Part shown: positions 1 to 64,000 of the stretch, one piece after another
Layout: each line of letters begins with the position of its first letter
How positions within the stretch are numbered: position 1 is the first letter of the stretch
Source of the DNA: Parasedimentitalea huanghaiensis
Lineage (GTDB): Bacteria > Pseudomonadota > Alphaproteobacteria > Rhodobacterales > Rhodobacteraceae
Assembly: GCF_009753675.1 (NCBI RefSeq)
Contig: NZ_WQLV01000008.1
Span: 62,001 to 126,000, forward strand
Length of the DNA stretch: 64,000 nucleotides
Reading direction: 5' to 3'
The notes under the pieces: generated by a model
Seen by the model: only the letters and a program-made list of their open reading frames with translations
What the model was told of the DNA's origin: nothing
Databases searched by the model: none
Translations under genes and position numbers: made by a program

Positions 1-20
1 GCGGGTAGCACAGCTCCAAA

Positions 21-52
21 CAAAAACACGCGCCTGATGTCTCAGACGCGTG
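21..52 (-). terminator. Intrinsic terminator of the phosphatase gene
   Basis: Read on the minus strand, the arms CACGCGTCTGA and TCAGGCGCGTG pair around a 4-nt loop with one G-T pair. A TTTTTG run follows at once. It lies about 30 bases after the stop codon of the minus-strand phosphatase gene, so it most likely ends that transcript. Confidence 0.75.
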
Positions 53-80
53 CAAAAAATTCAGACCTTGGTGACGGGCT

Positions 81-866
81 TTAGCCTCGGATCACTTTTG
101 CAAAAGTCTCAAAGATCGGTTCGTTGGCACAAATGACTTCGCCGCTATCAACAATGTTATCGCCCGGGGTCAGGGGTTCCACCAAACCACCGGCCTCCTG
201 CACCAGAATGATACCTGCAGCCAGATCCCAGGAATGCAGACGACGCTCCCAGAACCCATCATAACGGCCGGTGGCCACATAGGCCATATCCAGCGCTGCC
301 GAGCCCCACCGGCGCACGCCAGCGCAGGCAGGCAGCAACCGCGCCAGATCCTGCAACGTTTCAGGTAGATCCGAGCGCCCAGCAAAGGGCAACCCGGTTG
401 CAAAAATGCTTTCAATCATCCGGTTGCGGCCGGAAGTCCGGATCCGGCTCTCATTCATCCAGGCGCCATTGCCTTTTTCGGCAAAATACATTTCGTCTTT
501 GGCCGCATCATAGATCACCCCGGCAACAATCTTACCCTTGTGCTCAAGTGCGATCGAAATGGCCCAGTGCGGCAGACCATGCAGAAAGTTGGTGGTGCCA
601 TCCAGCGGATCAACGATCCAACGACGGGTTGGGTCTTCGCCAGCAATCTCACCGCCTTCTTCCGCAATCCAGCCGTAAGTTGGACGCGCGCCCAGCAGCT
701 CTTCTTTCAGAATTTTCTCAGCCGTGATATCCGCCTTTGAGACAAAATCTCCGGCGCCTTTCACCGATACCTGCAGGTTTTCCACTTCGCGGAAATCCTT
801 GACCAGAGATTTACCGGCCTTGCGGGCGGCTTTGAGCATAATGTTAAGATTAGCGCTGCCGATCAT
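81..866 (-). CDS. Inositol monophosphatase family protein
   Basis: A 261-aa Mg2+-dependent phosphatase of the IMPase/SuhB superfamily, which hydrolyses inositol monophosphates or related phosphate monoesters in the cytosol. The metal-site motifs are clear: an EE pair at residues 69-70, DPLDGTTN at 86-93, and WDLAAG near 213-218. Length fits the family. The start at 866 is chosen because AGGAG lies 8 bases upstream and the protein begins MIGSANLNIM, as in homologues; the frame stays open upstream for 48 codons without a family-like sequence. It stands alone and ends at a strong terminator. SuhB, CysQ-like and histidinol-phosphatase-like activities cannot be told apart from sequence alone. Confidence 0.92.
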   Translation of the reverse strand: MIGSANLNIMLKAARKAGKSLVKDFREVENLQVSVKGAGDFVSKADITAEKILKEELLGARPTYGWIAEEGGEIAGEDPTRRWIVDPLDGTTNFLHGLPHWAISIALEHKGKIVAGVIYDAAKDEMYFAEKGNGAWMNESRIRTSGRNRMIESIFATGLPFAGRSDLPETLQDLARLLPACAGVRRWGSAALDMAYVATGRYDGFWERRLHSWDLAAGIILVQEAGGLVEPLTPGDNIVDSGEVICANEPIFETFAKVIRG

Positions 867-1045
867 GTCGGGCTCCTGTCTGGTCACAGAGATGTTGGTC
901 AAAGGCTGCCTATACGCCGCCTTTGTTCCCTTGCCAATAGGCAATACCATAGACATTTTCCGTAACGTTATGCAAATGCCGCGCTTGCCAGCGTCCCAGC
1001 GAAACAACACAGTTTAACAAATATCAGAACACCCACGGAGAACCC

Positions 1046-2074
1046 ATGTCACAACAGATGCAACGCATAGCTCTGGCCAGCCGCCCTACTGGCGCCCCAG
1101 TGGCTGAAAATTTCAGCTTTGAATCCGTCGCAATACCGATTGCAAAGGACGGCGAAGTGCTGGTGAAACTGCACTATATGTCCTTAGACCCCTATATGCG
1201 TGGCCGTATGGATGATGCAAAATCTTATGCCGCACCTGTGGCCATTGGCGGCACCATGGAGGCTGGAGCGGTGGGTGAGGTCATCAGTTCAAACAGCCCG
1301 GATTTTCAGCCCGGTGATTTTGCGTTTGGCATGTTTGGCTGGGCCAGTCATGGTTGCCTGCCCGCCAATCAACTGCAAAAACTGGACCCAAATCATGGCC
1401 CTATAACCACCGCGCTCGGCGTTCTCGGCATGCCGGGTTTTACTGGGTGGCATGGCTTGAACACCTACGGAAAGCCCAAAGCAGGAGAAACTCTGGTTGT
1501 CGCAGCTGCCACCGGCCCAGTTGGGTCAATGGTCGGTCAGCTGGCGAAACAGGCCGGACTACGCACCGTTGGCATTGCTGGTGGTGCTGAAAAATGTGCC
1601 CTGGCAACTGAGAAGTTTGGGTTTGACATCTGCCTGGATCACCGGGCTTACGCGGATGCCAATTCGCTGCGCAAAGATCTTGCTGTGGCCTGCCCCGACG
1701 GCATCGACATCTACTTTGAAAACGTGGCTGGCAAGGTTCTAGAAGCCGTCATTCCCCTGATGAATCCTCATGGCCGAATTCCGGTTTGTGGCATGATCAG
1801 CTGGTACGGCGGCGCACAAGGCGCTGACGCGACTCTGACGGCCCCGATGATCTGGCGCAACATTCTGGTGAAGTTCCTGTCGGTGAATGGATTTATTATC
1901 ATGAATCATTTCGACCAATATCCTGAGTTCCTGAAACAGGTCGGCCCCATGGTTGCCAAAGGCGAGGTTCAGTACATTGAAGACATCGCTGAGGGTCTGG
2001 AAAACGCCCCTGCTGCCTTTATGGCAATGCTAAAGGGCGGCAACATGGGCAAACAGATCGTCAAACTGATATAA
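1046..2074 (+). CDS. NADP-dependent oxidoreductase, zinc-independent MDR family (CurA/YfmJ type)
   Basis: A 342-aa medium-chain reductase of the leukotriene B4 dehydrogenase/CurA group, which reduces alpha,beta-unsaturated carbonyl compounds with NADPH. The N-terminal MSLDPYMRGRM motif (residues 45-55) is diagnostic of this group. The Rossmann nucleotide-binding loop AATGPVGSMVGQ follows at 154-165. The cysteine and histidine ligands of zinc alcohol dehydrogenases are absent. The start has a GGAG motif about 10 bases upstream. It is divergent from the phosphatase gene and ends at a pair of dispersed palindromes. The physiological substrate is unknown; detoxification of reactive enones or quinones is the usual assumption. 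Confidence 0.9.
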   Translation: MSQQMQRIALASRPTGAPVAENFSFESVAIPIAKDGEVLVKLHYMSLDPYMRGRMDDAKSYAAPVAIGGTMEAGAVGEVISSNSPDFQPGDFAFGMFGWASHGCLPANQLQKLDPNHGPITTALGVLGMPGFTGWHGLNTYGKPKAGETLVVAAATGPVGSMVGQLAKQAGLRTVGIAGGAEKCALATEKFGFDICLDHRAYADANSLRKDLAVACPDGIDIYFENVAGKVLEAVIPLMNPHGRIPVCGMISWYGGAQGADATLTAPMIWRNILVKFLSVNGFIIMNHFDQYPEFLKQVGPMVAKGEVQYIEDIAEGLENAPAAFMAMLKGGNMGKQIVKLI

Positions 2075-2078
2075 CCCC

Positions 2079-2104
2079 TAAGGTGCGTGCAAGCACGCAC
2101 CTTA
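2079..2104. repeat. GTGCGTGC palindrome, copy 1
   Basis: A 26-base palindrome with 12-bp perfect arms, TAAGGTGCGTGC and its complement, around a 2-nt loop. It sits between two convergent genes five bases after a stop codon. The core recurs at 2131, 11411 and 23637, so it belongs to a dispersed REP-like family. It may also act as a transcript-end hairpin, although no T run follows. Confidence 0.8.
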
Positions 2105-2130
2105 CACTTACCTTGGTCGGACGCAGTATA

Positions 2131-2156
2131 GGTAGGGTGTGTGCTTGCACGCACCA
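2131..2156. repeat. GTGCGTGC palindrome, copy 2
   Basis: The sequence GGTAGGGTGTGTGC-TT-GCACGCACC is a near-perfect hairpin with one G-T pair. It lies 26 bases from copy 1. Its flank (TAGGG before the core) matches the copies near 11411 and 23637 better than copy 1 does. Confidence 0.75.
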
Positions 2157-2161
2157 CCAGT

Positions 2162-3067
2162 TCACTGCAATTGCAGCTTCCGCGCCTCGACCTTAGCCAG
2201 CCGGATCAGCTCTTGCATGTAGGGTTTATCCCGATCCTCGCTACGGATCGCTGCATAGAGGCTGCGTGTGATCCCGTTTTTGGTCAAAGGTCGGGTGACA
2301 TAATCCGAGGAATATTTCACCTCGCGCACCACCCAATCAGGCAAGACCGAAACACCGCGGTTGGAGGCCACCAACAGCAGGATCACGGCCGTCAACTCCA
2401 CTTGGCGAATGGCGCCAGGTTCGACCCCTGCGGGGATCAACAGCTGGCTAAAGACATCCAGCTTGGGCTTATCAACCGGGTATGTGATCAACGTCTGACC
2501 TGCAAAATCCTCGGCATCGATGTATGGCTTAACCGCCAGCGGATGTTGAGCAGAGGCCACAAACACCGGTGCGTAATCAAACAGTTCAATAAAATCGACG
2601 CCAGAGATCTGCTCTGGGTCCGATGAGACCACCAGATCAACCTCTTCCTTTTGCAACGCCGTCAGCGCGTCAAAGGCCAGACCAGGGCGAATATCCACAT
2701 CCACGTCAGACCAGCTTTTGCGAAACCCTTCCAGCACCGGAAACAGCCATTCAAAACAGGCGTGGCATTCTATGGCAATGTGCATGCGACCAGTGTGCCC
2801 ATCCCGCAGTGCGGAAAATTCAGCCTGCATGGATTCGACCTGCGGCAAGACCTGCTCAGCCAAACGAAGCAACCGCAGCCCGGCCGCCGACAGCTTCATC
2901 GGTTTGGAGCGGCGCATGAACAGTTCGACCCCAGCCTGATCCTCCAAACCTTTGATCTGATGGCTCAACGCGCTCTGGGTGATGTTCAACTGATCAGCGG
3001 CGCGTGCGAGCCCACCCGCCTCGTGGATCGCCTTTATCGTCCGAAGATGGCGAAATTCGATATGCAT
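2162..3067 (-). CDS. metR: LysR-family regulator, MetR-like
   Basis: A 301-aa LysR-type transcriptional regulator. The N-terminal winged helix-turn-helix is at about residues 4-62 (AADQLNITQSALSHQIKGLE), followed by a linker helix and a periplasmic-binding-fold effector domain. The sequence closely fits MetR, which uses homocysteine as co-regulator to control methionine genes. Its position, divergent from metF with 96 bases between the start codons, supports that assignment. It could be autoregulated from the shared intergenic region, where a MetR-like palindrome is visible. The MetR name is inferred from protein style and neighbourhood rather than from a unique motif. Confidence 0.85.
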   Translation of the reverse strand: MHIEFRHLRTIKAIHEAGGLARAADQLNITQSALSHQIKGLEDQAGVELFMRRSKPMKLSAAGLRLLRLAEQVLPQVESMQAEFSALRDGHTGRMHIAIECHACFEWLFPVLEGFRKSWSDVDVDIRPGLAFDALTALQKEEVDLVVSSDPEQISGVDFIELFDYAPVFVASAQHPLAVKPYIDAEDFAGQTLITYPVDKPKLDVFSQLLIPAGVEPGAIRQVELTAVILLLVASNRGVSVLPDWVVREVKYSSDYVTRPLTKNGITRSLYAAIRSEDRDKPYMQELIRLAKVEARKLQLQ

Positions 3068-3092
3068 CCTATCACTTCACTCATGTTGTTCT

Positions 3093-3114
3093 TGAGAATT
3101 ATGAAATTGTCTCA
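3093..3114. promoter_or_regulatory. Candidate MetR operator between metR and metF
   Basis: The sequence contains TGAGA-N12-TCTCA (3093-3114) and, inside it, TGAAATTGTCTCA (3102-3114). The second differs by one base from TGAA-N5-TTCA, the consensus of enterobacterial MetR sites. Its placement between the two divergent starts fits an operator. This is inference from pattern only. Confidence 0.45.
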
Positions 3115-3163
3115 CAATGCTGCACATGCAACAAGGGGGGAGTTGAACAGGAGATGCCCCAAA

Positions 3164-4030
3164 ATGACGACGCCAGAGATATCATTCGAGTTCTTTCCGC
3201 CACAGAACCTCGAGGCCTCCTTTCGTCTGTGGGACACTGTTCAGGTATTATCGCCATTGGACCCACGTTTTGTTTCCGTCACCTACGGCGCTGGTGGCAC
3301 CACACGTGACTTAACCCGCGACGCAGTTGCAACTCTGCATAAGTCCTCGGGGCTGAATGTCGCTGCGCACCTGACCTGCGTCAATGCAAGCCGCGCTGAA
3401 ACCCTGGCAATTGCCGATCAATTTGCCAGCGCTGGCGTCAACGACATCGTCGCGCTACGCGGCGATCCCCCCAAAGGGGCCGGTGGCTTCACCCAACACG
3501 AAGACGGCTTTGCAAATTCAGTTGAACTGATCGAAGCCCTGGCTGACACTGGCAAGTTCAACATCCGCGTTGGCGCCTACCCGGATCGTCACCCCGAAGC
3601 AACCGGACCGGATTCGGATGTGGACTGGCTGAAGCGTAAAATTGATGCCGGTGCCAGCGAAGCCCTGACCCAGTTCTTTTTCGAGGCCGATACCTTTTTC
3701 CGCTTCCGAGACAAATGCGCTAAAGTCGGTATCGATCACGTCCTGACCCCTGGTATTCTGCCAATTGAAAACTGGAAGGGCGCACGCAATTTTGCCCGCC
3801 GCTGCGGCACCGTGATCCCACAGTGGCTTGATGATGCTTTTGAAACCGCATTGCGCGACGGTCGCGAGGATTTGCTGGCCACCGCAATCTGCACTGAATT
3901 GTGCTCGGAGCTTCTGGACGGCGGCGTAGGCAAGCTGCATTTTTACACCATGAACCGCCCCGAACTGACCCGTGACGTCTGCCACGCCTTAGGTGTTGCC
4001 CCCAAGGTGTCGCTAGAGAACGTGGCGTAA
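3164..4030 (+). CDS. metF: 5,10-methylenetetrahydrofolate reductase
   Basis: A 288-aa FAD-dependent enzyme that reduces methylene-THF to methyl-THF, the methyl donor for methionine synthesis. The N-terminal FEFFPP motif (residues 8-13) carries the catalytic glutamate. VSVTYGAGGTTRD and the LRGDPP segment are typical of MetF, and the length matches the single-domain bacterial form. The start at 3164 has AACAGGAG upstream. The frame is open for a further 171 codons 5' of this point, but that stretch overlaps metR and is not MetF-like. It is divergent from the MetR-like regulator, which supports control by homocysteine. Confidence 0.95.
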   Translation: MTTPEISFEFFPPQNLEASFRLWDTVQVLSPLDPRFVSVTYGAGGTTRDLTRDAVATLHKSSGLNVAAHLTCVNASRAETLAIADQFASAGVNDIVALRGDPPKGAGGFTQHEDGFANSVELIEALADTGKFNIRVGAYPDRHPEATGPDSDVDWLKRKIDAGASEALTQFFFEADTFFRFRDKCAKVGIDHVLTPGILPIENWKGARNFARRCGTVIPQWLDDAFETALRDGREDLLATAICTELCSELLDGGVGKLHFYTMNRPELTRDVCHALGVAPKVSLENVA

Positions 4031-4082
4031 ATCTTGCCGATACTTCGGCGTGTTCCTAGGGTCCAACCAAAAGGAACGCGCC

Positions 4083-4574
4083 ATGTATTATGCCCAGAAC
4101 CCCGATGAGCTTTTGAAACCGACCAAGATCACTGAACTGTCTGGGTTGGAGTTCATGACCGGCATTTTGGAAGGCCGCCTGCCCGCCCCGCCCATTGCCA
4201 GAACTCTCGGATTTCAGTTGCACAGTGTAGAACCAGGGCGCGTGGTTTTTCGCGGCACCCCGGCATTCGAAACCACCAACCCGATGGGCACCGTCCATGG
4301 CGGTTGGTATGGCACCCTTCTGGATAGCGCCATGGCTTGTTCTGTCATGACAGGCATCCCAAGGGGCTCAGTCTACACAACCTTGGAATACAAGATCAAT
4401 ATTCTGCGTCCGATTCCGTTGGGAATGGCGATAGAGAGCACAGGTTTTGCTGAACATGTTGGTCGATCAACCGGTGTCGCGCGAGGCGATATTCGCGGGA
4501 TTGAGGATGGCAAGCTCTATGCCACCGGGTCGACAACCTGCATCGTGATGAACTTGTCCGCGACAAAACGCTAA
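4083..4574 (+). CDS. PaaI-family acyl-CoA thioesterase (hot-dog fold)
   Basis: A 163-aa hot-dog-fold thioesterase. The signature NPMGTVHGGWYGTLLDSAMA (residues 67-86) contains the HGG turn at 72-74 and the aspartate at 81 expected in PaaI-type enzymes. These hydrolyse acyl- or aryl-CoA thioesters. The start at 4083 has AAGGAACG just upstream and follows metF by 52 bases, so the two may be cotranscribed. There is no functional link to methionine synthesis. The substrate is not predictable from the sequence. Confidence 0.85.
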   Translation: MYYAQNPDELLKPTKITELSGLEFMTGILEGRLPAPPIARTLGFQLHSVEPGRVVFRGTPAFETTNPMGTVHGGWYGTLLDSAMACSVMTGIPRGSVYTTLEYKINILRPIPLGMAIESTGFAEHVGRSTGVARGDIRGIEDGKLYATGSTTCIVMNLSATKR

Positions 4575-4713
4575 CATTTTCGATTTGGTATCGGTTTTTT
4601 TCTGAGCAACAGATAAAACGTACCCATGTCAGGTCGGCGGATTTAGCGCTGCCCTCCTGTCAGATATCGATTTTCAGCTATTCAGACTATGCTTAATTGC
4701 GGGCCAAGAGCGC

Positions 4714-5796
4714 TCAATCTGCCCTTGCAGCCACTTTGGACTGCAAACTTTTCAAGCCTGTTGCCTTGGTTTGAGCGCTGATTCCTACACTGCTATGCAG
4801 CCGCTCGCTGCGGTCCAGCCCTACACGACGGCCACCGCGCAACAGAAAGATTTTGCCCCATCCACGCCAAGTGCCCACCGAAGGGGCCGCTGGGTCAACC
4901 GGAAACTCTAACCTCCAATTCTTTGGCAGAGGTAAACCGCAGTTTTCGGCTTTTTCCAACATCCAAACCAGCGACAGGTTTGCCAGCGGACGTGCTGTAT
5001 CAAGACCACCCAACTGTCCACCAACATCCCCATGTGCACCGCGAAACCAAACTTGTTCGACATGCCCTTGCCAGCCCGGCGGGCATTCCCACAGAACCGG
5101 TGCAAATACCTGTCGGGTTTCATCTAGCGCCAGCGCCTGAAACCCGTTGCGGATGTTGCGGCCCAACTGATGACTATGAAAGGCATGCCGCGCTTCAGCC
5201 CAGCGCCAAAGCAGTGGTAACCGCAGGCCCAGCGCCTTCACGGTTTCCCAGACACCAATCATTTCAATGTCGGCCTCACCATGACAAAAGGCCTTGGTAA
5301 ACCGGCGTGCGGCTTTGCTGCCATCCCCCTGATAGTGACGGTAAGCAGTGCGAATATTGCGCACCGTGGCATGTTCAGCTTTCAGTAGGCCAACCTGATC
5401 AATCACCCCCGCCAAAGATCGAACGGCATATCCGCCCCGCGAGTACCCCATCAGGTAAATCCGGTCACCTGGACGATAACGAGAGGCGAGGTACCCATAG
5501 GCGCGCCGGATCTGCCGGTTGATCCCACGCCCCATCAAAACATCCAAAGTGGAGCGCCAGCTGTTCCATTGCACCCCTGCCTCATAGAACACAGAGATTT
5601 CCGGGCCCATCCTCCGGCACAACTGGTAGGTCATACCAGCATGGGTTTCATGCCCAGGATCCAATGTCGACATAGTGCCATCAAGAATGATTACATGGGC
5701 CCGTGGCCCTCGCAGCTTAGTTTCACCCGAATGCTCTGAGCGAAGTGGCCGCCCCAACCATCCGATGATCTTTTTACCGAGCTGATTCAGTAACAT
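4714..5796 (-). CDS. DUF2235 alpha/beta-hydrolase-like protein
   Basis: A 360-aa protein with the DUF2235 (Tle1-like) hydrolase pattern. An early LDGT strand (residues 38-41) is followed by the nucleophile elbow GYSRGG (117-122, serine 119), then HGDVGG near residue 269, which likely carries catalytic Asp/His. Family members include T6SS phospholipase effectors, but many stand-alone copies occur without any secretion genes. No VgrG, PAAR or immunity gene is visible here and there is no signal peptide. It is therefore best described as a cytosolic serine hydrolase of unknown substrate. It is monocistronic and convergent with the thioesterase gene. Confidence 0.8.
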   Translation of the reverse strand: MLLNQLGKKIIGWLGRPLRSEHSGETKLRGPRAHVIILDGTMSTLDPGHETHAGMTYQLCRRMGPEISVFYEAGVQWNSWRSTLDVLMGRGINRQIRRAYGYLASRYRPGDRIYLMGYSRGGYAVRSLAGVIDQVGLLKAEHATVRNIRTAYRHYQGDGSKAARRFTKAFCHGEADIEMIGVWETVKALGLRLPLLWRWAEARHAFHSHQLGRNIRNGFQALALDETRQVFAPVLWECPPGWQGHVEQVWFRGAHGDVGGQLGGLDTARPLANLSLVWMLEKAENCGLPLPKNWRLEFPVDPAAPSVGTWRGWGKIFLLRGGRRVGLDRSERLHSSVGISAQTKATGLKSLQSKVAARAD

Positions 5797-5895
5797 TCCT
5801 CACCACTTCCCTCTTTCAGTACAGAGAGTATCTGACGGATAGGGATACCGCAGGTCACAACCTAAGAATACCGTCCTGATCCGGGCCAGTGCCCC

Positions 5896-6084
5896 TCATA
5901 TTGAGATAACGCCAGTTGAAGAATCGTCCACCAGATGCTGCACTTCCGCTATGGTTAAAAGGCGGACCATATCCCGACCAAAAGAGGATTTTCTTTGGTC
6001 AGTTGGAATCTGGATGCCGACAGCAACGATCACAAGTCCATCCTTCAAAAAGGCATTTTCTTCTGCCTGTAAAGGATCGCTCAT
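5896..6084 (-). CDS. Small hypothetical protein (uncertain)
   Basis: A possible 62-aa protein beginning MSDPLQAEEN, in the 366-base gap between the DUF2235 gene and the decarboxylase gene. Residue composition and codon positions look protein-like (for example VIVAVGIQIP and RLLTIAEVQHL). I do not see a good Shine-Dalgarno sequence and do not recognise a family. It lies downstream of the decarboxylase on the same strand, so it could be at the end of that transcript. The rest of the gap shows nothing else. Confidence 0.35.
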   Translation of the reverse strand: MSDPLQAEENAFLKDGLVIVAVGIQIPTDQRKSSFGRDMVRLLTIAEVQHLVDDSSTGVISI

Positions 6085-6162
6085 AATACTGAAGATAAGG
6101 TAACGCTGGCATGCGCTGTGCAACTTGGTGACGCAAGCCAGCGGTATGTGTGTCGGTTCAGA

Positions 6163-7320
6163 TTACCGCGCGTCAGGCCCCGAACCACCCAGTTCAATCA
6201 CGGTCGCAACATCAGAAAGCCCATATCCATTGAACTGTGTGCTCATCGCCGAAGAATAAGCCCCCAATCCCGGAAACAAGACGTAGTCCCCCACCTGTGT
6301 GTCCTGAGCCAACGGCAATCCATCCGGCAGACGATCCAGACTGTCGCAGGTTGGACCAAATACGACCCTAGGTTTGGCAGCAGCACTCCGGTGGATCCCA
6401 TCCCCTGCGACCACATAGACCCGACCTGGCAGGCCCATATCGCGGATGTCAACCAATCCGCCGTAAATACCATCATTCAGGAACACCACTTCGCCCTCCT
6501 GACGTATTCCTTTGATCCGCGCCGCGAGGGTGAAGGCCTCAGATACCATGGCCCGCCCAGGTTCACAGATTAACGCGGGTAGGTCAGAACCAAAACTCTC
6601 TTCAACCGCGTCAGCAATTGCATAGAAGAACTGCTCCAGATCCGGGGCCACCCCGTCCCGGTTGGCGGCAAAACCACCGCCGACATTTAGCCTGGCAATC
6701 CGAACACCAGCGTCCTTACAAATTTGACCAGCCTCACGGATGTATTTCACCCAGGCATGCGGGTCTTCACATTGGGTTCCGGGATGAAAACACAGCGATG
6801 GTGTCCAGCCCATTTCCTCCACCTGCTTCAGCAATTCCACCGCTTTTTCAGGTGTGGCACCAAACTTGCTGCCAAAATCATAGGCTGCGCCAGAAACTGG
6901 TAGCGCAAAGCGCACGGCGATCTCACAGCTGCGTGGTACATCTGCCAGCTTATCCAACTCGTCCAGTTCGTCCACCGACCAGCTGGATACAGCGTAGTCA
7001 ATCCCAGCTTGGATTTCGGCCTCAGACCGTACCGGGTTATTGTAGTGCATTACCGCAGTTGGGCTGGCGGCACGCACAGCGGCCATTTCACCTGGTGAGG
7101 CAACGTCAAAGGCGCTTACCCCTGCTGCGACAAGATTGGACAACACGGCCTGATGTGGATTGGCTTTGACCGCATAGGTGACCAATCCCGGAAATCCGGA
7201 CAAAAAACGTTCAGCCGTCTGGTGCAGTACCCTTGGAGAAAAATACAGGATGGGATGATCCGGCAGATGTCGCGCAAGATGCGTTTCAGGGTTATGCCAC
7301 AGGGCTGGGATATGCTGCAT
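6163..7320 (-). CDS. Fold-type III PLP decarboxylase (ornithine/lysine type)
   Basis: A 385-aa eukaryotic-type ornithine/lysine/arginine decarboxylase of the alanine-racemase fold. It would make putrescine or cadaverine in the cytosol. Key residues are visible: the PLP lysine K52 in YAVKANPH, FHPGTQ at 179-184, the phosphate-binding GGG at 214-216, EPGR at 253-256, CDSLD at 325-329 with the active-site Cys/Asp, and GAYSSAMSTQFNGY at 353-366. The start at 7320 is supported by AAAGAGG 8 bases upstream; the open frame beyond it runs into the divergent Lrp gene. The Lrp-family neighbour is the obvious candidate regulator. Ornithine is the most likely substrate, with lysine possible. Confidence 0.88.
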   Translation of the reverse strand: MQHIPALWHNPETHLARHLPDHPILYFSPRVLHQTAERFLSGFPGLVTYAVKANPHQAVLSNLVAAGVSAFDVASPGEMAAVRAASPTAVMHYNNPVRSEAEIQAGIDYAVSSWSVDELDELDKLADVPRSCEIAVRFALPVSGAAYDFGSKFGATPEKAVELLKQVEEMGWTPSLCFHPGTQCEDPHAWVKYIREAGQICKDAGVRIARLNVGGGFAANRDGVAPDLEQFFYAIADAVEESFGSDLPALICEPGRAMVSEAFTLAARIKGIRQEGEVVFLNDGIYGGLVDIRDMGLPGRVYVVAGDGIHRSAAAKPRVVFGPTCDSLDRLPDGLPLAQDTQVGDYVLFPGLGAYSSAMSTQFNGYGLSDVATVIELGGSGPDAR

Positions 7321-7425
7321 CGAAAAGGCCTCTTTGTTTATCCCAGTTTCCGGCAGTTTCCCGTCGATATCACTCGTCAGACCGCCTACACTGCCTAAAT
7401 CATCCAAACAAACGACGAATCCATC

Positions 7426-7857
7426 ATGCAAAATGACGAAATCGATCAAAAGCTCTTAGCCCTGTTGCGCGAAAATGCCCGCCGCCCGGTGGCTGACCTA
7501 GCCCGACAACTGGGGCTGGCCCGCACCACGGTTCAGGCCCGTATCGAACGATTGGAACATAGCGGCACCATAGTCGGCTACACCCTACGCAGCTCAGCCG
7601 CGACCCGCCCACCGCTGCAAGCTACCGTCCTCATTTCCATTGAACCTCGGACTGGCCCTGAAGTTCTGACCCGCCTCCGCAGCCTGCCCGGCGTGCAGGT
7701 CGTGCATACCACTTCTGGGCGGTTTGATTTGCTGGCTCAAGTCGTGGCACAAACCACTTCAGAACTGGACGAAACCATTGACCGGATAGGCGAAGCACGC
7801 GGTGTAAAATCCTCAGAAAGCCTGATCCATCTGGCCACTAAGCTGGACCGCACCTGA
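7426..7857 (+). CDS. Lrp/AsnC-family transcriptional regulator
   Basis: A 143-aa feast/famine regulator. The N-terminal helix-turn-helix lies around residues 4-50 (DQKLLALLRENARRPVADL and LARTTVQARIERLE). The C-terminal RAM ligand domain carries the usual beta-alpha-beta core. Such proteins form octamers and sense amino acids. It is divergent from the ornithine/lysine-type decarboxylase with 105 bases between starts, so the decarboxylase is a probable target and a basic amino acid a plausible effector. The overlap of its 5' end with open frame upstream of the decarboxylase start is not meaningful. Confidence 0.92.
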   Translation: MQNDEIDQKLLALLRENARRPVADLARQLGLARTTVQARIERLEHSGTIVGYTLRSSAATRPPLQATVLISIEPRTGPEVLTRLRSLPGVQVVHTTSGRFDLLAQVVAQTTSELDETIDRIGEARGVKSSESLIHLATKLDRT

Positions 7858-7897
7858 CCCGCGCAGCCGCACCGCAAGCGCTAAAGCACAATGTCGG

Positions 7898-8080
7898 ATT
7901 TGAGTATTTTTGGCAAAAAGAAGCCGGTAAGAATTTATTAGGGTTAATGAGGTATTAAGATTGCGCGGTACAGGCTGGAGAGCCGATGGCCGTGCAAAGA
8001 GAAGCCGCCCGACCGCATTGCGCGTAATACGCGGATTGGTCGGGCGCACTGCATCTTCTTTTTGCTAAAAATACTCAAAT
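7898..8080. repeat. Structured intergenic element with 26-bp terminal inverted repeats
   Basis: The gap between the Lrp gene and valS is bounded by two arms (7898-7923 and 8055-8080) that are inverted copies of each other with one mismatch. Each contains GAGTATTTTTGGCAAAAAG or its complement. Inside lie a 9-bp stem CGCCCGACC/GGTCGGGCG (8006-8046) and a smaller stem CGCGT-AAT-ACGCG (8021-8033). Each terminal arm is itself a near-palindrome (TTTTTGGCAAAAA) and could work as a bidirectional terminator. A third copy of the arm is at 20845. No credible gene lies within. Confidence 0.7.
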
Positions 8081-8199
8081 TCCAAACTTTCCTTCAAAAC
8101 ACACGTTGCTGGCGACACGACGCCCTTCCTCCCTTCCCCTTGGCGCACCTATTCGATATGGGAAACCTTAACCAAGGATACCTATTCAGGACGAAGCGC

Positions 8200-11100
8200 A
8201 TGGCGATGGAAAAGACATTCAACGCGGCCGAAGCCGAAGACCGGCTGTACAAGGCCTGGGACGAAGCTGGCTGTTTCAAGGCGGGGGCAAATGCCAAACC
8301 CGGGGCCTCTTCCTATTCTATCATGATCCCACCGCCCAATGTCACCGGTGTTCTACACATGGGCCATGCGTTCAACAACACTCTGCAAGACATCCTGATC
8401 CGCTGGAAGCGTATGCAGGGCTATGACACACTGTGGCAGCCCGGCACGGACCACGCCGGCATCGCGACGCAAATGGTAGTCGAGCGTGAGCTGGCCAAAG
8501 AGGGCAAGAAACGCACCGATTTCAGCCGTGAAGAGTTCCTGAGCAAAATCTGGGCCTGGAAAGAACAGTCCGGCGGCACTATTGTGGAGCAGTTGAAACG
8601 CCTTGGCGCGTCCTGCGACTTTGACCGTACCGCCTTCACCATGTCGGGTGCCAAAGGCGACACCCGTACAGGGCACGAGAACTCACCCAACTTCCACGAT
8701 GCCGTGATCAAGGTCTTTGTGGACATGTACAACAAGGGCCTGATCTATCGCGGCAAGCGGTTGGTCAACTGGGACCCGCATTTTGAGACCGCGATTTCTG
8801 ATTTGGAAGTCGAAAACATCGAAGTTGCCGGCCACATGTGGCACTTCAAATACCCGCTCGCTGGTGGCGCAACCTACACCTACGTCGAAAAAGACGAAGA
8901 CGGGAATGTCACGCTGACTGAAGAGCGCGACTATATCTCGATCGCCACCACCCGCCCTGAAACCATGCTGGGCGACGGCGCGGTTGCGGTGCACCCAAGC
9001 GACGAGCGTTACGCACCCATCGTTGGCTTGCTCTGCGAAATCCCGGTTGGCCCCAAGGCCCAGCGCCGCCTGATCCCGATCATCACCGATGACTACCCGG
9101 ACAAAGACTTTGGATCCGGCGCGGTGAAGATCACCGGGGCGCATGACTTCAACGACTATCAGGTTGCCAAACGTGGCGGCATTCCGATGTACAACCTGAT
9201 GGACACCAAGGCCAATATGCGCGCTGACGGCGCGCCCTATGTGGACGAGGCCGCCACCGCGCAGGCCATCGCCAATGGCGAGCAGGAGTTCACCGAGGCC
9301 TCGATCGCCGCAATGAACCTGGTGCCCGAGGAATATCGCGGTCTGGACCGGTTCGAGGCGCGCAAACGCGTGGTCGCAGATATCACCGCCGAAGGTTTGG
9401 CCGTGATGCAAACCATCACCAAGACAGTCAAAGACGAAGATGGCAACGAGACTGAGGTCACTGAGACCACGCCTTATGTCGAGAACAAGCCGATCATGCA
9501 GCCCTTTGGCGACCGCTCCAAGGTGGTGATCGAGCCGATGCTGACCGACCAGTGGTTTGTTGAGACCGACAAGATTGTCGGCCCGGCACTGGACGCGGTC
9601 AAGAATGGCGATGTAAAAATCCTGCCGGAAAGCGGCGAGAAGGTCTATTACCACTGGCTGGAAAACATCGAGCCCTGGTGCATCTCGCGCCAGCTGTGGT
9701 GGGGCCATCAGATCCCGGTTTGGTATGGGCCGGAAATTCAAGATGGCCCATCGTTCACAGCAGATCCAGACGCATTTTCGTCGGCCCCCATGAAAGCATT
9801 TTGTGCGCCATCTGAAGAAGAGGCCCTGCAACAGGCCCAAGAGTATTACAAAGAAACGTTGGGGACCAATGTAAGTGTCGGCACACTGTGGGACGATGCG
9901 ATTGCCAAAGGTGATGTATGCGGTGTATCGCGCAAGGAAACCGGTGAGTTAGCCGCAGTTGTGCTTGGGCGTGACCCTGACGTGCTGGACACCTGGTTCT
10001 CCTCCGGCCTCTGGCCCATCGGTACATTGGGCTGGCCCGAAGACACCGAAGAGCTGCAAAAATACTTCCCGACCTCAACCCTGGTCACCGGGCAGGACAT
10101 TCTGTTCTTCTGGGTTGCGCGGATGATGATGATGCAGATGGCGGTTCTGTCGGACCGTCCGGTTGCCGAAAAGATCCCGTTCGACACCGTCTACCTGCAT
10201 GGCCTTGTGCGCGACGCCAAGGGCAAAAAGATGTCGAAATCTACCGGCAACGTTGTCGACCCGCTGGAAATCATCGACGAATACGGCGCCGATGCGCTGC
10301 GCTTTACCAATGCGGCCATGGCCTCGCTTGGTGGCGTGTTGAAACTCGACATGAAACGGATCGAGGGCTATCGCAACTTTGTCACCAAGATCTGGCAGGC
10401 CTGTTCCTACGGTGACAGCCAGATTGATGCCTTCAGTGCCGAGCGTGGGGTCGAGCCGCCCAAGGCCACCCTGCCCCTGAACCGCTGGATCATTGGTGAG
10501 ATCGCCAAGCTGCGGGAAGAGGTTGATGGCGCGTTTGAGGCCTACCGCTTCAACGACGCCGCCAATGCGCTGTATTCGTTCTTCTGGAACAGCTTCTGCG
10601 CGCGGTATCTGGAATTCACCAAGCCGATCTTCTTTGCCGATGATCAGGCCGCCAAGGACGAAACCCAAGCCGTCTATGCCTGGGCCGTCGATCAGGCGCT
10701 GATCCTGATGCACCCGATCATGCCATTTGTGACCGAGGAAATCTGGAACGTCACCCAGGGCCGTGGCTACGAGGCTGGCGACGCTTCGCAGATGTTGGCA
10801 CATGGCACATGGCCAACCTACACGGCCGCTGATCTGGTCGATGCCGACGCCGAGCGCGAGATGAACTGGGTGATTGCCGTCATCGACAACATCCGCTCTG
10901 CCCGTGCGCAACTGAACGTGCCTGCCGGTGCCAAGGTGCCAATGCTGGTCACCGAGATTGACGACGCAGGCCAGGCTTACTGGGATCGCAATGGCGAGCT
11001 GATCAAACGCTTTGCACGGATCGAGAGCCTTGAGGCGACAGACACCCTGCCCAAGGGCTGCATTTCTATCGGTGCACCGGGTGCCTCGTTTGCCTTGCCA

Positions 11101-11325
11101 TTGGCTGACATCATTGATGTCGCGGCAGAAAAGGCCCGCCAGGAAAAGAACCTTGGCAAGCTGATGAAGGAACTGGGTGGCCTGCGCGGCCGGTTGAAGA
11201 ACCCCAAGTTTGCAGATTCCGCCCCCGCCGAAGTGGTCGCCGAAACCCGCGCCAACCTGGAGCTGCGCGAAGAGGAAGAAGCCAAGATCAAAGAGGCGCT
11301 GGCGCGTCTGTCAGAAATCGGCTGA
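8200..11325 (+). CDS. valS: Valyl-tRNA synthetase
   Basis: A 1041-aa class Ia synthetase charging tRNA-Val. The HIGH-type motif HMGH is at residues 53-56 after PPPNVTG, and KMSKS is at about 677-681. The editing domain, anticodon-binding domain and C-terminal coiled coil (AEKARQEKNLGKLMKELGG) follow in normal order. The start MAMEKTF at 8200 has AGGA upstream; an alternative ATG lies two codons on. Residues about 509-590, between WYGP and RDPDVLDTWFSS, form a variable insertion containing SRKETGELAAVVLGRD, longer than in E. coli ValS. The gene ends at a good intrinsic terminator. Confidence 0.97.
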   Translation: MAMEKTFNAAEAEDRLYKAWDEAGCFKAGANAKPGASSYSIMIPPPNVTGVLHMGHAFNNTLQDILIRWKRMQGYDTLWQPGTDHAGIATQMVVERELAKEGKKRTDFSREEFLSKIWAWKEQSGGTIVEQLKRLGASCDFDRTAFTMSGAKGDTRTGHENSPNFHDAVIKVFVDMYNKGLIYRGKRLVNWDPHFETAISDLEVENIEVAGHMWHFKYPLAGGATYTYVEKDEDGNVTLTEERDYISIATTRPETMLGDGAVAVHPSDERYAPIVGLLCEIPVGPKAQRRLIPIITDDYPDKDFGSGAVKITGAHDFNDYQVAKRGGIPMYNLMDTKANMRADGAPYVDEAATAQAIANGEQEFTEASIAAMNLVPEEYRGLDRFEARKRVVADITAEGLAVMQTITKTVKDEDGNETEVTETTPYVENKPIMQPFGDRSKVVIEPMLTDQWFVETDKIVGPALDAVKNGDVKILPESGEKVYYHWLENIEPWCISRQLWWGHQIPVWYGPEIQDGPSFTADPDAFSSAPMKAFCAPSEEEALQQAQEYYKETLGTNVSVGTLWDDAIAKGDVCGVSRKETGELAAVVLGRDPDVLDTWFSSGLWPIGTLGWPEDTEELQKYFPTSTLVTGQDILFFWVARMMMMQMAVLSDRPVAEKIPFDTVYLHGLVRDAKGKKMSKSTGNVVDPLEIIDEYGADALRFTNAAMASLGGVLKLDMKRIEGYRNFVTKIWQACSYGDSQIDAFSAERGVEPPKATLPLNRWIIGEIAKLREEVDGAFEAYRFNDAANALYSFFWNSFCARYLEFTKPIFFADDQAAKDETQAVYAWAVDQALILMHPIMPFVTEEIWNVTQGRGYEAGDASQMLAHGTWPTYTAADLVDADAEREMNWVIAVIDNIRSARAQLNVPAGAKVPMLVTEIDDAGQAYWDRNGELIKRFARIESLEATDTLPKGCISIGAPGASFALPLADIIDVAAEKARQEKNLGKLMKELGGLRGRLKNPKFADSAPAEVVAETRANLELREEEEAKIKEALARLSEIG

Positions 11326-11346
11326 CCCCACCAAAACACCACAAAA

Positions 11347-11374
11347 GGCGCCCGCCATTTGGTGGGCGTTTTTA
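11347..11374 (+). terminator. Intrinsic terminator of valS
   Basis: GGCGCCCGCCA and TGGTGGGCG form a stem with one G-T pair, followed directly by TTTTTA. It begins about 20 bases after the valS stop codon. Confidence 0.85.
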
Positions 11375-11410
11375 TGCGCGGTTGCAACATTCCCCACCAA
11401 GACCTGTCTG

Positions 11411-11438
11411 TGTAGGGTGTGTGCTTGCACGCACCATC
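11411..11438. repeat. GTGCGTGC palindrome, copy 3
   Basis: TGTAGGGTGTGTGC-TT-GCACGCACCATC is the same element as at 2131 and 23637, including the flanking TGTAGGG and CATCC. It lies 37 bases after the valS terminator and about 100 bases before the next gene. Confidence 0.8.
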
Positions 11439-11536
11439 CCCTGGCAACTGTGATACGGGGAAAAAATGTTCAAGCAACTCATTGATATGCACACAAATTT
11501 GTTCCAGCCTGCGCGCAGGAACTAAGGGAGAGACAA

Positions 11537-11830
11537 ATGCCAAAAGGATATTGGGTTGCCCATGTCGATGTTGACGACATGGATCGTTACAAAGACTACG
11601 TCGCTGCCAATGCGGCACCTTTTGCCGAGTTTGGAGCCCGGTTTCTGGTTCGCGGCGGTCAAAAAGAGGTGCGCGAGGGTCAGACACGCGCCCGCACCGT
11701 GGTGATTGAATTTCGCGACTATGCCACCGCGAAAGCCTGCTATGACTCTGTGTCTTATCAAGATGCCAAAGCTCTGCGAGACCCGGTTTCCACCGGCGAC
11801 ATGGAGATCATTGAAGGCTATGGTAGCTAA
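11537..11830 (+). CDS. DUF1330 domain protein
   Basis: A 97-aa protein of the DUF1330 dimeric alpha/beta-barrel (ferredoxin-like) family. The pattern is recognisable: GYWVAHVDVDDMDRYKDYV at the N-terminus, a central RFLVRGG strand, VVIEFRDYATAKACYDS, and the end segment YQDAKALRDP. Length is typical. The start has GGGAGAGA upstream. No enzymatic function is established for the family. It stands alone, 36 bases before the TerB pair. Confidence 0.88.
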   Translation: MPKGYWVAHVDVDDMDRYKDYVAANAAPFAEFGARFLVRGGQKEVREGQTRARTVVIEFRDYATAKACYDSVSYQDAKALRDPVSTGDMEIIEGYGS

Positions 11831-11866
11831 AACGCACTCTCTTGATCAGTCCTCGCGGAGACCGCC

Positions 11867-12334
11867 ATGCCAATGTTGAAAAAACTGTTTCAGGCCATTC
11901 GTCCCAAAGGACAAGTGGTGCTGCCCGATCCGGACGCCGAACTGGCTTTGGGCGCCTTGCTGGTTCGGGTGGCGCAATCGGATCGCGAATACCAGCTTGA
12001 AGAAATCAGCTTGATCGACCGGATCCTGGCCCGGCTCTACCAGCACAACGCTATTGAAGCCGCCAAGGTTCGCGCCACCTGTGAAAAGCTGCAGGCAGCC
12101 GCACCGGAAAGTGATACGTTTGGGCGGTTGATCCGCGAAACCACCGGCATCGAAGAACGGCTGGCCGCGATGGACGCCCTGTGGGAAGTGGTACTGGCAG
12201 ATAACAAAGAGCACCCGGGCGAAGTCACCATCGTCGAGGAAATCCGCCGGGCAATGGGACTGTCTTATGCCGACAGCCAGACCGCTCGCGCCAAAGCCAA
12301 AGCCAAACTCATATCTCTGTCAGAGGAAAACTGA
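11867..12334 (+). CDS. TerB-family protein (first of a tandem pair)
   Basis: A 155-aa all-helical TerB (tellurite-resistance-like) domain protein. ALGALLVRVAQSDREYQLEEISLIDRIL (residues 24-51) and ERLAAMDALWEVVLADNKEHPGE (about 97-119) are the two acidic-helix motifs that bind metal in TerB. The C-terminal segment ends in a lysine/alanine-rich helix. It overlaps the next TerB gene by one base, so the two are translationally coupled. There is no terA, terC, terD or terE gene near, so a role in tellurite resistance should not be assumed. The likely role is metal- or membrane-associated. Confidence 0.82.
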   Translation: MPMLKKLFQAIRPKGQVVLPDPDAELALGALLVRVAQSDREYQLEEISLIDRILARLYQHNAIEAAKVRATCEKLQAAAPESDTFGRLIRETTGIEERLAAMDALWEVVLADNKEHPGEVTIVEEIRRAMGLSYADSQTARAKAKAKLISLSEEN

Positions 12335-12774
12335 TGTTCAAGGACTTGCTGAACAAGCTATTGCAACCGATCCCTTCTGCGCTGGACCCTCAGGATGCCC
12401 GTTTGGCGCTCACCGCACTCTTGGTACGTATTGCCCGCTCTGATCACAATTACGCCGATGTTGAGCAGGACCGGATAGACCGCATTATTGCCGCCCGCTA
12501 TGGGCTTGATATGGGCGGCGCCATCATTCTGCGCGAACAGGCCGAGGCAATGGAGGCCGAGGCCCCTGATACGGTGCGTTTCACCCGCGCCATCAAAGAA
12601 GCAGTGGCCTATGAGGACCGCATAGCGGTGATCGAGGCACTGTGGCAGGTGGTGCTTGCCGATGGTGAGCGAGACGATAGCGAAGATGCCATTTTGCGAC
12701 TCTCCACCAATCTATTGGGTGTGAGCGACATCGACAGCGCCCAGGCCCGGCAACGAATGGAGCGCGCGCTGTGA
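12334..12774 (+). CDS. TerB-family protein (second of a tandem pair)
   Basis: A 146-aa paralogue of the preceding protein. It has the same layout: ALTALLVRIARSDHNYADVEQDRIDRII near residues 28-55 and DRIAVIEALWQVVLADGERDDSED near 93-116. Start and stop codons overlap those of its neighbours, with TGATG at 12332 and GTGA at 12771. The three genes 11867-13541 are therefore one operon. The pair probably arose by duplication and diverged. Confidence 0.82.
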   Translation: MFKDLLNKLLQPIPSALDPQDARLALTALLVRIARSDHNYADVEQDRIDRIIAARYGLDMGGAIILREQAEAMEAEAPDTVRFTRAIKEAVAYEDRIAVIEALWQVVLADGERDDSEDAILRLSTNLLGVSDIDSAQARQRMERAL

Positions 12775-13541
12775 TTGCCCATCTCGGAATGTATGACCGT
12801 CCAGAAACTGCGGCTGCAAATGACGCTTATTGGGATGCCATTCGGGCGCAACTTGGGTTTGGTCCGGATAGTCTGACCCGTGACGCAGATCCCTGGCAGA
12901 TCTGGCGCTCTCCTGATCTGTTGCTGGCACAGACCTGTGGCATGCCCTATCGCACCCGTCTCTATAGCGACGTCCAGCTGATTGGTGCACCTGATTATGG
13001 CCTGCCCGGCTGTCAGCCGGGATATTATAATAGCGTTATCGTCGCGCACCGGGATCGGGCTGGCGCCAAGCTTGGCGATTTTGACGGACAGCGCTTTGCC
13101 TATAATGATTCGCTGTCTCAATCCGGTTGGGCTGCCCCGATCACCCATATGAGATCTCACAACTTGATGCCCGGTGAACTCATGGAAACCGGTGGACATC
13201 AAGCATCGGCGCAGGTCGTTGCCGAAGGCGGGGCCGACTTTGCCGCCCTGGATGCACTGTCTTGGGAGATGATCCAGCGATATGATGCTTTCGCCAACGA
13301 CCTGGTAGAACTGACCCGCACAGAGCCCACACCCGCGCTTCCCTACATCACCGCTATGGGACGTGATGCAAAGCCGCTTTTCCTGGCGATACAAGCCGCC
13401 ATCTCAGAATTGTCAGACACCCACCGCACAATCCTGCACCTAAAGGGAGTGGAGGCAATACCAGCCACTGATTATCTCGCGGTACCCACGCCTTTAGGCC
13501 CTGCCCTGATGCGTCACCAAGGGCGTGACCCACAAATGTAG
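12771..13541 (+). CDS. PhnD-like phosphate/phosphonate-binding protein without signal peptide
   Basis: A 256-aa protein of the PhnD-like periplasmic-binding fold. It shows YNSVIVAHRDRAGAKLGDFDGQ near residue 85, the family segment FAYNDSLSQSGW, and later ETGGHQASAQVVAEGGADFAALDALSW, which is typical of PhnD and phosphite-binding proteins. No signal peptide or lipobox is present: the protein begins MIAHLGMYDRPE. The GTG start at 12771 overlaps the upstream stop. No permease or ATPase follows. It may be a cytosolic ligand-binding protein or an enzyme-like relative, and its partnership with TerB proteins is unexplained. Confidence 0.8.
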   Translation: MIAHLGMYDRPETAAANDAYWDAIRAQLGFGPDSLTRDADPWQIWRSPDLLLAQTCGMPYRTRLYSDVQLIGAPDYGLPGCQPGYYNSVIVAHRDRAGAKLGDFDGQRFAYNDSLSQSGWAAPITHMRSHNLMPGELMETGGHQASAQVVAEGGADFAALDALSWEMIQRYDAFANDLVELTRTEPTPALPYITAMGRDAKPLFLAIQAAISELSDTHRTILHLKGVEAIPATDYLAVPTPLGPALMRHQGRDPQM

Positions 13542-13925
13542 GCGCGCGCTTCTCGTGTCGATCCTATTGCAGCGCAGCTAAGATCGCAGGTGCAGAGTGT
13601 CATCATTTTGTGACGCAAGATATCTACTTGGAAGGCACACCGTAACGGTTACCAGCTGTACCAACGGGGCATCCAGCAAGCGGGGACACAAACTTTCCCT
13701 GTCTTTCGAGGCTACCGCCTGTGGCCATCTGCCGTTCGCAAGCCGAACACAGCTCGACGATTTTTTGGAAAGATCAGTTTCCAAAATCTTCAACCTTCCG
13801 TTCCGACCTGCTCAGCCGCCAAAACGCCTCTTTGCACGCTGTATTAATCGTTTTGCGCATTGCATTGGCTCCATTTTTAGGTCCAATACTGTCGTCAACT
13901 TAACAGCTAGCGGATATTTTAAACC
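13542..13925. other. 384-base intergenic region upstream of the ABC importer
   Basis: No convincing gene is present. It holds a perfect 9-bp inverted repeat, TTTTGGAAA-GATCAG-TTTCCAAAA, at 13763-13786, and a smaller palindrome GTAAC-G-GTTAC at 13641-13651. The first could be an operator or a transcript-end hairpin for the PhnD-like operon. Open frames in this region have no family-like sequence. Confidence 0.5.
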
Positions 13926-14699
13926 TTGACTGACGAAACACCTGTTCTGGAAATTCGCAACCTGCACAAATCTTATGGCGAACTTGAAGTCATTAAAGGT
14001 GTAGATATCACCGCACATCGTGGCGATGTGGTATCGCTGATCGGTTCATCCGGCTCCGGTAAGTCCACCCTCTTACGTTGCTGCAACCTGTTGGAAGACA
14101 GTCAACAGGGTAACATCCTGTTCAAAGGCGAACCAATTTCTTGGCATGGGACCGGGCTGGCCCGACGTCCAGCGGACGCAAAACAGGTGCTGCGAATCCG
14201 CACCAATCTGTCGATGGTCTTTCAACAGTTCAACCTGTGGGCCCATATGACCATCCTGCAAAACGTAATGGAAGCGCCAGTGACCGTTCTGCGACGTGAC
14301 CGGGATGAAGCCGAAGCCGCCGCCCGTCAGTATCTAGACAAGGTCGGCATCGGCGACAAATGTGATGTGTTCCCTGCTCAGCTCTCTGGTGGGCAACAAC
14401 AACGCGCCGCCATTGCCCGGGCCCTGTGCATGGAGCCCGAAGCCCTGCTGTTCGACGAACCCACGTCGGCACTGGATCCTGAGCTGGAACAAGAAGTCGT
14501 CAAGGTGATCAAGGATCTCGCCGCGGAAGGCCGTACCATGATGATCGTTACCCACGATATGAAGCTGGCCGCAGATGTGTCGGACCACGTAGTGTTTCTG
14601 CACAAGGGCCTAATCGAGGAACAGGGCAGCCCAGACGAAGTATTTGGCAACACCCAATCCGAACGTTTGCGCGGCTTCCTGTCCGCCACCCGCCACTAA
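13926..14699 (+). CDS. Amino-acid-type ABC transporter ATP-binding protein
   Basis: A 257-aa ATPase of the HisP/GlnQ/OccP class. Walker A GSSGSGKST is at residues 40-48, LSGGQQQR near 154-161, and Walker B LLFDEPTSALDPE near 174-186. The segment MVFQQFNLWAHMTILQNV and the insert with GEPISWHGTG are typical of histidine/octopine-type systems. The start is probably TTG at 13926, giving MTDETPVLEIRNLHKSYG; no nearby ATG fits. It heads a four-gene importer operon and most likely powers uptake for the gamma-glutamyl-amine genes that follow. Confidence 0.92.
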   Translation: MTDETPVLEIRNLHKSYGELEVIKGVDITAHRGDVVSLIGSSGSGKSTLLRCCNLLEDSQQGNILFKGEPISWHGTGLARRPADAKQVLRIRTNLSMVFQQFNLWAHMTILQNVMEAPVTVLRRDRDEAEAAARQYLDKVGIGDKCDVFPAQLSGGQQQRAAIARALCMEPEALLFDEPTSALDPELEQEVVKVIKDLAAEGRTMMIVTHDMKLAADVSDHVVFLHKGLIEEQGSPDEVFGNTQSERLRGFLSATRH

Positions 14700-14739
14700 T
14701 ACAAGACTACAAAAAACCACACTAACTGGGAGAACTACT

Positions 14740-15447
14740 ATGAAATCACTGTTTTTGGGCACAGCGGCCCTCGCACTTAGCGCAGGTCTGGCCATGGCCG
14801 ACACCGTTCGTCTGGGCACCGAGGGCGCCTACCCTCCATACAACTTCCTGAACGATGCCGGCGAAGTTGATGGTTTTGAGCGTGAGCTGGGCGACGAGCT
14901 GTGCAAACGCGCTGGCCAAACTTGCGAATGGGTCACCAACGACTGGGATTCGATCATCCCTAACCTGACTTCGGGCAACTACGACGCCATCATCGCTGGC
15001 ATGTCGATCACCGCCGAGCGCGCCGAAGTTGTAAACTTCACGCAGGGCTACACTCAGCCTTCGCCATCGTCTTATGCTGCGATGTCAGCTGACGTTGACC
15101 TGAAGACAGCTGTGATTGCAGCTCAGGCTTCGACCATTCAGTCGGCTCATGTTGCCGAGTCTGGCGCTACGCTGGTTGAATTCCCAACCCCAGATGAAAC
15201 CATTGCTGCGGTTAAGTCCGGCGAAGCTGACGCGGTTCTGTCCGACAAAGACTTCCTGAACCCAATCGTCGCTGAAACCGATCTGATGCTGATCGAAGAC
15301 ATCTACCTGGGCGGCGGCATCGGCATGGCCTTCCGCAAGTCTGACTCAGAGCTGCATGCCAAGTTCGACGCAGCGATTGCTTCGATGAAAGAAGACGGCT
15401 CGCTGAACGCTATGCTGGACAAGTGGGAGATCGAGGGCAAGTTCTGA
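14740..15447 (+). CDS. ABC transporter periplasmic substrate-binding protein (polar amino acid type)
   Basis: A 235-aa binding protein of family 3 (PBP type 2). Residues 1-20 are a signal peptide ending AGLAMA before DTVRLGTEGAYPPYNF, the usual mature start. SGNYDAIIAGMSITAERAEVVNFT matches the conserved ligand-binding region. The start at 14740 has GGGAGAA upstream and lies 40 bases after the ATPase gene. Similar proteins bind arginine, lysine, ornithine, histidine or octopine. The neighbours here would also fit an amine or gamma-glutamyl-amine ligand, which is inference. Confidence 0.92.
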   Translation: MKSLFLGTAALALSAGLAMADTVRLGTEGAYPPYNFLNDAGEVDGFERELGDELCKRAGQTCEWVTNDWDSIIPNLTSGNYDAIIAGMSITAERAEVVNFTQGYTQPSPSSYAAMSADVDLKTAVIAAQASTIQSAHVAESGATLVEFPTPDETIAAVKSGEADAVLSDKDFLNPIVAETDLMLIEDIYLGGGIGMAFRKSDSELHAKFDAAIASMKEDGSLNAMLDKWEIEGKF

Positions 15448-15474
15448 TCGCCCTGATCTAACATCAAGACCTGC

Positions 15475-15498
15475 GAGAGGGGGCCCTGCCTCCTCTCC
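15475..15498 (+). promoter_or_regulatory. Stem-loop between binding-protein and permease genes
   Basis: GAGAGGGGG and CCTCCTCTC pair with one mismatch around a short loop, without a T run after it. A stem here is a common way to stabilise the abundant binding-protein mRNA relative to the downstream permease mRNA. That role is inferred from position. Confidence 0.45.
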
Positions 15499-15547
15499 TA
15501 CTACCTTCCGTTGCTATTCAGCTCGGCGCTAGACTACGAGGCACACC

Positions 15548-16429
15548 ATTTTCTCCTATTGCTCAGATCCTGCCACCCTCGAGGGCATCAAATGGTTAAG
15601 CTGTTACCTGACCACCGGTAAACACATGTCCTTTTACACCTCATTTGGGACAGTTCTATTGCTGCTGGCCATCACCGCTCCGACCGCAATGGCGGTGGGC
15701 TTTGGCGGTGCAATGGCTGCACGCGCCCGATTTGCACCGCTTAGCTGGCTGGGCAAGGGTTACATCGCCATTGTCCGGGGGGTCCCCGACATTGCTTTCT
15801 TCATGTTCTTTGTCATTGCGCTGGACCAGGGCATTGAATGGCTGCTCCACAAAGTCAAATGTCCGGATTGGGATGAGCCCATTCGTCAGGGCAGTGATTT
15901 TGTCGTCTGTGACATCGCCAAAATGCCGCTGGGATCGTCACCGCAATGGATGCACGAGACCTATGGGTTCTCGCTTGCAGTTATAACCTTTGCCATCGTT
16001 TTTGGCGCTTTTGCCGCCAACGTTTTGTATGGTGCGATGCGCGCCGTTCCCCATGGTCAGATCGAAACCGCCGAAGCCTATGGCATGACACACCGCCAGA
16101 CGTTTTGGCGTATCCTGGTGCCGCAGATGTGGGTCTATGCTCTGCCGGGCCTATCAAACCTTTGGATGGTTTTGATCAAGGCTACACCACTGTTGTTCCT
16201 GCTGGGCGTCGAAGACATTGTCTACTGGGCCCGCGAGCTGGGTGGTTCCAAGACCGCAAAATTCACCGCCTACCCGCATGAAGACTGGCGTATGTGGTAT
16301 TTCCTAGCGCTCCTGATTTTCTATCTCGCCTTTACCAAGGTCTCTGAGGTGGTTCTGGAAAAGCTGATGAAACGCCTGTCGCACGGGCAAGCCACCCTGG
16401 GTGGTGAAGCGCAAAGGAAAGCGTCATGA
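15548..16429 (+). CDS. ABC transporter permease (first), probable ATT start
   Basis: An amino-acid-type membrane permease with about five to six membrane segments and the EAA loop EAYGMTHRQTFWRILVPQMW. From ATT at 15548 it has 293 residues; from ATG at 15626 it has 267. I prefer 15548 because the 26 upstream codons (FSYCSDPATLEGIKWLSCYL onward) read as family-like protein, an in-frame stop lies at 15530, and GAGG stands 6 bases before ATT. No ATG, GTG or TTG occurs in frame between 15533 and 15626. The insert KVKCPDWDEPIRQGSDFVVC has two cysteines in a periplasmic loop. Its stop overlaps the next start by 4 bases. Confidence 0.85.
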   Translation: MFSYCSDPATLEGIKWLSCYLTTGKHMSFYTSFGTVLLLLAITAPTAMAVGFGGAMAARARFAPLSWLGKGYIAIVRGVPDIAFFMFFVIALDQGIEWLLHKVKCPDWDEPIRQGSDFVVCDIAKMPLGSSPQWMHETYGFSLAVITFAIVFGAFAANVLYGAMRAVPHGQIETAEAYGMTHRQTFWRILVPQMWVYALPGLSNLWMVLIKATPLLFLLGVEDIVYWARELGGSKTAKFTAYPHEDWRMWYFLALLIFYLAFTKVSEVVLEKLMKRLSHGQATLGGEAQRKAS

Positions 16430-17232
16430 GCTGCTTTCAAACCTTACAAGATTACGCCTTCAGATCGTTGGGCTATGGCGAACGCCTGTTGCCACGCAGT
16501 GATTTTACTCTGTGTGAACAATTCACTCTGATCGGCTCTGGCATGATCTGGAATATCTACTTCGGAGTGCTCGCCGTCTTCACCGGCTTCTTCCTTGCCA
16601 CTGCGCTGGCAGTGGCAAAAAACTCAAGCCAGGCAATCTACCGCAAGCCAGCTGAATGGTTTATCTTCCTGTTCCGCGGTTCGCCACTGTTTATCCAGTT
16701 CTTCTTTGCCTACTTCATGTTCCTGAGCCTCAAAGGTGTATCGCCTATTTTTGATCCCCTTACCTCCGCATGGCTCGGGGCTTTAATCGTGTTGTTCCTG
16801 AACACAGCCGCCTACACAGGTGAGATCTTCTACGGCGCCCTTCAGTCCATCCCAAAGGGTGATGTCGAAGCTGCCGATGCCTATGGCTTGTCTGGCTGGC
16901 CCCGGTTTCGACGGGTTGTCTGGCCCACCATGCTGCGCCTTGCCTGGCCCGCCTATACAAACGAAGCTATCTTTTTGTTCCATGCCACAACACTGGTCTA
17001 TTTCTCAGGCTTTCCAGCCTGGCGCCAAAAAGGCGATGCGCTTTATTACGCCAGCTATTTTGCGGATAAGACGTTCAACCCGTTTATCCCCTACCCGATC
17101 CTGGCGTTCTACTTCATCTTACTGACACTGGTGATCATCAGCGGCTTTGGACTGGTCAATAAGCGGTTGAACCGCCACTTGCCACAGGCGCGCCGTGCCA
17201 AGCTAAAGTTGCGTATCAATCTGATCCGCTAG
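16426..17232 (+). CDS. ABC transporter permease (second)
   Basis: A 268-aa partner permease of the HisM/ArtM type. It has about five hydrophobic segments, the start-side motif FLFRGSPLFIQFFF, and the EAA loop DAYGLSGWPRFRRVVWPTMLRLAWPAYTNE. ATGA overlap with the first permease shows translational coupling. The pair would form the heterodimeric channel for the binding protein and ATPase upstream. A terminator follows at 17263, so the importer operon ends here and the glutamine-synthetase genes have their own promoter. Confidence 0.92.
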   Translation: MSCFQTLQDYAFRSLGYGERLLPRSDFTLCEQFTLIGSGMIWNIYFGVLAVFTGFFLATALAVAKNSSQAIYRKPAEWFIFLFRGSPLFIQFFFAYFMFLSLKGVSPIFDPLTSAWLGALIVLFLNTAAYTGEIFYGALQSIPKGDVEAADAYGLSGWPRFRRVVWPTMLRLAWPAYTNEAIFLFHATTLVYFSGFPAWRQKGDALYYASYFADKTFNPFIPYPILAFYFILLTLVIISGFGLVNKRLNRHLPQARRAKLKLRINLIR

Positions 17233-17262
17233 TATTGGCTGGAGAATGTGGTTTGATACCAA

Positions 17263-17288
17263 GTGGCTCCTTCGGGGGCCATTTTTTT
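17263..17288 (+). terminator. Intrinsic terminator of the ABC importer operon
   Basis: TGGCTCC-TTCG-GGGGCCA forms a stem with a stable UUCG tetraloop and one G-T pair, followed by TTTTTTT. It lies about 30 bases after the second permease. Confidence 0.85.
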
Positions 17289-17311
17289 GTCCCTTCCCTG
17301 CTTGTCGAAAT

Positions 17312-17325
17312 ATTTTGATCAAATT
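17312..17325. promoter_or_regulatory. Candidate operator, TTTGATCAAA palindrome (copy 1)
   Basis: ATTTTGATCAAATT matches 13 of 14 bases of the perfect palindrome found upstream of the amidotransferase gene at 18740. It lies 60 bases upstream of the glutamine-synthetase-like start, a normal place for a promoter operator. The cognate regulator is unknown. Confidence 0.5.
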
Positions 17326-17384
17326 TTCTTGGCGCGGGATGCGTCCTGCGCTACACCTCCTTTATCTTCCCAAAGGAGCCAACC

Positions 17385-18704
17385 ATGGATCTGTCCAGCC
17401 TTTCCACAATCAGAATTGCCGCCTGTGACTTAAACGGGCAGTTGCGCGGTAAGCGTATGCCCTCTGAAGCTGCGGCCAAGCTGGCGGATGGTGGCGCACG
17501 GATGCCGCTCTCAGCTCTGAACCTGGATCTTTGGGGCAGCGATATTGATGACAGCCCACTGGTTTTTGAAAGCGGCGATATTGATGGGGTTCTGAAGCCC
17601 ACCAGCCGTGGTCCAGTGCCGATGCCCTGGCTGGAAACGGCCTCTGCACTGGTTCCTATGACATTGCACTATGATGATGGCACTCCCTTTCCCGGTGATC
17701 CCCGCCATGCGTTGGAAACCGTTCTGGCGCGCTACGCAGACCGTGGCTGGACCGTCATGGCAGCCACGGAAATGGAGTTCAATCTGGTGGATGACAGTGG
17801 CGACCAGCCCTGCCCTCCCAAAAACCCGCTGACCGGCCGGGCTCTGGACAGCCATGCTATTATTTCATTGTCTGAACTGGACGCCTTCGACGCCTTTTTC
17901 ACCGATCTGTACCAAGCCTCTGCTGCGATGGGTATTCCGGCGCAAACCGCAATTTCCGAAGGCGGGTTGGGTCAGTTTGAAATCAACCTGAACCATCAGG
18001 ATGCCTTGCGCGCGGCAGATGATGCCTGGCTGTTCAAATTAATGGTCAAAGGCATAGCACGCAAGCATGGCATGGCCGCAACTTTCATGGCCAAACCCTA
18101 TGCGGACGAGGCTGGCAACGGCATGCATGTCCATTTCTCGGTTGTTGACCGTGACGGCAACAACGTCTTTGACGATGGCAGCGAAACCGGAGGGGAGCTT
18201 CTGCAACAAGCGGTGGCTGGGTGTCTTGCTGCGATGCCCGCAAGCACTTTGATTTTTGCGCCGCATGGAAACTCCTATGACAGGCTGGTTCCCGGTGCCC
18301 ATGCCCCTACAGCGGCCACATGGGGATATGAAAACCGCACCGTCGCCATTCGCATTCCTGGCGGCAACCCCAAGGCTCGCCGCATTGAGCACCGGGTGGC
18401 AGGTGGCGATATCAATCCCTACCTGATGCTGGCCACAGTACTGGGTGCTGCCATGTTAGGTGTCGACGACCAGATGACGCCTCCGGCGCCAACAACTGGC
18501 AATGCTTATGAAGCCGCAGGCGTGCCACAGCTGGCGGCGGATTGGGGTGCAGCCATTGAAGCGTTCGAACAGGACCCACTGATTGCGCGTATCCTGCCTG
18601 CCATGATGATCAGCAATATGGCGATGACCAAACGCCAAGAAATGAAACTGTTTGCCGAACGCCCCAAAGACAGCCATTGGCTCTCCTTGCTCGAGTCGGT
18701 TTGA
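17385..18704 (+). CDS. Glutamine synthetase family protein, gamma-glutamyl-amine ligase type (PuuA-like, first)
   Basis: A 439-aa member of the glutamine synthetase fold. It probably joins glutamate to an amine, as PuuA does with putrescine, at the cost of ATP. Family motifs are in order: TRDLNG-like ACDLNGQLRGKRMP near residues 9-22, the metal-site EMEFNL, GGLGQFEINLNH, the ATP-site HVHFSV, the NRTVAIRIPGG arginine motif, and EHRVAGGDINPYL. Glutamine synthetase proper would be about 470 aa with an adenylylation loop, which is absent. The start has AAAGGAG 8 bases upstream. Putrescine, ethanolamine, isopropylamine or other amines are possible substrates. Confidence 0.87.
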   Translation: MDLSSLSTIRIAACDLNGQLRGKRMPSEAAAKLADGGARMPLSALNLDLWGSDIDDSPLVFESGDIDGVLKPTSRGPVPMPWLETASALVPMTLHYDDGTPFPGDPRHALETVLARYADRGWTVMAATEMEFNLVDDSGDQPCPPKNPLTGRALDSHAIISLSELDAFDAFFTDLYQASAAMGIPAQTAISEGGLGQFEINLNHQDALRAADDAWLFKLMVKGIARKHGMAATFMAKPYADEAGNGMHVHFSVVDRDGNNVFDDGSETGGELLQQAVAGCLAAMPASTLIFAPHGNSYDRLVPGAHAPTAATWGYENRTVAIRIPGGNPKARRIEHRVAGGDINPYLMLATVLGAAMLGVDDQMTPPAPTTGNAYEAAGVPQLAADWGAAIEAFEQDPLIARILPAMMISNMAMTKRQEMKLFAERPKDSHWLSLLESV

Positions 18705-18739
18705 GGCCCTTGTGCGGTGAGAAACCCTCCGCTAGGCTA

Positions 18740-18753
18740 AATTTGATCAAATT
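18740..18753. promoter_or_regulatory. Candidate operator, AATTTGATCAAATT palindrome (copy 2)
   Basis: A perfect 14-bp palindrome 10 bases before the amidotransferase start codon, just after a possible -10-like TAGGCTAAAT. The same motif precedes the first glutamine-synthetase-like gene. The pair suggests one regulator acting on both transcription units. Confidence 0.5.
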
Positions 18754-18763
18754 CAGGTGAGAC

Positions 18764-19444
18764 ATGAAAATTGGAATACTGCAAACTGGCCACGCACCCG
18801 ACCAGTTGATTGATACAGCTGGCGACTATGACCAGATGTTTCGCACCCTGCTGGACGGGCACGGGTTTGAATTCAAGACCTACGCGGTGCTCGACGGCAT
18901 CTTTCCCTCGGGCCCCGAGGCGGCTGACGGCTGGTTGATTACCGGTTCAAAATTCGGCGTCTACGAAGATCATGACTGGATACCTCCACTGGAGAATCTG
19001 ATCCGGGACATTAACGCCCAAGCCTTGCCGATGGTTGGTATCTGCTTTGGCCACCAAATCATCGCACAGGCGCTGGGTGGAACCGTTGAGAAATACTCCG
19101 GTGGATGGGCTGTGGGTCGCGTAAAATACGACCAGGATGGTCAAGAACTAGCCTTGAATGCCTGGCACCAGGATCAAGTTATGACGCTGCCCGAAGGGGC
19201 CCGTGTGCTGGCTGGCAATGAGTTTTGCAAAAACGGTGTCCTTGCCTATGGTGACACTATCTGGACGCTACAACCCCATCCCGAGTTCGCCAGCCCGTTT
19301 GTCGCTGACCTGATTGAAACGCGCGGCCGTGGCGTTGTGCCCGATGACATTTTGGACCGTGCAAGAGACGATCTACACGGTCCTCTGAACAGCCACACCA
19401 TCGCAGCCTTCATGGCCGAGTTTTTGAAGAAGGAGAGGATCTGA
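18764..19444 (+). CDS. Class I glutamine amidotransferase (GMP-synthase-like)
   Basis: A 226-aa triad amidotransferase. The nucleophile C94 is in GICFGHQ, and H172 and E174 are in HPEF. The protein is a free-standing domain with no synthase partner attached. In the gamma-glutamyl-amine pathway a hydrolase must release the product from gamma-glutamate, and PuuD is also a class I amidotransferase-like protein. This gene is the local candidate, although its sequence is of the GMP-synthase/COG0518 type rather than classic PuuD. It ends in TGATG overlapping the second ligase gene, so the two are coupled. Confidence 0.85.
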   Translation: MKIGILQTGHAPDQLIDTAGDYDQMFRTLLDGHGFEFKTYAVLDGIFPSGPEAADGWLITGSKFGVYEDHDWIPPLENLIRDINAQALPMVGICFGHQIIAQALGGTVEKYSGGWAVGRVKYDQDGQELALNAWHQDQVMTLPEGARVLAGNEFCKNGVLAYGDTIWTLQPHPEFASPFVADLIETRGRGVVPDDILDRARDDLHGPLNSHTIAAFMAEFLKKERI

Positions 19445-20802
19445 TGCCCGCTTGGACTGATAGCCTGCCCGACGCCGCCAAAGCCTATCTAGAAGGCCGC
19501 CGCCTGGACGAAGTTGAGTGCGTCGTCTCGGACTTACCCGGCATTGCCCGCGGCAAGGCAGTGCCTGCCTCCAAATTCGCGCGGCAGGATTATTTCCACC
19601 TTCCCGACAGCGTGTTTTATCAGACCATCACCGGAGACTGGGGTGAGGCCGCAGGCGATGACGGATTTATTGAAAAAGACATGGTGCTGCGCCCCGACAT
19701 GAGCACGGCCACCGCCGCCCCATGGACCGGCGACTGGACCCTGCAGGTGATCCATGACGCCTTTGACAGTGCCGGTGAGCCAATCCCGTTTTCGCCACGC
19801 AACGTGCTAAAACGTGTGGTAGAGCTCTACACTGCTAAGGGTTGGACCCCCGTTGTTGCACCGGAAATGGAGTTCTTTCTGGTCGCGCGCAACACTGACC
19901 CACTGCAAGAAATCAAACCCATGATGGGCCGGTCGGGACGCCCCGCTGCCGCACGTCAGGCCTACTCGATGACAGCTGTTGACGAATTTGGCCCGGTGAT
20001 TGACGACATCTATGACTTTGCCGAGGCGCAGGGATTTGAGATCGACGGCATCACTCAGGAAGGCGGTGCCGGTCAGCTTGAGATCAATCTGGTCCACGGC
20101 GATCCGATCAAACTGGCGGACGAAGTGTTTTATTTCAAACGTCTGATCCGCGAGGCGGCACTGCGCCACGATTGCTATGCCACCTTCATGGCCAAACCTA
20201 TTGCCAACGAGCCAGGCTCGTCCATGCATGTCCACCATTCGATACTGGATACAGCCACTGGCAAGAATATTTTCTCCGGCCCAGACGGCGAAGAAACTGA
20301 CGCGTTTCACCATTTCATTGGTGGGCTTCAGTCCCACCTGCCCGCTGCAATAGCGGTGCTGGCGCCCTACGTGAATTCCTACCGCCGCTATGTGAAGGAT
20401 CATGCCGCGCCGATCAACTTGAGCTGGGCAAAAGACAACCGGACCACCGGGATTCGCGTGCCTTTGTCTGGCCCGTCTGCCCGTCGGGTTGAAAACCGCT
20501 TAGCCGGGATGGACTGCAACCCCTATCTGGGGATCGCCGCCTCTTTGGCCTGTGGTTATCTGGGCATGGTTGAAAAAATTCAACCCAGCCCGGAGTTCAA
20601 AGGCGACGCCTATGCAGCCGACGAAGACATCCCACGGGTGATGGGCGACGCACTGGACCTGTTCGACAATTCCAACGCCCTGCACCAGGTTCTGGGGGAA
20701 GATTTTGCGCGGGTCTATTCAATTGTAAAACGCGCAGAATATGACGAGTTCCTGCAAGTAATCTCACCTTGGGAGCGCGAGCACTTGCTGCTGAACGTCT
20801 GA
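19444..20802 (+). CDS. Glutamine synthetase family protein, gamma-glutamyl-amine ligase type (PuuA-like, second)
   Basis: A 452-aa paralogue of the ligase at 17385. Visible motifs are CVVSDLPGIARGKAVPASKF, the metal-site EMEFFLVAR, GGAGQLEINLVHGDP, the ATP-site MHVHHSILD, NRTTGIRVPLSG, and ENRLAGMDCNPYLGIAASL. The histidine-rich HVHHS and the different C-terminus set it apart from the first copy, so the two may accept different amines or form a hetero-oligomer. It is translationally coupled to the amidotransferase upstream. A terminator-like hairpin separates it from the oxidase gene. Confidence 0.87.
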   Translation: MPAWTDSLPDAAKAYLEGRRLDEVECVVSDLPGIARGKAVPASKFARQDYFHLPDSVFYQTITGDWGEAAGDDGFIEKDMVLRPDMSTATAAPWTGDWTLQVIHDAFDSAGEPIPFSPRNVLKRVVELYTAKGWTPVVAPEMEFFLVARNTDPLQEIKPMMGRSGRPAAARQAYSMTAVDEFGPVIDDIYDFAEAQGFEIDGITQEGGAGQLEINLVHGDPIKLADEVFYFKRLIREAALRHDCYATFMAKPIANEPGSSMHVHHSILDTATGKNIFSGPDGEETDAFHHFIGGLQSHLPAAIAVLAPYVNSYRRYVKDHAAPINLSWAKDNRTTGIRVPLSGPSARRVENRLAGMDCNPYLGIAASLACGYLGMVEKIQPSPEFKGDAYAADEDIPRVMGDALDLFDNSNALHQVLGEDFARVYSIVKRAEYDEFLQVISPWEREHLLLNV

Positions 20803-20821
20803 GCAAAAGATCTTCCCCAAT

Positions 20822-20870
20822 TGCCCCCGCTTTGGCGGGGGCAGTTTTGAGTATTTTTGGCAAAAAGAAA
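20822..20870 (+). terminator. Intrinsic terminator and GAGTATTTTTGG repeat, copy 3
   Basis: TGCCCCCGC-TTTG-GCGGGGGCA is a perfect strong stem (20822-20843) followed by GTTTTG. It runs straight into TTTTGAGTATTTTTGGCAAA (20845 onward), the same element found as inverted arms at 7898 and 8055. The combination probably ends the ligase transcript. Confidence 0.8.
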
Positions 20871-20919
20871 CATCAAGGGCCTGATCACGTTATCCGGCTC
20901 GGTCAATCAGGGTGGCAAC

Positions 20920-22230
20920 ATGGCTTTGAACCTTCTGCACAGCAATGACAACAAGGGCGAGTACCCAAACAGTTGGTATGCCGCCACGGCCAATACGCTT
21001 GCTCCTTTTGCCTCACTCAGCGGCGACATTCGCGCGGATGTCTGCATCATCGGCGCTGGTTACACAGGTCTTTCAACCGCCTTGCATCTGGCCGAGGCTG
21101 GGATGCGCGTTGTGCTGCTTGAAGCCCACCGTGTTGGCTTTGGCGCATCCGGGCGCAATGGCGGTCAATTGGGCAGCGGCCAGCGTCTGGATCAAGAAGG
21201 CCTGGAGGCCCTGATGGGCGATCCTGAGGCTCAGAAACTGTGGAAACTGGGTGAAGACGCAAAAGACCTGGTCAAAGACCTGATCAAGCGCCATTCAATT
21301 GACTGCGATCTAAAGCCCGGTGTGGCCTGGACCGGATCTAGCGCAAGCGAAGTGGCGCATTTGCATGAATACGGCGCACATCTGCAAAACCACTATGGCT
21401 ATGGTGAACTGGAAATTCTTGACCAGAACACCTGCCATCAGCTCTGCCCCTCCCCCGATTACAAAGGTGGTTTTCTGGATCACGGCGCTGCACACCTGCA
21501 TCCCCTTAACTATGCGCTGGGTCTCGCGCGGGCCGCAGCGACGGCTGGGGCTGAAATTTTCGAACAAAGCGAAGTTCTGCAAATTGATCCCGGCACTGAG
21601 GTCAAGGTCAGCACGGCCTCTGGCTGTGTCCGCGCTGATCACCTGGTTCTGGCCTGTAACGGCTACCTTGGTGGCCTGAATTCTCAGGTGGCCTCTCGAG
21701 TGATGCCAATCAACAATTTCATCGCCGCGACGGAACCTCTTGGCGAAGACGCAGACAAAGTGCTGACGCGCGACGTCGCCATTGCCGACAGCAAATTTGT
21801 CGTCAATTACTTCCGCCTCAGCGCTGACAAACGGTTGCTGTTCGGCGGTGGCGAAAGCTACGGCTACAAGTTCCCCAGCAACATTGACGCGGTTGTACGC
21901 AAACCTATGACACAGATATTCCCCCATCTCCGCGACGTAAAAGTGGACTATACTTGGGGGGGGACCCTCGGCATTACTATGAGGCGAATGCCATATTTGG
22001 CGCGGTTGGGAACCAACGTTTTATCCGCCTCAGGTTATTCAGGACATGGCGTAGGCACTGCATCCCATGCCGGACAGCTAATGGCCCTGGCAATCCAAGG
22101 TCAGTCTGAAGGGTTTGACACTATGTCACGGGTTCCGGCCCCGGCATTTCCCGGAGGTCCCAGAATGCGCTCTCCCCTATTGGTGTTGGCAATGACCTGG
22201 TATGCGTTACGCGATAGGTTGGGCGTCTAG
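20920..22230 (+). CDS. FAD-dependent amine oxidoreductase (PuuB-like)
   Basis: A 436-aa DAO-fold flavoprotein related to gamma-glutamylputrescine oxidase. The dinucleotide loop IIGAGYTG is at residues 43-50, the ribose-binding glutamate is E68, and GFGASGRNGGQ at 73-83 is the PuuB-type signature. The C-terminal FAD motif reads SGYSGHGVGTASHAGQL. It would oxidise the gamma-glutamylated amine to an aldehyde with release of H2O2 and ammonia. The start at 20920 gives MALNLLHSND with a weak AGGGTGG motif upstream. It follows the ligase/amidotransferase genes on the same strand, with a terminator-like hairpin between. Confidence 0.88.
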   Translation: MALNLLHSNDNKGEYPNSWYAATANTLAPFASLSGDIRADVCIIGAGYTGLSTALHLAEAGMRVVLLEAHRVGFGASGRNGGQLGSGQRLDQEGLEALMGDPEAQKLWKLGEDAKDLVKDLIKRHSIDCDLKPGVAWTGSSASEVAHLHEYGAHLQNHYGYGELEILDQNTCHQLCPSPDYKGGFLDHGAAHLHPLNYALGLARAAATAGAEIFEQSEVLQIDPGTEVKVSTASGCVRADHLVLACNGYLGGLNSQVASRVMPINNFIAATEPLGEDADKVLTRDVAIADSKFVVNYFRLSADKRLLFGGGESYGYKFPSNIDAVVRKPMTQIFPHLRDVKVDYTWGGTLGITMRRMPYLARLGTNVLSASGYSGHGVGTASHAGQLMALAIQGQSEGFDTMSRVPAPAFPGGPRMRSPLLVLAMTWYALRDRLGV

Positions 22231-22337
22231 ACACCCGCTATCCGAGTGTGGCGCAGGCAACAGTTCTGTGAAATTTTCACGATTGCAGAGTCCCAGCGCG
22301 GGAATCCACTTGGCAGCTCCCTGCAAGTGTTTTACAT

Positions 22338-22361
22338 TTTCAAAAAGTTAACTTTTGGAAA
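22338..22361. promoter_or_regulatory. Palindrome covering the ribosome-binding region of the aminotransferase gene
   Basis: AAAAGTTAACTTTT (22343-22356) is a perfect 14-bp palindrome. It is extended by TTTC and GAAA arms beyond one mismatch to 24 bases. It ends 7 bases before the ATG, so a bound protein would block both transcript start and ribosome site. A second small palindrome, GTGAAATTTTCAC, is at 22268-22280. Confidence 0.45.
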
Positions 22362-22368
22362 TTGAAAT

Positions 22369-23577
22369 ATGACACAACCTCCCAACGTACATGACGCCGA
22401 ACCAATCCCCGCCGCTGCCCGCGAAGCGATTGACGCGTTGATGGCCTCGGGTGACTTGTTTCGCTATACGGCGCCACAAGACGCCCCTGTGGCTCTGTTG
22501 GAACAAGAATTTGCTGAGCTCTTGGGCAGCAAATACGCCCTTGCCGTGTCTTCCTGTTCAGCTGCACTGTTCCTGTCTCTTAAGGCACTGGAACTGCCAC
22601 GCGATGCGCGGGTGCTGATCCCCGCCTTCACTTTTGCAGCGGTTCCATCAGCCGTCGTGCATGCCGATTGCTTGCCTGTCCTGTGTGAGGTGGGTGACAC
22701 CTACCGCATCAACCTTGCCGATTTTGAAGCCAAGCTGGACGACAATATCAGTGCAGTTCTGATCAGCCATATGCGTGGCCATACCTCGGACATGGATGCG
22801 ATCGCTGCTCTGTGTGTCGCGCGCGATATACCCATCATCGAAGATGCGGCACATTCGCTGGGTACCACATGGCATGGCAAGAACATCGGCACCATTGGCC
22901 GTATCGGCTGCTTTTCGTTCCAGTCGTATAAGATGATCAATGCCGGCGAAGGTGGCATCCTGATCACGGACGATGCGGATCTGGTGGCCCGTGCGGTGAT
23001 CATGTCCGGCGCTTACGAACACAATTGGCAAAAACACAAAGGGCCGCGCGGTGACAATTCACCGGAACTGGCACAGGCCTTTGCGAAATGGCAGAACCAA
23101 CTGCCGCTATATAACCTACGGATGAGCAACCTGTCAGCGGCAGTCATCCGGCCGCAGTTGCCTGAACTCCTGCGCAGGGTGCGCGATGGACGGAGCAACC
23201 ATGACTATGTGGCTGAGCGATTGAACACCTCTGCTAGCCTTCATGTCCCAGAATCGCTGCCTCCGGAGGTCCGCGCCCCGGATTCGATCCAGTTCAACTT
23301 GGTCAACATGGACAGCCAGGAAATTGCGGCTTTTGCCGAAGCGACTGCAGCACGCGGCGTCAAGGTCCAGATTTTTGGCCTGTCCACCGATAATGCCCGC
23401 GCCTTCTGGAACTGGCAGTTTTTGAATGATCTACCAGAATTGCCACAAACACGCGCCATGTTAGCCCACGCCTGCGATGTGCGGCTGCCGGTGCGGCTGA
23501 CCCACGCGGAGCTGGACATAATTGCCGATATTTTGCTGGACGCCGTAGCCGACGTCAAAGGCAAGGCCGCAGCTTAA
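22369..23577 (+). CDS. DegT/DnrJ/EryC1/StrS-family PLP aminotransferase
   Basis: A 402-aa fold-type I PLP enzyme of the sugar-aminotransferase family. The PLP lysine is K188 in SFQSYKMINAGEGG. The family motif IIEDAAHSLG is at 156-165, and PAFTFAAVPSAV near 85-96 forms the cofactor pocket. Members usually aminate nucleotide-linked keto sugars, but some act on other substrates in secondary metabolism. No sugar-nucleotide genes are nearby. The start has GGAAA upstream and is preceded by an operator-like palindrome. A hairpin follows at 23594. Its pathway cannot be read from this window. Confidence 0.85.
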   Translation: MTQPPNVHDAEPIPAAAREAIDALMASGDLFRYTAPQDAPVALLEQEFAELLGSKYALAVSSCSAALFLSLKALELPRDARVLIPAFTFAAVPSAVVHADCLPVLCEVGDTYRINLADFEAKLDDNISAVLISHMRGHTSDMDAIAALCVARDIPIIEDAAHSLGTTWHGKNIGTIGRIGCFSFQSYKMINAGEGGILITDDADLVARAVIMSGAYEHNWQKHKGPRGDNSPELAQAFAKWQNQLPLYNLRMSNLSAAVIRPQLPELLRRVRDGRSNHDYVAERLNTSASLHVPESLPPEVRAPDSIQFNLVNMDSQEIAAFAEATAARGVKVQIFGLSTDNARAFWNWQFLNDLPELPQTRAMLAHACDVRLPVRLTHAELDIIADILLDAVADVKGKAAA

Positions 23578-23593
23578 AACCCAATAAAAGATA

Positions 23594-23618
23594 AAGCCCA
23601 GGACACACCCTGGGCTTA
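23594..23618 (+). terminator. Transcript-end hairpin after the aminotransferase gene
   Basis: TAAAGCCCAGG and CCTGGGCTTA arms form a strong stem around a short ACACAC loop, 17 bases after the stop codon. There is no T run, so termination strength is uncertain. It sits between convergent genes. Confidence 0.55.
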
Positions 23619-23636
23619 CACTCAAGCATGTCAATC

Positions 23637-23667
23637 TGTGTAGGGTGCGTGCTTGCACGCACCATCC
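23637..23667. repeat. GTGCGTGC palindrome, copy 4
   Basis: TGTGTAGGGTGCGTGC-TT-GCACGCACCATCC has a perfect 9-bp stem. The flanks match copy 3 at 11411 (TGTAGGG before, CATCC after). It lies between the aminotransferase gene and the convergent phaR, as copies 1 and 2 lie between convergent genes. Confidence 0.8.
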
Positions 23668-23677
23668 TCCATCCAGA

Positions 23678-24235
23678 TCACTTCAATTTTGACAATTTAT
23701 CCTGCAAATCAGCCAGTTGCTTCTTGATCTCATTCAGGTCTTCGCCACCCGCTTTATCTGCTTTAGGCGTCTCGCGTGGACTGCCAGGCCAGCCCGCTCC
23801 TAGGCCACCAGTCATTGCTTTCAGGAATGCTTCCTGCTGCGCCTTCATAGCGTCAAAGCCCGGAATTTGCGCCATCGGGTTCATCGCGGTCATTGTCTCT
23901 GCCATCTGGGACTGACTGTCGCGCAGCATTTCAAAAGAGCTTTGCAAGAACTGCGGCATCACTCCACCACCAGGAACCATGTAGCTGCGCACCAAGTCGT
24001 TTAGCACGTCTACCGGCAGCACATTTTCACCGCGGCTCTCGTGTTCAGCAATAATCTGCAGCAGGTATTGCCGCGTCAGATCATCACCAGACTTCAAATC
24101 TATGATCTGGACTTCACGGTTGGCCCGAATAAAGCCTGCGATATCTTCCAGTGTCACATAATCACTGGTTTCGGTGTTATACAGCCGACGGCTGGCATAT
24201 CGCTTGATCAGCAGGGGTTTATCCCGTTCCGCCAT
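23678..24235 (-). CDS. phaR: Polyhydroxyalkanoate synthesis repressor PhaR
   Basis: A 185-aa repressor of PHA genes. The N-terminal PHB/PHA accumulation regulator domain is clear: LLIKRYASRRLYNTETSDYVTLEDIAGFIR (about residues 8-37), then IDLKSGDDLTRQYLLQIIAEHE. The C-terminal part is methionine/glutamine-rich and ends in a short coiled coil (IKKQLADLQDKLSKL). PhaR binds DNA in the absence of PHB and is titrated by the polymer. GGGAG lies before the start. Near-matches to its CTGC-N3-GCAG site sit upstream of its own gene, and good matches lie before phaP and between phaC and phaZ. Confidence 0.95.
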   Translation of the reverse strand: MAERDKPLLIKRYASRRLYNTETSDYVTLEDIAGFIRANREVQIIDLKSGDDLTRQYLLQIIAEHESRGENVLPVDVLNDLVRSYMVPGGGVMPQFLQSSFEMLRDSQSQMAETMTAMNPMAQIPGFDAMKAQQEAFLKAMTGGLGAGWPGSPRETPKADKAGGEDLNEIKKQLADLQDKLSKLK

Positions 24236-24255
24236 GTCATTACTCCCGCCACATG

Positions 24256-24286
24256 ATGCATTGCAGCAAAGCCTATGCGAGTGCAG
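24256..24286. promoter_or_regulatory. Candidate PhaR autoregulatory sites
   Basis: ATGCATTGCAG (24256-24266) and ATGCGAGTGCAG (24275-24286) are one-base variants of CTGC-N3-GCAG or its N4 form. They lie 21-51 bases upstream of the phaR start, consistent with autoregulation. They are weaker than the sites at phaP and phaC. Confidence 0.4.
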
Positions 24287-24445
24287 AAGAAAAGGAAAGC
24301 ACCGCGCTTCCTACCCGAGATTTTGTTGTCAGATATGGATTACCAGAACGAGCTTAGCACCTCCACGTCCACAATTTTCACTTGACCTCAAGTAGGCTTC
24401 AGCTTTTACAGACTTATCCCAATACTGATGATTTGGGAGATCTCC

Positions 24446-25315
24446 ATGAAAGTTCTTATTCTGGGTGGCACAGGTACCATCGGCACCGCAGTGACCACAG
24501 AGTTGACCCGGCACGGGCATAACGTCATCGGACTTAGCCGCTCGGTAACCTCGGACCAGACACTGTTGCAACTGGGTGCGACCCCCTATCGGGGAGACTT
24601 ACGCAAACCGGACCACTGGGCGCATTTGGTACGTGAAGTCGACGGGCTGATCCAGTTGGCCACCACTTTTGATGACGATATGGCAGCAGTGGATACCCGT
24701 GCAATCACGGAAATTCTGCGCCGTGCAGCCCAGCGTGAAACTCCGCTCCGATTGTTGTATACTGGGGGGTGCTGGCTATATGGGGCTACCGGCAACAGTG
24801 TTGCCAGCGAGACCCGGCCGCTGCGTCCAATCGAATCTTTTGCCTGGATGACGAAGAATGGTCAGTCTCTGGCAAATGCTGCACAGATCTCAGCGGCAAT
24901 TCTTCACCCTGCGATGGTTTACCACCAAGATGGTGGCGTGTTTGCACGCTTCATCCAGCAGGCACAGGATGGTGACCCAATTGAGGTCTGGGGCAGTATC
25001 TCCACCCGCTGGCCACTGGTCCATCGTGACGACTTGGCGGTGGCCTATCGCATGGTACTGGAAGATAGCAACCTGACCGGCTCTTTCAACGTCAGCACAG
25101 AGGACGGTACCAGCGTAGGCGATATCGTCGCCGAGATTTCTAAAAGGCACAGCCACAAGGCAGGTTACCTCGTTCGGAACTTAAAACATGTGGTGGCTAA
25201 ACATGGCAATTGGGCCGAGGGACCAACGCTGGACCAGCAAATGAGCGCAGAGAAAATTCGCCGCCTGTGTGGCTGGTCACCGCGCCATGCTCAATTCCAG
25301 AACGCTGTCTTTTGA
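24446..25315 (+). CDS. NAD(P)-dependent epimerase/reductase, extended SDR-like
   Basis: A 289-aa Rossmann-fold protein. GGTGTIG at residues 7-13 binds the dinucleotide. The middle contains LLYTGGCWLYG, typical of extended and atypical SDRs, but the usual YxxxK catalytic pair is not evident; the corresponding segment reads FAWMTKNGQSLA. The C-terminal half reads as a substrate-binding domain with HRDDLAVAYRMVLE. The start at 24446 has GGGAGA 6 bases upstream. It lies between phaR and phaP but on the opposite strand, and there is no reason to link it to PHA storage. Confidence 0.75.
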   Translation: MKVLILGGTGTIGTAVTTELTRHGHNVIGLSRSVTSDQTLLQLGATPYRGDLRKPDHWAHLVREVDGLIQLATTFDDDMAAVDTRAITEILRRAAQRETPLRLLYTGGCWLYGATGNSVASETRPLRPIESFAWMTKNGQSLANAAQISAAILHPAMVYHQDGGVFARFIQQAQDGDPIEVWGSISTRWPLVHRDDLAVAYRMVLEDSNLTGSFNVSTEDGTSVGDIVAEISKRHSHKAGYLVRNLKHVVAKHGNWAEGPTLDQQMSAEKIRRLCGWSPRHAQFQNAVF

Positions 25316-25362
25316 CGGGTGCTAGGTGTTCCAGCGGGAAACCCTGGCTCTGAAACGACAAA

Positions 25363-25384
25363 GGGCAGGTCTTGCGACCTGCCC
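25363..25384 (-). terminator. Terminator of the phasin gene
   Basis: GGGCAGGTC-TTGC-GACCTGCCC is a perfect 9-bp stem. Read on the minus strand it is followed by TTTGTCGTTT. It lies 53 bases after the phasin stop codon. Confidence 0.7.
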
Positions 25385-25436
25385 GTCATTGCGAGAACAC
25401 CAAGAGGGAGGAGCCGGTGCCGCTCGCATTTATCTC

Positions 25437-25880
25437 TTACTTGGTTGCGGCTTTTTTAGCAGCAGTGGTCACGTCAGCGGTGGCCTTTTTAACAGCAGTT
25501 GCTGCTTCTTCGCTGATGTCTTTGCCTGCGGCCATCATCAGCTCAACTGTGTCCATCTGGACCTTCTTGGCGATTTCAGCAAAAGCAGCCAGGTTTTCAG
25601 CAGCAACTTCAGCTGATGCGCTGGCGAAGTCAGTAACCGATTTGGCATAGTCAGCAGCATCAGCAGGGGCTTTAGACACGCCGCTCAGCTTAGCCAGAGT
25701 TTCTTTGGTCCACTTGTTGGACACTTCAGCTGATTTCTCAGCAGCGGTCAAAGCAACAGTCGACAGCTTTTCGTTCAGAGCAGCTGTGTTCTTGAACGCG
25801 TCTTCCATGGAAGCGGTGTCTACGGGAAATGCACCCATCATGTCTTTCATGACGGCGGTAAAGTCTTGGGTCGAAGCCAT
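25437..25880 (-). CDS. phaP: Phasin (PHA granule-associated protein)
   Basis: A 147-aa phasin. It is rich in alanine, lysine and threonine and almost entirely helical, with a central amphipathic stretch (AALNEKLSTVALTAAEKSAE, then SNKWTKETLAKLSG) and an alanine/lysine-rich C-terminal tail (VKKATADVTTAAKKAATK) that probably binds nucleic acid or granule surface. Phasins coat PHB granules and control their number and size. GAGGA precedes the start. Two exact CTGC-N3-GCAG sites stand 69-109 bases upstream, as expected for a gene repressed by PhaR. It lies between phaC and phaR on the same strand. Confidence 0.93.
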   Translation of the reverse strand: MASTQDFTAVMKDMMGAFPVDTASMEDAFKNTAALNEKLSTVALTAAEKSAEVSNKWTKETLAKLSGVSKAPADAADYAKSVTDFASASAEVAAENLAAFAEIAKKVQMDTVELMMAAGKDISEEAATAVKKATADVTTAAKKAATK

Positions 25881-25948
25881 TGTTCCAAATCCTCAAAGTG
25901 CCGCCGGTGGGACAATCCCGCCTGCTCAGCATGAGAACTATATGCATT

Positions 25949-25989
25949 CTGCATCGCAGCATTTCAAGATATTTATTGCTGCGCTGCAG
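25949..25989. promoter_or_regulatory. Two PhaR-type boxes upstream of phaP
   Basis: CTGCATCGCAG (25949-25959) and CTGCGCTGCAG (25979-25989) both match CTGC-N3-GCAG exactly. Their centres are 30 bases apart, close to three helical turns, which would place two PhaR dimers on one face of the DNA. Confidence 0.7.
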
Positions 25990-26013
25990 AAAAAACTTAC
26001 GGCATCAATGTTT

Positions 26014-27816
26014 TCAACGCCTTGCGCTAACCTTCACATAGGTTCCGGGCGCTGGGGACAGCGGCGGATGGTTAGAATCACCCGGTTGACGCGCTGCAAT
26101 CTGCTTGCCGGATCGTTTTTTCAGCCATGTTTGCCAGCGCGGCCACCACGACCCTTGGTGGAACTGGGCATTCGCAAACCACGCATCGGCATCAACCTTC
26201 AGATCGGCGTTGGTATAGTGCCCATACTTCTTCTTGCTTGGTGGATTGACGATGCCAGCGATATGACCCGACTGCGAGACGATAAAGCTCTTTGAGCGAG
26301 ACCCCATTTGTTGCACGCCGCGATAGCAATCTTTCCAGCGCGCAATGTGATCCGTCTCGCAGGTGATCGCCATCAATGGAACATCCACTTCGCTCAGTTG
26401 CAGCTTGTGCCCCATCAGCTCAATCCCACCTTCAGCAAACTCATTTCGCTGGCAAAGCCCACGCAGGTATTGCACTGCCATTTTGGCCGGCAGGTTAGCA
26501 CCATCACCATTCCAATACAGCAGATCAAAGGCTGGCGGCGTTTGCCCCATCATGTAACTGCGTATGGCAGGCGCATAGATCAGGTCATTGGACCGCAGAT
26601 AGGAAAACGTACGCGCCATGATGTAAGAGCGCAGCATCCCAACTTCGCCCACCTCTTCTTCGATACCATCAATAAAATCATTTTGCAGGAATGGCGTGAA
26701 TTCACCCTGATCGGAAAAATCTGTCAGTGCCGTGAAAAATGTCGCCGATTTCACCGATTTGTCACCGCGCTGTTTCATCAGTGACAAGGTCAGGCCCAGT
26801 GTGGTGCCAGCAATGCAATACCCCACCGCATTAACCTGTTTGACGTCGCAGATCTGCTTGACCACATCGATTGCCGTCAGAAACCCATCCTGAATATAAT
26901 CTTCCATGCCCACATCAGCATAGCTTTCGTCAGGGTTGATCCAAGACACTACAAACAGAGTATACCCCTGCTCGACCACCCATTTGATCAGGCTGTTCTG
27001 CGCCTTCAGGTCCAGAATGTAGAATTTATTGATCCAGGGCGGGAACAAAACGATTGGGGTTTCGCAAACAGTGTCTGTGCTGGGACTGTATTGGATCAAC
27101 TCCATCATCCGGTTGCGATAAACAACTTCACCTTCTGAAGTGGCGATATTGCGCCCGAGTTCAAAGGCGCTTTCATCGGCAAGTTTCACTACCAATTCGC
27201 CACCATTGGCTTCTAGGTCAGCAACCAGGTTTTCCAATCCGTCGATCAGTGACTGCCCCTCGGTTTCAACCGCCTTTTCCAATGCATCCGGGTTGGTGGC
27301 CAGAAAATTCGTTGGCGCCATCATATCAACGATCTGATCGGCAAAATAGCGGAGCCGCTGTTTATCCTTGCCCTCTAGATCAGTAATGTCTGCGACAGAC
27401 TGACGGATCGCATCTGCATTGGTTATGTACTGTTGCTGGACAAAATGAAAGTAGGGGTTGTTCTGCCACATGGGGTTGGCAAAACGACGATCACTGGATT
27501 TCGGCACGGATCCCTCAGCAGTTTCCGCCGTTATCGCCTGTTGGGCTTCAGCAAAGTTCATGACGGATTTGCCCCAGAATTCAACCTGTTGCTCCAACAG
27601 TCTGGCAGGGTTTTGCACCGCTTCAGCCCAATATGCTGTTGCTGCACGTGCAAAGAGATCTTGATTCGGACCATCCAGAGCCGCGTTATGGGCCGTTTTA
27701 TTCCCCATCACATCCGCCAACCGCTTTGAAAGCTGCTCGACATGATCCATGTTTTTCTTAAGTCGTTCAATGTGTTCCGAGGATAGTCCAGTGAAAGTAT
27801 CGTCAATTGTTGTCAT
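26014..27816 (-). CDS. phaC: Class I poly(3-hydroxyalkanoate) polymerase
   Basis: A 600-aa PHA synthase that polymerises (R)-3-hydroxyacyl-CoA into PHB on granules. The lipase-like box is GYCIAG at residues 332-337 with the nucleophile C334. The other triad members are D489 in CETDHIARWKD and H518 in SQSGHIAGIVNPP. The N-terminal PhaC domain (residues about 70-240) and the FPPWINKFYILDL motif are typical of class I. PhaE or PhaR subunits of class III/IV enzymes are absent. It is divergent from phaZ with a PhaR-type box between them. The C-terminal residues (PGDSNHPPLSPAPGTYVKV) are normal for alphaproteobacteria. Confidence 0.97.
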   Translation of the reverse strand: MTTIDDTFTGLSSEHIERLKKNMDHVEQLSKRLADVMGNKTAHNAALDGPNQDLFARAATAYWAEAVQNPARLLEQQVEFWGKSVMNFAEAQQAITAETAEGSVPKSSDRRFANPMWQNNPYFHFVQQQYITNADAIRQSVADITDLEGKDKQRLRYFADQIVDMMAPTNFLATNPDALEKAVETEGQSLIDGLENLVADLEANGGELVVKLADESAFELGRNIATSEGEVVYRNRMMELIQYSPSTDTVCETPIVLFPPWINKFYILDLKAQNSLIKWVVEQGYTLFVVSWINPDESYADVGMEDYIQDGFLTAIDVVKQICDVKQVNAVGYCIAGTTLGLTLSLMKQRGDKSVKSATFFTALTDFSDQGEFTPFLQNDFIDGIEEEVGEVGMLRSYIMARTFSYLRSNDLIYAPAIRSYMMGQTPPAFDLLYWNGDGANLPAKMAVQYLRGLCQRNEFAEGGIELMGHKLQLSEVDVPLMAITCETDHIARWKDCYRGVQQMGSRSKSFIVSQSGHIAGIVNPPSKKKYGHYTNADLKVDADAWFANAQFHQGSWWPRWQTWLKKRSGKQIAARQPGDSNHPPLSPAPGTYVKVSARR

Positions 27817-27839
27817 TTTAATAAATTACCCCTAACTTT

Positions 27840-27850
27840 CTGCCATGCAG
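27840..27850. promoter_or_regulatory. PhaR-type box between phaC and phaZ
   Basis: CTGCCATGCAG matches CTGC-N3-GCAG exactly. It lies 24 bases upstream of the phaC start and 99 bases upstream of the phaZ start. This suggests that phaC, and perhaps phaZ, joins the PhaR regulon. Confidence 0.6.
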
Positions 27851-27948
27851 AATAATGTCGCCCCGACGTTATGGCAAAGCGACGAAAAGTCCGATGGGTT
27901 GGAATTCTTTTATCCCTGTGATGCGGGCGGCAATCAAGGGAAACACGC

Positions 27949-29226
27949 ATGCGCTATATGATGACCTACGATCTGATGGAAACGGCCCGAAACACAAACC
28001 AGTGGTTAGGCTCAACCGCCAGAGCTATGGCATCTTACCCAATGTTTTCCGCTATGCCTAACCCGGCCCTGAACTGGATGGCAGCCTGGGGTGAAGTGAC
28101 CGAGCGTAGTTTTCAGCGCATGGCGGTGAAACCCGACTGGGGTATCCGCACCTTCACCTGCGAAGACGGTAAAGACCACCTGGTCGAAATCGATACAGTG
28201 GTTGAACGCCCCTTTGGCGATCTCATTCACTTCAAAGTTGCCGGCCGCGAAGAACAGCCTCGCAAAGTTTTGCTCATCGCCCCGATGTCAGGCCACTATG
28301 CCACTTTGCTACGTTCCACCGTCAAAAGCCTGATTGTAAACTGCGAGGTCTATGTCACAGACTGGCACAACGCCCGCGACATTCCAGTTTCGGCAGGTAA
28401 ATTCGACGTCGAAGATTACTCTCTCTACTTGGTTGATTTCATGCGTGAGATGGGCCCAGAAACCCATGTAGTCGCAGTCTGTCAGCCGGTCCCGCTTGCC
28501 TTGGCCGCCACGGCCTATTTGGCCGAACAGGATCCCAAGGCACAGCCCAGTTCGCTGACCCTGATCGGCGGCCCAATTGACCCAGACGCGGCGCCAACCG
28601 AAGTCACCGATTTTGGCCGCCGGGTCACCATGGGTCAACTCGAAGAAACCATGATCCAGCAGGTTGGTTTCAAATACCCCGGTGTTGGTCGTATGGTTTA
28701 TCCGGGGCTGCTTCAACTCACCTCGTTTATCTCGATGAATGGCGAGCGTCATTCACAAGCGTTCAATGATCAGATCCAGCGTGCCGCCAAAGGTGAAACC
28801 TCGGATCATGACAGCCACAACCGGTTCTATGACGAATATCTGGCAGTGATGGATATGCCAGCCGAGTTCTACCTCTCGACCGTTGAAAGGGTGTTCAAAA
28901 ACCGAGATATCGCGCGGAATGAGTTCACCATCAACGGACACAAGGTTGATTTTGGCAAAATCACCGATGTCGCAGTAAAAACCGTTGAAGGCGCCAATGA
29001 TGATATTTCGGCCCCTGGTCAATGTATCGCAGCATTGGACCTGTGCACCGGACTGGACAACTCGCGGAAGGCCAGCCATGTTGAACCGGGCGCAGGCCAC
29101 TACGGAATTTTTGCTGGCCGCAGCTGGCGCAACAACATCCGTCCACTGGTGATTGAATTCATGGACGCCAACAGCCGCAAACCAGCGCCCAAACGCAAAG
29201 CACCGCGCAAAACCAAGGCGAAATAA
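27949..29226 (+). CDS. phaZ: Intracellular PHA depolymerase
   Basis: A 425-aa intracellular depolymerase of the PhaZ1 type, which releases 3-hydroxybutyrate units from native granules. The nucleophile is a cysteine, C178, in VVAVCQPVPLALAA, as in this group rather than the serine of secreted enzymes. PMSGHYATLLR and VYVTDWHNARDIP are conserved segments, and VEPGAGHYGIFAGRSWR near the C-terminus carries the catalytic histidine. The C-terminus is lysine/arginine-rich. AGGGA precedes the start. It is divergent from phaC, so synthesis and breakdown are controlled from one intergenic region. Confidence 0.95.
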   Translation: MRYMMTYDLMETARNTNQWLGSTARAMASYPMFSAMPNPALNWMAAWGEVTERSFQRMAVKPDWGIRTFTCEDGKDHLVEIDTVVERPFGDLIHFKVAGREEQPRKVLLIAPMSGHYATLLRSTVKSLIVNCEVYVTDWHNARDIPVSAGKFDVEDYSLYLVDFMREMGPETHVVAVCQPVPLALAATAYLAEQDPKAQPSSLTLIGGPIDPDAAPTEVTDFGRRVTMGQLEETMIQQVGFKYPGVGRMVYPGLLQLTSFISMNGERHSQAFNDQIQRAAKGETSDHDSHNRFYDEYLAVMDMPAEFYLSTVERVFKNRDIARNEFTINGHKVDFGKITDVAVKTVEGANDDISAPGQCIAALDLCTGLDNSRKASHVEPGAGHYGIFAGRSWRNNIRPLVIEFMDANSRKPAPKRKAPRKTKAK

Positions 29227-29230
29227 GACG

Positions 29231-29806
29231 ATGGCCACCGCAGTACAACAAGCCTTTTCCTGCAAATGTGGCACACTACGCGGCCATGTCACCGCCCAGG
29301 GGATGAAAACGGGCACTCGGGTTGTGTGTTTTTGTCCCGATTGCCGTGCCGTCCAACTCTATCACAAACAGCCGGACCCTGCCCCTGGCCCGGTAGACCT
29401 TTTCCAAGTGTCACCAGATACCATCGAAATTTCACAGGGTACGGACTGTCTGCAATTGCTGCAGCTAAGCCCCAAAGGCACGCTGCGCTGGTACGCGAGC
29501 TGCTGCGGCACCCCCTTTGCCAACACCCTCGCAAAACCCGGCTTGCCCTTTGCCGGTCTACTTTCAGATAACTTTGCAAACCAAGATGCCTTGGGGAAAA
29601 TCCGCGCTCGTGCCTTTGTCCCGCAACCAGGCAAGCCTTCCAAAACCACTGGCGCTGCCGTCATGGCCCTAGGTATCATCAGCCGCATGGCCACCAGTCG
29701 CATGTCGGGCCGCTGGCGCCAGACCCCATTTTTCAATATCGAAACAGGCGAACCTGTTGCAGAGCCCAAGATCCCGACCAAGGAAGAACGGGCAAAGTTC
29801 TATTAG
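29231..29806 (+). CDS. DUF6151/GFA-like zinc protein (first of two)
   Basis: A 191-aa protein with a cysteine pattern like the Mss4/GFA fold: CKCG at residues 11-14, CFCPDC at about 33-38, and SCCGTPFA near 92. Zinc binding is therefore likely. It is longer than true GFA proteins, with a C-terminal extension ending in WRQTPFFN and a charged tail. It begins 5 bases after phaZ and may be cotranscribed with it. No enzymatic activity is established for such proteins. Confidence 0.75.
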   Translation: MATAVQQAFSCKCGTLRGHVTAQGMKTGTRVVCFCPDCRAVQLYHKQPDPAPGPVDLFQVSPDTIEISQGTDCLQLLQLSPKGTLRWYASCCGTPFANTLAKPGLPFAGLLSDNFANQDALGKIRARAFVPQPGKPSKTTGAAVMALGIISRMATSRMSGRWRQTPFFNIETGEPVAEPKIPTKEERAKFY

Positions 29807-29893
29807 GGGCTGGCCCACACAGTGGGTGATCGAGCGTTAAGCCTCACTGGGATGTGAGTTGTACCCGCTGTGACAGCCCGTATTCTCCGGCTT

Positions 29894-30319
29894 ATGAAAA
29901 ACAATTTCTCTGGAAAATGCCTGTGTGGCTCGGTCACTTACAAGGCAAACGGACAACCAGTAGTGGTCGCACAGTGCCACTGCGAAGAATGTCGCAGGTT
30001 GAGCGGAACGGGCCACACGGTTGGCGCTATGTTCCCCTTGGATACAGTCACTCTGAACGGAGAACTGAGCACATTCAAATACCAGTCAAACAGAGGTTCT
30101 GAAGTTACAAAAGCCTTTTGTGGGAAATGTGGAAGCCCAATCTACGGCTCCAATTCGCGCGCACCAGATCATTTGACCTTTTCCCTCGGCACAATGGATG
30201 ATGCCACGGCTCTGGAAATACAGGTCGTGGTGTTCGAACGCGGCAAACAGCGTTGGGACCAGCTTGGGGCGGATGTCATGTCTTTTGCGACCCAGCCGGA
30301 TTGGAAACCTGATACGTAA
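29894..30319 (+). CDS. GFA-family (Mss4-like) protein
   Basis: A 141-aa member of the GFA family, named for glutathione-dependent formaldehyde activation although most members have no shown activity. Zinc-ligand pairs are CLCGSV at residues 9-14, CHCEECRR at about 33-40, and CGKCGSPI near 80. I chose ATG at 29894 (MKNNFSGKCLCGSVTY); a GTG eight codons upstream (29870) is also open. It follows a related zinc protein, and the two may share ancestry. Confidence 0.85.
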   Translation: MKNNFSGKCLCGSVTYKANGQPVVVAQCHCEECRRLSGTGHTVGAMFPLDTVTLNGELSTFKYQSNRGSEVTKAFCGKCGSPIYGSNSRAPDHLTFSLGTMDDATALEIQVVVFERGKQRWDQLGADVMSFATQPDWKPDT

Positions 30320-30322
30320 AAA

Positions 30323-31045
30323 TCAGGTTTGACCTGCCAACCACTCTGCCAACACCCTGTTCACCACATCCGGGCGCTCCAGTGTAGGGAGATGCCCAGC
30401 AGCGGTGATCACCTGCAAGGAGGCATTTGGTATCAACTCAGCCAAAAACTCATGACGCTTCACAGGTGTCAGCTGGTCGTATTCCCCACACAGGATCAAC
30501 GTTGGGACCTTGCACTTACGCAGCGTGCCCTGCTGATCCCGCCGCCGCTGCAACGCCCGCGTCTGCGCGACAAACAGAGCCTGCCCCAGCTCCATGCCCA
30601 TCTGATGCATCAGGTTCAGGACCTCGATCCGTTGCGGCCCTGGAGCCAGGTATTCAGGCAGCATGGACTGGCGCAGAACGTCATCCATTCGCCCTGTTCG
30701 CGCACCAATAATCAACGGCTCGCGGGTGGCAGCCTGGGCTGGAGTGTCTGGCAAAGGGCTGGTGCTCATCAGGCACAACCGGCTGACCCGTTCTGGGGCG
30801 CGGCGCAGGATTTCCATTGCTACAATTCCACCCATCGACAATCCCGCCAGCGCAAATCTCGATGGCAACTGCTGGAGTAACTGGATTGCTATGTCTTCTA
30901 TGCGTTCGCCGCCAATCAGTGGGGCGACGGTCACCGGAACCTGCGTCGACAGCGCCATGATTTGAGGTTGGAAAATGCGCGCGTCACACATCATCCCAGG
31001 CAACAACACCAGCGGATCCTGTGATAATTGCCCAGTCTGTTCCAT
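30323..31045 (-). CDS. Alpha/beta hydrolase (third of three in this strand run)
   Basis: A 240-aa single-domain alpha/beta hydrolase. The nucleophile elbow is GLSMGG at residues 68-73 (S70). The acid is probably in CGEYDQLTP, and the histidine in AAGHLPTLE near the C-terminus. LVLLPGMMCDARIF near the start forms the oxyanion loop. It lies 91 bases downstream of the M15-like gene on the same strand. The substrate is unknown; homologues are annotated as esterases or haloperoxidase-like hydrolases. Confidence 0.82.
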   Translation of the reverse strand: MEQTGQLSQDPLVLLPGMMCDARIFQPQIMALSTQVPVTVAPLIGGERIEDIAIQLLQQLPSRFALAGLSMGGIVAMEILRRAPERVSRLCLMSTSPLPDTPAQAATREPLIIGARTGRMDDVLRQSMLPEYLAPGPQRIEVLNLMHQMGMELGQALFVAQTRALQRRRDQQGTLRKCKVPTLILCGEYDQLTPVKRHEFLAELIPNASLQVITAAGHLPTLERPDVVNRVLAEWLAGQT

Positions 31046-31136
31046 AGTGCCTATCCGTTGGTCATGATCGCCGGCAAAGCGCTAGCATTGATCTATTTCC
31101 TATCACTGCGCCCTTATCTGCGCCATGGCAAGAGGC

Positions 31137-31769
31137 CTAAGCCCTGACCAATCCTTGGAATTTCGGAAAGTCACCATATCGACACTGTCGTTGCGTTACC
31201 GTTTCAGTCGGCGCATCACCTGCAATCAACAGCCGCCCGCGCGGTGCAATATAGCTGTCGATGCGGCGCATGGGCTGGGGGCGCCAAACCAGATTGAAGG
31301 CACAGAGTTTGGGGAAAAACCAAATCTCGGAATATTCCAGATGATCATGCAGCCACCAGGCCAGATCGCGCCAGTCCCGCCCGCGGTCATACTGATCCGC
31401 AAACCAGGGGATCACAATTGATGCTCCGGCCACACGCGCATCGCCGCGCGCCCAATCCCAGATGTGGCATTCCAACGGATTGTCATTGCGGGCACAGTTC
31501 AAACGGTTCTTATTGCCATATTCATTTACCGCCCGAGACCGATATCCCGACCGCACTGCCACCCGACCAAAGGTATCCTGCAAAGGGTCGAGCAAAGACC
31601 GGCAAAACACGCTGCCGGTCTCGATGGCCAGATCCGGATCATCGGGAATGTTCTGGATCTGGTGAAAATTGGCGATCTCTGAATACAGAAATTCGCGCAT
31701 GTAAAAATGTTCTGACAGGCGCACACGGCCTAGCGTTTCCAGGCTCCACATGCTGCCTGGCCGACGCAT
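31137..31769 (-). CDS. M15-like peptidase-fold protein (tentative)
   Basis: A 210-aa protein that resembles the D-Ala-D-Ala carboxypeptidase/M15 fold. It has RLSEHFYMREFLYSE at the N-terminus, VRSGYRSRAVNEYGN near residue 85, and a CHIWDWA segment that may correspond to the metal site. The usual SxHxxGxAxD motif is not intact, so catalytic activity is doubtful. It starts one base after the VOC stop, so the two are coupled; a start 12 bases upstream is also possible. There is no signal peptide. Confidence 0.6.
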   Translation of the reverse strand: MRRPGSMWSLETLGRVRLSEHFYMREFLYSEIANFHQIQNIPDDPDLAIETGSVFCRSLLDPLQDTFGRVAVRSGYRSRAVNEYGNKNRLNCARNDNPLECHIWDWARGDARVAGASIVIPWFADQYDRGRDWRDLAWWLHDHLEYSEIWFFPKLCAFNLVWRPQPMRRIDSYIAPRGRLLIAGDAPTETVTQRQCRYGDFPKFQGLVRA

Positions 31770-31770
31770 G

Positions 31771-32199
31771 TCAGTAGCCATTCCAACGGAACGCGCCGTT
31801 TTCACCCAGAGTTGAGAATGGGTTATGGGCTATTTCCCAGATTGAGCCATCAGGAGCCCGAAAATACCCATGATGGCCGCCCCAGAATACATCCGCTGCT
31901 GGCTTTAAAATTTCAGCGCCAGCCACTTCGGCTCGTGCGAGAATCTCAGCAACATCGTCCTTTGTATGGGTGTTATGGCTTAGCGTGATTGCCCCCTGCC
32001 CCAGTGCAGAAACCGGCAGGCCAATGTCTTCTGCCAACGCCGTTAGCGGATACAACCCCAGCGTCTGCCCGACCATATCAAAAGCAATCACCCCATCCGG
32101 GCTTTCTGCTCGTTTCCAGCCCAGCGCCTCATAAAAGGCGGCGGCTTTTGCCATATCTTCAACACCCAATGTAATCAGGCTGACACGTTGTTCCATCAC
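31771..32199 (-). CDS. VOC-superfamily (glyoxalase/dioxygenase-like) protein
   Basis: A 142-aa protein with the paired beta-alpha-beta-beta-beta modules of the VOC fold. The first begins RVSLITLGVEDMAKAAAFYEALGW. The second includes FWGGHHGYFRAPDGSIWEIAHNPF, with the conserved glutamate in WEIAHN. Metal binding is probable. It is overlapped by the hydrolase upstream (ATGA, 4 bases) and followed by the M15-like gene, so it is inside an operon. Function is unassigned. Confidence 0.85.
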   Translation of the reverse strand: MMEQRVSLITLGVEDMAKAAAFYEALGWKRAESPDGVIAFDMVGQTLGLYPLTALAEDIGLPVSALGQGAITLSHNTHTKDDVAEILARAEVAGAEILKPAADVFWGGHHGYFRAPDGSIWEIAHNPFSTLGENGAFRWNGY

Positions 32200-33188
32200 T
32201 CAATTCCTTGCATCTTCAACCACTTCAAAAACCCTACGGTCGCGGCTTTGGTCTGGTCAGGCGATCTGATATCCCCTGCGATAACGTGCGACCGTGGGTC
32301 ACCTTTTCCGTCAAGGACCACCAGTTGCAGGTCGGCAGGGCCACCCCACCGATCTGCGACAAGCGCCGTCACATCAGGGCGCACAACCTGATCCCTTTCA
32401 GAGGTCCAGAACAAAACCGGAACGTTCACTTGTGATACGTCCATTTTTGCGACGGTGTCAACAAGGGCCGCCACCGGAAGTACCGCCACAAGCGGATATG
32501 TCGTGGTCCAATAGGTCTTATGGTCTGCGTTCTGCACGGGTCGTGTTCTTTCACGGCCAGCCAACAGCGGTACCCAATACCGCGCAGCTGGTAAGGTTAG
32601 AAGTGGCGCCAGCGGTTTGTTTATGCCGTAGTTGGGAGACACAAAGATCATCGCGGCCACGCTCTTTGACATCTCTGGGTCGAATGCAGCAGCTGTTGCC
32701 AGCGTTGCGCCTGTCGATGTGGCGATCACCACGACCCGGTCGCCAACCTGTCGCGCCGCAGCCAACCCTTCGGCCATGTCCATCATCCAGTCATTGACGG
32801 TCACGTCTGCCAATGCCTCTCCTGACCGTCCATGACCACGCAGCCGGGTGAACACCAGATTGGCGCCCAGCGCCTCTGCGACCTGATCTGGTACCGGACG
32901 GATTTCTTCGGAGGTTGCCGAGAATCCATGTACATAAAGCACCGAAACAGGCGTGCGTTGTTCTTTGAACCCTTCGCGCCAGATCACACGCTTTTCAACA
33001 CCAGGGGTTACATCCTTGTGCTGGCTCTCAATGCTTTCGAAATAGACCTGCACGCCTTCGCCAAATCGGCGCGGCTCAAACGAGGTCTTGAGATCGACCT
33101 CCTCATAAGGCCCAAATGCCCAAAGGGCAGCCCCGATAACCGCCAATGCCAGCAGGACCCGCCCCAGCCATTTTCCAAACAGACGCAC
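32196..33188 (-). CDS. Membrane-anchored alpha/beta hydrolase (second of three)
   Basis: A 330-aa hydrolase with an N-terminal membrane segment at about residues 8-26 (VLLALAVIGAALWAF), so the catalytic domain is likely periplasmic. The oxyanion motif is YVHGFS at 85-90, and the nucleophile is in ATSTGA (S158). The acid is probably in SERDQVVRP and the histidine in DPRSHVIAGD. The start is GTG overlapping the TAG of the upstream hydrolase. It may cleave lipids or esters at the membrane. Confidence 0.82.
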   Translation of the reverse strand: MRLFGKWLGRVLLALAVIGAALWAFGPYEEVDLKTSFEPRRFGEGVQVYFESIESQHKDVTPGVEKRVIWREGFKEQRTPVSVLYVHGFSATSEEIRPVPDQVAEALGANLVFTRLRGHGRSGEALADVTVNDWMMDMAEGLAAARQVGDRVVVIATSTGATLATAAAFDPEMSKSVAAMIFVSPNYGINKPLAPLLTLPAARYWVPLLAGRERTRPVQNADHKTYWTTTYPLVAVLPVAALVDTVAKMDVSQVNVPVLFWTSERDQVVRPDVTALVADRWGGPADLQLVVLDGKGDPRSHVIAGDIRSPDQTKAATVGFLKWLKMQGIE

Positions 33189-33937
33189 TAGAGCCCGCCC
33201 AGTACATCAACCACGGCATCTTCGATCATCTGTAAACACGATCCATCCGAAAACCGATGATCGGCATCTTTGACCAGTGTCAACCGCATGTCGTCGCAAG
33301 TGGCATGGTCCATCAGGTGCAATGCGGTTTCGGTGCTCACCGCGGTATCAGCCGTCCCTTGCAAACACCGCACCGGAAACGGCAGGTTTAGCGGCGCGCG
33401 CAACACAAGCTGGTTACGGCCATCCTCGATCATCCGCTTCGAGATGATATAGGGTTCCATATAGTCGCTTGGCAGTTCGACATGGCCAACCTCTTCCAGC
33501 GCCTGTTTCTGGGCATCCGTGAAATTTGCCCAATAGCCATCTTCAGTGAAATCTGGTGCCGCTGCCACAGTCACCAGCCCATGAATACGTTCTGGCATCT
33601 CTTTGGCCAACAACAACGCCTGCCACCCGCCCATTGATGACCCGACAGGTATAATTGGGCCCTGGGTGAGCGCAGAAACTGCCGCCATAGTGTCCTCATG
33701 CCAGTCGCCAATACAGCCTTCTTCGAATGTCCCCGAGCTTTCGCCATGTCCAGAATAGTCAAACCGTAGGAACGCCCGGCCCTGTGCCTTGGCCCAGGCC
33801 TCCAGAAATACCGCCTTGGTGCCTTCCATGTCGGATTTCAGCCCGCCCAGAAACACAATCCAAGGCCCTTTTCCCTCACTCTTGTGATAGGCGATGCGGC
33901 GGCCCTGCGGGCTATCAAAGCAATCACTAGTACCCAT
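33188..33937 (-). CDS. Alpha/beta hydrolase (first of three)
   Basis: A 249-aa soluble alpha/beta hydrolase. The nucleophile elbow is GSSMGG at about 99-104 (S101), HG of YSGHGESSG is at 61-69, and the C-terminal ADHRF carries the histidine. The start at 33937 is supported by GAGGAG 7 bases upstream. It heads a five-gene minus-strand run with overlapping starts, which suggests one transcript. Homologues are annotated as peptidase S9-like or esterase; the substrate is unknown. Confidence 0.85.
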   Translation of the reverse strand: MGTSDCFDSPQGRRIAYHKSEGKGPWIVFLGGLKSDMEGTKAVFLEAWAKAQGRAFLRFDYSGHGESSGTFEEGCIGDWHEDTMAAVSALTQGPIIPVGSSMGGWQALLLAKEMPERIHGLVTVAAAPDFTEDGYWANFTDAQKQALEEVGHVELPSDYMEPYIISKRMIEDGRNQLVLRAPLNLPFPVRCLQGTADTAVSTETALHLMDHATCDDMRLTLVKDADHRFSDGSCLQMIEDAVVDVLGGL

Positions 33938-34075
33938 GTCGGATCTCCTCAATTTTCCCAAGATGTGACACGCGCTGTCACGGCCCGCAATTGGTGATTA
34001 CCTCCCCCAAGCGTTATCCACTGTTTGCATGTTGCTGCAACTGGTCCATAAGACTGCAACATTTTGAGGTGCAGC

Positions 34076-35074
34076 GTGACCAAATTTTTGAAATTCCTTT
34101 TGACAGCAACCTTCTTTTTGGCGTTGGCAATTTTAACGGCCTGGGCCTCTCTCGCCTTGTGGTACCGCCTCCCCTTCGGCCTCCCCACCCGCGCAATTGC
34201 GGCTGGTGGTTTTGCTCTATTAGGCTTGGCCGTCGCCACTTCCGTGTTCAGCACTCGTCGCCTGCGTGCTCTGGCCACTTACTGTCTTGCGCTTGCCAGC
34301 GTCATCTTCTGGTGGTCCACCCTCTCCCCTCCATCCGAAGCCAACTGGGCCCCCGACGTGGCGCGACAGGTTACTGGGGAAGTCAATGGAGATAATCTGA
34401 CACTGATCAACGTGCGCAATTTTGACTGGCAAACCCCAACCGAGGCCACCGAACATTGGGAGAACCGCAGCTACGACCTGTCCCAATTGCAGGGCGTTGA
34501 TCTGTTCATGTCTTATTGGGCTGGCCCCGAAATCGCCCATATGATCGTCAGCTTTGACTTTGCCAATGCGGACCCCATCGCATGGTCAGTCGAAGTCCGT
34601 CGTCAGATCGGCGGCGGCTTTTCCCCCATCGCAGATCTGTTCAAAAGCAATACGCTGGTGATCGTCGCTGCGGATGAACGCGACGTTGTTGGCACCCGAA
34701 CCAATGTGCGCGGCGAAGATGTCCAACTCTACCGTATCAACACCACGCCCGAGAAAGCACGCGCTCTACTCCTGCAATATGTCGAGGCCGCCAACCGCTT
34801 GGCGGCCAAACCGCACTGGTACAATTCGCTAACCACCAACTGCACAACTGTAGTCCTGACCATGATAAAAACCATCGTTGACGAAGTTCCACTGGATTGG
34901 CGTGTGGTCGCCAATGGCTATCTGCCCGACTATGCCTACGACCGCGGCGTGCTCGACAGCCGTCTGTCTTTAGAACAACTGCGCAAGCGGTCTCATATCA
35001 ATACAACCGCACTGGCACACGGCCTGACCGATGGCTTTAGCGCTGCTATCCGTCAAAACGTACCAGCCCCCTGA
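34076..35074 (+). CDS. DUF4105 (Lnb-type) membrane protein
   Basis: A 332-aa protein with three N-terminal hydrophobic segments (about residues 7-28, 40-57 and 66-81), then a periplasmic domain of the DUF4105 family. The domain shows the catalytic-like pair NCTT (N255-C256) and a histidine in GPEIAHMIVSF near residue 155, the Cys/His arrangement of this NlpC/P60-like family. The GTG start at 34076 has GAGG 6 bases upstream. Members occur in outer-membrane or lipid-modifying contexts, but no substrate is known. It is divergent from the hydrolase run and precedes thrS. Confidence 0.8.
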   Translation: MTKFLKFLLTATFFLALAILTAWASLALWYRLPFGLPTRAIAAGGFALLGLAVATSVFSTRRLRALATYCLALASVIFWWSTLSPPSEANWAPDVARQVTGEVNGDNLTLINVRNFDWQTPTEATEHWENRSYDLSQLQGVDLFMSYWAGPEIAHMIVSFDFANADPIAWSVEVRRQIGGGFSPIADLFKSNTLVIVAADERDVVGTRTNVRGEDVQLYRINTTPEKARALLLQYVEAANRLAAKPHWYNSLTTNCTTVVLTMIKTIVDEVPLDWRVVANGYLPDYAYDRGVLDSRLSLEQLRKRSHINTTALAHGLTDGFSAAIRQNVPAP

Positions 35075-35231
35075 GCATTTCTTCGTTGTATCAATGCTCT
35101 ATATGACAGGCTGGCGCGCGCCCTCTTTCAGCAGCGCTTGACAGCTGCGCCACAGCCTGCCAAATCAGCAAAACACATATACCCGCAACCGGGCGTTCAG
35201 TGGGCGCCAAACTGACGAGGAGTGCCGATAC

Positions 35232-37178
35232 ATGGCCCAAGTCTCTCTCACCTTTCCCGATGGCAATGCACGATCTTATGACGCTGGCGTCACCGCCGCG
35301 CAGGTTGCCGCCGACATCTCCAGCTCTCTGGCGAAAAAAGCCATCTCCGCCACTTATAATGACCAGCACTGGGACCTGCAGTGGCCAATCCCTGCAGATG
35401 GCACCATTGCCCTGCACACCATGAAGGACGAGGCTCAGGCCAACGAGCTGATCCGCCACGATCTGGCCCACATCATGGCTCGCGCCGTACAGGCCCTTTG
35501 GCCCGACACCAAGGTCACCATTGGCCCTGTGATCGACAACGGCTGGTACTACGACTTTGACCGCGCTGAACCGTTCACCCCCGAAGATCTGGGTGTGATT
35601 GAAAAAGAGATGAAGAAAATCATCAACAAGCGCGAACCTGTGACCACCGAGGTCTGGGACCGTCAGCGCGCAGTGGATTTTTACACCGCCAATGATGAAC
35701 CTTATAAAGTAGAGCTGATCGACGCCATTCCGGGTGACGAGCCTCTGCGCATGTACTGGCATGGCGATTGGCAGGATCTCTGCCGTGGTCCACACCTTGC
35801 CCACACTGGACAAGTTCCCGGCGACAGCTTCAAGTTGATGTCTATTGCTGGCGCTTACTGGCGCGGCGACAGTGACCGCGCCATGTTGCAACGGATCTAC
35901 GGCGTTGCCTTCACCGGCAAGGAAAAGCTGAAGGCCCACCTGACCATGCTGGAGGAAGCCGCCAAGCGCGACCACCGCAAGCTGGGTCGCGAAATGAACC
36001 TGTTCCACATGCAGGAAGAGGCCCCCGGTCAGATCTTCTGGCACCCCAACGGCTGGACCATCTACACCGAGCTGCAAAACTATATGCGTCGCAAACAGCG
36101 GGCTGACGGTTATGTTGAGGTCAACACACCGCAGGTGGTTGATCGCAAACTGTGGGAAGCCTCGGGCCACTGGGACAAGTACCAGGAACACATGTTCATT
36201 GTTGAGGTCGACGAAGAGCACGCGCGCGAGAAATCGATCAACGCACTGAAGCCGATGAACTGCCCCTGCCACGTTCAGGTCTATAACCAAGGCCTGAAGT
36301 CCTACCGCGACCTGCCCCTGCGCATGGCCGAGTTCGGCTCATGTAACCGTTACGAGCCATCAGGCGCCTTGCACGGTATTATGCGGGTCCGTGGCTTTAC
36401 TCAGGATGACGCCCATATCTTCTGCACCGAGGACCAGATCGAAGAAGAATGCGCCAAGTTCATCGACTTCCTGTCCTCTGTCTACAAGGACCTTGGGTTT
36501 GAAAAGTTCGAGATCATGTTTGCCACCCGCCCTGAAAAGCGTGTCGGCACCGAAGAAAGCTGGGATCACGTCGAGGGCGCGTTGGAAAACGCAATCAAAA
36601 AGACTGGCCACGCCTATACACTGGACGAAGGCGAAGGCGCGTTCTACGGCCCCAAACTGGATTTCAAACTGACCGACGCCATTGGCCGCGTCTGGCAGTG
36701 TGGTACATTCCAAGTCGACCCCAACCTGCCCGAGCGTCTGGACGCCAACTATATCGGTGAGGATGGTGCCAAGCACCGCCCCTACATGCTGCACCGCGCC
36801 TGTCTCGGCTCGTTTGAGCGCTTCATCGGCATCCTGATCGAAAGCCACGCTGGCAAGCTGCCATTCTGGCTGGCGCCGCGTCAGGTTGTTGTTGCGTCGA
36901 TCACATCCGAGGCTGATGACTACGTGATGGAAGTTGTGTCTGAACTGCAAAAAGCAGGCGTACGTGTCGAGGCTGACACTCGCAACGAGAAGATCAACTA
37001 CAAGGTCCGCGAACATTCAGTTGGCAAGGTCCCCGTAATCCTGGCCATCGGCGCACGCGAAGTTGAAGAACGTACCGTCTCGATCCGTCGTCTGGGCCAA
37101 AAACAAAGCAAGGTGGACAGCCTGGCAAATGTTACAAAGCTTCTTGCGCTGGAAGCTACAGCCCCCGATCTTCTGTAA
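35232..37178 (+). CDS. thrS: Threonyl-tRNA synthetase
   Basis: A 648-aa class II synthetase. The N-terminal TGS domain (residues about 1-62) and the editing domain with [11 protein letters not shown] and [10 protein letters not shown] are present. The catalytic core shows [11 protein letters not shown], with the zinc cysteine, then [17 protein letters not shown] and [14 protein letters not shown]. The C-terminal anticodon-binding domain ends near [13 protein letters not shown]. Length is normal. GAGGAG lies about 10 bases before the ATG. It is followed by a strong hairpin and then the bufferin operon. Confidence 0.97.
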
Positions 37179-37201
37179 CATTTACTACATTCTGACAGTT
37201 T

Positions 37202-37230
37202 TTCCGGCCCCCAAGTGGGGCCGGAACTCG
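37202..37230 (+). terminator. Intrinsic terminator of thrS
   Basis: TTCCGGCCCC-CAAGT-GGGGCCGGAA is a perfect 10-bp stem, followed by CTCGTTTTA. It lies 24 bases after the thrS stop codon. Confidence 0.75.
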
Positions 37231-37400
37231 TTTTACACGACAGAAGCTATTGTAATTAAACAGTTTACCAATCTGCGCTTTGTCACAAAATCTGACGCGC
37301 ACGTGACACACAAGCTCGTGTCTTCAATGTCGATAATTGGTCGGTTAGGGTTTGTCTGTAACAACACGAAACCGAGCTTTATCAAAAAAGGACTTCCCAC

Positions 37401-37706
37401 ATGTCTAACACCGCTAAATCCCTGGTTGTCGCAAGTGCCGTCGCCGCCGCCCTGTCCGCAGCGGCCACCACACCTGTAGCGGCCCAGTCCAAAGAGAAGT
37501 GCTATGGCGTGTCGCTGGCTGGCCAGAACGATTGCGCAGCTGGCCCTGGAACCACCTGTGCCGGCACATCCGTCACCGATTATCAGGGCAACGCCTGGAC
37601 ATTGGTTGATGCGGGATCTTGCGAAGGCATTGAGCTGCCTGCGGCGGCGGACGGTACGGCCCGCAATGGCTCGCTGGAAGCACTCGCCCGCGACATCCCA
37701 GCCTAA
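37401..37706 (+). CDS. bufA: Bufferin precursor peptide (DUF2282, BufA1 type)
   Basis: A 101-aa precursor with a signal peptide (residues 1-28, ending PVAA before QSKEKC). Four cysteines, C34, C45, C53 and C74, sit in the pattern [13 protein letters not shown], then TTCAG, and [15 protein letters not shown], which is the DUF2282 signature. In described bufferins, cysteines are converted by an MNIO enzyme to 5-thiooxazole and the product binds copper in the periplasm. The gene is directly followed by a DUF692 enzyme, a DUF2063 partner and a DoxX protein, the standard set. AAAGGA precedes the start. A hairpin after the stop may raise the precursor's share of the message. Confidence 0.9.
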
Positions 37707-37719
37707 ATCAACACGACAA

Positions 37720-37749
37720 GCGGGGCGGGATAGTAATTTCTCGCCTCGC
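37720..37749 (+). promoter_or_regulatory. Stem-loop between bufA and bufB
   Basis: GCGGGGCG and CGCCTCGC form an 8-bp stem with one G-T pair around a 14-base AT-rich loop, without a T run. Such a stem after a precursor-peptide gene can act as partial terminator or mRNA stabiliser so that precursor exceeds enzyme. Inferred from position. Confidence 0.5.
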
Positions 37750-37801
37750 GTTTCCTCGCCGGTCACTTGACCACTTCCCACTGGACCAGACGAGAAATAC
37801 C

Positions 37802-38659
37802 ATGCTGGACACCACCTTTCCCCAGAGCGACTTGCCTGCTACGGCTGGTGTTGGCTACAAACCCCAGCATTTTTCTCAAATCCTCGAACACCCTGGCTCT
37901 GTTGGCTGGCTAGAAATCCATGCTGAAAACTACATGGGAGACGGTGGTCGACCCTTAGCGCAGTTGCGCCGCCTTTCTGAACAATTCCCGATCTCTGTTC
38001 ACGGTGTCGGTCTTAGTATCGGGGGGGAAGCACCGTTAGATACTGACCATCTGGCCCGCCTGAAGCAGCTGATTGAATGGTTGAACCCAGCCAGCTTTTC
38101 CGAACATCTGGCCTGGTCCACCCATGACGCACATTTCTACAACGACCTGTTGCCGTTGCCCTATACCAACGACTCGCTGATCCGCATCTGTGATCATATT
38201 GATCAACTACAGCGAACAATTGGTCGGCAAATGTTACTGGAAAACCCATCCAGCTATCTCGCATTTGAGGATAGCACATGGTCTGAACCCGAGTTCCTGA
38301 CCGAGATCGCCAACCGCACCGGTTGTGGATTGTTGCTGGACGTCAACAACGTCTTTGTCTCAGCCTCCAACCTCGACTTTTCCCCACACGGCTACATCGA
38401 TGCCTTTGCGCTGAACCGGGTTGGTGAAATCCACCTTGGCGGTCATGATACCGACACCGATGATCACGGCGCGCCCTTGCTGATCGACAGCCACGGACAT
38501 GCCATTGCTGACCCGGTCTGGGCCTTGTTGGACTACACGCTTGAACGCTCTGGGCCCAAGCCTGTGTTGGTCGAATGGGACAATGACGTCCCCGACTGGC
38601 CTGTCCTATCGGATGAAGCAAACCGCGCTGCTTCTGCGCTCCAAAAGATCCCCGCATGA
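37802..38659 (+). CDS. bufB: MNIO-family multinuclear iron oxidative enzyme (DUF692, BufB)
   Basis: A 285-aa TIM-barrel DUF692 protein that would oxidatively modify cysteines of the precursor. The expected metal-ligand set is visible: EIHAENY (E38, H40, E42), SVHGVG (H67), EHLAW (E101, H102), LENPSSY (E147), LDVNNVFVS (D180, N182), EIHLGGH (E209, H211, H215), DSHG (D229, H231) and VEWD (E258, D260). Length fits MNIO enzymes. Stop and start overlap with bufC by 4 bases. A DUF692 enzyme beside a DUF2282 gene is the defining pair of the bufferin system. Confidence 0.93.
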   Translation: MLDTTFPQSDLPATAGVGYKPQHFSQILEHPGSVGWLEIHAENYMGDGGRPLAQLRRLSEQFPISVHGVGLSIGGEAPLDTDHLARLKQLIEWLNPASFSEHLAWSTHDAHFYNDLLPLPYTNDSLIRICDHIDQLQRTIGRQMLLENPSSYLAFEDSTWSEPEFLTEIANRTGCGLLLDVNNVFVSASNLDFSPHGYIDAFALNRVGEIHLGGHDTDTDDHGAPLLIDSHGHAIADPVWALLDYTLERSGPKPVLVEWDNDVPDWPVLSDEANRAASALQKIPA

Positions 38660-39411
38660 GCACCAACCAAAGCCAATTCACCCGCGCCATGATGGATGCC
38701 TCGATACCGGTGCCCGAGGGCCTGATGGATGCTCAAAGCCGTCCGGCGGGGCGTCGGTTCGATGTTTACCGTAACAACGTCGCCGTTTCATTGACCGAAG
38801 CCATGCACGCTGCCTTTCCAGTAATTGCCAAACTTCTGGGCAGGGAAAACATGGATGGGCTGTCAGGCCTGTACCTGCGCGCCCACCCTCCGTCATCACC
38901 GCTGATGATGTTTTACGGTGAGCATTTTCCCGATTTCCTCGCGGCGATGGAACAACTCAACCACCTGGGCTATTTGCCGGATGTCGCGCGTTTGGAACTG
39001 TCCATGCGCCGTTCATATCACGCGGCAGATTCAGTCCCCATTGACCCTGAAAAACTGGCGCAACTGTCCCCGGATGCGCTGATGCAAACAGAGGTCAAGT
39101 TCGCACCGTCCATGCAGGTGATCGCTTCCCCCTGGCCGATCTTCGACATCTGGCGCTACAATACTCAAGATGGCGCGGCCAAGCCTGATGGCGTGGCCCA
39201 GGATGTAATGATCACCCGACCCGAATTCGATCCAGCTCCCCATCTCCTGCCCCCAGGAGGCGCGGCTTTCATTGTGGCTTTGCAACGGGGCCAAGACATT
39301 GGCTCCGCTCATGAGGCCGCACTGGCTAAAACCCCTGAGTTTGATCTCGGGGCAACCTTCACCCTGCTGTTACAAGGCGGCGTAATACTTAAATTAGATA
39401 CGAAAGGATAA
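38656..39411 (+). CDS. bufC: DUF2063 partner protein (BufC)
   Basis: A 251-aa protein. The N-terminal DUF2063 domain (FTRAMMDASIPVPEGLMDAQ, then RRFDVYRNNVAVSLTEAMHAAFPVI) is followed by a C-terminal part that resembles the RiPP-recognition-like domain of BufC. DUF2063 is often annotated as a putative DNA-binding domain, but in MNIO operons its role is to present the precursor to the enzyme. It is translationally coupled to bufB (ATGA) and lies 4 bases before the DoxX gene. No transmembrane segment is seen. Confidence 0.9.
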   Translation: MSTNQSQFTRAMMDASIPVPEGLMDAQSRPAGRRFDVYRNNVAVSLTEAMHAAFPVIAKLLGRENMDGLSGLYLRAHPPSSPLMMFYGEHFPDFLAAMEQLNHLGYLPDVARLELSMRRSYHAADSVPIDPEKLAQLSPDALMQTEVKFAPSMQVIASPWPIFDIWRYNTQDGAAKPDGVAQDVMITRPEFDPAPHLLPPGGAAFIVALQRGQDIGSAHEAALAKTPEFDLGATFTLLLQGGVILKLDTKG

Positions 39412-39415
39412 GGCG

Positions 39416-39979
39416 ATGCATGCACTTGTCTCGGTTCACAATGCACTCTTCGGCCTGATCGAACGAGTTGGTGACTGGCTCATGCCTCTGGCAGGGCGGT
39501 TGATTTTTGCCTCAACTTTGCTGATCTACTACTGGAACTCGGGCTTGACCAAACTGGGGGATGGAATCTTTGGAATCTTCAGCCCATCGGTTGGCGCCTA
39601 TGCGCAAATTTTCCCGAAGCAGCTTGAAGCCGTGGGCTACGACGCATCACAGCTTTCTGTTTTTCACTGGGCTGTGGTTGTCGCCGGCACCTGGGCCGAA
39701 TTCATTCTACCACTCCTGATCATCATCGGGCTCGCCACTCGCCTGGCTGCGCTGGGAATGATCGGGTTTGTGGTGATGCAGTCCCTTACAGATGTCTACG
39801 GCCACGGCCAAACTGACATCAAAACACTAGGTGCAATGTTTGACCGTTTCCCAGACGGCATCATTCTCGACCAGCGCCTGTTCTGGGCCTTTCTGCTAAC
39901 CTATCTTGTTGTCAAAGGCGCCGGTGCAATATCTGTCGATGCCGTCTTGCGCCGTCGGGCAATGCCAGCGATCGCCTAA
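39416..39979 (+). CDS. DoxX-family membrane protein
   Basis: A 187-aa protein with four membrane segments (around residues 20-38, 75-98, 103-125 and 150-172) and the DoxX pattern LIFASTLLIYYWNSGLTKL near the start. DoxX-like proteins often end MNIO/bufferin operons and may support redox chemistry or export. Four-base spacing to bufC indicates cotranscription. A strong terminator follows, so the operon is bufA-bufB-bufC-doxX. Confidence 0.88.
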   Translation: MHALVSVHNALFGLIERVGDWLMPLAGRLIFASTLLIYYWNSGLTKLGDGIFGIFSPSVGAYAQIFPKQLEAVGYDASQLSVFHWAVVVAGTWAEFILPLLIIIGLATRLAALGMIGFVVMQSLTDVYGHGQTDIKTLGAMFDRFPDGIILDQRLFWAFLLTYLVVKGAGAISVDAVLRRRAMPAIA

Positions 39980-40000
39980 CCGAGGTTTTTAATGAGTACC

Positions 40001-40025
40001 GGGGCGCCTTTTGGCGCCCCTTTTT
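40001..40025 (+). terminator. Intrinsic terminator of the bufferin operon
   Basis: GGGGCGCC-TTTT-GGCGCCCC is a perfect 8-bp GC stem followed by TTTTT. It lies 21 bases after the DoxX stop codon. Confidence 0.92.
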
Positions 40026-40043
40026 GTTGAGAAAGGTTCATTC

Positions 40044-40586
40044 ATGCCAATTCTGGAAGTCAGACGCCACACAATGCGCGCCAAACCCGGACAACATCTT
40101 TCGCAGGATGGCGTTTCCCTTGCGCAGCACATTGGCCGCGATCTCGGGCCGTTTGATCTGGTTGTGACCAGTGAGCTACCACGCGCAATTGAAACGGCGA
40201 TTGCCATGGGCTTTGCGGTTGATCGCTACGTTGCGGACTTGGGTATCCTACCCGACATGGTCTTGGCGGCCCTTGCCTGGCCAAATTCCCTGACCGCAAT
40301 TTCAAAGATACTGGACGAGGATCAAAACTGTCTCCGATTTGCCCAGCAGCAGGCAGAACTTTGGCGAGATATTTTTGATCAGCTTTCCGACGATCAATCG
40401 GCGTTGATCATTACCCACGGCGGCATCATCGAATTGGGCGCTCTTGGTTTTCTGCCCGATAGCACCCCCAACAATTTAGGGGATGCCGTCGGTTACTGCG
40501 AAGGATTTAGGTTCACCAAACAAGGAGAGGTATTCACCTGTGAAACCCTCCAAGTTGATGAAAACCTTCGCTTAATCCACAACTAG
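40044..40586 (+). CDS. Histidine phosphatase family protein
   Basis: A 180-aa protein of the phosphoglycerate-mutase-like fold. The N-terminal RRHTMR motif at about residues 7-12 is a variant of the usual RHGE/RHAE, with H9 as the likely phosphorylated residue. SELPRAIETA (51-60) and THGGIIE (about 130-136) supply the other catalytic arginine and histidine. The unusual RRHTMR in place of RHGET is worth noting. GAAAGG precedes the start. Substrate unknown. Confidence 0.82.
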   Translation: MPILEVRRHTMRAKPGQHLSQDGVSLAQHIGRDLGPFDLVVTSELPRAIETAIAMGFAVDRYVADLGILPDMVLAALAWPNSLTAISKILDEDQNCLRFAQQQAELWRDIFDQLSDDQSALIITHGGIIELGALGFLPDSTPNNLGDAVGYCEGFRFTKQGEVFTCETLQVDENLRLIHN

Positions 40587-40624
40587 ATCTGCACAGACAC
40601 CCGTTTCATGTACCAATGCTCGGT

Positions 40625-40993
40625 TTAAAAATGCGCCTTCGGTTCGTCCGGTTTGCCAGCAGCAATCGCCAAAACTCCAGCCAAGCCAGCAAAACAGATT
40701 GGAAATAGCGTAAAGACGTTGAACCCAAATCCAACATACATCCCCGCTGATGACGCCAGTAATAACACGCCGCCCCAAAGCGCCCGCGAACGAGCCATCG
40801 CCCCTCCGGCGATTGCCAACATCGGAGACAACACCGCCAAGATTCGCAATTGGGTCACGTTCTGCACCTGCTCGGCGACACCATCGATCTCACCGAAATG
40901 CTCGACCGCAGTCGAATAGCCATAACCAAAAAATCCAACGATCATACCAAATAGTCCAGCAATAATCCCCAACACGAGGGCTGCGTTGCGCAT
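40625..40993 (-). CDS. Small integral membrane protein (DUF4064-like)
   Basis: A 122-aa protein with four membrane segments: residues about 5-25, 50-68, 70-90 and 93-112. A short acidic periplasmic or cytosolic loop, EHFGEIDGVAEQVQNVT, lies after the first. The layout resembles DUF4064 proteins. The C-terminus is a short charged tail. No function is known. It stands alone between the histidine phosphatase and the ArsC-like gene. Confidence 0.7.
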   Translation of the reverse strand: MRNAALVLGIIAGLFGMIVGFFGYGYSTAVEHFGEIDGVAEQVQNVTQLRILAVLSPMLAIAGGAMARSRALWGGVLLLASSAGMYVGFGFNVFTLFPICFAGLAGVLAIAAGKPDEPKAHF

Positions 40994-41038
40994 CTGTTAT
41001 CTCCATTCAATGTCACCGCTTAGATAAGTGGTCACAGC

Positions 41039-41353
41039 TCAAACGCCAAGAGCCGCTTGCGTCTCCTTGCTCCACCCCAAATATAGAACGCCATCACGCT
41101 CAATCAGCGGGCGCTTCATCAGCGCAGGGTGCGTTTTTATCAGCTCAAACGGGGATTTTAGACGCTCTTCCTGGGTCAAGCCTCGCCATGTAGTTGATCG
41201 TATATTCAACAAACTGTCGCCAAATTGCCCCAGTGCACGTTCAAGAACCACATCAGGCACCCCCTCCCTTCGAACATCCACAAGGTGAAGATCAGGCAAT
41301 AATTTCAATGCCTTCCGGCAATTGTCGCAGTTTTTTAGACCGAATAACTTCAA
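41039..41353 (-). CDS. ArsC/Spx-family thioredoxin-fold protein
   Basis: A 104-aa small thioredoxin-fold protein. LFGLKNCDNCRKALK near the N-terminus carries CxxC, as in Spx/YffB/ArsC relatives. The ending KRPLIERDGVLYLGWSKE is conserved. I place the start at TTG 41353, giving (M)KLFGLKNC with GGAA 8 bases upstream, because homologues start immediately before the first strand. A longer TTG start at 41386 is also open. The role in arsenate reduction is unproven; the usual annotation is ArsC-family reductase. Confidence 0.75.
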   Translation of the reverse strand: MKLFGLKNCDNCRKALKLLPDLHLVDVRREGVPDVVLERALGQFGDSLLNIRSTTWRGLTQEERLKSPFELIKTHPALMKRPLIERDGVLYLGWSKETQAALGV

Positions 41354-41524
41354 TTTAGCTTTCCATTTCTTTTGTAGGACGTACAATTTATAGTAGAGTC
41401 GCCTTGTTTTACTTGATTTTTTTCATAGCCATGCAAAACTCTACCTCGGCTCACTAGCCTGCCGAACGTTGCATTGATTGCCATGGCATCACTTCAATCT
41501 TCGGCCTGCTGGCTGTGCCAGAAC

Positions 41525-41546
41525 CACTTTGAAATTACTCAAAGTG
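41525..41546 (+). promoter_or_regulatory. Hairpin in the cspA 5' leader
   Basis: CACTTTG-AAATTACT-CAAAGTG is a perfect 7-bp stem 28 bases before the cspA start, just upstream of the AAGGAG ribosome site at 41559. CspA leaders are known to fold differently in the cold; whether this hairpin has such a role is inference. Confidence 0.4.
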
Positions 41547-41574
41547 ACGCGCAAGGTAGAAGGAGACACGGGGC

Positions 41575-41781
41575 ATGCCAAGCGGAACCGTGAAATGGTT
41601 TAATACGACTAAAGGCTTTGGGTTCATTGAACCTGATGAAGGCGGAAAAGATGTGTTTGTGCATATCTCAGCCGTCGAGCGGTCAGGAATGACCGGGCTC
41701 GCCGACAATCAGAAGATCAGTTACGAGCTTCAGGAAGGACGCGACGGGCGCCAAATGGCAGGCGAATTGACGTCTTTATAG
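41575..41781 (+). CDS. cspA: Cold-shock domain protein
   Basis: A 68-aa cold-shock domain protein that binds single-stranded RNA or DNA and prevents secondary structure. RNP1 KGFGFIE (residues 13-19) and RNP2 VFVHIS (28-33) are intact, and the N-terminus SGTVKWFNTTKG is canonical. The start has AAGGAG 12 bases upstream. The gene is divergent from the ArsC-like gene with a long leader, and followed by a strong hairpin. Paralogues in the genome may exist, so cspA is a family name here. Confidence 0.95.
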   Translation: MPSGTVKWFNTTKGFGFIEPDEGGKDVFVHISAVERSGMTGLADNQKISYELQEGRDGRQMAGELTSL

Positions 41782-41789
41782 TTGAGCAC

Positions 41790-41820
41790 TGCTGCGCCTA
41801 GAGCCACTCCGGGCGCAGCA
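41790..41820 (+). terminator. Transcript-end hairpin after cspA
   Basis: TGCTGCGCC and GGCGCAGCA arms pair perfectly around a 12-base loop, 9 bases after the stop codon. There is no T run, so it may act through Rho or convergent transcription. Confidence 0.6.
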
Positions 41821-41851
41821 CAACACCAAATGGCTTATTTCCGCACTCGTT

Positions 41852-42334
41852 TCAGCCTCTACGTCGTATATACTCCATCATCACACAGGCTGGATCCGCA
41901 GGTCGCAACTGAGTTTCGCCGGTCATCTCCCAGTCCTTTAGGTCAAACTTTGGGAAAAAGGTGTCAGCACCTTCGATGGTTAAATCCACCTCAGTAAGCA
42001 GCAGACGGTCTGCCATTGGCAGCATCCCTTGATAGATGCCAAAACCGCCAATTCCATAAATCCGCTGATATCCCTGAGCACGCGCCTGCGCTACAGCGGT
42101 TTCCAAGGATGGGCAAACAATCTCCGCCGCCTCGGGGTTCGACGACACAACCAAATTTAGCCGGTTCTTTAGTGGTTTGAACGGGAGACTATCCCAGGTG
42201 CTTCGCCCCATGATAATCGCCCCACCCAGCGTTTCGCGCTGAAACGCTTTCAAATCCTCTGGTGCATGCCAAGGAATTGTATTGTCTTTGCCAATGGCAC
42301 CGTTACGGGCCCGTGCCGCGATCAGAGTAATCAT
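41852..42334 (-). CDS. folA: Dihydrofolate reductase
   Basis: A 160-aa DHFR that regenerates tetrahydrofolate with NADPH. The start MITLIAARARNGAIGKDNTIPWHAPEDLKAF contains the substrate-site region, MGRSTWDSLP matches the cofactor motif, and YGIGGFGIY is the NADPH-binding glycine loop. Length is typical. It starts 2 bases after the thyA stop, so the pair is a classic thymidylate cycle operon: ThyA makes dihydrofolate and FolA recycles it. Confidence 0.96.
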   Translation of the reverse strand: MITLIAARARNGAIGKDNTIPWHAPEDLKAFQRETLGGAIIMGRSTWDSLPFKPLKNRLNLVVSSNPEAAEIVCPSLETAVAQARAQGYQRIYGIGGFGIYQGMLPMADRLLLTEVDLTIEGADTFFPKFDLKDWEMTGETQLRPADPACVMMEYIRRRG

Positions 42335-42336
42335 AA

Positions 42337-43170
42337 TTATACGGCCACTGGTGCGCGAATTGCAGGATCTGGATCGTATCCCAGAACCTCGAAATCGTCG
42401 TATTTGAAATCAAAAATGGAACTAACCTGCCGCCTGATACGGATTTGCGGCAATGGCTTGGGACTGCGAGACAACTGAAGCTGCACCTGATCCAAATGGT
42501 TGCTGTAGATATGAGCATCACCCAGCGTATGCACAAAATCCCCCACCTCATGGCCGGTCACATGCGCCAACATCAGTTGCAACAGCGCATATGAGGCAAT
42601 ATTGAACGGGACCCCAAGGAACATATCAGCAGAGCGCTGATACAGCTGCAGGTGCAGTTTTCCATTCAGAACCCGCACTTGCCATAGGGTGTGACAGGGA
42701 GGCAGCGCCATCTGCGGCACATCAGCAGGGTTCCAGGCGGAAACGATCAATCGGCGACTATCCGGAGAGGTGCGGATGTTTTCAACCAGCTCTGCGATCT
42801 GATCTACGCTGCCTGCCCGATACATTGGCTCGTCACCAGTGGTGCCTTCAATCAGATCCAGCCGCGGAAAATGCCGCCATTGATGGCCATAAACCGGTCC
42901 CAGATCGCCATTTTCATCAGCCCATTCATCCCAGATCGACACGCCGTTTTCCTTGAGATAGCCAATATTGGTGTCGCCAGACAGGAACCACAGCAATTCA
43001 TGAATGATCGATTTCAGGTGCAGTTTCTTTGTTGTGACCAAAGGAAATCCGTCAGCAAGTGGATACCGTGTTTGCAGTCCAAAACTGGACAATGTCCCTG
43101 TCCCGGTTCTGTCTGCCGAGGGTTCACCCTCTTCCAAGATCTGCCTTAACGCATCATGGTATTGCTGCAC
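42337..43170 (-). CDS. thyA: Thymidylate synthase
   Basis: A 277-aa ThyA that methylates dUMP using methylene-THF. The catalytic C159 lies in [32 protein letters not shown] and [11 protein letters not shown] are conserved. The GTG start at 43170 is chosen because GGAGGG lies 7 bases upstream and the protein begins (M)[14 protein letters not shown]; the frame remains open for 38 codons further, without family-like sequence. It is directly followed by folA. Confidence 0.96.
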
Positions 43171-43340
43171 GGAACGGCCCTCCAAACTGCTGATATTCCT
43201 GCATTGGACATAACCGTTACAAAGGCCAAGGCCAAGCACTGCTGTACGCAAGTTAAATATTCGGCCACCACACCTCTTTGTCACTGGTGCCCAGCATCAG
43301 GCACAGTAAGCTGCGCCGCGAAACCAAGCTGGAGACCGTC

Positions 43341-43769
43341 ATGTCGCTCACCTATCTGCACACAATGATTCGCGTAAAAGACCTCGAAAAAACAATCGCC
43401 TTTTTCGAACTATTGGGACTGAAAGAAACCAAACGATATGACAGCGAGGCCGGCCGGTTTTCACTGATTTTTCTCGCCCCTCCGGGACAAGAGGAGTGCC
43501 CGGTCGAGCTGACATATAACTGGGACGGCGACGACGAGCTGCCCAGCGACAGCCGTCACTTTGGCCATCTGGCCTACGGTGTCGACGACATTTACGCCAC
43601 TTGTGCCCACCTGCAGGCCAATGGCATCACTATCAACCGCCCACCACGCGACGGCCACATGGCCTTTGTGCGCTCACCTGACAATATTTCAGTGGAGTTG
43701 CTGCAGAATGGTGATCGTTTGGCCCCAGCCGAACCCTGGGCCAGCATGGAAAACAGCGGTCACTGGTAA
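43341..43769 (+). CDS. gloA: Lactoylglutathione lyase (glyoxalase I)
   Basis: A 142-aa VOC-fold glyoxalase I, which isomerises the methylglyoxal-glutathione hemithioacetal. All four metal ligands are visible: H7 (YLHTMIRV), E56 (VELTYNW), H76 (FGHLAYGV) and E119 (ISVELLQ). The segment MIRVKDLEKTIAFFELLGLKE is highly characteristic. GGAG precedes the start. A long hairpin follows. Confidence 0.93.
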   Translation: MSLTYLHTMIRVKDLEKTIAFFELLGLKETKRYDSEAGRFSLIFLAPPGQEECPVELTYNWDGDDELPSDSRHFGHLAYGVDDIYATCAHLQANGITINRPPRDGHMAFVRSPDNISVELLQNGDRLAPAEPWASMENSGHW

Positions 43770-43786
43770 TGTAGCGCGCACCCGCG

Positions 43787-43823
43787 CCGCGCCGTCTCCG
43801 TTTACCGGAGCGGCATGGCGCGG
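43787..43823. terminator. Long hairpin after gloA
   Basis: CCGCGCC and GGCGCGG outer arms enclose a CTCCG-TTTAC-CGGAG-type inner stem with a small bulge. It lies 18 bases after the gloA stop and probably ends that transcript. The remaining 200 bases before the MarR gene show nothing recognisable. Confidence 0.55.
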
Positions 43824-44031
43824 CTAAAAGCTGGGGAAATCTGTGGTATGGCCATGGTCCGGTCGCTTCTGCAACCGTATCCACCTGCTTGTCCATCCTA
43901 GAAATCGGAGGCATGCCTGCGGTGCTTGGCCCGGACAAATATCTTGTTCTCACTTTGCCCGTATGCGGTGTTATCTGGCAGATCAAACTGCCAACCGCGC
44001 CTTTGGGAACCTTGGCCCCCACCGGAATGAT

Positions 44032-44529
44032 TTAGTAGATGTAACGGATCTGATCTGTCCAATACCGTTCAACACGCTTCAGCGCGGTCGAGATATCTGC
44101 GATTCCTTCGATGTCGATAACACCTTTGCCTTCCAGGCCCTCAGCATGACGCGAGAACAACGACGCAACGATGTCACGCACTTCGCGACCACGGGGTGTC
44201 AGACGGACACGCACTGAACGACGATCGATTTCACAACGCTGATGGTGCATATAGCCCATTTCAACCAGCTTCTTCAGGTTGTAGCTGACGTTGCTACCCT
44301 GATAGTAGCCACGGGTTTTCAATTCCCCGGCGGTTACTTCGTTGTCACCGATGTTGAACAGCAAAAGCGCTTGCACGGCGTTGATCTCCAACACACCGAC
44401 CCGCTCGAACTCGTCCTTGATTACATCCAACAGCAACCGGTGCAGGCGTTCGACCAGCGCCAGTGCTTCTAGATAGCCAGTCATGAACCCTTTTTGGTCC
44501 TGCTGGCCGATTGGCATTTCCATACTCAT
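44032..44529 (-). CDS. MarR-family transcriptional regulator
   Basis: A 165-aa winged-helix regulator. The recognition helices are in ITAGELKTRGYYQGSNVSYNLKKLVEMGYM-type sequence (about residues 68-95), followed by the wing CEIDRRSVRVRLTPRGREV. The dimerisation helices flank this. The start at 44529 has GGAGA 6 bases upstream. The sequence resembles the broadly conserved alphaproteobacterial MarR group that includes LdtR, although the ligand is unknown. It stands alone, 74 bases downstream of sdhE. Confidence 0.88.
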   Translation of the reverse strand: MSMEMPIGQQDQKGFMTGYLEALALVERLHRLLLDVIKDEFERVGVLEINAVQALLLFNIGDNEVTAGELKTRGYYQGSNVSYNLKKLVEMGYMHHQRCEIDRRSVRVRLTPRGREVRDIVASLFSRHAEGLEGKGVIDIEGIADISTALKRVERYWTDQIRYIY

Positions 44530-44603
44530 TCGTTTCTCCGACTCGAATATCTGAGACAGAGTTTGACGAAAATTTCCCAATAATCAGTTAAGTCGTTTTA
44601 GGG

Positions 44604-44857
44604 TTATTTTTGAAAAGTTTGCGATATCTCATTAATCAAGTTCTGCAGGTTGTCTGGCCCGGTCGCCTGACCCGTCACCCACTGATACAGATCCTGATCA
44701 TTCTCGTCTAACAACGCATCATACAGATCCAGCTGTGCGCCATCCATCTGTGGTAGATTGCGCTGCGCGTATGCTGACAGGATTATGTCCATTTCCTTGA
44801 TACCGCGGCGCATCGACCGCATCTGCATCCGTTTCAGGCGGTGTTCATGTGTCTCGC

Positions 44858-44861
<4 letters not shown>
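44604..44861 (-). CDS. sdhE: FAD assembly factor SdhE (succinate dehydrogenase assembly factor 2)
   Basis: An 85-aa SdhE/Sdh5 homologue, which helps attach FAD covalently to SdhA. The diagnostic motif is RRGIKEMD, with RGxxE at residues 19-23, followed by the acidic helix region LYDALLDENDQDLYQWVTG. Length is exact for the family. It overlaps the XRE gene by 4 bases (ATGA) and so is cotranscribed with it. No sdh structural genes are in the window. Confidence 0.93.
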
Positions 44862-46554
<1,693 letters not shown>

Positions 46555-46556
46555 CT

Positions 46557-46937
46557 ATGACGGACCAGGGGAAAATCACCGCCAACCTACCCAGCCGCGA
46601 CTTTGACAAGACCGAAGCATTTTATCAAGATCTCGGTTTTGAAACAATGTATCGTGGTGAGGGCTGGATGATCTTGTCGCGAGACAGCATGATGGTTGAG
46701 TTTTTCCCCCATCCGGACCTGAACCCCAGTGAGAGCTATTTCTCAGCCAGCATGCGTCTACCCGATATCGACCTCATGCACGGTGAGTGGGCCAACCTCA
46801 ATCTGCCCAGCGCCCAGGGCAACGTCCCGCGCCTTTCCGCCCCTTTTGAATTGGGCGGGGATGCACCACGCATGTTTGCGCTTATCGATCCAGATGGTAG
46901 CCTGTGGCGAGTCATGGAAGGCACGACAAACACATGA
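46557..46937 (+). CDS. VOC-family protein, bleomycin-resistance-like
   Basis: A 126-aa two-module VOC protein. It begins MTDQGKITANLPSRDFDKTE and continues AFYQDLGFETMYRGEGWMIL, typical of Ble-like binding proteins. The last part, FALIDPDGSLWRVM, is a usual ending of that group. It starts 2 bases after the aminotransferase stop and overlaps the next gene by 4 bases, so the three genes are one operon. Drug resistance is not implied; most such proteins have unknown ligands. Confidence 0.85.
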   Translation: MTDQGKITANLPSRDFDKTEAFYQDLGFETMYRGEGWMILSRDSMMVEFFPHPDLNPSESYFSASMRLPDIDLMHGEWANLNLPSAQGNVPRLSAPFELGGDAPRMFALIDPDGSLWRVMEGTTNT

Positions 46938-47347
46938 GTGCAGAATTGCCCGACTACTATTTCCGCGTGCGCGACAACGGTGCCTTCGTGTACCGCGTCG
47001 ACACCGAAAACCGCCAGCGCCGCATTGAAATGGATCAGATCGCCGTTGTGAACATCCGCAACGGCGACATCAAACCCCATGGTGGCCGCACCCTGTCAGA
47101 TCAGGATCTGGACGAGATCAAAACCTGGATGGCAGATCGCACTGCGCTGCTGGCTGCCCGTGACATAGACGATATTCACCGCGCTGTGGACTATCTTAAC
47201 ACAACCGCCCACTGGGCCCAGTCCAAGGCCAGTCTGGACCAACTCGAGATGGTTACCGACGATCTGCTGCTTGCCATGCACGACCTGCGAACGGTGCTGG
47301 TGCGCAAAAAGGCGGATCGTTTGATGAAGGCGCGTGACGCGACATAG
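46934..47347 (+). CDS. Conserved hypothetical protein
   Basis: A 137-aa protein with no recognised domain. The N-terminus DYYFRVRDNGAFVYRVDTEN looks like a small beta domain, and residues about 60-130 are charged helices (SDQDLDEIKTWMADRT, ASLDQLEMVTDDLLLAMHDL). No signal peptide or membrane segment. Its ATG overlaps the stop of the VOC gene (ATGA), which supports reality and cotranscription. Function unknown. Confidence 0.8.
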   Translation: MSAELPDYYFRVRDNGAFVYRVDTENRQRRIEMDQIAVVNIRNGDIKPHGGRTLSDQDLDEIKTWMADRTALLAARDIDDIHRAVDYLNTTAHWAQSKASLDQLEMVTDDLLLAMHDLRTVLVRKKADRLMKARDAT

Positions 47348-47438
47348 TCAGTGCCCTGCCCCGTTTCAGCGAATAAGTCACATGGCGCAGTCATCATTGA
47401 ACCTGACCTGTGTCAAAGCCAGAAACCTCTCTGACTGC

Positions 47439-47473
47439 TAACCTCCAACTATGTTCTGCAAGTTTGGAGGTTA
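47439..47473 (+). promoter_or_regulatory. Hairpin that sequesters the cytochrome c ribosome-binding site
   Basis: TAACCTCCAA (47439-47448) and TTGGAGGTTA (47464-47473) are perfect 10-bp complements around a 15-base loop. The right arm contains the GGAGG Shine-Dalgarno sequence of the cytochrome gene and ends 3 bases before its ATG. In the mRNA the ribosome site would be fully paired. Translational control by temperature, a small RNA or a protein is possible. Confidence 0.6.
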
Positions 47474-47476
47474 GTG

Positions 47477-47869
47477 ATGCGTATGGTTTTAGCGGCAGTT
47501 CTGTCTGTTTTGGCATCCGGAGGTTTGGCTCAAGATGTCGACGCTGGGGCGGATATCTTCCAACATTTCTGCGCTGGTTGCCACGGAGCGACCGCCGAGG
47601 GAGACGGCCCAATGGCACCAGTTTTGCTGGTACAACCCGCCAATCTGACAACACTCAGCGCGCGTAATGATGGAGAGTTCCCAATCGAGCGTGTCGCCGC
47701 GCGTATTGACGGGCGCGATCCTCTGGTCAGCCACGGCAGCGATATGCCGGTCTTTGGCTGGTTGTTCGAGGACGAGCCTGTTGCTCTGAAGCTCCCGACG
47801 GGTCAACCGATGCTGACCAATCGTCCGGTTGTGGATCTCCTCAGCTGGCTGCAGACAATTCAGGAATAA
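47477..47869 (+). CDS. Periplasmic cytochrome c (single haem)
   Basis: A 130-aa monohaem cytochrome c. Residues 1-18 form a signal peptide (MRMVLAAVLSVLASGGLA before QDVDAG). The haem motif is CAGCH at 32-36, and the distal ligand is probably the methionine in SDMPVFGW. The fold is that of small class I cytochromes. The ATG at 47477 is preferred; a GTG one codon upstream is also in frame. GGAGG is present but locked in a hairpin. Electron donor and acceptor are unknown. Confidence 0.88.
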   Translation: MRMVLAAVLSVLASGGLAQDVDAGADIFQHFCAGCHGATAEGDGPMAPVLLVQPANLTTLSARNDGEFPIERVAARIDGRDPLVSHGSDMPVFGWLFEDEPVALKLPTGQPMLTNRPVVDLLSWLQTIQE

Positions 47870-47932
47870 GCGGTCGCCACCACCCGTCAACGCAAGCACC
47901 GCTGCTTTGTGCGGTGACGGGTGGGATCCATG

Positions 47933-49704
<1,772 letters not shown>

Positions 49705-49777
49705 CTACAAGACAACATCCCGGAACCATGCCATAAGGTCAAATTACCAATAGATCACCTGAGCATCGGATCTCCTA

Positions 49778-50638
49778 ATGACAGACCGTAATTTCAAGAT
49801 GCCGCCGCTGGAATGGATCCGCGCATTCGAAGCAACCGCAAGACTGGGCAGTTTTACCGCAGCAGCTGCTGAGACGGGGCTGACACAGTCAGCAATCAGT
49901 CAACGGATTGGGCATCTGGAAAAACTGCTGAACACCGCCCTGTTCCACCGCCGCTCGCGTACAATTGCCCTGACACTGGAAGGCGAAGCCTGGTTGCCAC
50001 ATGTACGCGCCTCTCTGAACAGCCTGCGGGACAGCTCTGAGGCGCTGTTTGGGGCCGTCCGGGGCAGCCTGACCTTTTCAGCTAGCCAGTCGATAATTGA
50101 CCTTTGGCTGCAACCCCGGCTTCATCTTCTGCGCGATCTTTCCAAGGCCTCAATATCTGTACAAACCATGGTGCTGGGCGCCCATAGCGCCCCCCAAGAT
50201 GACGTCATTCGCATTCGATATGGATCTGGTGACTGGCCTCATGACTACAAACTGAAGCTGTTTGATGAGCAGATTTTGCCAGTTGCGTCTCCCAAACTGT
50301 TGAAGGGGCAAGACCACTGGACCCAGTGGCCACGCATCGCCTGCTCCGGCCCCCGGCCGGGTTGGAATGACTGGGCATCACGGTTTGATACGCCAACAAC
50401 GCCATTGCCGAAATGGCGGTTTGATACCCTTTTGCCAGCCCTTGGCGCCGCGCGAGTGGGCATGGGGGTCCTGCTGACGTCACGGGCGCTCTGCGAAGCT
50501 GATCTGGCATCTGGTCGTTTGGTTCAGCTAGGCAGCGACATCTTGCAACACCACGAAAGCTACTGGCTCCTTGCCAGCCGCGATGCCGTTTCGCGCGCAC
50601 AGTGGGAAAAACTGGCGGTTGCCATGCGGCACCCCTAG
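49778..50638 (+). CDS. LysR-family regulator, GcvA-like
   Basis: A 286-aa LysR-type regulator. The winged helix-turn-helix is at about residues 10-65 (WIRAFEATARLGSFTAAAAE, then LTQSAISQRIGHLEKLL). The effector domain follows. It is divergent from the tmpA-like gene with 97 bases between starts, so it is the likely activator of the phosphonate genes, with the phosphonate or a product as effector. This regulatory link is inferred from arrangement alone. Confidence 0.87.
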   Translation: MTDRNFKMPPLEWIRAFEATARLGSFTAAAAETGLTQSAISQRIGHLEKLLNTALFHRRSRTIALTLEGEAWLPHVRASLNSLRDSSEALFGAVRGSLTFSASQSIIDLWLQPRLHLLRDLSKASISVQTMVLGAHSAPQDDVIRIRYGSGDWPHDYKLKLFDEQILPVASPKLLKGQDHWTQWPRIACSGPRPGWNDWASRFDTPTTPLPKWRFDTLLPALGAARVGMGVLLTSRALCEADLASGRLVQLGSDILQHHESYWLLASRDAVSRAQWEKLAVAMRHP

Positions 50639-50645
50639 GTGGCGA

Positions 50646-52043
50646 TTAGCTCGGGTCCGCGTTTTCTTTTGCCACCCCAACCGTGCCAATCACCCGCCCC
50701 CAGAACCGCAGCATCAAGAAAACCGAAGCACAGCCCAGCCCAAGCACCAGCCCCGACCAAACCCCAATACCGCCAAAACCCAACACAAAGCCCAGCACAT
50801 AAGACGCGGTAATACCAACGCCCCAATAGCTGAACACCCCGATCAACATCGGCACGGTGGTGTCCTGCACGCCGCGCAGTAGTCCCAGTGCGATGGCCTG
50901 CAAACCATCAACCAACTGGAACAGGGCCGCCATCGCCAGCAACCCGACTCCAACAGCCAGAATTTCTGGTTTCTGCGGATCATCTCCATTCATGAACAGG
51001 GACATCAACAACTCGGGCGTCGCCAGAAAAAACACTGTCGCGATCACCGACATCAGCAGGGACATTACCGTCACCACCTTGGCCCCTCGCGCCATATGTT
51101 CCCTGTCACCTCGCCCAAAAGCATTCCCAGCCCGGATAGTCGAGGCATTGCTCAATCCCAGATGCACCATGAAGGTCAGCCCAGCCAACGACGAGGCAAT
51201 CCCATGTGCCGCCAGCGCCACGGTGCCCAACCAGCCCATCATCATTGCCGAGGCCGCAAACAGGCTGACCTCGCTCAGAGTGGTCAGTCCGATGGGAATA
51301 CCCAGCCGGAACACCTCCCGCAGCATCTCCCAGTCGGGACGTTGAAAGTTCTTCAGCAAGGCGTGCTCTGGCAACACTTTCAGCGCATAGATGATGATCG
51401 CTATAAAGGACACGACCTGCGTGCTGAACGAGGCAATTGCGGCGCCCTGCACACCCAGTTCGGGCGCACCGAAATTACCAAAGATCAGTACATAATTGAC
51501 CAGCGCATTCATCAGCGCAGCCCCTAAGGTGACCCAAAGCACGATCTGTGTCCGCTCCAGCGCGGCCAGATAAGATTTCAACACCATAACCAAGAGGGCC
51601 GGAAAAATTCCCCAACCCGCAACCCGCAGGTAATCGGCCGCCATTTCCGCGATCACCGGGTCTTGCCCCAACAGATCAAGAATCGGCCGCGAGAAAATCA
51701 AGGCAGGCATGGCAACCACACCATACCCCAGTGACAACCACAGCCCCATGCGGGTACAGCGACGGATCTGCCGGTCTTCCCCCGACCCTGCTGCTGCTGC
51801 CACCATTGGCATCACCGCAAAGCCAAAACCTGATCCAAACAGGAACAAAACAAAGAAATAAGTCGAGGCCAGTGTCACCGCTGCCAGTGCTTCCACACCA
51901 TACCAACCCAACATCACCGTGTCGGTCAGACCAATGGCAAACTGCGCCACATGACCACCGACCAGTGGCAGTCCAAGCGTGGCAATAGCGCGCGTATGAC
52001 CAGTAATAGTCATCGGCGAATTTGGTTGTATTATCTTGTTCAT
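50646..52043 (-). CDS. MATE-family multidrug/cation exporter
   Basis: A 465-aa membrane protein with 12 predicted segments in two similar halves, the MATE layout. The N-terminal part VGGHVAQFAIGLTDTVMLGW and the second-half equivalent PIGLTTLSEVSLFAASAMMM are typical of NorM-type proteins that export drugs with Na+ or H+. The start at 52043 follows a purine-rich AAGG/TTGGGG stretch. It is convergent with the LysR gene and has no obvious link to it. Confidence 0.88.
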   Translation of the reverse strand: MNKIIQPNSPMTITGHTRAIATLGLPLVGGHVAQFAIGLTDTVMLGWYGVEALAAVTLASTYFFVLFLFGSGFGFAVMPMVAAAAGSGEDRQIRRCTRMGLWLSLGYGVVAMPALIFSRPILDLLGQDPVIAEMAADYLRVAGWGIFPALLVMVLKSYLAALERTQIVLWVTLGAALMNALVNYVLIFGNFGAPELGVQGAAIASFSTQVVSFIAIIIYALKVLPEHALLKNFQRPDWEMLREVFRLGIPIGLTTLSEVSLFAASAMMMGWLGTVALAAHGIASSLAGLTFMVHLGLSNASTIRAGNAFGRGDREHMARGAKVVTVMSLLMSVIATVFFLATPELLMSLFMNGDDPQKPEILAVGVGLLAMAALFQLVDGLQAIALGLLRGVQDTTVPMLIGVFSYWGVGITASYVLGFVLGFGGIGVWSGLVLGLGCASVFLMLRFWGRVIGTVGVAKENADPS

Positions 52044-52147
52044 CCCCAAGCCTTAGCAGAGCGCTGGATTGGGGCAAGTCAAACTGTTCCCCCTTGGGCT
52101 GAGACAGGACTGTGCTAGATTGCACAGGTTCAGACCCGGAGCTTGAA

Positions 52148-52798
52148 ATGACCGACCCCTTTGCCCTGCTTATCCCCGAGGCCAAGACCTTTTTGGCCGA
52201 ACTCGCAGCCAACAACACCCGCGATTGGTTCACCGCCCATAAACCACAATATGAAGCCCAGCTGAAAAACCCAGCATTGTTGCTGCAAGAGCAACTGCTG
52301 GCGGACCTGGCCAAAACCACAGATGTTTCGGTGACGTCCAAACTGTTTCGCCCGCACCGCGACGTTCGATTCTCCAAAGACAAAACACCCTATCACACCC
52401 ATCTTCACATGTTCTGGATGCTCCACGGCCCCGTGAAAACGGCTTTCTTCCTTGGCATTTCCCCCAACTACTGCCGGATCGGCGGCGGCATTATGGGGTT
52501 TGAAAAAGATCAGCTCACTCACTGGCGCGCTGCAGTCGATGGCAAAGCAGGCGGCACAATCTCCGCGCTATTGGACAACCTCACCCAGGATCAGTTCAAC
52601 GCAGAAGACCCCGAGTTAAAGCGCGTTCCAGCCCCCTTTGCAAAGGACCACCCACAGGCCTCACTGCTCCGCCGCAAATCCCTGTCGGTTTGGCGTGACC
52701 TGCCTCAGACGGAGTGGTCACAGCCCCTTGCCGCTTTGAACACTGGGTTTTCGAAAGTATCGCCGATTTGCAAAGCCCTGTCCCAAATGCTCACGTAA
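52148..52798 (+). CDS. DUF2461 family protein (TIGR02453)
   Basis: A 216-aa protein of the DUF2461/TIGR02453 family, found widely in bacteria. FLAELAANNTRDWFTAHKPQYEAQ, KLFRPHRDVRFSKDKTPYHTHLHMFW and the CRIGGGIMGFE-type segment are conserved. The family function is unknown. GGAGCTTGAAATG places the start at 52148. It is divergent from the MATE gene and followed by a dispersed repeat. Confidence 0.88.
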   Translation: MTDPFALLIPEAKTFLAELAANNTRDWFTAHKPQYEAQLKNPALLLQEQLLADLAKTTDVSVTSKLFRPHRDVRFSKDKTPYHTHLHMFWMLHGPVKTAFFLGISPNYCRIGGGIMGFEKDQLTHWRAAVDGKAGGTISALLDNLTQDQFNAEDPELKRVPAPFAKDHPQASLLRRKSLSVWRDLPQTEWSQPLAALNTGFSKVSPICKALSQMLT

Positions 52799-52833
52799 GG
52801 CACAACATCCCCCAACAGCGACCTGACCGCTCG

Positions 52834-52895
52834 CTTCATCTAGCCATAAATATCCTGGGGGAGGCCGCAGGCCGGGGGCAAAGCCCCAATAACCC
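52834..52895 (+). repeat. 62-base dispersed repeat, copy 1
   Basis: Begins CTTCATCTAGCC, continues AATATCCTGGGGGAGGCCGC and AGGCCGGGGGCAAAGCCCC, then ends near ACCC. It is an almost exact inverted copy of 59528-59590. The internal GGGGGCAAAGCCCC and GGCCGCAGGCC segments can each fold as hairpins. Both copies lie just downstream of a gene, so the repeat may be a transcript-end element. Confidence 0.75.
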
Positions 52896-52908
52896 ACCCC
52901 AGTCAACC

Positions 52909-54342
52909 TCACCCGGCTTGTGCCAGACGCGCCACCGCAGCAATAGCCTCATGGATGTCCTCTGCCCGACTGCGGTGATTGGTGATCGCAGCCCGCAACA
53001 TCACCAATCCATCCGCGCGTGTGGTTGAAAACACCGCCTCACCACTTTCTTGCAGGATCTGCGCAATCTCGCTGTTCAGCAGAGATTGCGCCTCAGGTGC
53101 CAGATCATTACGCGCGGTGAACACACAGACATTTGACACCACCGGCGCCGCTAGCCGCATGTTGGGGTGTGCCGTCACCTCATCTGCCATTAAGGCCGCC
53201 AAACGGCAATTGTCAGTGATCGCAGCCCCCAGAGCTGCCTCGCCATATAGTTCCAGCGCGGTCCAGACTTTCAAAGCGCGATTGCCGCGCGACAGATCAA
53301 TCCCATAGTCACAGAACCACGGATCGCCCCCCGCCAACCCGCGCTCTGCCGCTTCCAGATAGCTGGGACGTGCCGCAAATGCCGACCGGTGCGCAGCCTC
53401 ATCCGCGATCAGGACCAGCCCGCAGTCATACCCCACATACATCCATTTGTGGAAATCCAACGCAATGCTGTCAGCTCTGCCGATGCCGTCGCTCAATCCC
53501 CGCCAGGGGTCATCCGCAATCCGCGTCCAGGCGCCAAAAGCCCCGTCCACATGCAGCCAGAGATCCTCGTCGGCTGCCACATCCGCCAAGCCATTCAGGT
53601 CATCATAGGTGCCCAGGTCCACCGAACCAGCCATTCCTACCAGCAAAAACGGCTGTGCCCCTGCGGCCCTGTCTTTTGCAATCTGCGCCCGCAGCGCAGC
53701 CAAATCCATTTGCCCATCAATCAGCGGCACCAGTCGAAGGTTCTCAAACCCTATCCCCAGCAACTCCAGCGCCTTGCGGGTGGCATTGTGGATCCCCTGC
53801 CCCGCATAGGCCGTCAGCCGGGTAGTCCCCTGCCCGCTTTTGCGAACCTGCGGCATCACCCGCACCCGCGCCGCCTGAAAGGCAATCACCGTCGCCTGCG
53901 AGGTCCCGGCCACCAGCACTCCACTGGTGCCTTCGGGCATGTCCATCTTTTGACGCGTCCAGTCAATCACTGCGCGTTCCATGTAATTGGCCCCGTGGTC
54001 ACGGCCGCCAGTATTGGCATTGATGACCGCCCCAGCCATGCCCGCAATCAGATCCGACGCCAGCCCAGTGCCCTGCACCCAGCCCCAGAACCGAGGATGG
54101 ATATTGCCGCCGTGATAGGGCAAAACCTCATCCGTGATCCGGTCAACGATCTCAGCTGCACTTGCCCCAGACGCCTCAACCGCATAGCTCTCCTTCACCG
54201 CCTCAGGCACCTCCTGCCAAGGGCGCTCAGCAACCTGCTGCAACTGATCAAGACTAGTTTCCAGCATACGATGGGCCTCAGCCCGGAAATTCTTCCAGTT
54301 GTCAGGATCCAATCCGCAACTCTTCGCGCTGTCATTTGCCAT
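52909..54342 (-). CDS. PLP-dependent group II decarboxylase
   Basis: A 477-aa decarboxylase of the aromatic-L-amino-acid/glutamate group. The PLP lysine is in DFHKWMYVGYDCG, and the cofactor histidine region reads WLHVDGAFGAW. LPYHGGNIHPRFWGWVQGTG near the N-terminus is typical of the tyrosine/DOPA/diaminobutyrate subgroup. The start at 54342 has AAGGA 7 bases upstream. It probably makes an aromatic or diamine product. It ends beside a dispersed repeat and is divergent from parE. Confidence 0.88.
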   Translation of the reverse strand: MANDSAKSCGLDPDNWKNFRAEAHRMLETSLDQLQQVAERPWQEVPEAVKESYAVEASGASAAEIVDRITDEVLPYHGGNIHPRFWGWVQGTGLASDLIAGMAGAVINANTGGRDHGANYMERAVIDWTRQKMDMPEGTSGVLVAGTSQATVIAFQAARVRVMPQVRKSGQGTTRLTAYAGQGIHNATRKALELLGIGFENLRLVPLIDGQMDLAALRAQIAKDRAAGAQPFLLVGMAGSVDLGTYDDLNGLADVAADEDLWLHVDGAFGAWTRIADDPWRGLSDGIGRADSIALDFHKWMYVGYDCGLVLIADEAAHRSAFAARPSYLEAAERGLAGGDPWFCDYGIDLSRGNRALKVWTALELYGEAALGAAITDNCRLAALMADEVTAHPNMRLAAPVVSNVCVFTARNDLAPEAQSLLNSEIAQILQESGEAVFSTTRADGLVMLRAAITNHRSRAEDIHEAIAAVARLAQAG

Positions 54343-54533
54343 GCCATTTTCCTTCTTTGGAGCTGATAGCGTTGTTCTATCTCTACACAGACAAGGCAAC
54401 AGCCACATCCTGTGGATGATAGCGCCAGCCTTTCAGAAGTCGTTTATCCACAACACCCTGCCTGCCCCTTCCCCCACACCGCTACACCTGCCATACTGCC
54501 CTTAACCAAGACCATCAAAGAGCAGCTCACAAA

Positions 54534-56492
54534 ATGGCCAATGACCTCCTCTCCGACACCGAAACGGAAACCTATGATGCATCCTCTATCGAGGTGTTGG
54601 AGGGACTCGAACCCGTCCGTCAGCGTCCGGGTATGTATATTGGTGGCACGGATGAACGGGCGCTGCATCACTTGGTGGCAGAAATTCTCGACAACTCCAT
54701 GGATGAAGCGGTGGCTGGCCACGCCACCCGCATCGAAGTCACGTTACATGCTGATTATTCGGTCACCATCACAGACAACGGCCGCGGCATCCCGATCGAC
54801 CCGCACCCCAAATTCCCCGACAAGAGCGCGCTCGAGGTGATCCTGTGTACCCTGCACGCCGGTGGTAAATTCTCGGGTAAAGCCTATCAAACCTCGGGCG
54901 GCTTGCACGGTGTGGGGTCCTCCGTCGTCAACGCCCTGTCTGACAGCCTGGTGGTGCAGGTTGCCAAAAACAAAGAACTGTTCGAACAGCGGTTTTCACG
55001 CGGCATTCCTTTGGGGCCGGTCGAAAAGGTTGGCGCAGCGCCAAACAAACGCGGCACCTTTATCACCTTCCACGCGGACGAACAGATCTTTGGCCACCAT
55101 CGTTTCAAACCTAAGCGTCTATTCACTCTGGTGCGCTCCAAGGCCTATCTCTACTCCGGTGTTGAAATCCGCTGGAAAACCGAAATCGACGATGGCGAGA
55201 CCGCAACCAGTGCCACCTTCCACTTCCCCGGCGGGCTCAAGGACTATCTAACCGAAGTGCTGGGCAAGTCCTCGGTCTATGCCGACGCGCCATTTGCGGG
55301 CAAGGTTGAGTTCCGCGAGAAATTTGGCGAGGCCGGCTATGTAGAGTGGGCGATCAACTGGACCCCATCACGCGACGGCTTTACCCAATCCTACTGTAAC
55401 ACTGTCCCCACCCCCGAAGGCGGCACCCATGTTGCCGGATTCTGGTCTGCGATCCTAAAAGGCATCAAGGCCTATGGTGAATTGGTTGGCAACAAAAAGT
55501 CCACCAGCATCAACCGCGACGATCTGATGGCCGGCGGCTGTGCACTGGTCTCCTGCTTCATTGCCGATCCAGCTTTTGTCGGCCAGACCAAAGACCGGTT
55601 ATCCTCGGAATCCGCCTCCAAAATGGTGGAAAACTCGGTCCGTGATCACTTTGACAACTGGTTGGCCTCTGACACCAAATCAGCCGGGGCCATTCTGGAT
55701 TTCCTTGTCCTGCGCGCCGAAGAGCGCCTGCGTCGCCGTCAGGAAAAAGAAACCCAGCGTAAATCAGCCACCAAGAAACTGCGCCTGCCGGGTAAGCTGA
55801 CCGATTGTACTGCCAAAAACCGCTCCGGCACCGAATTGTTCATCGTGGAGGGCGACTCGGCCGGTGGGTCCGGCAAAGGCGCACGCAACCGGACCAATCA
55901 GGCGCTGCTGCCGCTGAAGGGTAAAATCCTCAACGTGCTGGGCGCTGCCTCCAACAAGATTGGCACCAATGCCGAAATCCGCGACCTGTGTGAGGCGCTG
56001 GGGGTTGGTGTAGGCACCAAATTCAACCTCGACGATCTGCGTTATGACAAGATCATCATCATGACCGATGCGGACGTCGACGGCGCCCACATTGCCAGCC
56101 TGCTAATGACCTTTTTCTTCACCCAGATGCGGCCGCTGATCGACCATGGCCACCTCTATCTGGCCTGCCCACCGCTGTTCCGCCTCACCCAAGGCGCGCG
56201 ACGAGTGTATTGCCTCGACGAAGAAGAGCGCGACGCCTGGCTAGACAAAGGTCTGGGCGGCAAGGGTAAAATCGACATCTCCCGGTTCAAGGGTTTAGGC
56301 GAAATGGACGCCAAGGATCTGAAAGAGACCACCATGGACCCCACCACCCGCAAACTGATCCGCATTACCATTGACGAGGATGAACCGGGTGAGACTGGGG
56401 AATTGGTCGAGCAGCTGATGGGGAAGAAGCCCGAACTGCGGTTCCAGTATATCCAAGAGAACGCGCGGTTTGTGGAGGAGTTGGATGTTTGA
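54534..56492 (+). CDS. parE: DNA topoisomerase IV subunit B
   Basis: A 652-aa ParE with all expected parts: GHKL ATPase motifs (EILDNSMDEAVAG, DNGRGIPID, GGKFSGKAYQTSGGLHGVGSS near residue 120), the TOPRIM motif EGDSAGGSGKGARNR, and PLKGKILN. The C-terminal MDADVDGAHI-type segment reads MTDADVDGAHI, and GLGEMDAKDLKETTMDP follows. Subunit B of gyrase would be longer (about 800 aa), so this is ParE. The stop overlaps the start of the next, unrelated gene. Confidence 0.95.
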   Translation: MANDLLSDTETETYDASSIEVLEGLEPVRQRPGMYIGGTDERALHHLVAEILDNSMDEAVAGHATRIEVTLHADYSVTITDNGRGIPIDPHPKFPDKSALEVILCTLHAGGKFSGKAYQTSGGLHGVGSSVVNALSDSLVVQVAKNKELFEQRFSRGIPLGPVEKVGAAPNKRGTFITFHADEQIFGHHRFKPKRLFTLVRSKAYLYSGVEIRWKTEIDDGETATSATFHFPGGLKDYLTEVLGKSSVYADAPFAGKVEFREKFGEAGYVEWAINWTPSRDGFTQSYCNTVPTPEGGTHVAGFWSAILKGIKAYGELVGNKKSTSINRDDLMAGGCALVSCFIADPAFVGQTKDRLSSESASKMVENSVRDHFDNWLASDTKSAGAILDFLVLRAEERLRRRQEKETQRKSATKKLRLPGKLTDCTAKNRSGTELFIVEGDSAGGSGKGARNRTNQALLPLKGKILNVLGAASNKIGTNAEIRDLCEALGVGVGTKFNLDDLRYDKIIIMTDADVDGAHIASLLMTFFFTQMRPLIDHGHLYLACPPLFRLTQGARRVYCLDEEERDAWLDKGLGGKGKIDISRFKGLGEMDAKDLKETTMDPTTRKLIRITIDEDEPGETGELVEQLMGKKPELRFQYIQENARFVEELDV

Positions 56493-57439
56493 GCATCCCT
56501 GACCGCCATCACATTTTAGCAGAAACCTACCAAAAACAGTTTATTGAAGAAGGCAAGTGCGTCTGGGTTTATGACAAAGAAGTGGGGAAACCTTTCCCCA
56601 CTCAACCCAAAAACTCCACTGTGCGCACAGGCTTTAACACCGCACTTTTGCCGGATGGCAGCCTTGACAAGGCTTCAATGGAAACATTCTTTTCTAGGTT
56701 GGAAACCGAATACCCTCAAGCCATTGATCAATTTCGAACAGGATTCCAGACAAGCGAGCGAATAGATTATGCTATCGCATTTATGCAATTCCAAGCGGCG
56801 CGATCTCCATTGATTCGAAAATTCATGACCGAGATGCTCCTAGGGTTTACTCCTGACGACGAGAGCTTTCTGAAACTATTGCAGGTAGACAGTGTAGGAG
56901 TTGAACTTCTTCATCGAGCACGTTCAGGGGATGAGGATGCAAAGACAAAAATCGGGCTACATTCTACTCAACATATTGTGGAAGGAGTGAGCAAGGCACT
57001 TAAGGGAGTTTGGTACAGACCTATACGTATTGTTTCACCCATTCCCTTGATAACCTCTGACAGCCCAGTGACATATTTTGCGATCAAGAAAAAAAGAGGG
57101 AAACTTCAGGCAGGATTGCCATTAGTAGGATCACGAATATTGTGCTTCTTTCCGCTGGCAAGAGACATCATTTTGTTCGGCGACACCGAAAGACCTCCGT
57201 TCGACAAGTTGACCTACGATAGACCCAGTCAAGTTTCCAAATCCATCGCATTAGTGAAAAGGCTGAATGCCATTAGCGCCTTGAACGCAGAGCGAAGCAT
57301 CGTCGCCCCGTCCGAAAAGAGTTTGAGAAAAGCTCTGTCTTCTATTGCAAACAAAACCCCTAACGAAGCCACATTGTTTGAGATGTACAATCAGCTAGCC
57401 AAAGCTGCCCTACGTGAAAACTCCGTACACTGGGATTAG
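56489..57439 (+). CDS. DUF4238 family protein, atypical composition
   Basis: A 316-aa protein of the DUF4238 family. The N-terminal PDRHHILAETYQKQF carries the typical Hx(n)YQxxF pattern, and PLITSDSPVTYF near residue 190 is a family motif. It has no membrane segment. The TTG start overlaps the parE stop, with GAGGAG about 10 bases upstream. Its codon use is clearly more AT-rich than its neighbours, which suggests recent acquisition, and a dense repeat array follows. Function unknown; such genes are often strain-specific. Confidence 0.8.
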   Translation: MSIPDRHHILAETYQKQFIEEGKCVWVYDKEVGKPFPTQPKNSTVRTGFNTALLPDGSLDKASMETFFSRLETEYPQAIDQFRTGFQTSERIDYAIAFMQFQAARSPLIRKFMTEMLLGFTPDDESFLKLLQVDSVGVELLHRARSGDEDAKTKIGLHSTQHIVEGVSKALKGVWYRPIRIVSPIPLITSDSPVTYFAIKKKRGKLQAGLPLVGSRILCFFPLARDIILFGDTERPPFDKLTYDRPSQVSKSIALVKRLNAISALNAERSIVAPSEKSLRKALSSIANKTPNEATLFEMYNQLAKAALRENSVHWD

Positions 57440-57451
57440 TCTTTCCACACA

Positions 57452-57516
57452 AGGCCCGCGCCTGACCTTGGGGAGGCGTAAAGCGCCTTCCCGGGGGGAA
57501 GGTCAGGCGCGGGCCT
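57452..57516. repeat. 65-base near-perfect hairpin
   Basis: Arms at 57452-57469 and 57499-57516 are perfect 18-bp complements (AGGCCCGCGCCTGACCTT). An inner stem, GGGGAGGCG against CGCCTTCCC, lies between them. It is right after the DUF4238 gene and may be its terminator, but its right half recurs at 57645, so it is also part of a repeat family. Confidence 0.75.
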
Positions 57517-57567
57517 GACGGCCCAAGAGCACAACTAAAACTGTCACACTCTATGGCGGGGACATCA

Positions 57568-57667
57568 GCGCAGGGCTCCGCCCGTTCTCACTTCAAACAA
57601 TCCCCCAGATTGTTTGCCGCTTCGCGGACCAGTTCAAACTCCACGGGGGGAAGGTCAGGCGCGGGCC
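57568..57667. repeat. Complex repeat unit A
   Basis: Contains GCGCAGGGCTCCGCCCGT, then ACTTCAAACAATCCCCCAGA with the small hairpin AACAATC...GATTGTT, then TTGCCGCTTCG, CTCCACGGGGGG and finally the right arm of the 57452 hairpin again (57645-57667). Unit B at 57734 repeats most of this order. Confidence 0.7.
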
Positions 57668-57733
57668 GTGCGGCTATGCCTTACGTCCCAGGGGATATCC
57701 TGCTATCGGCGCACTTTGAATTGACCTGTTGGC

Positions 57734-57816
57734 GCGCAGGGCTCCGCCCGTCCAAACTTCAAACAGTCCCCCGGACTGTTTGCCGCTTCGGGAACCAGTG
57801 TGAACTCCACGGGGGA
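57734..57816. repeat. Complex repeat unit B
   Basis: A second, diverged copy of unit A: GCGCAGGGCTCCGCCCGT, ACTTCAAACAGTCCCCCGG with hairpin AACAGTC...GACTGTT, TGCCGCTTCGGGAACCAG, CTCCACGGGGGAG. Compensating changes keep the AACA-TGTT hairpin in both units, which suggests that structure is conserved. Confidence 0.7.
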
Positions 57817-57831
57817 GTTGTGGTCGTCTCG

Positions 57832-57854
57832 GAAATGATCCGGGGGATCATTTC
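57832..57854. repeat. Perfect GAAATGATCC palindrome in the array
   Basis: GAAATGATCC-GGG-GGATCATTTC is a perfect 10-bp stem with a 3-base loop. It is followed by GGGCGGAGCCC (57865 onward), an inverted version of the GGGCTCCGCCC in units A and B. Together the 57440-57913 gap is a mosaic of hairpins with no credible gene. Confidence 0.7.
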
Positions 57855-57913
57855 AGGCCGAAACGGGCGGAGCCCAAGGCGCGGGCCAACGGCGGCGAAT
57901 ATCAGCCCCGCAG

Positions 57914-58426
57914 TTACAACTTCCCAAACGCCACCCCACGCCAGACCCAGCCTTGCCCTGTCACCGCATCCTGCAACGGCGCCTTCATCTCTTTGCTGTC
58001 AAAGCGATAGTTGTAGATCTCTCCGGGCCGCAGCTCTTCGGTGAACCCATAGGCCTTGCCGAATGACACCTCTTTCTTCTGCCCCCGAAACGCCGAGGCG
58101 GAAAAGGACAGGGTCGGCACCCCAACCCGCCAGCTGATGGTGTAATCCTCATCCACCACGCGGACCTCGTGCTTGTCCACATCCAGCCGCATCTTGATCC
58201 GCGCCGCCCGCTCCAGCCCTGCCTTGGCAAACACCTCTACCCACTTTGCATCAATGATCTGCCATTCAGCCGCAAAATCACAGCTGCCATCGCTGCATTT
58301 CGTCACACTATAAGGCGCAGTCTCGCGGTTGACCGCCAAAATGGTAGCTTCAATGTCCTGGGGGGAGGCTGGCGAGGTCCCAGCCTCTGGCTTTTTCGTG
58401 CCCGACAACCAATCAAAAAATCCCAT
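57914..58426 (-). CDS. Conserved hypothetical protein
   Basis: A 170-aa protein beginning MGFFDWLSGTKKPEAG. A low-complexity linker is followed by a compact domain with KCSDGSCDFAAEWQIIDAKW and RLDVDKHEVRVVDEDYTISW. Two cysteines form CSDGSC. There is no signal peptide or membrane segment. GGGTGGGG precedes the start. I do not recognise the family. It is divergent from the lipoprotein gene with a 419-base gap between starts. Confidence 0.75.
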   Translation of the reverse strand: MGFFDWLSGTKKPEAGTSPASPQDIEATILAVNRETAPYSVTKCSDGSCDFAAEWQIIDAKWVEVFAKAGLERAARIKMRLDVDKHEVRVVDEDYTISWRVGVPTLSFSASAFRGQKKEVSFGKAYGFTEELRPGEIYNYRFDSKEMKAPLQDAVTGQGWVWRGVAFGKL

Positions 58427-58845
58427 AACCCCACCCTTTAAAAACCACACATCGTCATCAAAACAGGTTGTTGTTGAAATGGCAAAAGACATCAGCTGTT
58501 GCCTACCCGGCGCGCGCCCTGCTTGGCGGACCTTAATCCAAGCCTGCGATACGCAGGGCGTCGCGACACCGGCTGGACCTGACACCCCCAGCCACAGGAC
58601 ACTGGGCTCCTTTAAAACCGGAGCGATTTGACAGCTATCAGACGCGGGCGAAACGCCCGCCCGCTTCCGCATGGGCGGCGCCGTCCCCCTTACCCTTTTG
58701 ATCAGACCTTCTGTTGATCTTTTAGGAAAAAGTGCTTTTCTCCTCTGCCCGGACATCCCGCGCGGAGCAATTGTTGTGCAAAAAATCACCCTGCACCAGC
58801 GGTCGGGACTTGCTCCAGCCAGCAAAGCGCGGCTAACCTTACCCT
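58427..58845. other. 419-base divergent intergenic region
   Basis: No gene is recognised. The clearest structure is a perfect stem GCGGGCG-AAA-CGCCCGC at 58644-58660. Frames that run through this region have proline/arginine-rich products without family likeness. It should hold promoters for the two flanking divergent genes; a small RNA cannot be excluded. Confidence 0.4.
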
Positions 58846-59526
58846 ATGATCTTGCGCCTCTTTTTGATCCTGTTGCTTGTGACCTCTTGCGGGCGTCCCC
58901 TGACAGAGACGGAGCGCGCGTTTATCAGCCAAATCCACGGCGAGACGCTGGATCTGGATCGCATTCGTTTGGTGCGCGGTGCGCCGGTTGGCTCTGTTAC
59001 CTTTCGCCGCCTTCCCCGCCCACGCCTGACCTGCCGCGAGCGTATACTGCCGCCAGTACAGGATGAGATTGTCACCGCTTCGCCTGCTGCCGTGGCCCTA
59101 TTCAACCGCATATTCTTTACCAAGGACTGGTATGCCAATACCTATCTACCGGCCTATCCTGACCGGCTTTATCTGGTGGAGGCTATGCTGCTGGCGCATG
59201 AGCTGACCCATGCCTGGCAGTGGCAGAACCGCAAACAAACCGGCTATCACCCGCTGCGCGCCGCCGCCGAACATGGCACCCGCACCGACCCCTATCTGTT
59301 TGAACTGACGGCAGACGCCGACTTCCTCAGCTACGGATATGAACAACAGGGATCCATTGTCGAAGAATACGTCTGCTGCCGCGCGCTGGCCCCCAGGGCC
59401 CCACGCACCAAACGTCTGCACGAAATGCTCAGCGGAGCCATGCCAGTATCCGACCTGCCGCAAAACCGTGAAAGTGATGTTTACCTGCCGTGGAAAGACG
59501 CAGAGGTTTCAGGAATATGTGACTAG
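58846..59526 (+). CDS. Lipoprotein with zincin-like HELTH motif
   Basis: A 226-aa probable lipoprotein. Residues 1-15 are a type II signal peptide with lipobox LVTSC (C15). HELTH at residues 118-122 is a HExxH zinc-protease motif. It is followed by AWQWQNRKQTGY and, about 40 residues on, by ELTADADFLSYG, which could supply a third ligand. Length and layout do not match a named protease family that I can recall. It may be an outer-membrane-tethered peptidase or an inactive relative. No partner gene is apparent. Confidence 0.75.
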   Translation: MILRLFLILLLVTSCGRPLTETERAFISQIHGETLDLDRIRLVRGAPVGSVTFRRLPRPRLTCRERILPPVQDEIVTASPAAVALFNRIFFTKDWYANTYLPAYPDRLYLVEAMLLAHELTHAWQWQNRKQTGYHPLRAAAEHGTRTDPYLFELTADADFLSYGYEQQGSIVEEYVCCRALAPRAPRTKRLHEMLSGAMPVSDLPQNRESDVYLPWKDAEVSGICD

Positions 59527-59527
59527 T

Positions 59528-59590
59528 GGGTATCAGGGGGCTTTGCCCCCGGCCTGCGGCCTCCCCCAGGATATTTCTGGCTAGATGAAG
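59528..59590 (-). repeat. 62-base dispersed repeat, copy 2 (inverted)
   Basis: Reverse complement of the element at 52834 with only a few differences, most near the ATCAGGGGGC end. It begins right after the lipoprotein stop codon and ends 8 bases before the lolD stop, between convergent genes. Confidence 0.75.
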
Positions 59591-59598
59591 ATCCGGGG

Positions 59599-60279
59599 TT
59601 AGTCTGTCAGGATGCCATTCTCCAACCGGATGGTCCGGTCCATCCGGGCCGCCAGATCCAGATTATGAGTGGCAATCAGGGCCGTCATGCCAGTGTCCGC
59701 CACCAGATCCATTAGCGCGGCAAACACCTGATCTGACGTGCCTGGATCGAGGTTTCCGGTGGGTTCATCGGCCAACAGAATGCGGGGTTGATTGGCCAGG
59801 GCCCGACAAAAGGCCACGCGTTGTTGCTCTCCTCCGGACAGCGCTGCAGGACGGTGATCGGCACGCGATTCTAGTCCCACCCGCGTCAGCAGATCCAGTG
59901 CTCTTGCGTTGGCCTCGCCCTGAGAAGTGCCATTGGCCAGTTGCGGCAGGACAATGTTTTCCACCGCGCTGAATTCTGGCAGCAAGTGGTGGAACTGATA
60001 GATAAACCCAATATCTTGCCGCCGAACGCTGGTCCGCCTTCGATCACCTTTGCCCGTCAACTCTTGTCCGCCCACTTTGATCATACCATCATCCGGCGTG
60101 TCCAGCAGGCCTGCGATATGCAGCAGGGTAGATTTGCCACCGCCAGACGGCGCCAGCAGTGCCACCACCTCACCCGCACGCAAATTCAGATCGGCACCAC
60201 GCAGCACATCCACCTGCCCTGGCTTTCCCCGGCTATAGGACTTTGAAATCCCATTTAGTTCCAACATCAGTTCACTCAT
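59599..60279 (-). CDS. lolD: Lipoprotein-releasing ABC ATPase
   Basis: A 226-aa ATPase of the LolD/MacB class. Walker A is APSGGGKST at 43-51, the signature is LSGGEQQRV, and Walker B is ILLADEPTGNLDP. FIYQFHHLLPEFSA is a LolD-type Q-loop region (usual form FVYQFHHLLPEF). It energises transfer of lipoproteins from the inner membrane to LolA. The start overlaps the lolC stop by 8 bases, so the two are coupled. Confidence 0.95.
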   Translation of the reverse strand: MSELMLELNGISKSYSRGKPGQVDVLRGADLNLRAGEVVALLAPSGGGKSTLLHIAGLLDTPDDGMIKVGGQELTGKGDRRRTSVRRQDIGFIYQFHHLLPEFSAVENIVLPQLANGTSQGEANARALDLLTRVGLESRADHRPAALSGGEQQRVAFCRALANQPRILLADEPTGNLDPGTSDQVFAALMDLVADTGMTALIATHNLDLAARMDRTIRLENGILTD

Positions 60280-61558
60280 AGCGCAGCGCCTCTACCGGGT
60301 TCATTCGCGCGGCACGCCGGGCTGGAAAGAATGTGATCAGCCAGCTGAGAGCGAGGCTGAGGCCCGCTGCTGAGCTGACATCGCCAATGGTCACAATGGC
60401 TGAGGGGAAGAAGAAACCGTTGGCTTCCAAGTCACGTACACCACTGCCGGTGATCCAATCGACCAGCCCATAAATACTGTCGATATTGGCAGCGAACACT
60501 ACGCCCAGAACGACACCAATCAGCGTCCCCACAGTGCCTACCGAGGCGCCACACAGGAAAAACACGCGTAGAATGGACCCCTGACTCAACCCCATTGTGC
60601 GCAGGATGCCAATGTCACGGCCTTTGTTTTTCACCAGCATGATCAACCCTGAAACGATGTTAAGCGCCGCAATCAGTACCAGTATCGACAGCACAATAAA
60701 AATGGCGTTGTCCTGCATCTTGAGCGCCTGAATCATACCACCTGCCCTGTCTTGCCAAGTGGTTACATAGGCTCGATCCCCGCTGGACCGCAGTATGGGC
60801 AGTATAAGTGCACCAACCTTTGCCGGGTTTGTCAGGCGCAGATCAACCTGATCAACCGCGCCTTCCCGATTGAAGAAGCTCTGCGCCTGAGCCAGTGGCA
60901 AGTACAGGCGGCTTTGGTCGATGAAACCCTGCCCGGATGAAAATATAAACACCACCTCATAGGCAGACACCCGTGGCGAGGTTCCCATCGCGGTTTTGAC
61001 CCCATCAGGGGAAATCAACTTGATCCGATCGCCAACCCCTACCCCCAATTGCCGAGCCATCATTGCGCCAATGGCAACGCCCGTTTCAAAATCATCCAGG
61101 CTTCCCAAAGCTTCATTTGGTTTTGCCACCATCGGATAGTTGCGTAGATCCTCAAGTGTGATGCCATAGACATCCACTGGCAGGTTGCGCCCCCTGTAGC
61201 TGCCCATAACTTGCCCACGCACCAATGGAGACGCGTGGGTCACCTCTGGCAGGCCCCCAATTTTCTCAACAAGGCTACTATAATCGCGGATCAGGTGGTC
61301 GACGGGGATTTCACCGCTGAAGTCGCGCCGGTAGTGAACCTCGGCATGGGCATTTGCGCCCAGCATGGTCTGGATGATGTCCGAACGCAGACCTTCGCGC
61401 ACAGCCAGTGTTGCGACCAACGCAAACACTGCCAACGCGATCCCGATCAAACTGATCAATGTCATCACCGACACCCCACCATCCGCTTTACGGGCACGCA
61501 GGTATCGCCAGGCAATCATCCATTCAAATCTCGAAAACGGTGGTGGTGTATTGGCCAT
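60272..61558 (-). CDS. lolC: Lipoprotein-releasing permease (LolC/LolE)
   Basis: A 428-aa FtsX-fold permease. It starts with the LolC/E motif FEWMIAWRYLRARKADGGVSV, has a first membrane segment at about residues 30-52, a long periplasmic domain, and three C-terminal segments ending LITFFPARRAARMNPVEALRYE. With LolD it forms the LolCDE-type complex; alphaproteobacteria use a single LolC/E-type (LolF-like) permease as a homodimer. GGAG precedes the start. Confidence 0.93.
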   Translation of the reverse strand: MANTPPPFSRFEWMIAWRYLRARKADGGVSVMTLISLIGIALAVFALVATLAVREGLRSDIIQTMLGANAHAEVHYRRDFSGEIPVDHLIRDYSSLVEKIGGLPEVTHASPLVRGQVMGSYRGRNLPVDVYGITLEDLRNYPMVAKPNEALGSLDDFETGVAIGAMMARQLGVGVGDRIKLISPDGVKTAMGTSPRVSAYEVVFIFSSGQGFIDQSRLYLPLAQAQSFFNREGAVDQVDLRLTNPAKVGALILPILRSSGDRAYVTTWQDRAGGMIQALKMQDNAIFIVLSILVLIAALNIVSGLIMLVKNKGRDIGILRTMGLSQGSILRVFFLCGASVGTVGTLIGVVLGVVFAANIDSIYGLVDWITGSGVRDLEANGFFFPSAIVTIGDVSSAAGLSLALSWLITFFPARRAARMNPVEALRYE

Positions 61559-61662
61559 TTTGGCTCCTGCTCGGACTTTCCGCCAAAATGGTCTGTGACA
61601 CGGCCGGGGTCAAGCAGGGGGCTGCGACTGCGCGACAATCCCCGCCCAATACTATGCCCAGG

Positions 61663-61688
61663 TCTGTAGGCAAACTCTGTAGGCAAAC
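61663..61688. repeat. Tandem 13-base repeat
   Basis: TCTGTAGGCAAAC occurs twice in perfect tandem, upstream of lolC and downstream of the poly-threonine gene. It could be two binding half-sites or a replication-slippage duplication. Confidence 0.6.
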
Positions 61689-61727
61689 GGACCACTCCTA
61701 CACGACTTGGGAACATCCACACCAACA

Positions 61728-61754
61728 AGCCCCGGTGAAAACATCACCGAGGCT
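61728..61754 (-). terminator. Probable terminator of the poly-threonine gene
   Basis: On the minus strand GCCTCGGTGA-TGTTT-TCACCGGGGC forms a 10-bp stem with one mismatch, followed by TTGTTGG. It lies about 80 bases after the stop codon of the poly-threonine gene. Confidence 0.5.
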
Positions 61755-61834
61755 ACAAGCGCCTTGATAAGCCAAGCAAACACGACACAGGAAGTACTAC
61801 GTCACTGTGGTAATGCCCGGAACCTAACCATTGG

Positions 61835-62170
61835 TTATCTGGTTGTTGTGGTGGTTGTTGTGGTGGTGGTTCCGTCGCTGCTGTCTCCGACAACGACTGC
61901 CAGGACGACAAGTGCCGCAAGCCCAGCTGCCCCAGCCCCGCCAGCCAATGCCGTTCCCTCCAACACATTGTTGGTTACAGGTCCGCCGCGGCAAAAGACC
62001 TGCAGAACACCGCTTTCAAGATACTCGGCCCGCACCAGCTCACCAGTCCCACAAACTTGACGGTTTCGCGCGTCAGTCAAGGCATCCCCTGTGACCTGAG
62101 GCAAGGCGGCATTAGGCATTGAGGACACAATTACCCCAAGAGAAAGCATTTTTAACCACGCAAACGACAT
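61835..62170 (-). CDS. Small secreted protein with poly-threonine tail (GfcA/YjbE-like layout)
   Basis: A 111-aa protein. Residues about 1-22 are a signal peptide (LKMLSLGVIVSSMPNAALP). A short globular part with two cysteines (C40, C60) follows, then a glycine/alanine-rich hydrophobic segment at 74-95, an acidic DSSDG, ten consecutive threonines (101-110) and a final arginine. That order, hydrophobic segment, GDxSDG, Thr tract and terminal Arg, resembles E. coli GfcA and YjbE, linked to capsule/exopolysaccharide operons. No polysaccharide genes are seen here. The start at 62170 has GGGGA 7 bases upstream. The threonine codons are ACC/ACA repeats and could vary in number by slippage. Confidence 0.78.
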   Translation of the reverse strand: MSFAWLKMLSLGVIVSSMPNAALPQVTGDALTDARNRQVCGTGELVRAEYLESGVLQVFCRGGPVTNNVLEGTALAGGAGAAGLAALVVLAVVVGDSSDGTTTTTTTTTTR

Positions 62171-62372
62171 TAGATTATCCCCATTTTCGAAAATGATCTG
62201 CTTGAAGTAGCGCGGGGTTTCCCTATTTCTACCCCCTTTTAACAACTTTGCATGACCGTTCATAAATAGTTTCGTTTCGGCACCCGTCAAAGGCGCTGAA
62301 GAACCGAAAAAGCCACCTGGTGGAGAGGGCCAGCTTGGTTTTCTCCCCTTGCTGACCCAGCGAATTTCTCGG

Positions 62373-62753
62373 TTATGCAACCTCGCGCTCCAGGAACCAG
62401 ATCTTGGATACAATTTTCCAACCGTCTGACCCTTTCACAAATCCAAGGTGATCCTGATACACTTTTTCTCGTGCGCGGATGCGGATTTTGACGGTGGCGC
62501 ATTTGGGAGACAGCCAGTCAATCATCAGGATCTCACTTTCGGGAGCCTGACCAAGGTTGGCCGGAGAGTTTGGTTCATTTAGCCCAACGTCGCGAATAAA
62601 CGGTGCAATCGGCTCCGCAAAAATCTCACCAGTTTCGGCATCAAACAGGCTCGAGCTTTCGTGAAACACTGCATTCAATTTGTCAGTGTCACAGTGAAAT
62701 AAGCCGTCAAAGTAGACCTGTACGGCGTCAAAGAGTTCGGGGTTCTGAACCAT
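62373..62753 (-). CDS. NTF2/SnoaL-like protein
   Basis: A 126-aa NTF2-fold protein. It has the helix-turn FDAVQVYFDGLFHCDTDKLNAVFHESSSLFDAETGEI at the start and the sheet KCATVKIRIRAREKVYQDHLGFVK at the end, with LEREVA last. This is the small cone-shaped fold of SnoaL/DUF4440 proteins. AAGGAAG precedes the start. It is divergent from a GlxA-type regulator, with only 50 bases between the starts, and so is probably under its control. Ligand and activity unknown. Confidence 0.82.
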   Translation of the reverse strand: MVQNPELFDAVQVYFDGLFHCDTDKLNAVFHESSSLFDAETGEIFAEPIAPFIRDVGLNEPNSPANLGQAPESEILMIDWLSPKCATVKIRIRAREKVYQDHLGFVKGSDGWKIVSKIWFLEREVA

Positions 62754-62803
62754 GGTGTGCTTCCTTATGTTGCTTTGTCGCAATTTGCCTGTACAGTGAA
62801 ATA

Positions 62804-63829
62804 ATGCCACATCACAAAATGCCAAAACTGGCGGAAATTGCGCCAAATTCAAAGTCGCCGTCGCAAGCTGCAGTGCCACCTCGGGTGGCTGCGCTGATCT
62901 ACGACGGGCTGTGCACATTCGAGTACGGTATTGTTACCGAAGTTTTTGGGCTTAGCCGCCCGGAACTTGGCGGAAACCTGTTCACATTTTCATCCGTACA
63001 AACCGAAGGCAAACAAAACGCTGCGGCCGGCGGATTGATTGTGCAGGCCACCGGAACGGCGCAGGATCTAGAGCGGGCTGATATCATTGTGGTGCCGGGA
63101 TGGCGAGGAAAGGACGAACCCGTTCCAGAAAAACTGTGCGCCCTCATCCGAGACTGCCACGCCCGTGGCGCGCTGCTTTTCTCAATCTGCTCGGGCATCT
63201 ATGTGCTGGCGGCTGCCGGCGTTCTGAACGGGCAAAGCGCCACCACACATTGGCGCTATATTGATGATTTTGCGCAGAAATACCCCGATGTTACCCTACG
63301 CCCAAACGAACTATACGTGGACAAAGGCAACATTATCACATCGGCCGGCAGTTCGGCCGGAATTGACGCCTCTGTCCATATCGTGCGCAACTATTATGGA
63401 GCGGAGATCGCCAATTCGGTGGCCCGACGTTTGGTGATGCATGGGCATCGACATGGCGGACAGGCCCAGTTCATCGAGCAGCCTGTGGCCAAACCCGGGG
63501 GGGCACATCGCCTGTCAAATATGATGGATGAGGTCCGCAGTACACTGGCCGAAACTCATCGCATTACATCTATGGCCAAGCTGGCAGGCATGTCGCCCCG
63601 CACATTTCAACGGCAATTTCAAAACCACGTCGGCCTGCCCGCCGTGCAATGGCTGGCACACGAAAGGGTAACACGCGCTTGCCAGTTGTTGGAAACCACA
63701 ACCCAGTCAATCGAAGTGATCAGCCAAACAGTGGGTTTTGAATCCCCAGACCGCCTGCGCTATCACTTTCGCAGTGTTCTGGCAGTGTCCCCAGCGGATT
63801 ACAGGAAGAGTTTTCACCGGACGGGATAA
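62804..63829 (+). CDS. GlxA-family AraC-type transcriptional regulator
   Basis: A 341-aa regulator with an N-terminal DJ-1/PfpI-like domain (FEYGIVTEVFGLSRPELGG; LFSICSGIYVLAAAGVLNG near residues 125-145, with the cysteine at the elbow) and a C-terminal AraC helix-turn-helix pair at about 240-335 (MAKLAGMSPRTFQRQFQNHV, then VISQTVGFESPDRLRYHFR). GlxA-type regulators often control nitrogen-compound or quaternary-amine genes. The start at 62804 has only a weak upstream motif. It is divergent from the NTF2-like gene. Confidence 0.9.
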   Translation: MPHHKMPKLAEIAPNSKSPSQAAVPPRVAALIYDGLCTFEYGIVTEVFGLSRPELGGNLFTFSSVQTEGKQNAAAGGLIVQATGTAQDLERADIIVVPGWRGKDEPVPEKLCALIRDCHARGALLFSICSGIYVLAAAGVLNGQSATTHWRYIDDFAQKYPDVTLRPNELYVDKGNIITSAGSSAGIDASVHIVRNYYGAEIANSVARRLVMHGHRHGGQAQFIEQPVAKPGGAHRLSNMMDEVRSTLAETHRITSMAKLAGMSPRTFQRQFQNHVGLPAVQWLAHERVTRACQLLETTTQSIEVISQTVGFESPDRLRYHFRSVLAVSPADYRKSFHRTG

Positions 63830-63857
63830 GACCCTTTCCCGCAGTGCTGGAGATGGG

Positions 63858-64000
63858 TTAGTTCAGCCAGCCTCTCTCGCGGTAATACTTGCTCGCGCCG
63901 GGATGTAGAGGTGCGACAAGGCCATCACGGATCATTTTCGAAGGCTGCAGATCATACCAAACTGGGTTCTGATTGCGCATTTTGTCTATGTTCTGGAATG
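63858..64000 (-). CDS. TAXI-family TRAP transporter solute-binding protein, C-terminal end (partial)
   Basis: The last 47 codons of a minus-strand gene that runs off the window. The translation ends MIRDGLVAPLHPGASKYYRE followed by RGWLN. The PLHPGA...YYRE.G ending is the standard C-terminus of TAXI-type TRAP binding proteins, which feed the large DctM/DctQ-like permease. Substrate cannot be read from this fragment. Confidence 0.75.
   Translation of the reverse strand, partial: FQNIDKMRNQNPVWYDLQPSKMIRDGLVAPLHPGASKYYRERGWLN

Follow-up and report, generated by a model that had tools for sequence, protein, structure and literature searches.

Among the closest described systems, Buf1 of Caulobacter vibrioides bears thiooxazoles and protects against copper (PMC12452194). 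It is encoded by CC3254-CC3257 (CCNA_03363-03366), a copper-induced operon (PMC8224329) that adjoins sigF and is driven by SigF at a promoter of the GTAAC-N16-CGAA type (PMC3511200), in this case GTAACC-N16-CGAA; a promoter of the same type is used by RpoE7 to drive the buf operon of S. meliloti (PMC6180224). Within the Rhodobacteraceae, the family considered below, the SigF-type buf operons of Paracoccus and Rhodobacter (for example loci L131, L113 and L130) have a promoter of the SigF type about 74-79 nt ahead of bufA and, downstream, an ECF sigma gene, which is present in three of the SigF-type loci examined, with NrsF beside it confirmed in L131. Two further groups, the Buf2 bufferins and the captophorins (fontiphorin, oxazolin, gonophorin), rely on an MNIO enzyme and a PME type 1 (PME1) partner that install 5-thiooxazoles on secreted cysteine-containing peptides (PMC13097082), and their precursors have 6 or 12 cysteines or EGKCG repeats.

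The window analysed here, a 64,000-nucleotide stretch of the Parasedimentitalea huanghaiensis genome (contig NZ_WQLV01000008.1, positions 62,001 to 126,000), contains an operon (Table 1) that shares with Caulobacter Buf1 the DUF2282-DUF692-DUF2063-DoxX gene order (PMC3511200) and the four-cysteine precursor family, with the Paracoccus and Rhodobacter loci the core genes and the family, and with the Buf2 and captophorin systems the pairing of MNIO and PME1. It differs from the first in lying behind thrS with a different upstream element and no NrsF, from the second in its BufB, to which theirs is only 55-59% identical, and from the third in its precursor, which is a DUF2282 protein instead.

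Table 1. Features of the buf locus, in coordinates of the window
Feature	Position	Strand	Description
Stem-loop dividing thrS from the buf operon	37202..37226	+	10 bp, thrS terminator-like
bufA-upstream element	37292..37323	+	Candidate operator or promoter, ~109 nt before bufA
bufA	37401..37706	+	DUF2282 (Buf1) precursor, 101 aa, Cys 34/45/53/74
Intercistronic hairpin	37720..37749	+	11 bp, without strong T-run
bufB	37802..38659	+	MNIO (DUF692) bufferin maturase
bufC	38656..39411	+	DUF2063 partner protein, PME type 1
doxX	39416..39979	+	DoxX-family membrane protein
Intrinsic terminator of the operon	40001..40020	+	8-bp all-GC stem and T5 run

Judged by sequence, 37401-39979 is an ordinary Buf1 bufferin operon, correctly recognised in the initial annotation, and is one further member of a large known family. 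The DUF2282 and DUF692 similarity on which that annotation relied was recovered in Pfam profile searches, BufA scoring 81.5 bits against PF10048 (cut-off 22.4) and BufB 345 bits against PF05114 (cut-off 25); the same holds for BufC with PF09836 (82.5 bits, cut-off 27.2) and DoxX with PF07681 (32.7 bits, cut-off 23.6). Among NCBIfam models, BufB exceeds the curated cut-off of MNIO_BufB (NF050167, 373.9 versus 310 bits), and BufA lies below that of BufA2 (20.5 versus 60 bits). All gene coordinates and junctions proposed earlier proved correct, including the 4-bp ATGA overlap of bufB and bufC and the 4-nt gap between bufC and doxX, as did the description of a complete operon with its own terminator: the four genes are present and a strong terminator follows. 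The bufA-bufB-bufC-doxX order, which had been suggested for comparison with other MNIO operons, is the known core order of Buf1 operons (PMC12452194), Caulobacter CC3254-CC3257 included. On the upstream side, the stem-loop behind thrS is preserved in the genus alignment, and no sigma-70 promoter was found close to bufA. Directly past the buf terminator lies a histidine-phosphatase-like gene (40047-40586), which is not part of the operon since it stands downstream of it in only 2 of 7 genus relatives; genes for an ArsC-family protein, a cold-shock protein and dihydrofolate reductase (41042-42334) are also found after the operon.

The nine BufB residues H67, H102, E147, D180, N183, H211, D229, H231 and E258 are invariant across 27 homologues and align with the iron ligands of the solved MNIOs 3BWW, TglH and MbnB, which bears out the full metal-ligand set previously attributed to the enzyme. 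When mapped via 3BWW, N183, D229 and H231 would correspond to N175, D242 and H244 of HvfB, the site-3 residues required for HvfB activity (PMC13419390). D260 appears to occupy the position of the catalytic base proposed for FonB, with N261 at what would be the neighbouring specificity position, in place of Phe or Asp; N261 is consistent with the variable residue described for DUF2282-type MNIOs (PMC13097082). The AlphaFold model of BufC (pLDDT 92) has only two significant matches in the PDB, TglI (8hci, E 4.6e-7) and NGO1945 (3dee, E 2.4e-4), both of which are MNIO partner proteins, and these matches together with the PF09836 domain place BufC with the DUF2063 plus RRE-type partners (PME type 1). 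Because BufC and DoxX both score under the corresponding NCBIfam family cut-offs (37.7 versus 142 bits for HvfC, 26.9 versus 80 bits for HvfX), their subfamilies are, by profile score, not of the HvfC and HvfX types.

At the N terminus of BufA a basic start, a hydrophobic stretch and TPVAAQ give the look of a Sec-type signal peptide, as judged by eye; the protein had no match among solved structures. The initial annotation had raised the possibility that the roseobacter cysteine spacing alters which cysteines are modified. This idea was not upheld, as the arrangement C-X10-C-X7-C-X20-C (spacing 11-8-21) is the same in all 42 family BufA proteins examined and a spacing of 11-(7 to 9)-21 recurs in 54 loci, most of them belonging to other families within this class and phylum, so that an unusual spacing in the window BufA was rejected. 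Outside the family, the middle cysteines are 7, 8 or 9 residues apart while the outer distances of 11 and 21 stay constant (L165, L168, L174 and others). In published Buf1 modification falls on the two central cysteines and a disulphide links the outer two (PMC12452194); by this pattern the window BufA is expected to be modified at C45 and C53, and C34 and C74 would be joined by a disulphide.

A DUF2282 gene is present in 8 of 8 genomes of the genus and in 141 of 199 genomes of the family. The host genome has a single DUF2282 and a single MNIO gene, with no second copy of either, which excludes several bufferin copies. In the family bufA usually follows thrS directly; of 80 named loci, 68 have thrS upstream of buf and 65 show the complete thrS-bufA-bufB-bufC-doxX arrangement, several of the remaining loci ending at a contig border. 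Of the named relatives, Zongyanglinia marina is closest, with BufA and BufB both 98% identical, and Parasedimentitalea denitrificans comes next among the nearest relatives. The wide presence in the family and the thrS synteny therefore mark the operon as a long-standing trait of the family, passed on mostly by vertical descent, and no acquired oddity. Two loci deserve separate mention: L067 (genome G007) has two bufA genes in tandem ahead of a single bufB, and L129, a typical roseobacter thrS-buf locus, sits on a contig titled Nocardioides marinus, an actinobacterium, and probably comes from a mislabelled or contaminated assembly.

The stem-loop after bufA noticed in the initial annotation is real: it folds better than shuffled sequences (z = -3.1), and stems scoring at least 9 occur in 74 of 78 distinct bufA-bufB intergenic regions of the family (95%), against 8% of shuffles. 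The hairpin sequences vary widely despite the presence of the stem, and outside the family such stems are found in 10 of 34 intergenic regions. This conserved hairpin is a modest new observation. The earlier proposal of a possible part in setting an excess of precursor is fair, and probably the hairpin protects the transcript or partly terminates it, leaving more precursor than enzyme. Whether it might be a leaky terminator or attenuator, and not an mRNA-stability element, can be judged from the bases behind the stem: in 26 of 78 relatives 4 or more of the next 8 bases are T and some stems (for example those of L129 and L137) finish in T4-T5, but only 10 of 78 have 5 or more, and the window hairpin is followed by GTTTCCTCGC. 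We regard such a terminator as possible and lean somewhat against it. Because so few of the hairpins precede a T-rich tail, a role in RNA stability or processing is no less likely than partial termination; intercistronic hairpins with a role of this kind are known in Rhodobacter.

Upstream of bufA, alignment revealed a block far more conserved than its flanks, with the consensus CTGACG-N4-CGTGA-N-ACAC-N3-CTCGTG-N2-T; it consists of two imperfect dyads, T[G/C]ACG-N4-CGTGA and CAC[A/G]-N4-CGTG, 15 bp apart. Real upstream regions mostly have 0 to 5 mismatches of 21, against 6 to 12 for the best match in shuffled ones. The element, a further modest observation that goes beyond the initial annotation, was found once in the host genome, by pattern and by profile (E 4.5e-8). 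When 101 family genomes were searched with the profile, 40 of 51 matches were located 150-200 nt before a DUF2282 domain. Among the other 11, one, in G071, is that genome's own bufA-upstream site read on the reverse strand, and one lies between bufA and bufB in G063 (L254:3416-3453), where the element is not upstream of bufA. The nine remaining matches, once inspected, fall inside the ORFs of unrelated genes and were taken as chance, so that a wider regulon was rejected. A riboswitch or other known RNA was likewise rejected, the search of Rfam returning no match beyond a sub-threshold one to osmY on the opposite strand.

The two best blocks of the element are 17 nt apart, a usual promoter spacing, and the buf operons of Caulobacter and Sinorhizobium use ECF sigma factors, so the element could be read as an ECF-sigma promoter (-35 CTGACG, 17-nt spacer, -10 CTCGTG) and not as a transcription-factor site. 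We consider this unlikely: dyad symmetry and a third conserved block between the hexamers, here GTGA-N-ACAC, are not typical of ECF promoters, and the element is present in a single copy in the genome, whereas an ECF factor usually drives its own gene as well. Of 118 loci from the family, with a small number of species represented twice, the element occurs in 84 and a SigF-type promoter in 16, and no locus has both; at the thresholds used, 10 of 89 thrS-linked loci have neither. A strict SigF-type promoter was found in none of 74 loci of the thrS lineage, and a loose pattern gave one match (L055) in 89. Among the 101 genomes the element lies upstream of bufA in 40 and NrsF is encoded in 14, with no overlap (Fisher p = 0.0007, ignoring relatedness). 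In the BufB tree, the window and every element-bearing row sit on one long, fully supported branch, and most SigF-type rows lie outside it. The window locus does not belong with the SigF/NrsF-controlled buf operons: NrsF is missing from the host genome, and GTAAC-N16-CGAA has no match about 60-110 nt upstream of bufA. Since NrsF is absent, the element is single-copy and it never accompanies a SigF promoter, the simplest reading suggests that the regulator was replaced in the roseobacter lineage and that another one acts at the element.

Altogether, the following model is, as a whole, highly probable. In an operon placed behind thrS and closed by its own terminator, BufB, as an iron-dependent MNIO, would act together with BufC, whose fold is like that of MNIO partners which present the substrate; by analogy with characterised relatives, the two would turn C45 and C53 of BufA, while it is still in the cytoplasm, into 5-thiooxazoles, and a disulphide would connect the outer C34 and C74. 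Sec would export BufA, which would bind copper in the periplasm and help growth in excess copper, with DoxX as a putative accessory membrane protein. SigF/NrsF control would have been replaced by a different putative regulator at the tandem-dyad element, some 109 nt ahead of bufA, and the hairpin after bufA would shield or partly terminate the transcript, yielding more precursor than enzyme. A function of the peptide in handling some other metal or stress (gold, mercury, sulphur, oxidative stress) and not copper is improbable: the name gig, first given to Buf1 operons, refers to their induction by gold, and DoxX and MerC fusions hint at other stresses (PMC12452194), but the only characterised Buf1, that of Caulobacter, buffers copper (PMC12452194) and the window offers no pointer to another metal.

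The operon shows bufferin 1 to be near-core among roseobacters. We are evenly divided on the broader proposition that the roseobacter bufferin operon was freed from SigF/NrsF and captured by a dedicated putative regulator that acts at one tandem-dyad site in each genome, with the hairpin fixing the precursor-to-enzyme ratio. The hairpin offers a testable way for the cell to make far more peptide than enzyme, while the element provides the exact site for a pull-down of the regulator and predicts a non-SigF regulator of bufferins, responding to copper or another stress.
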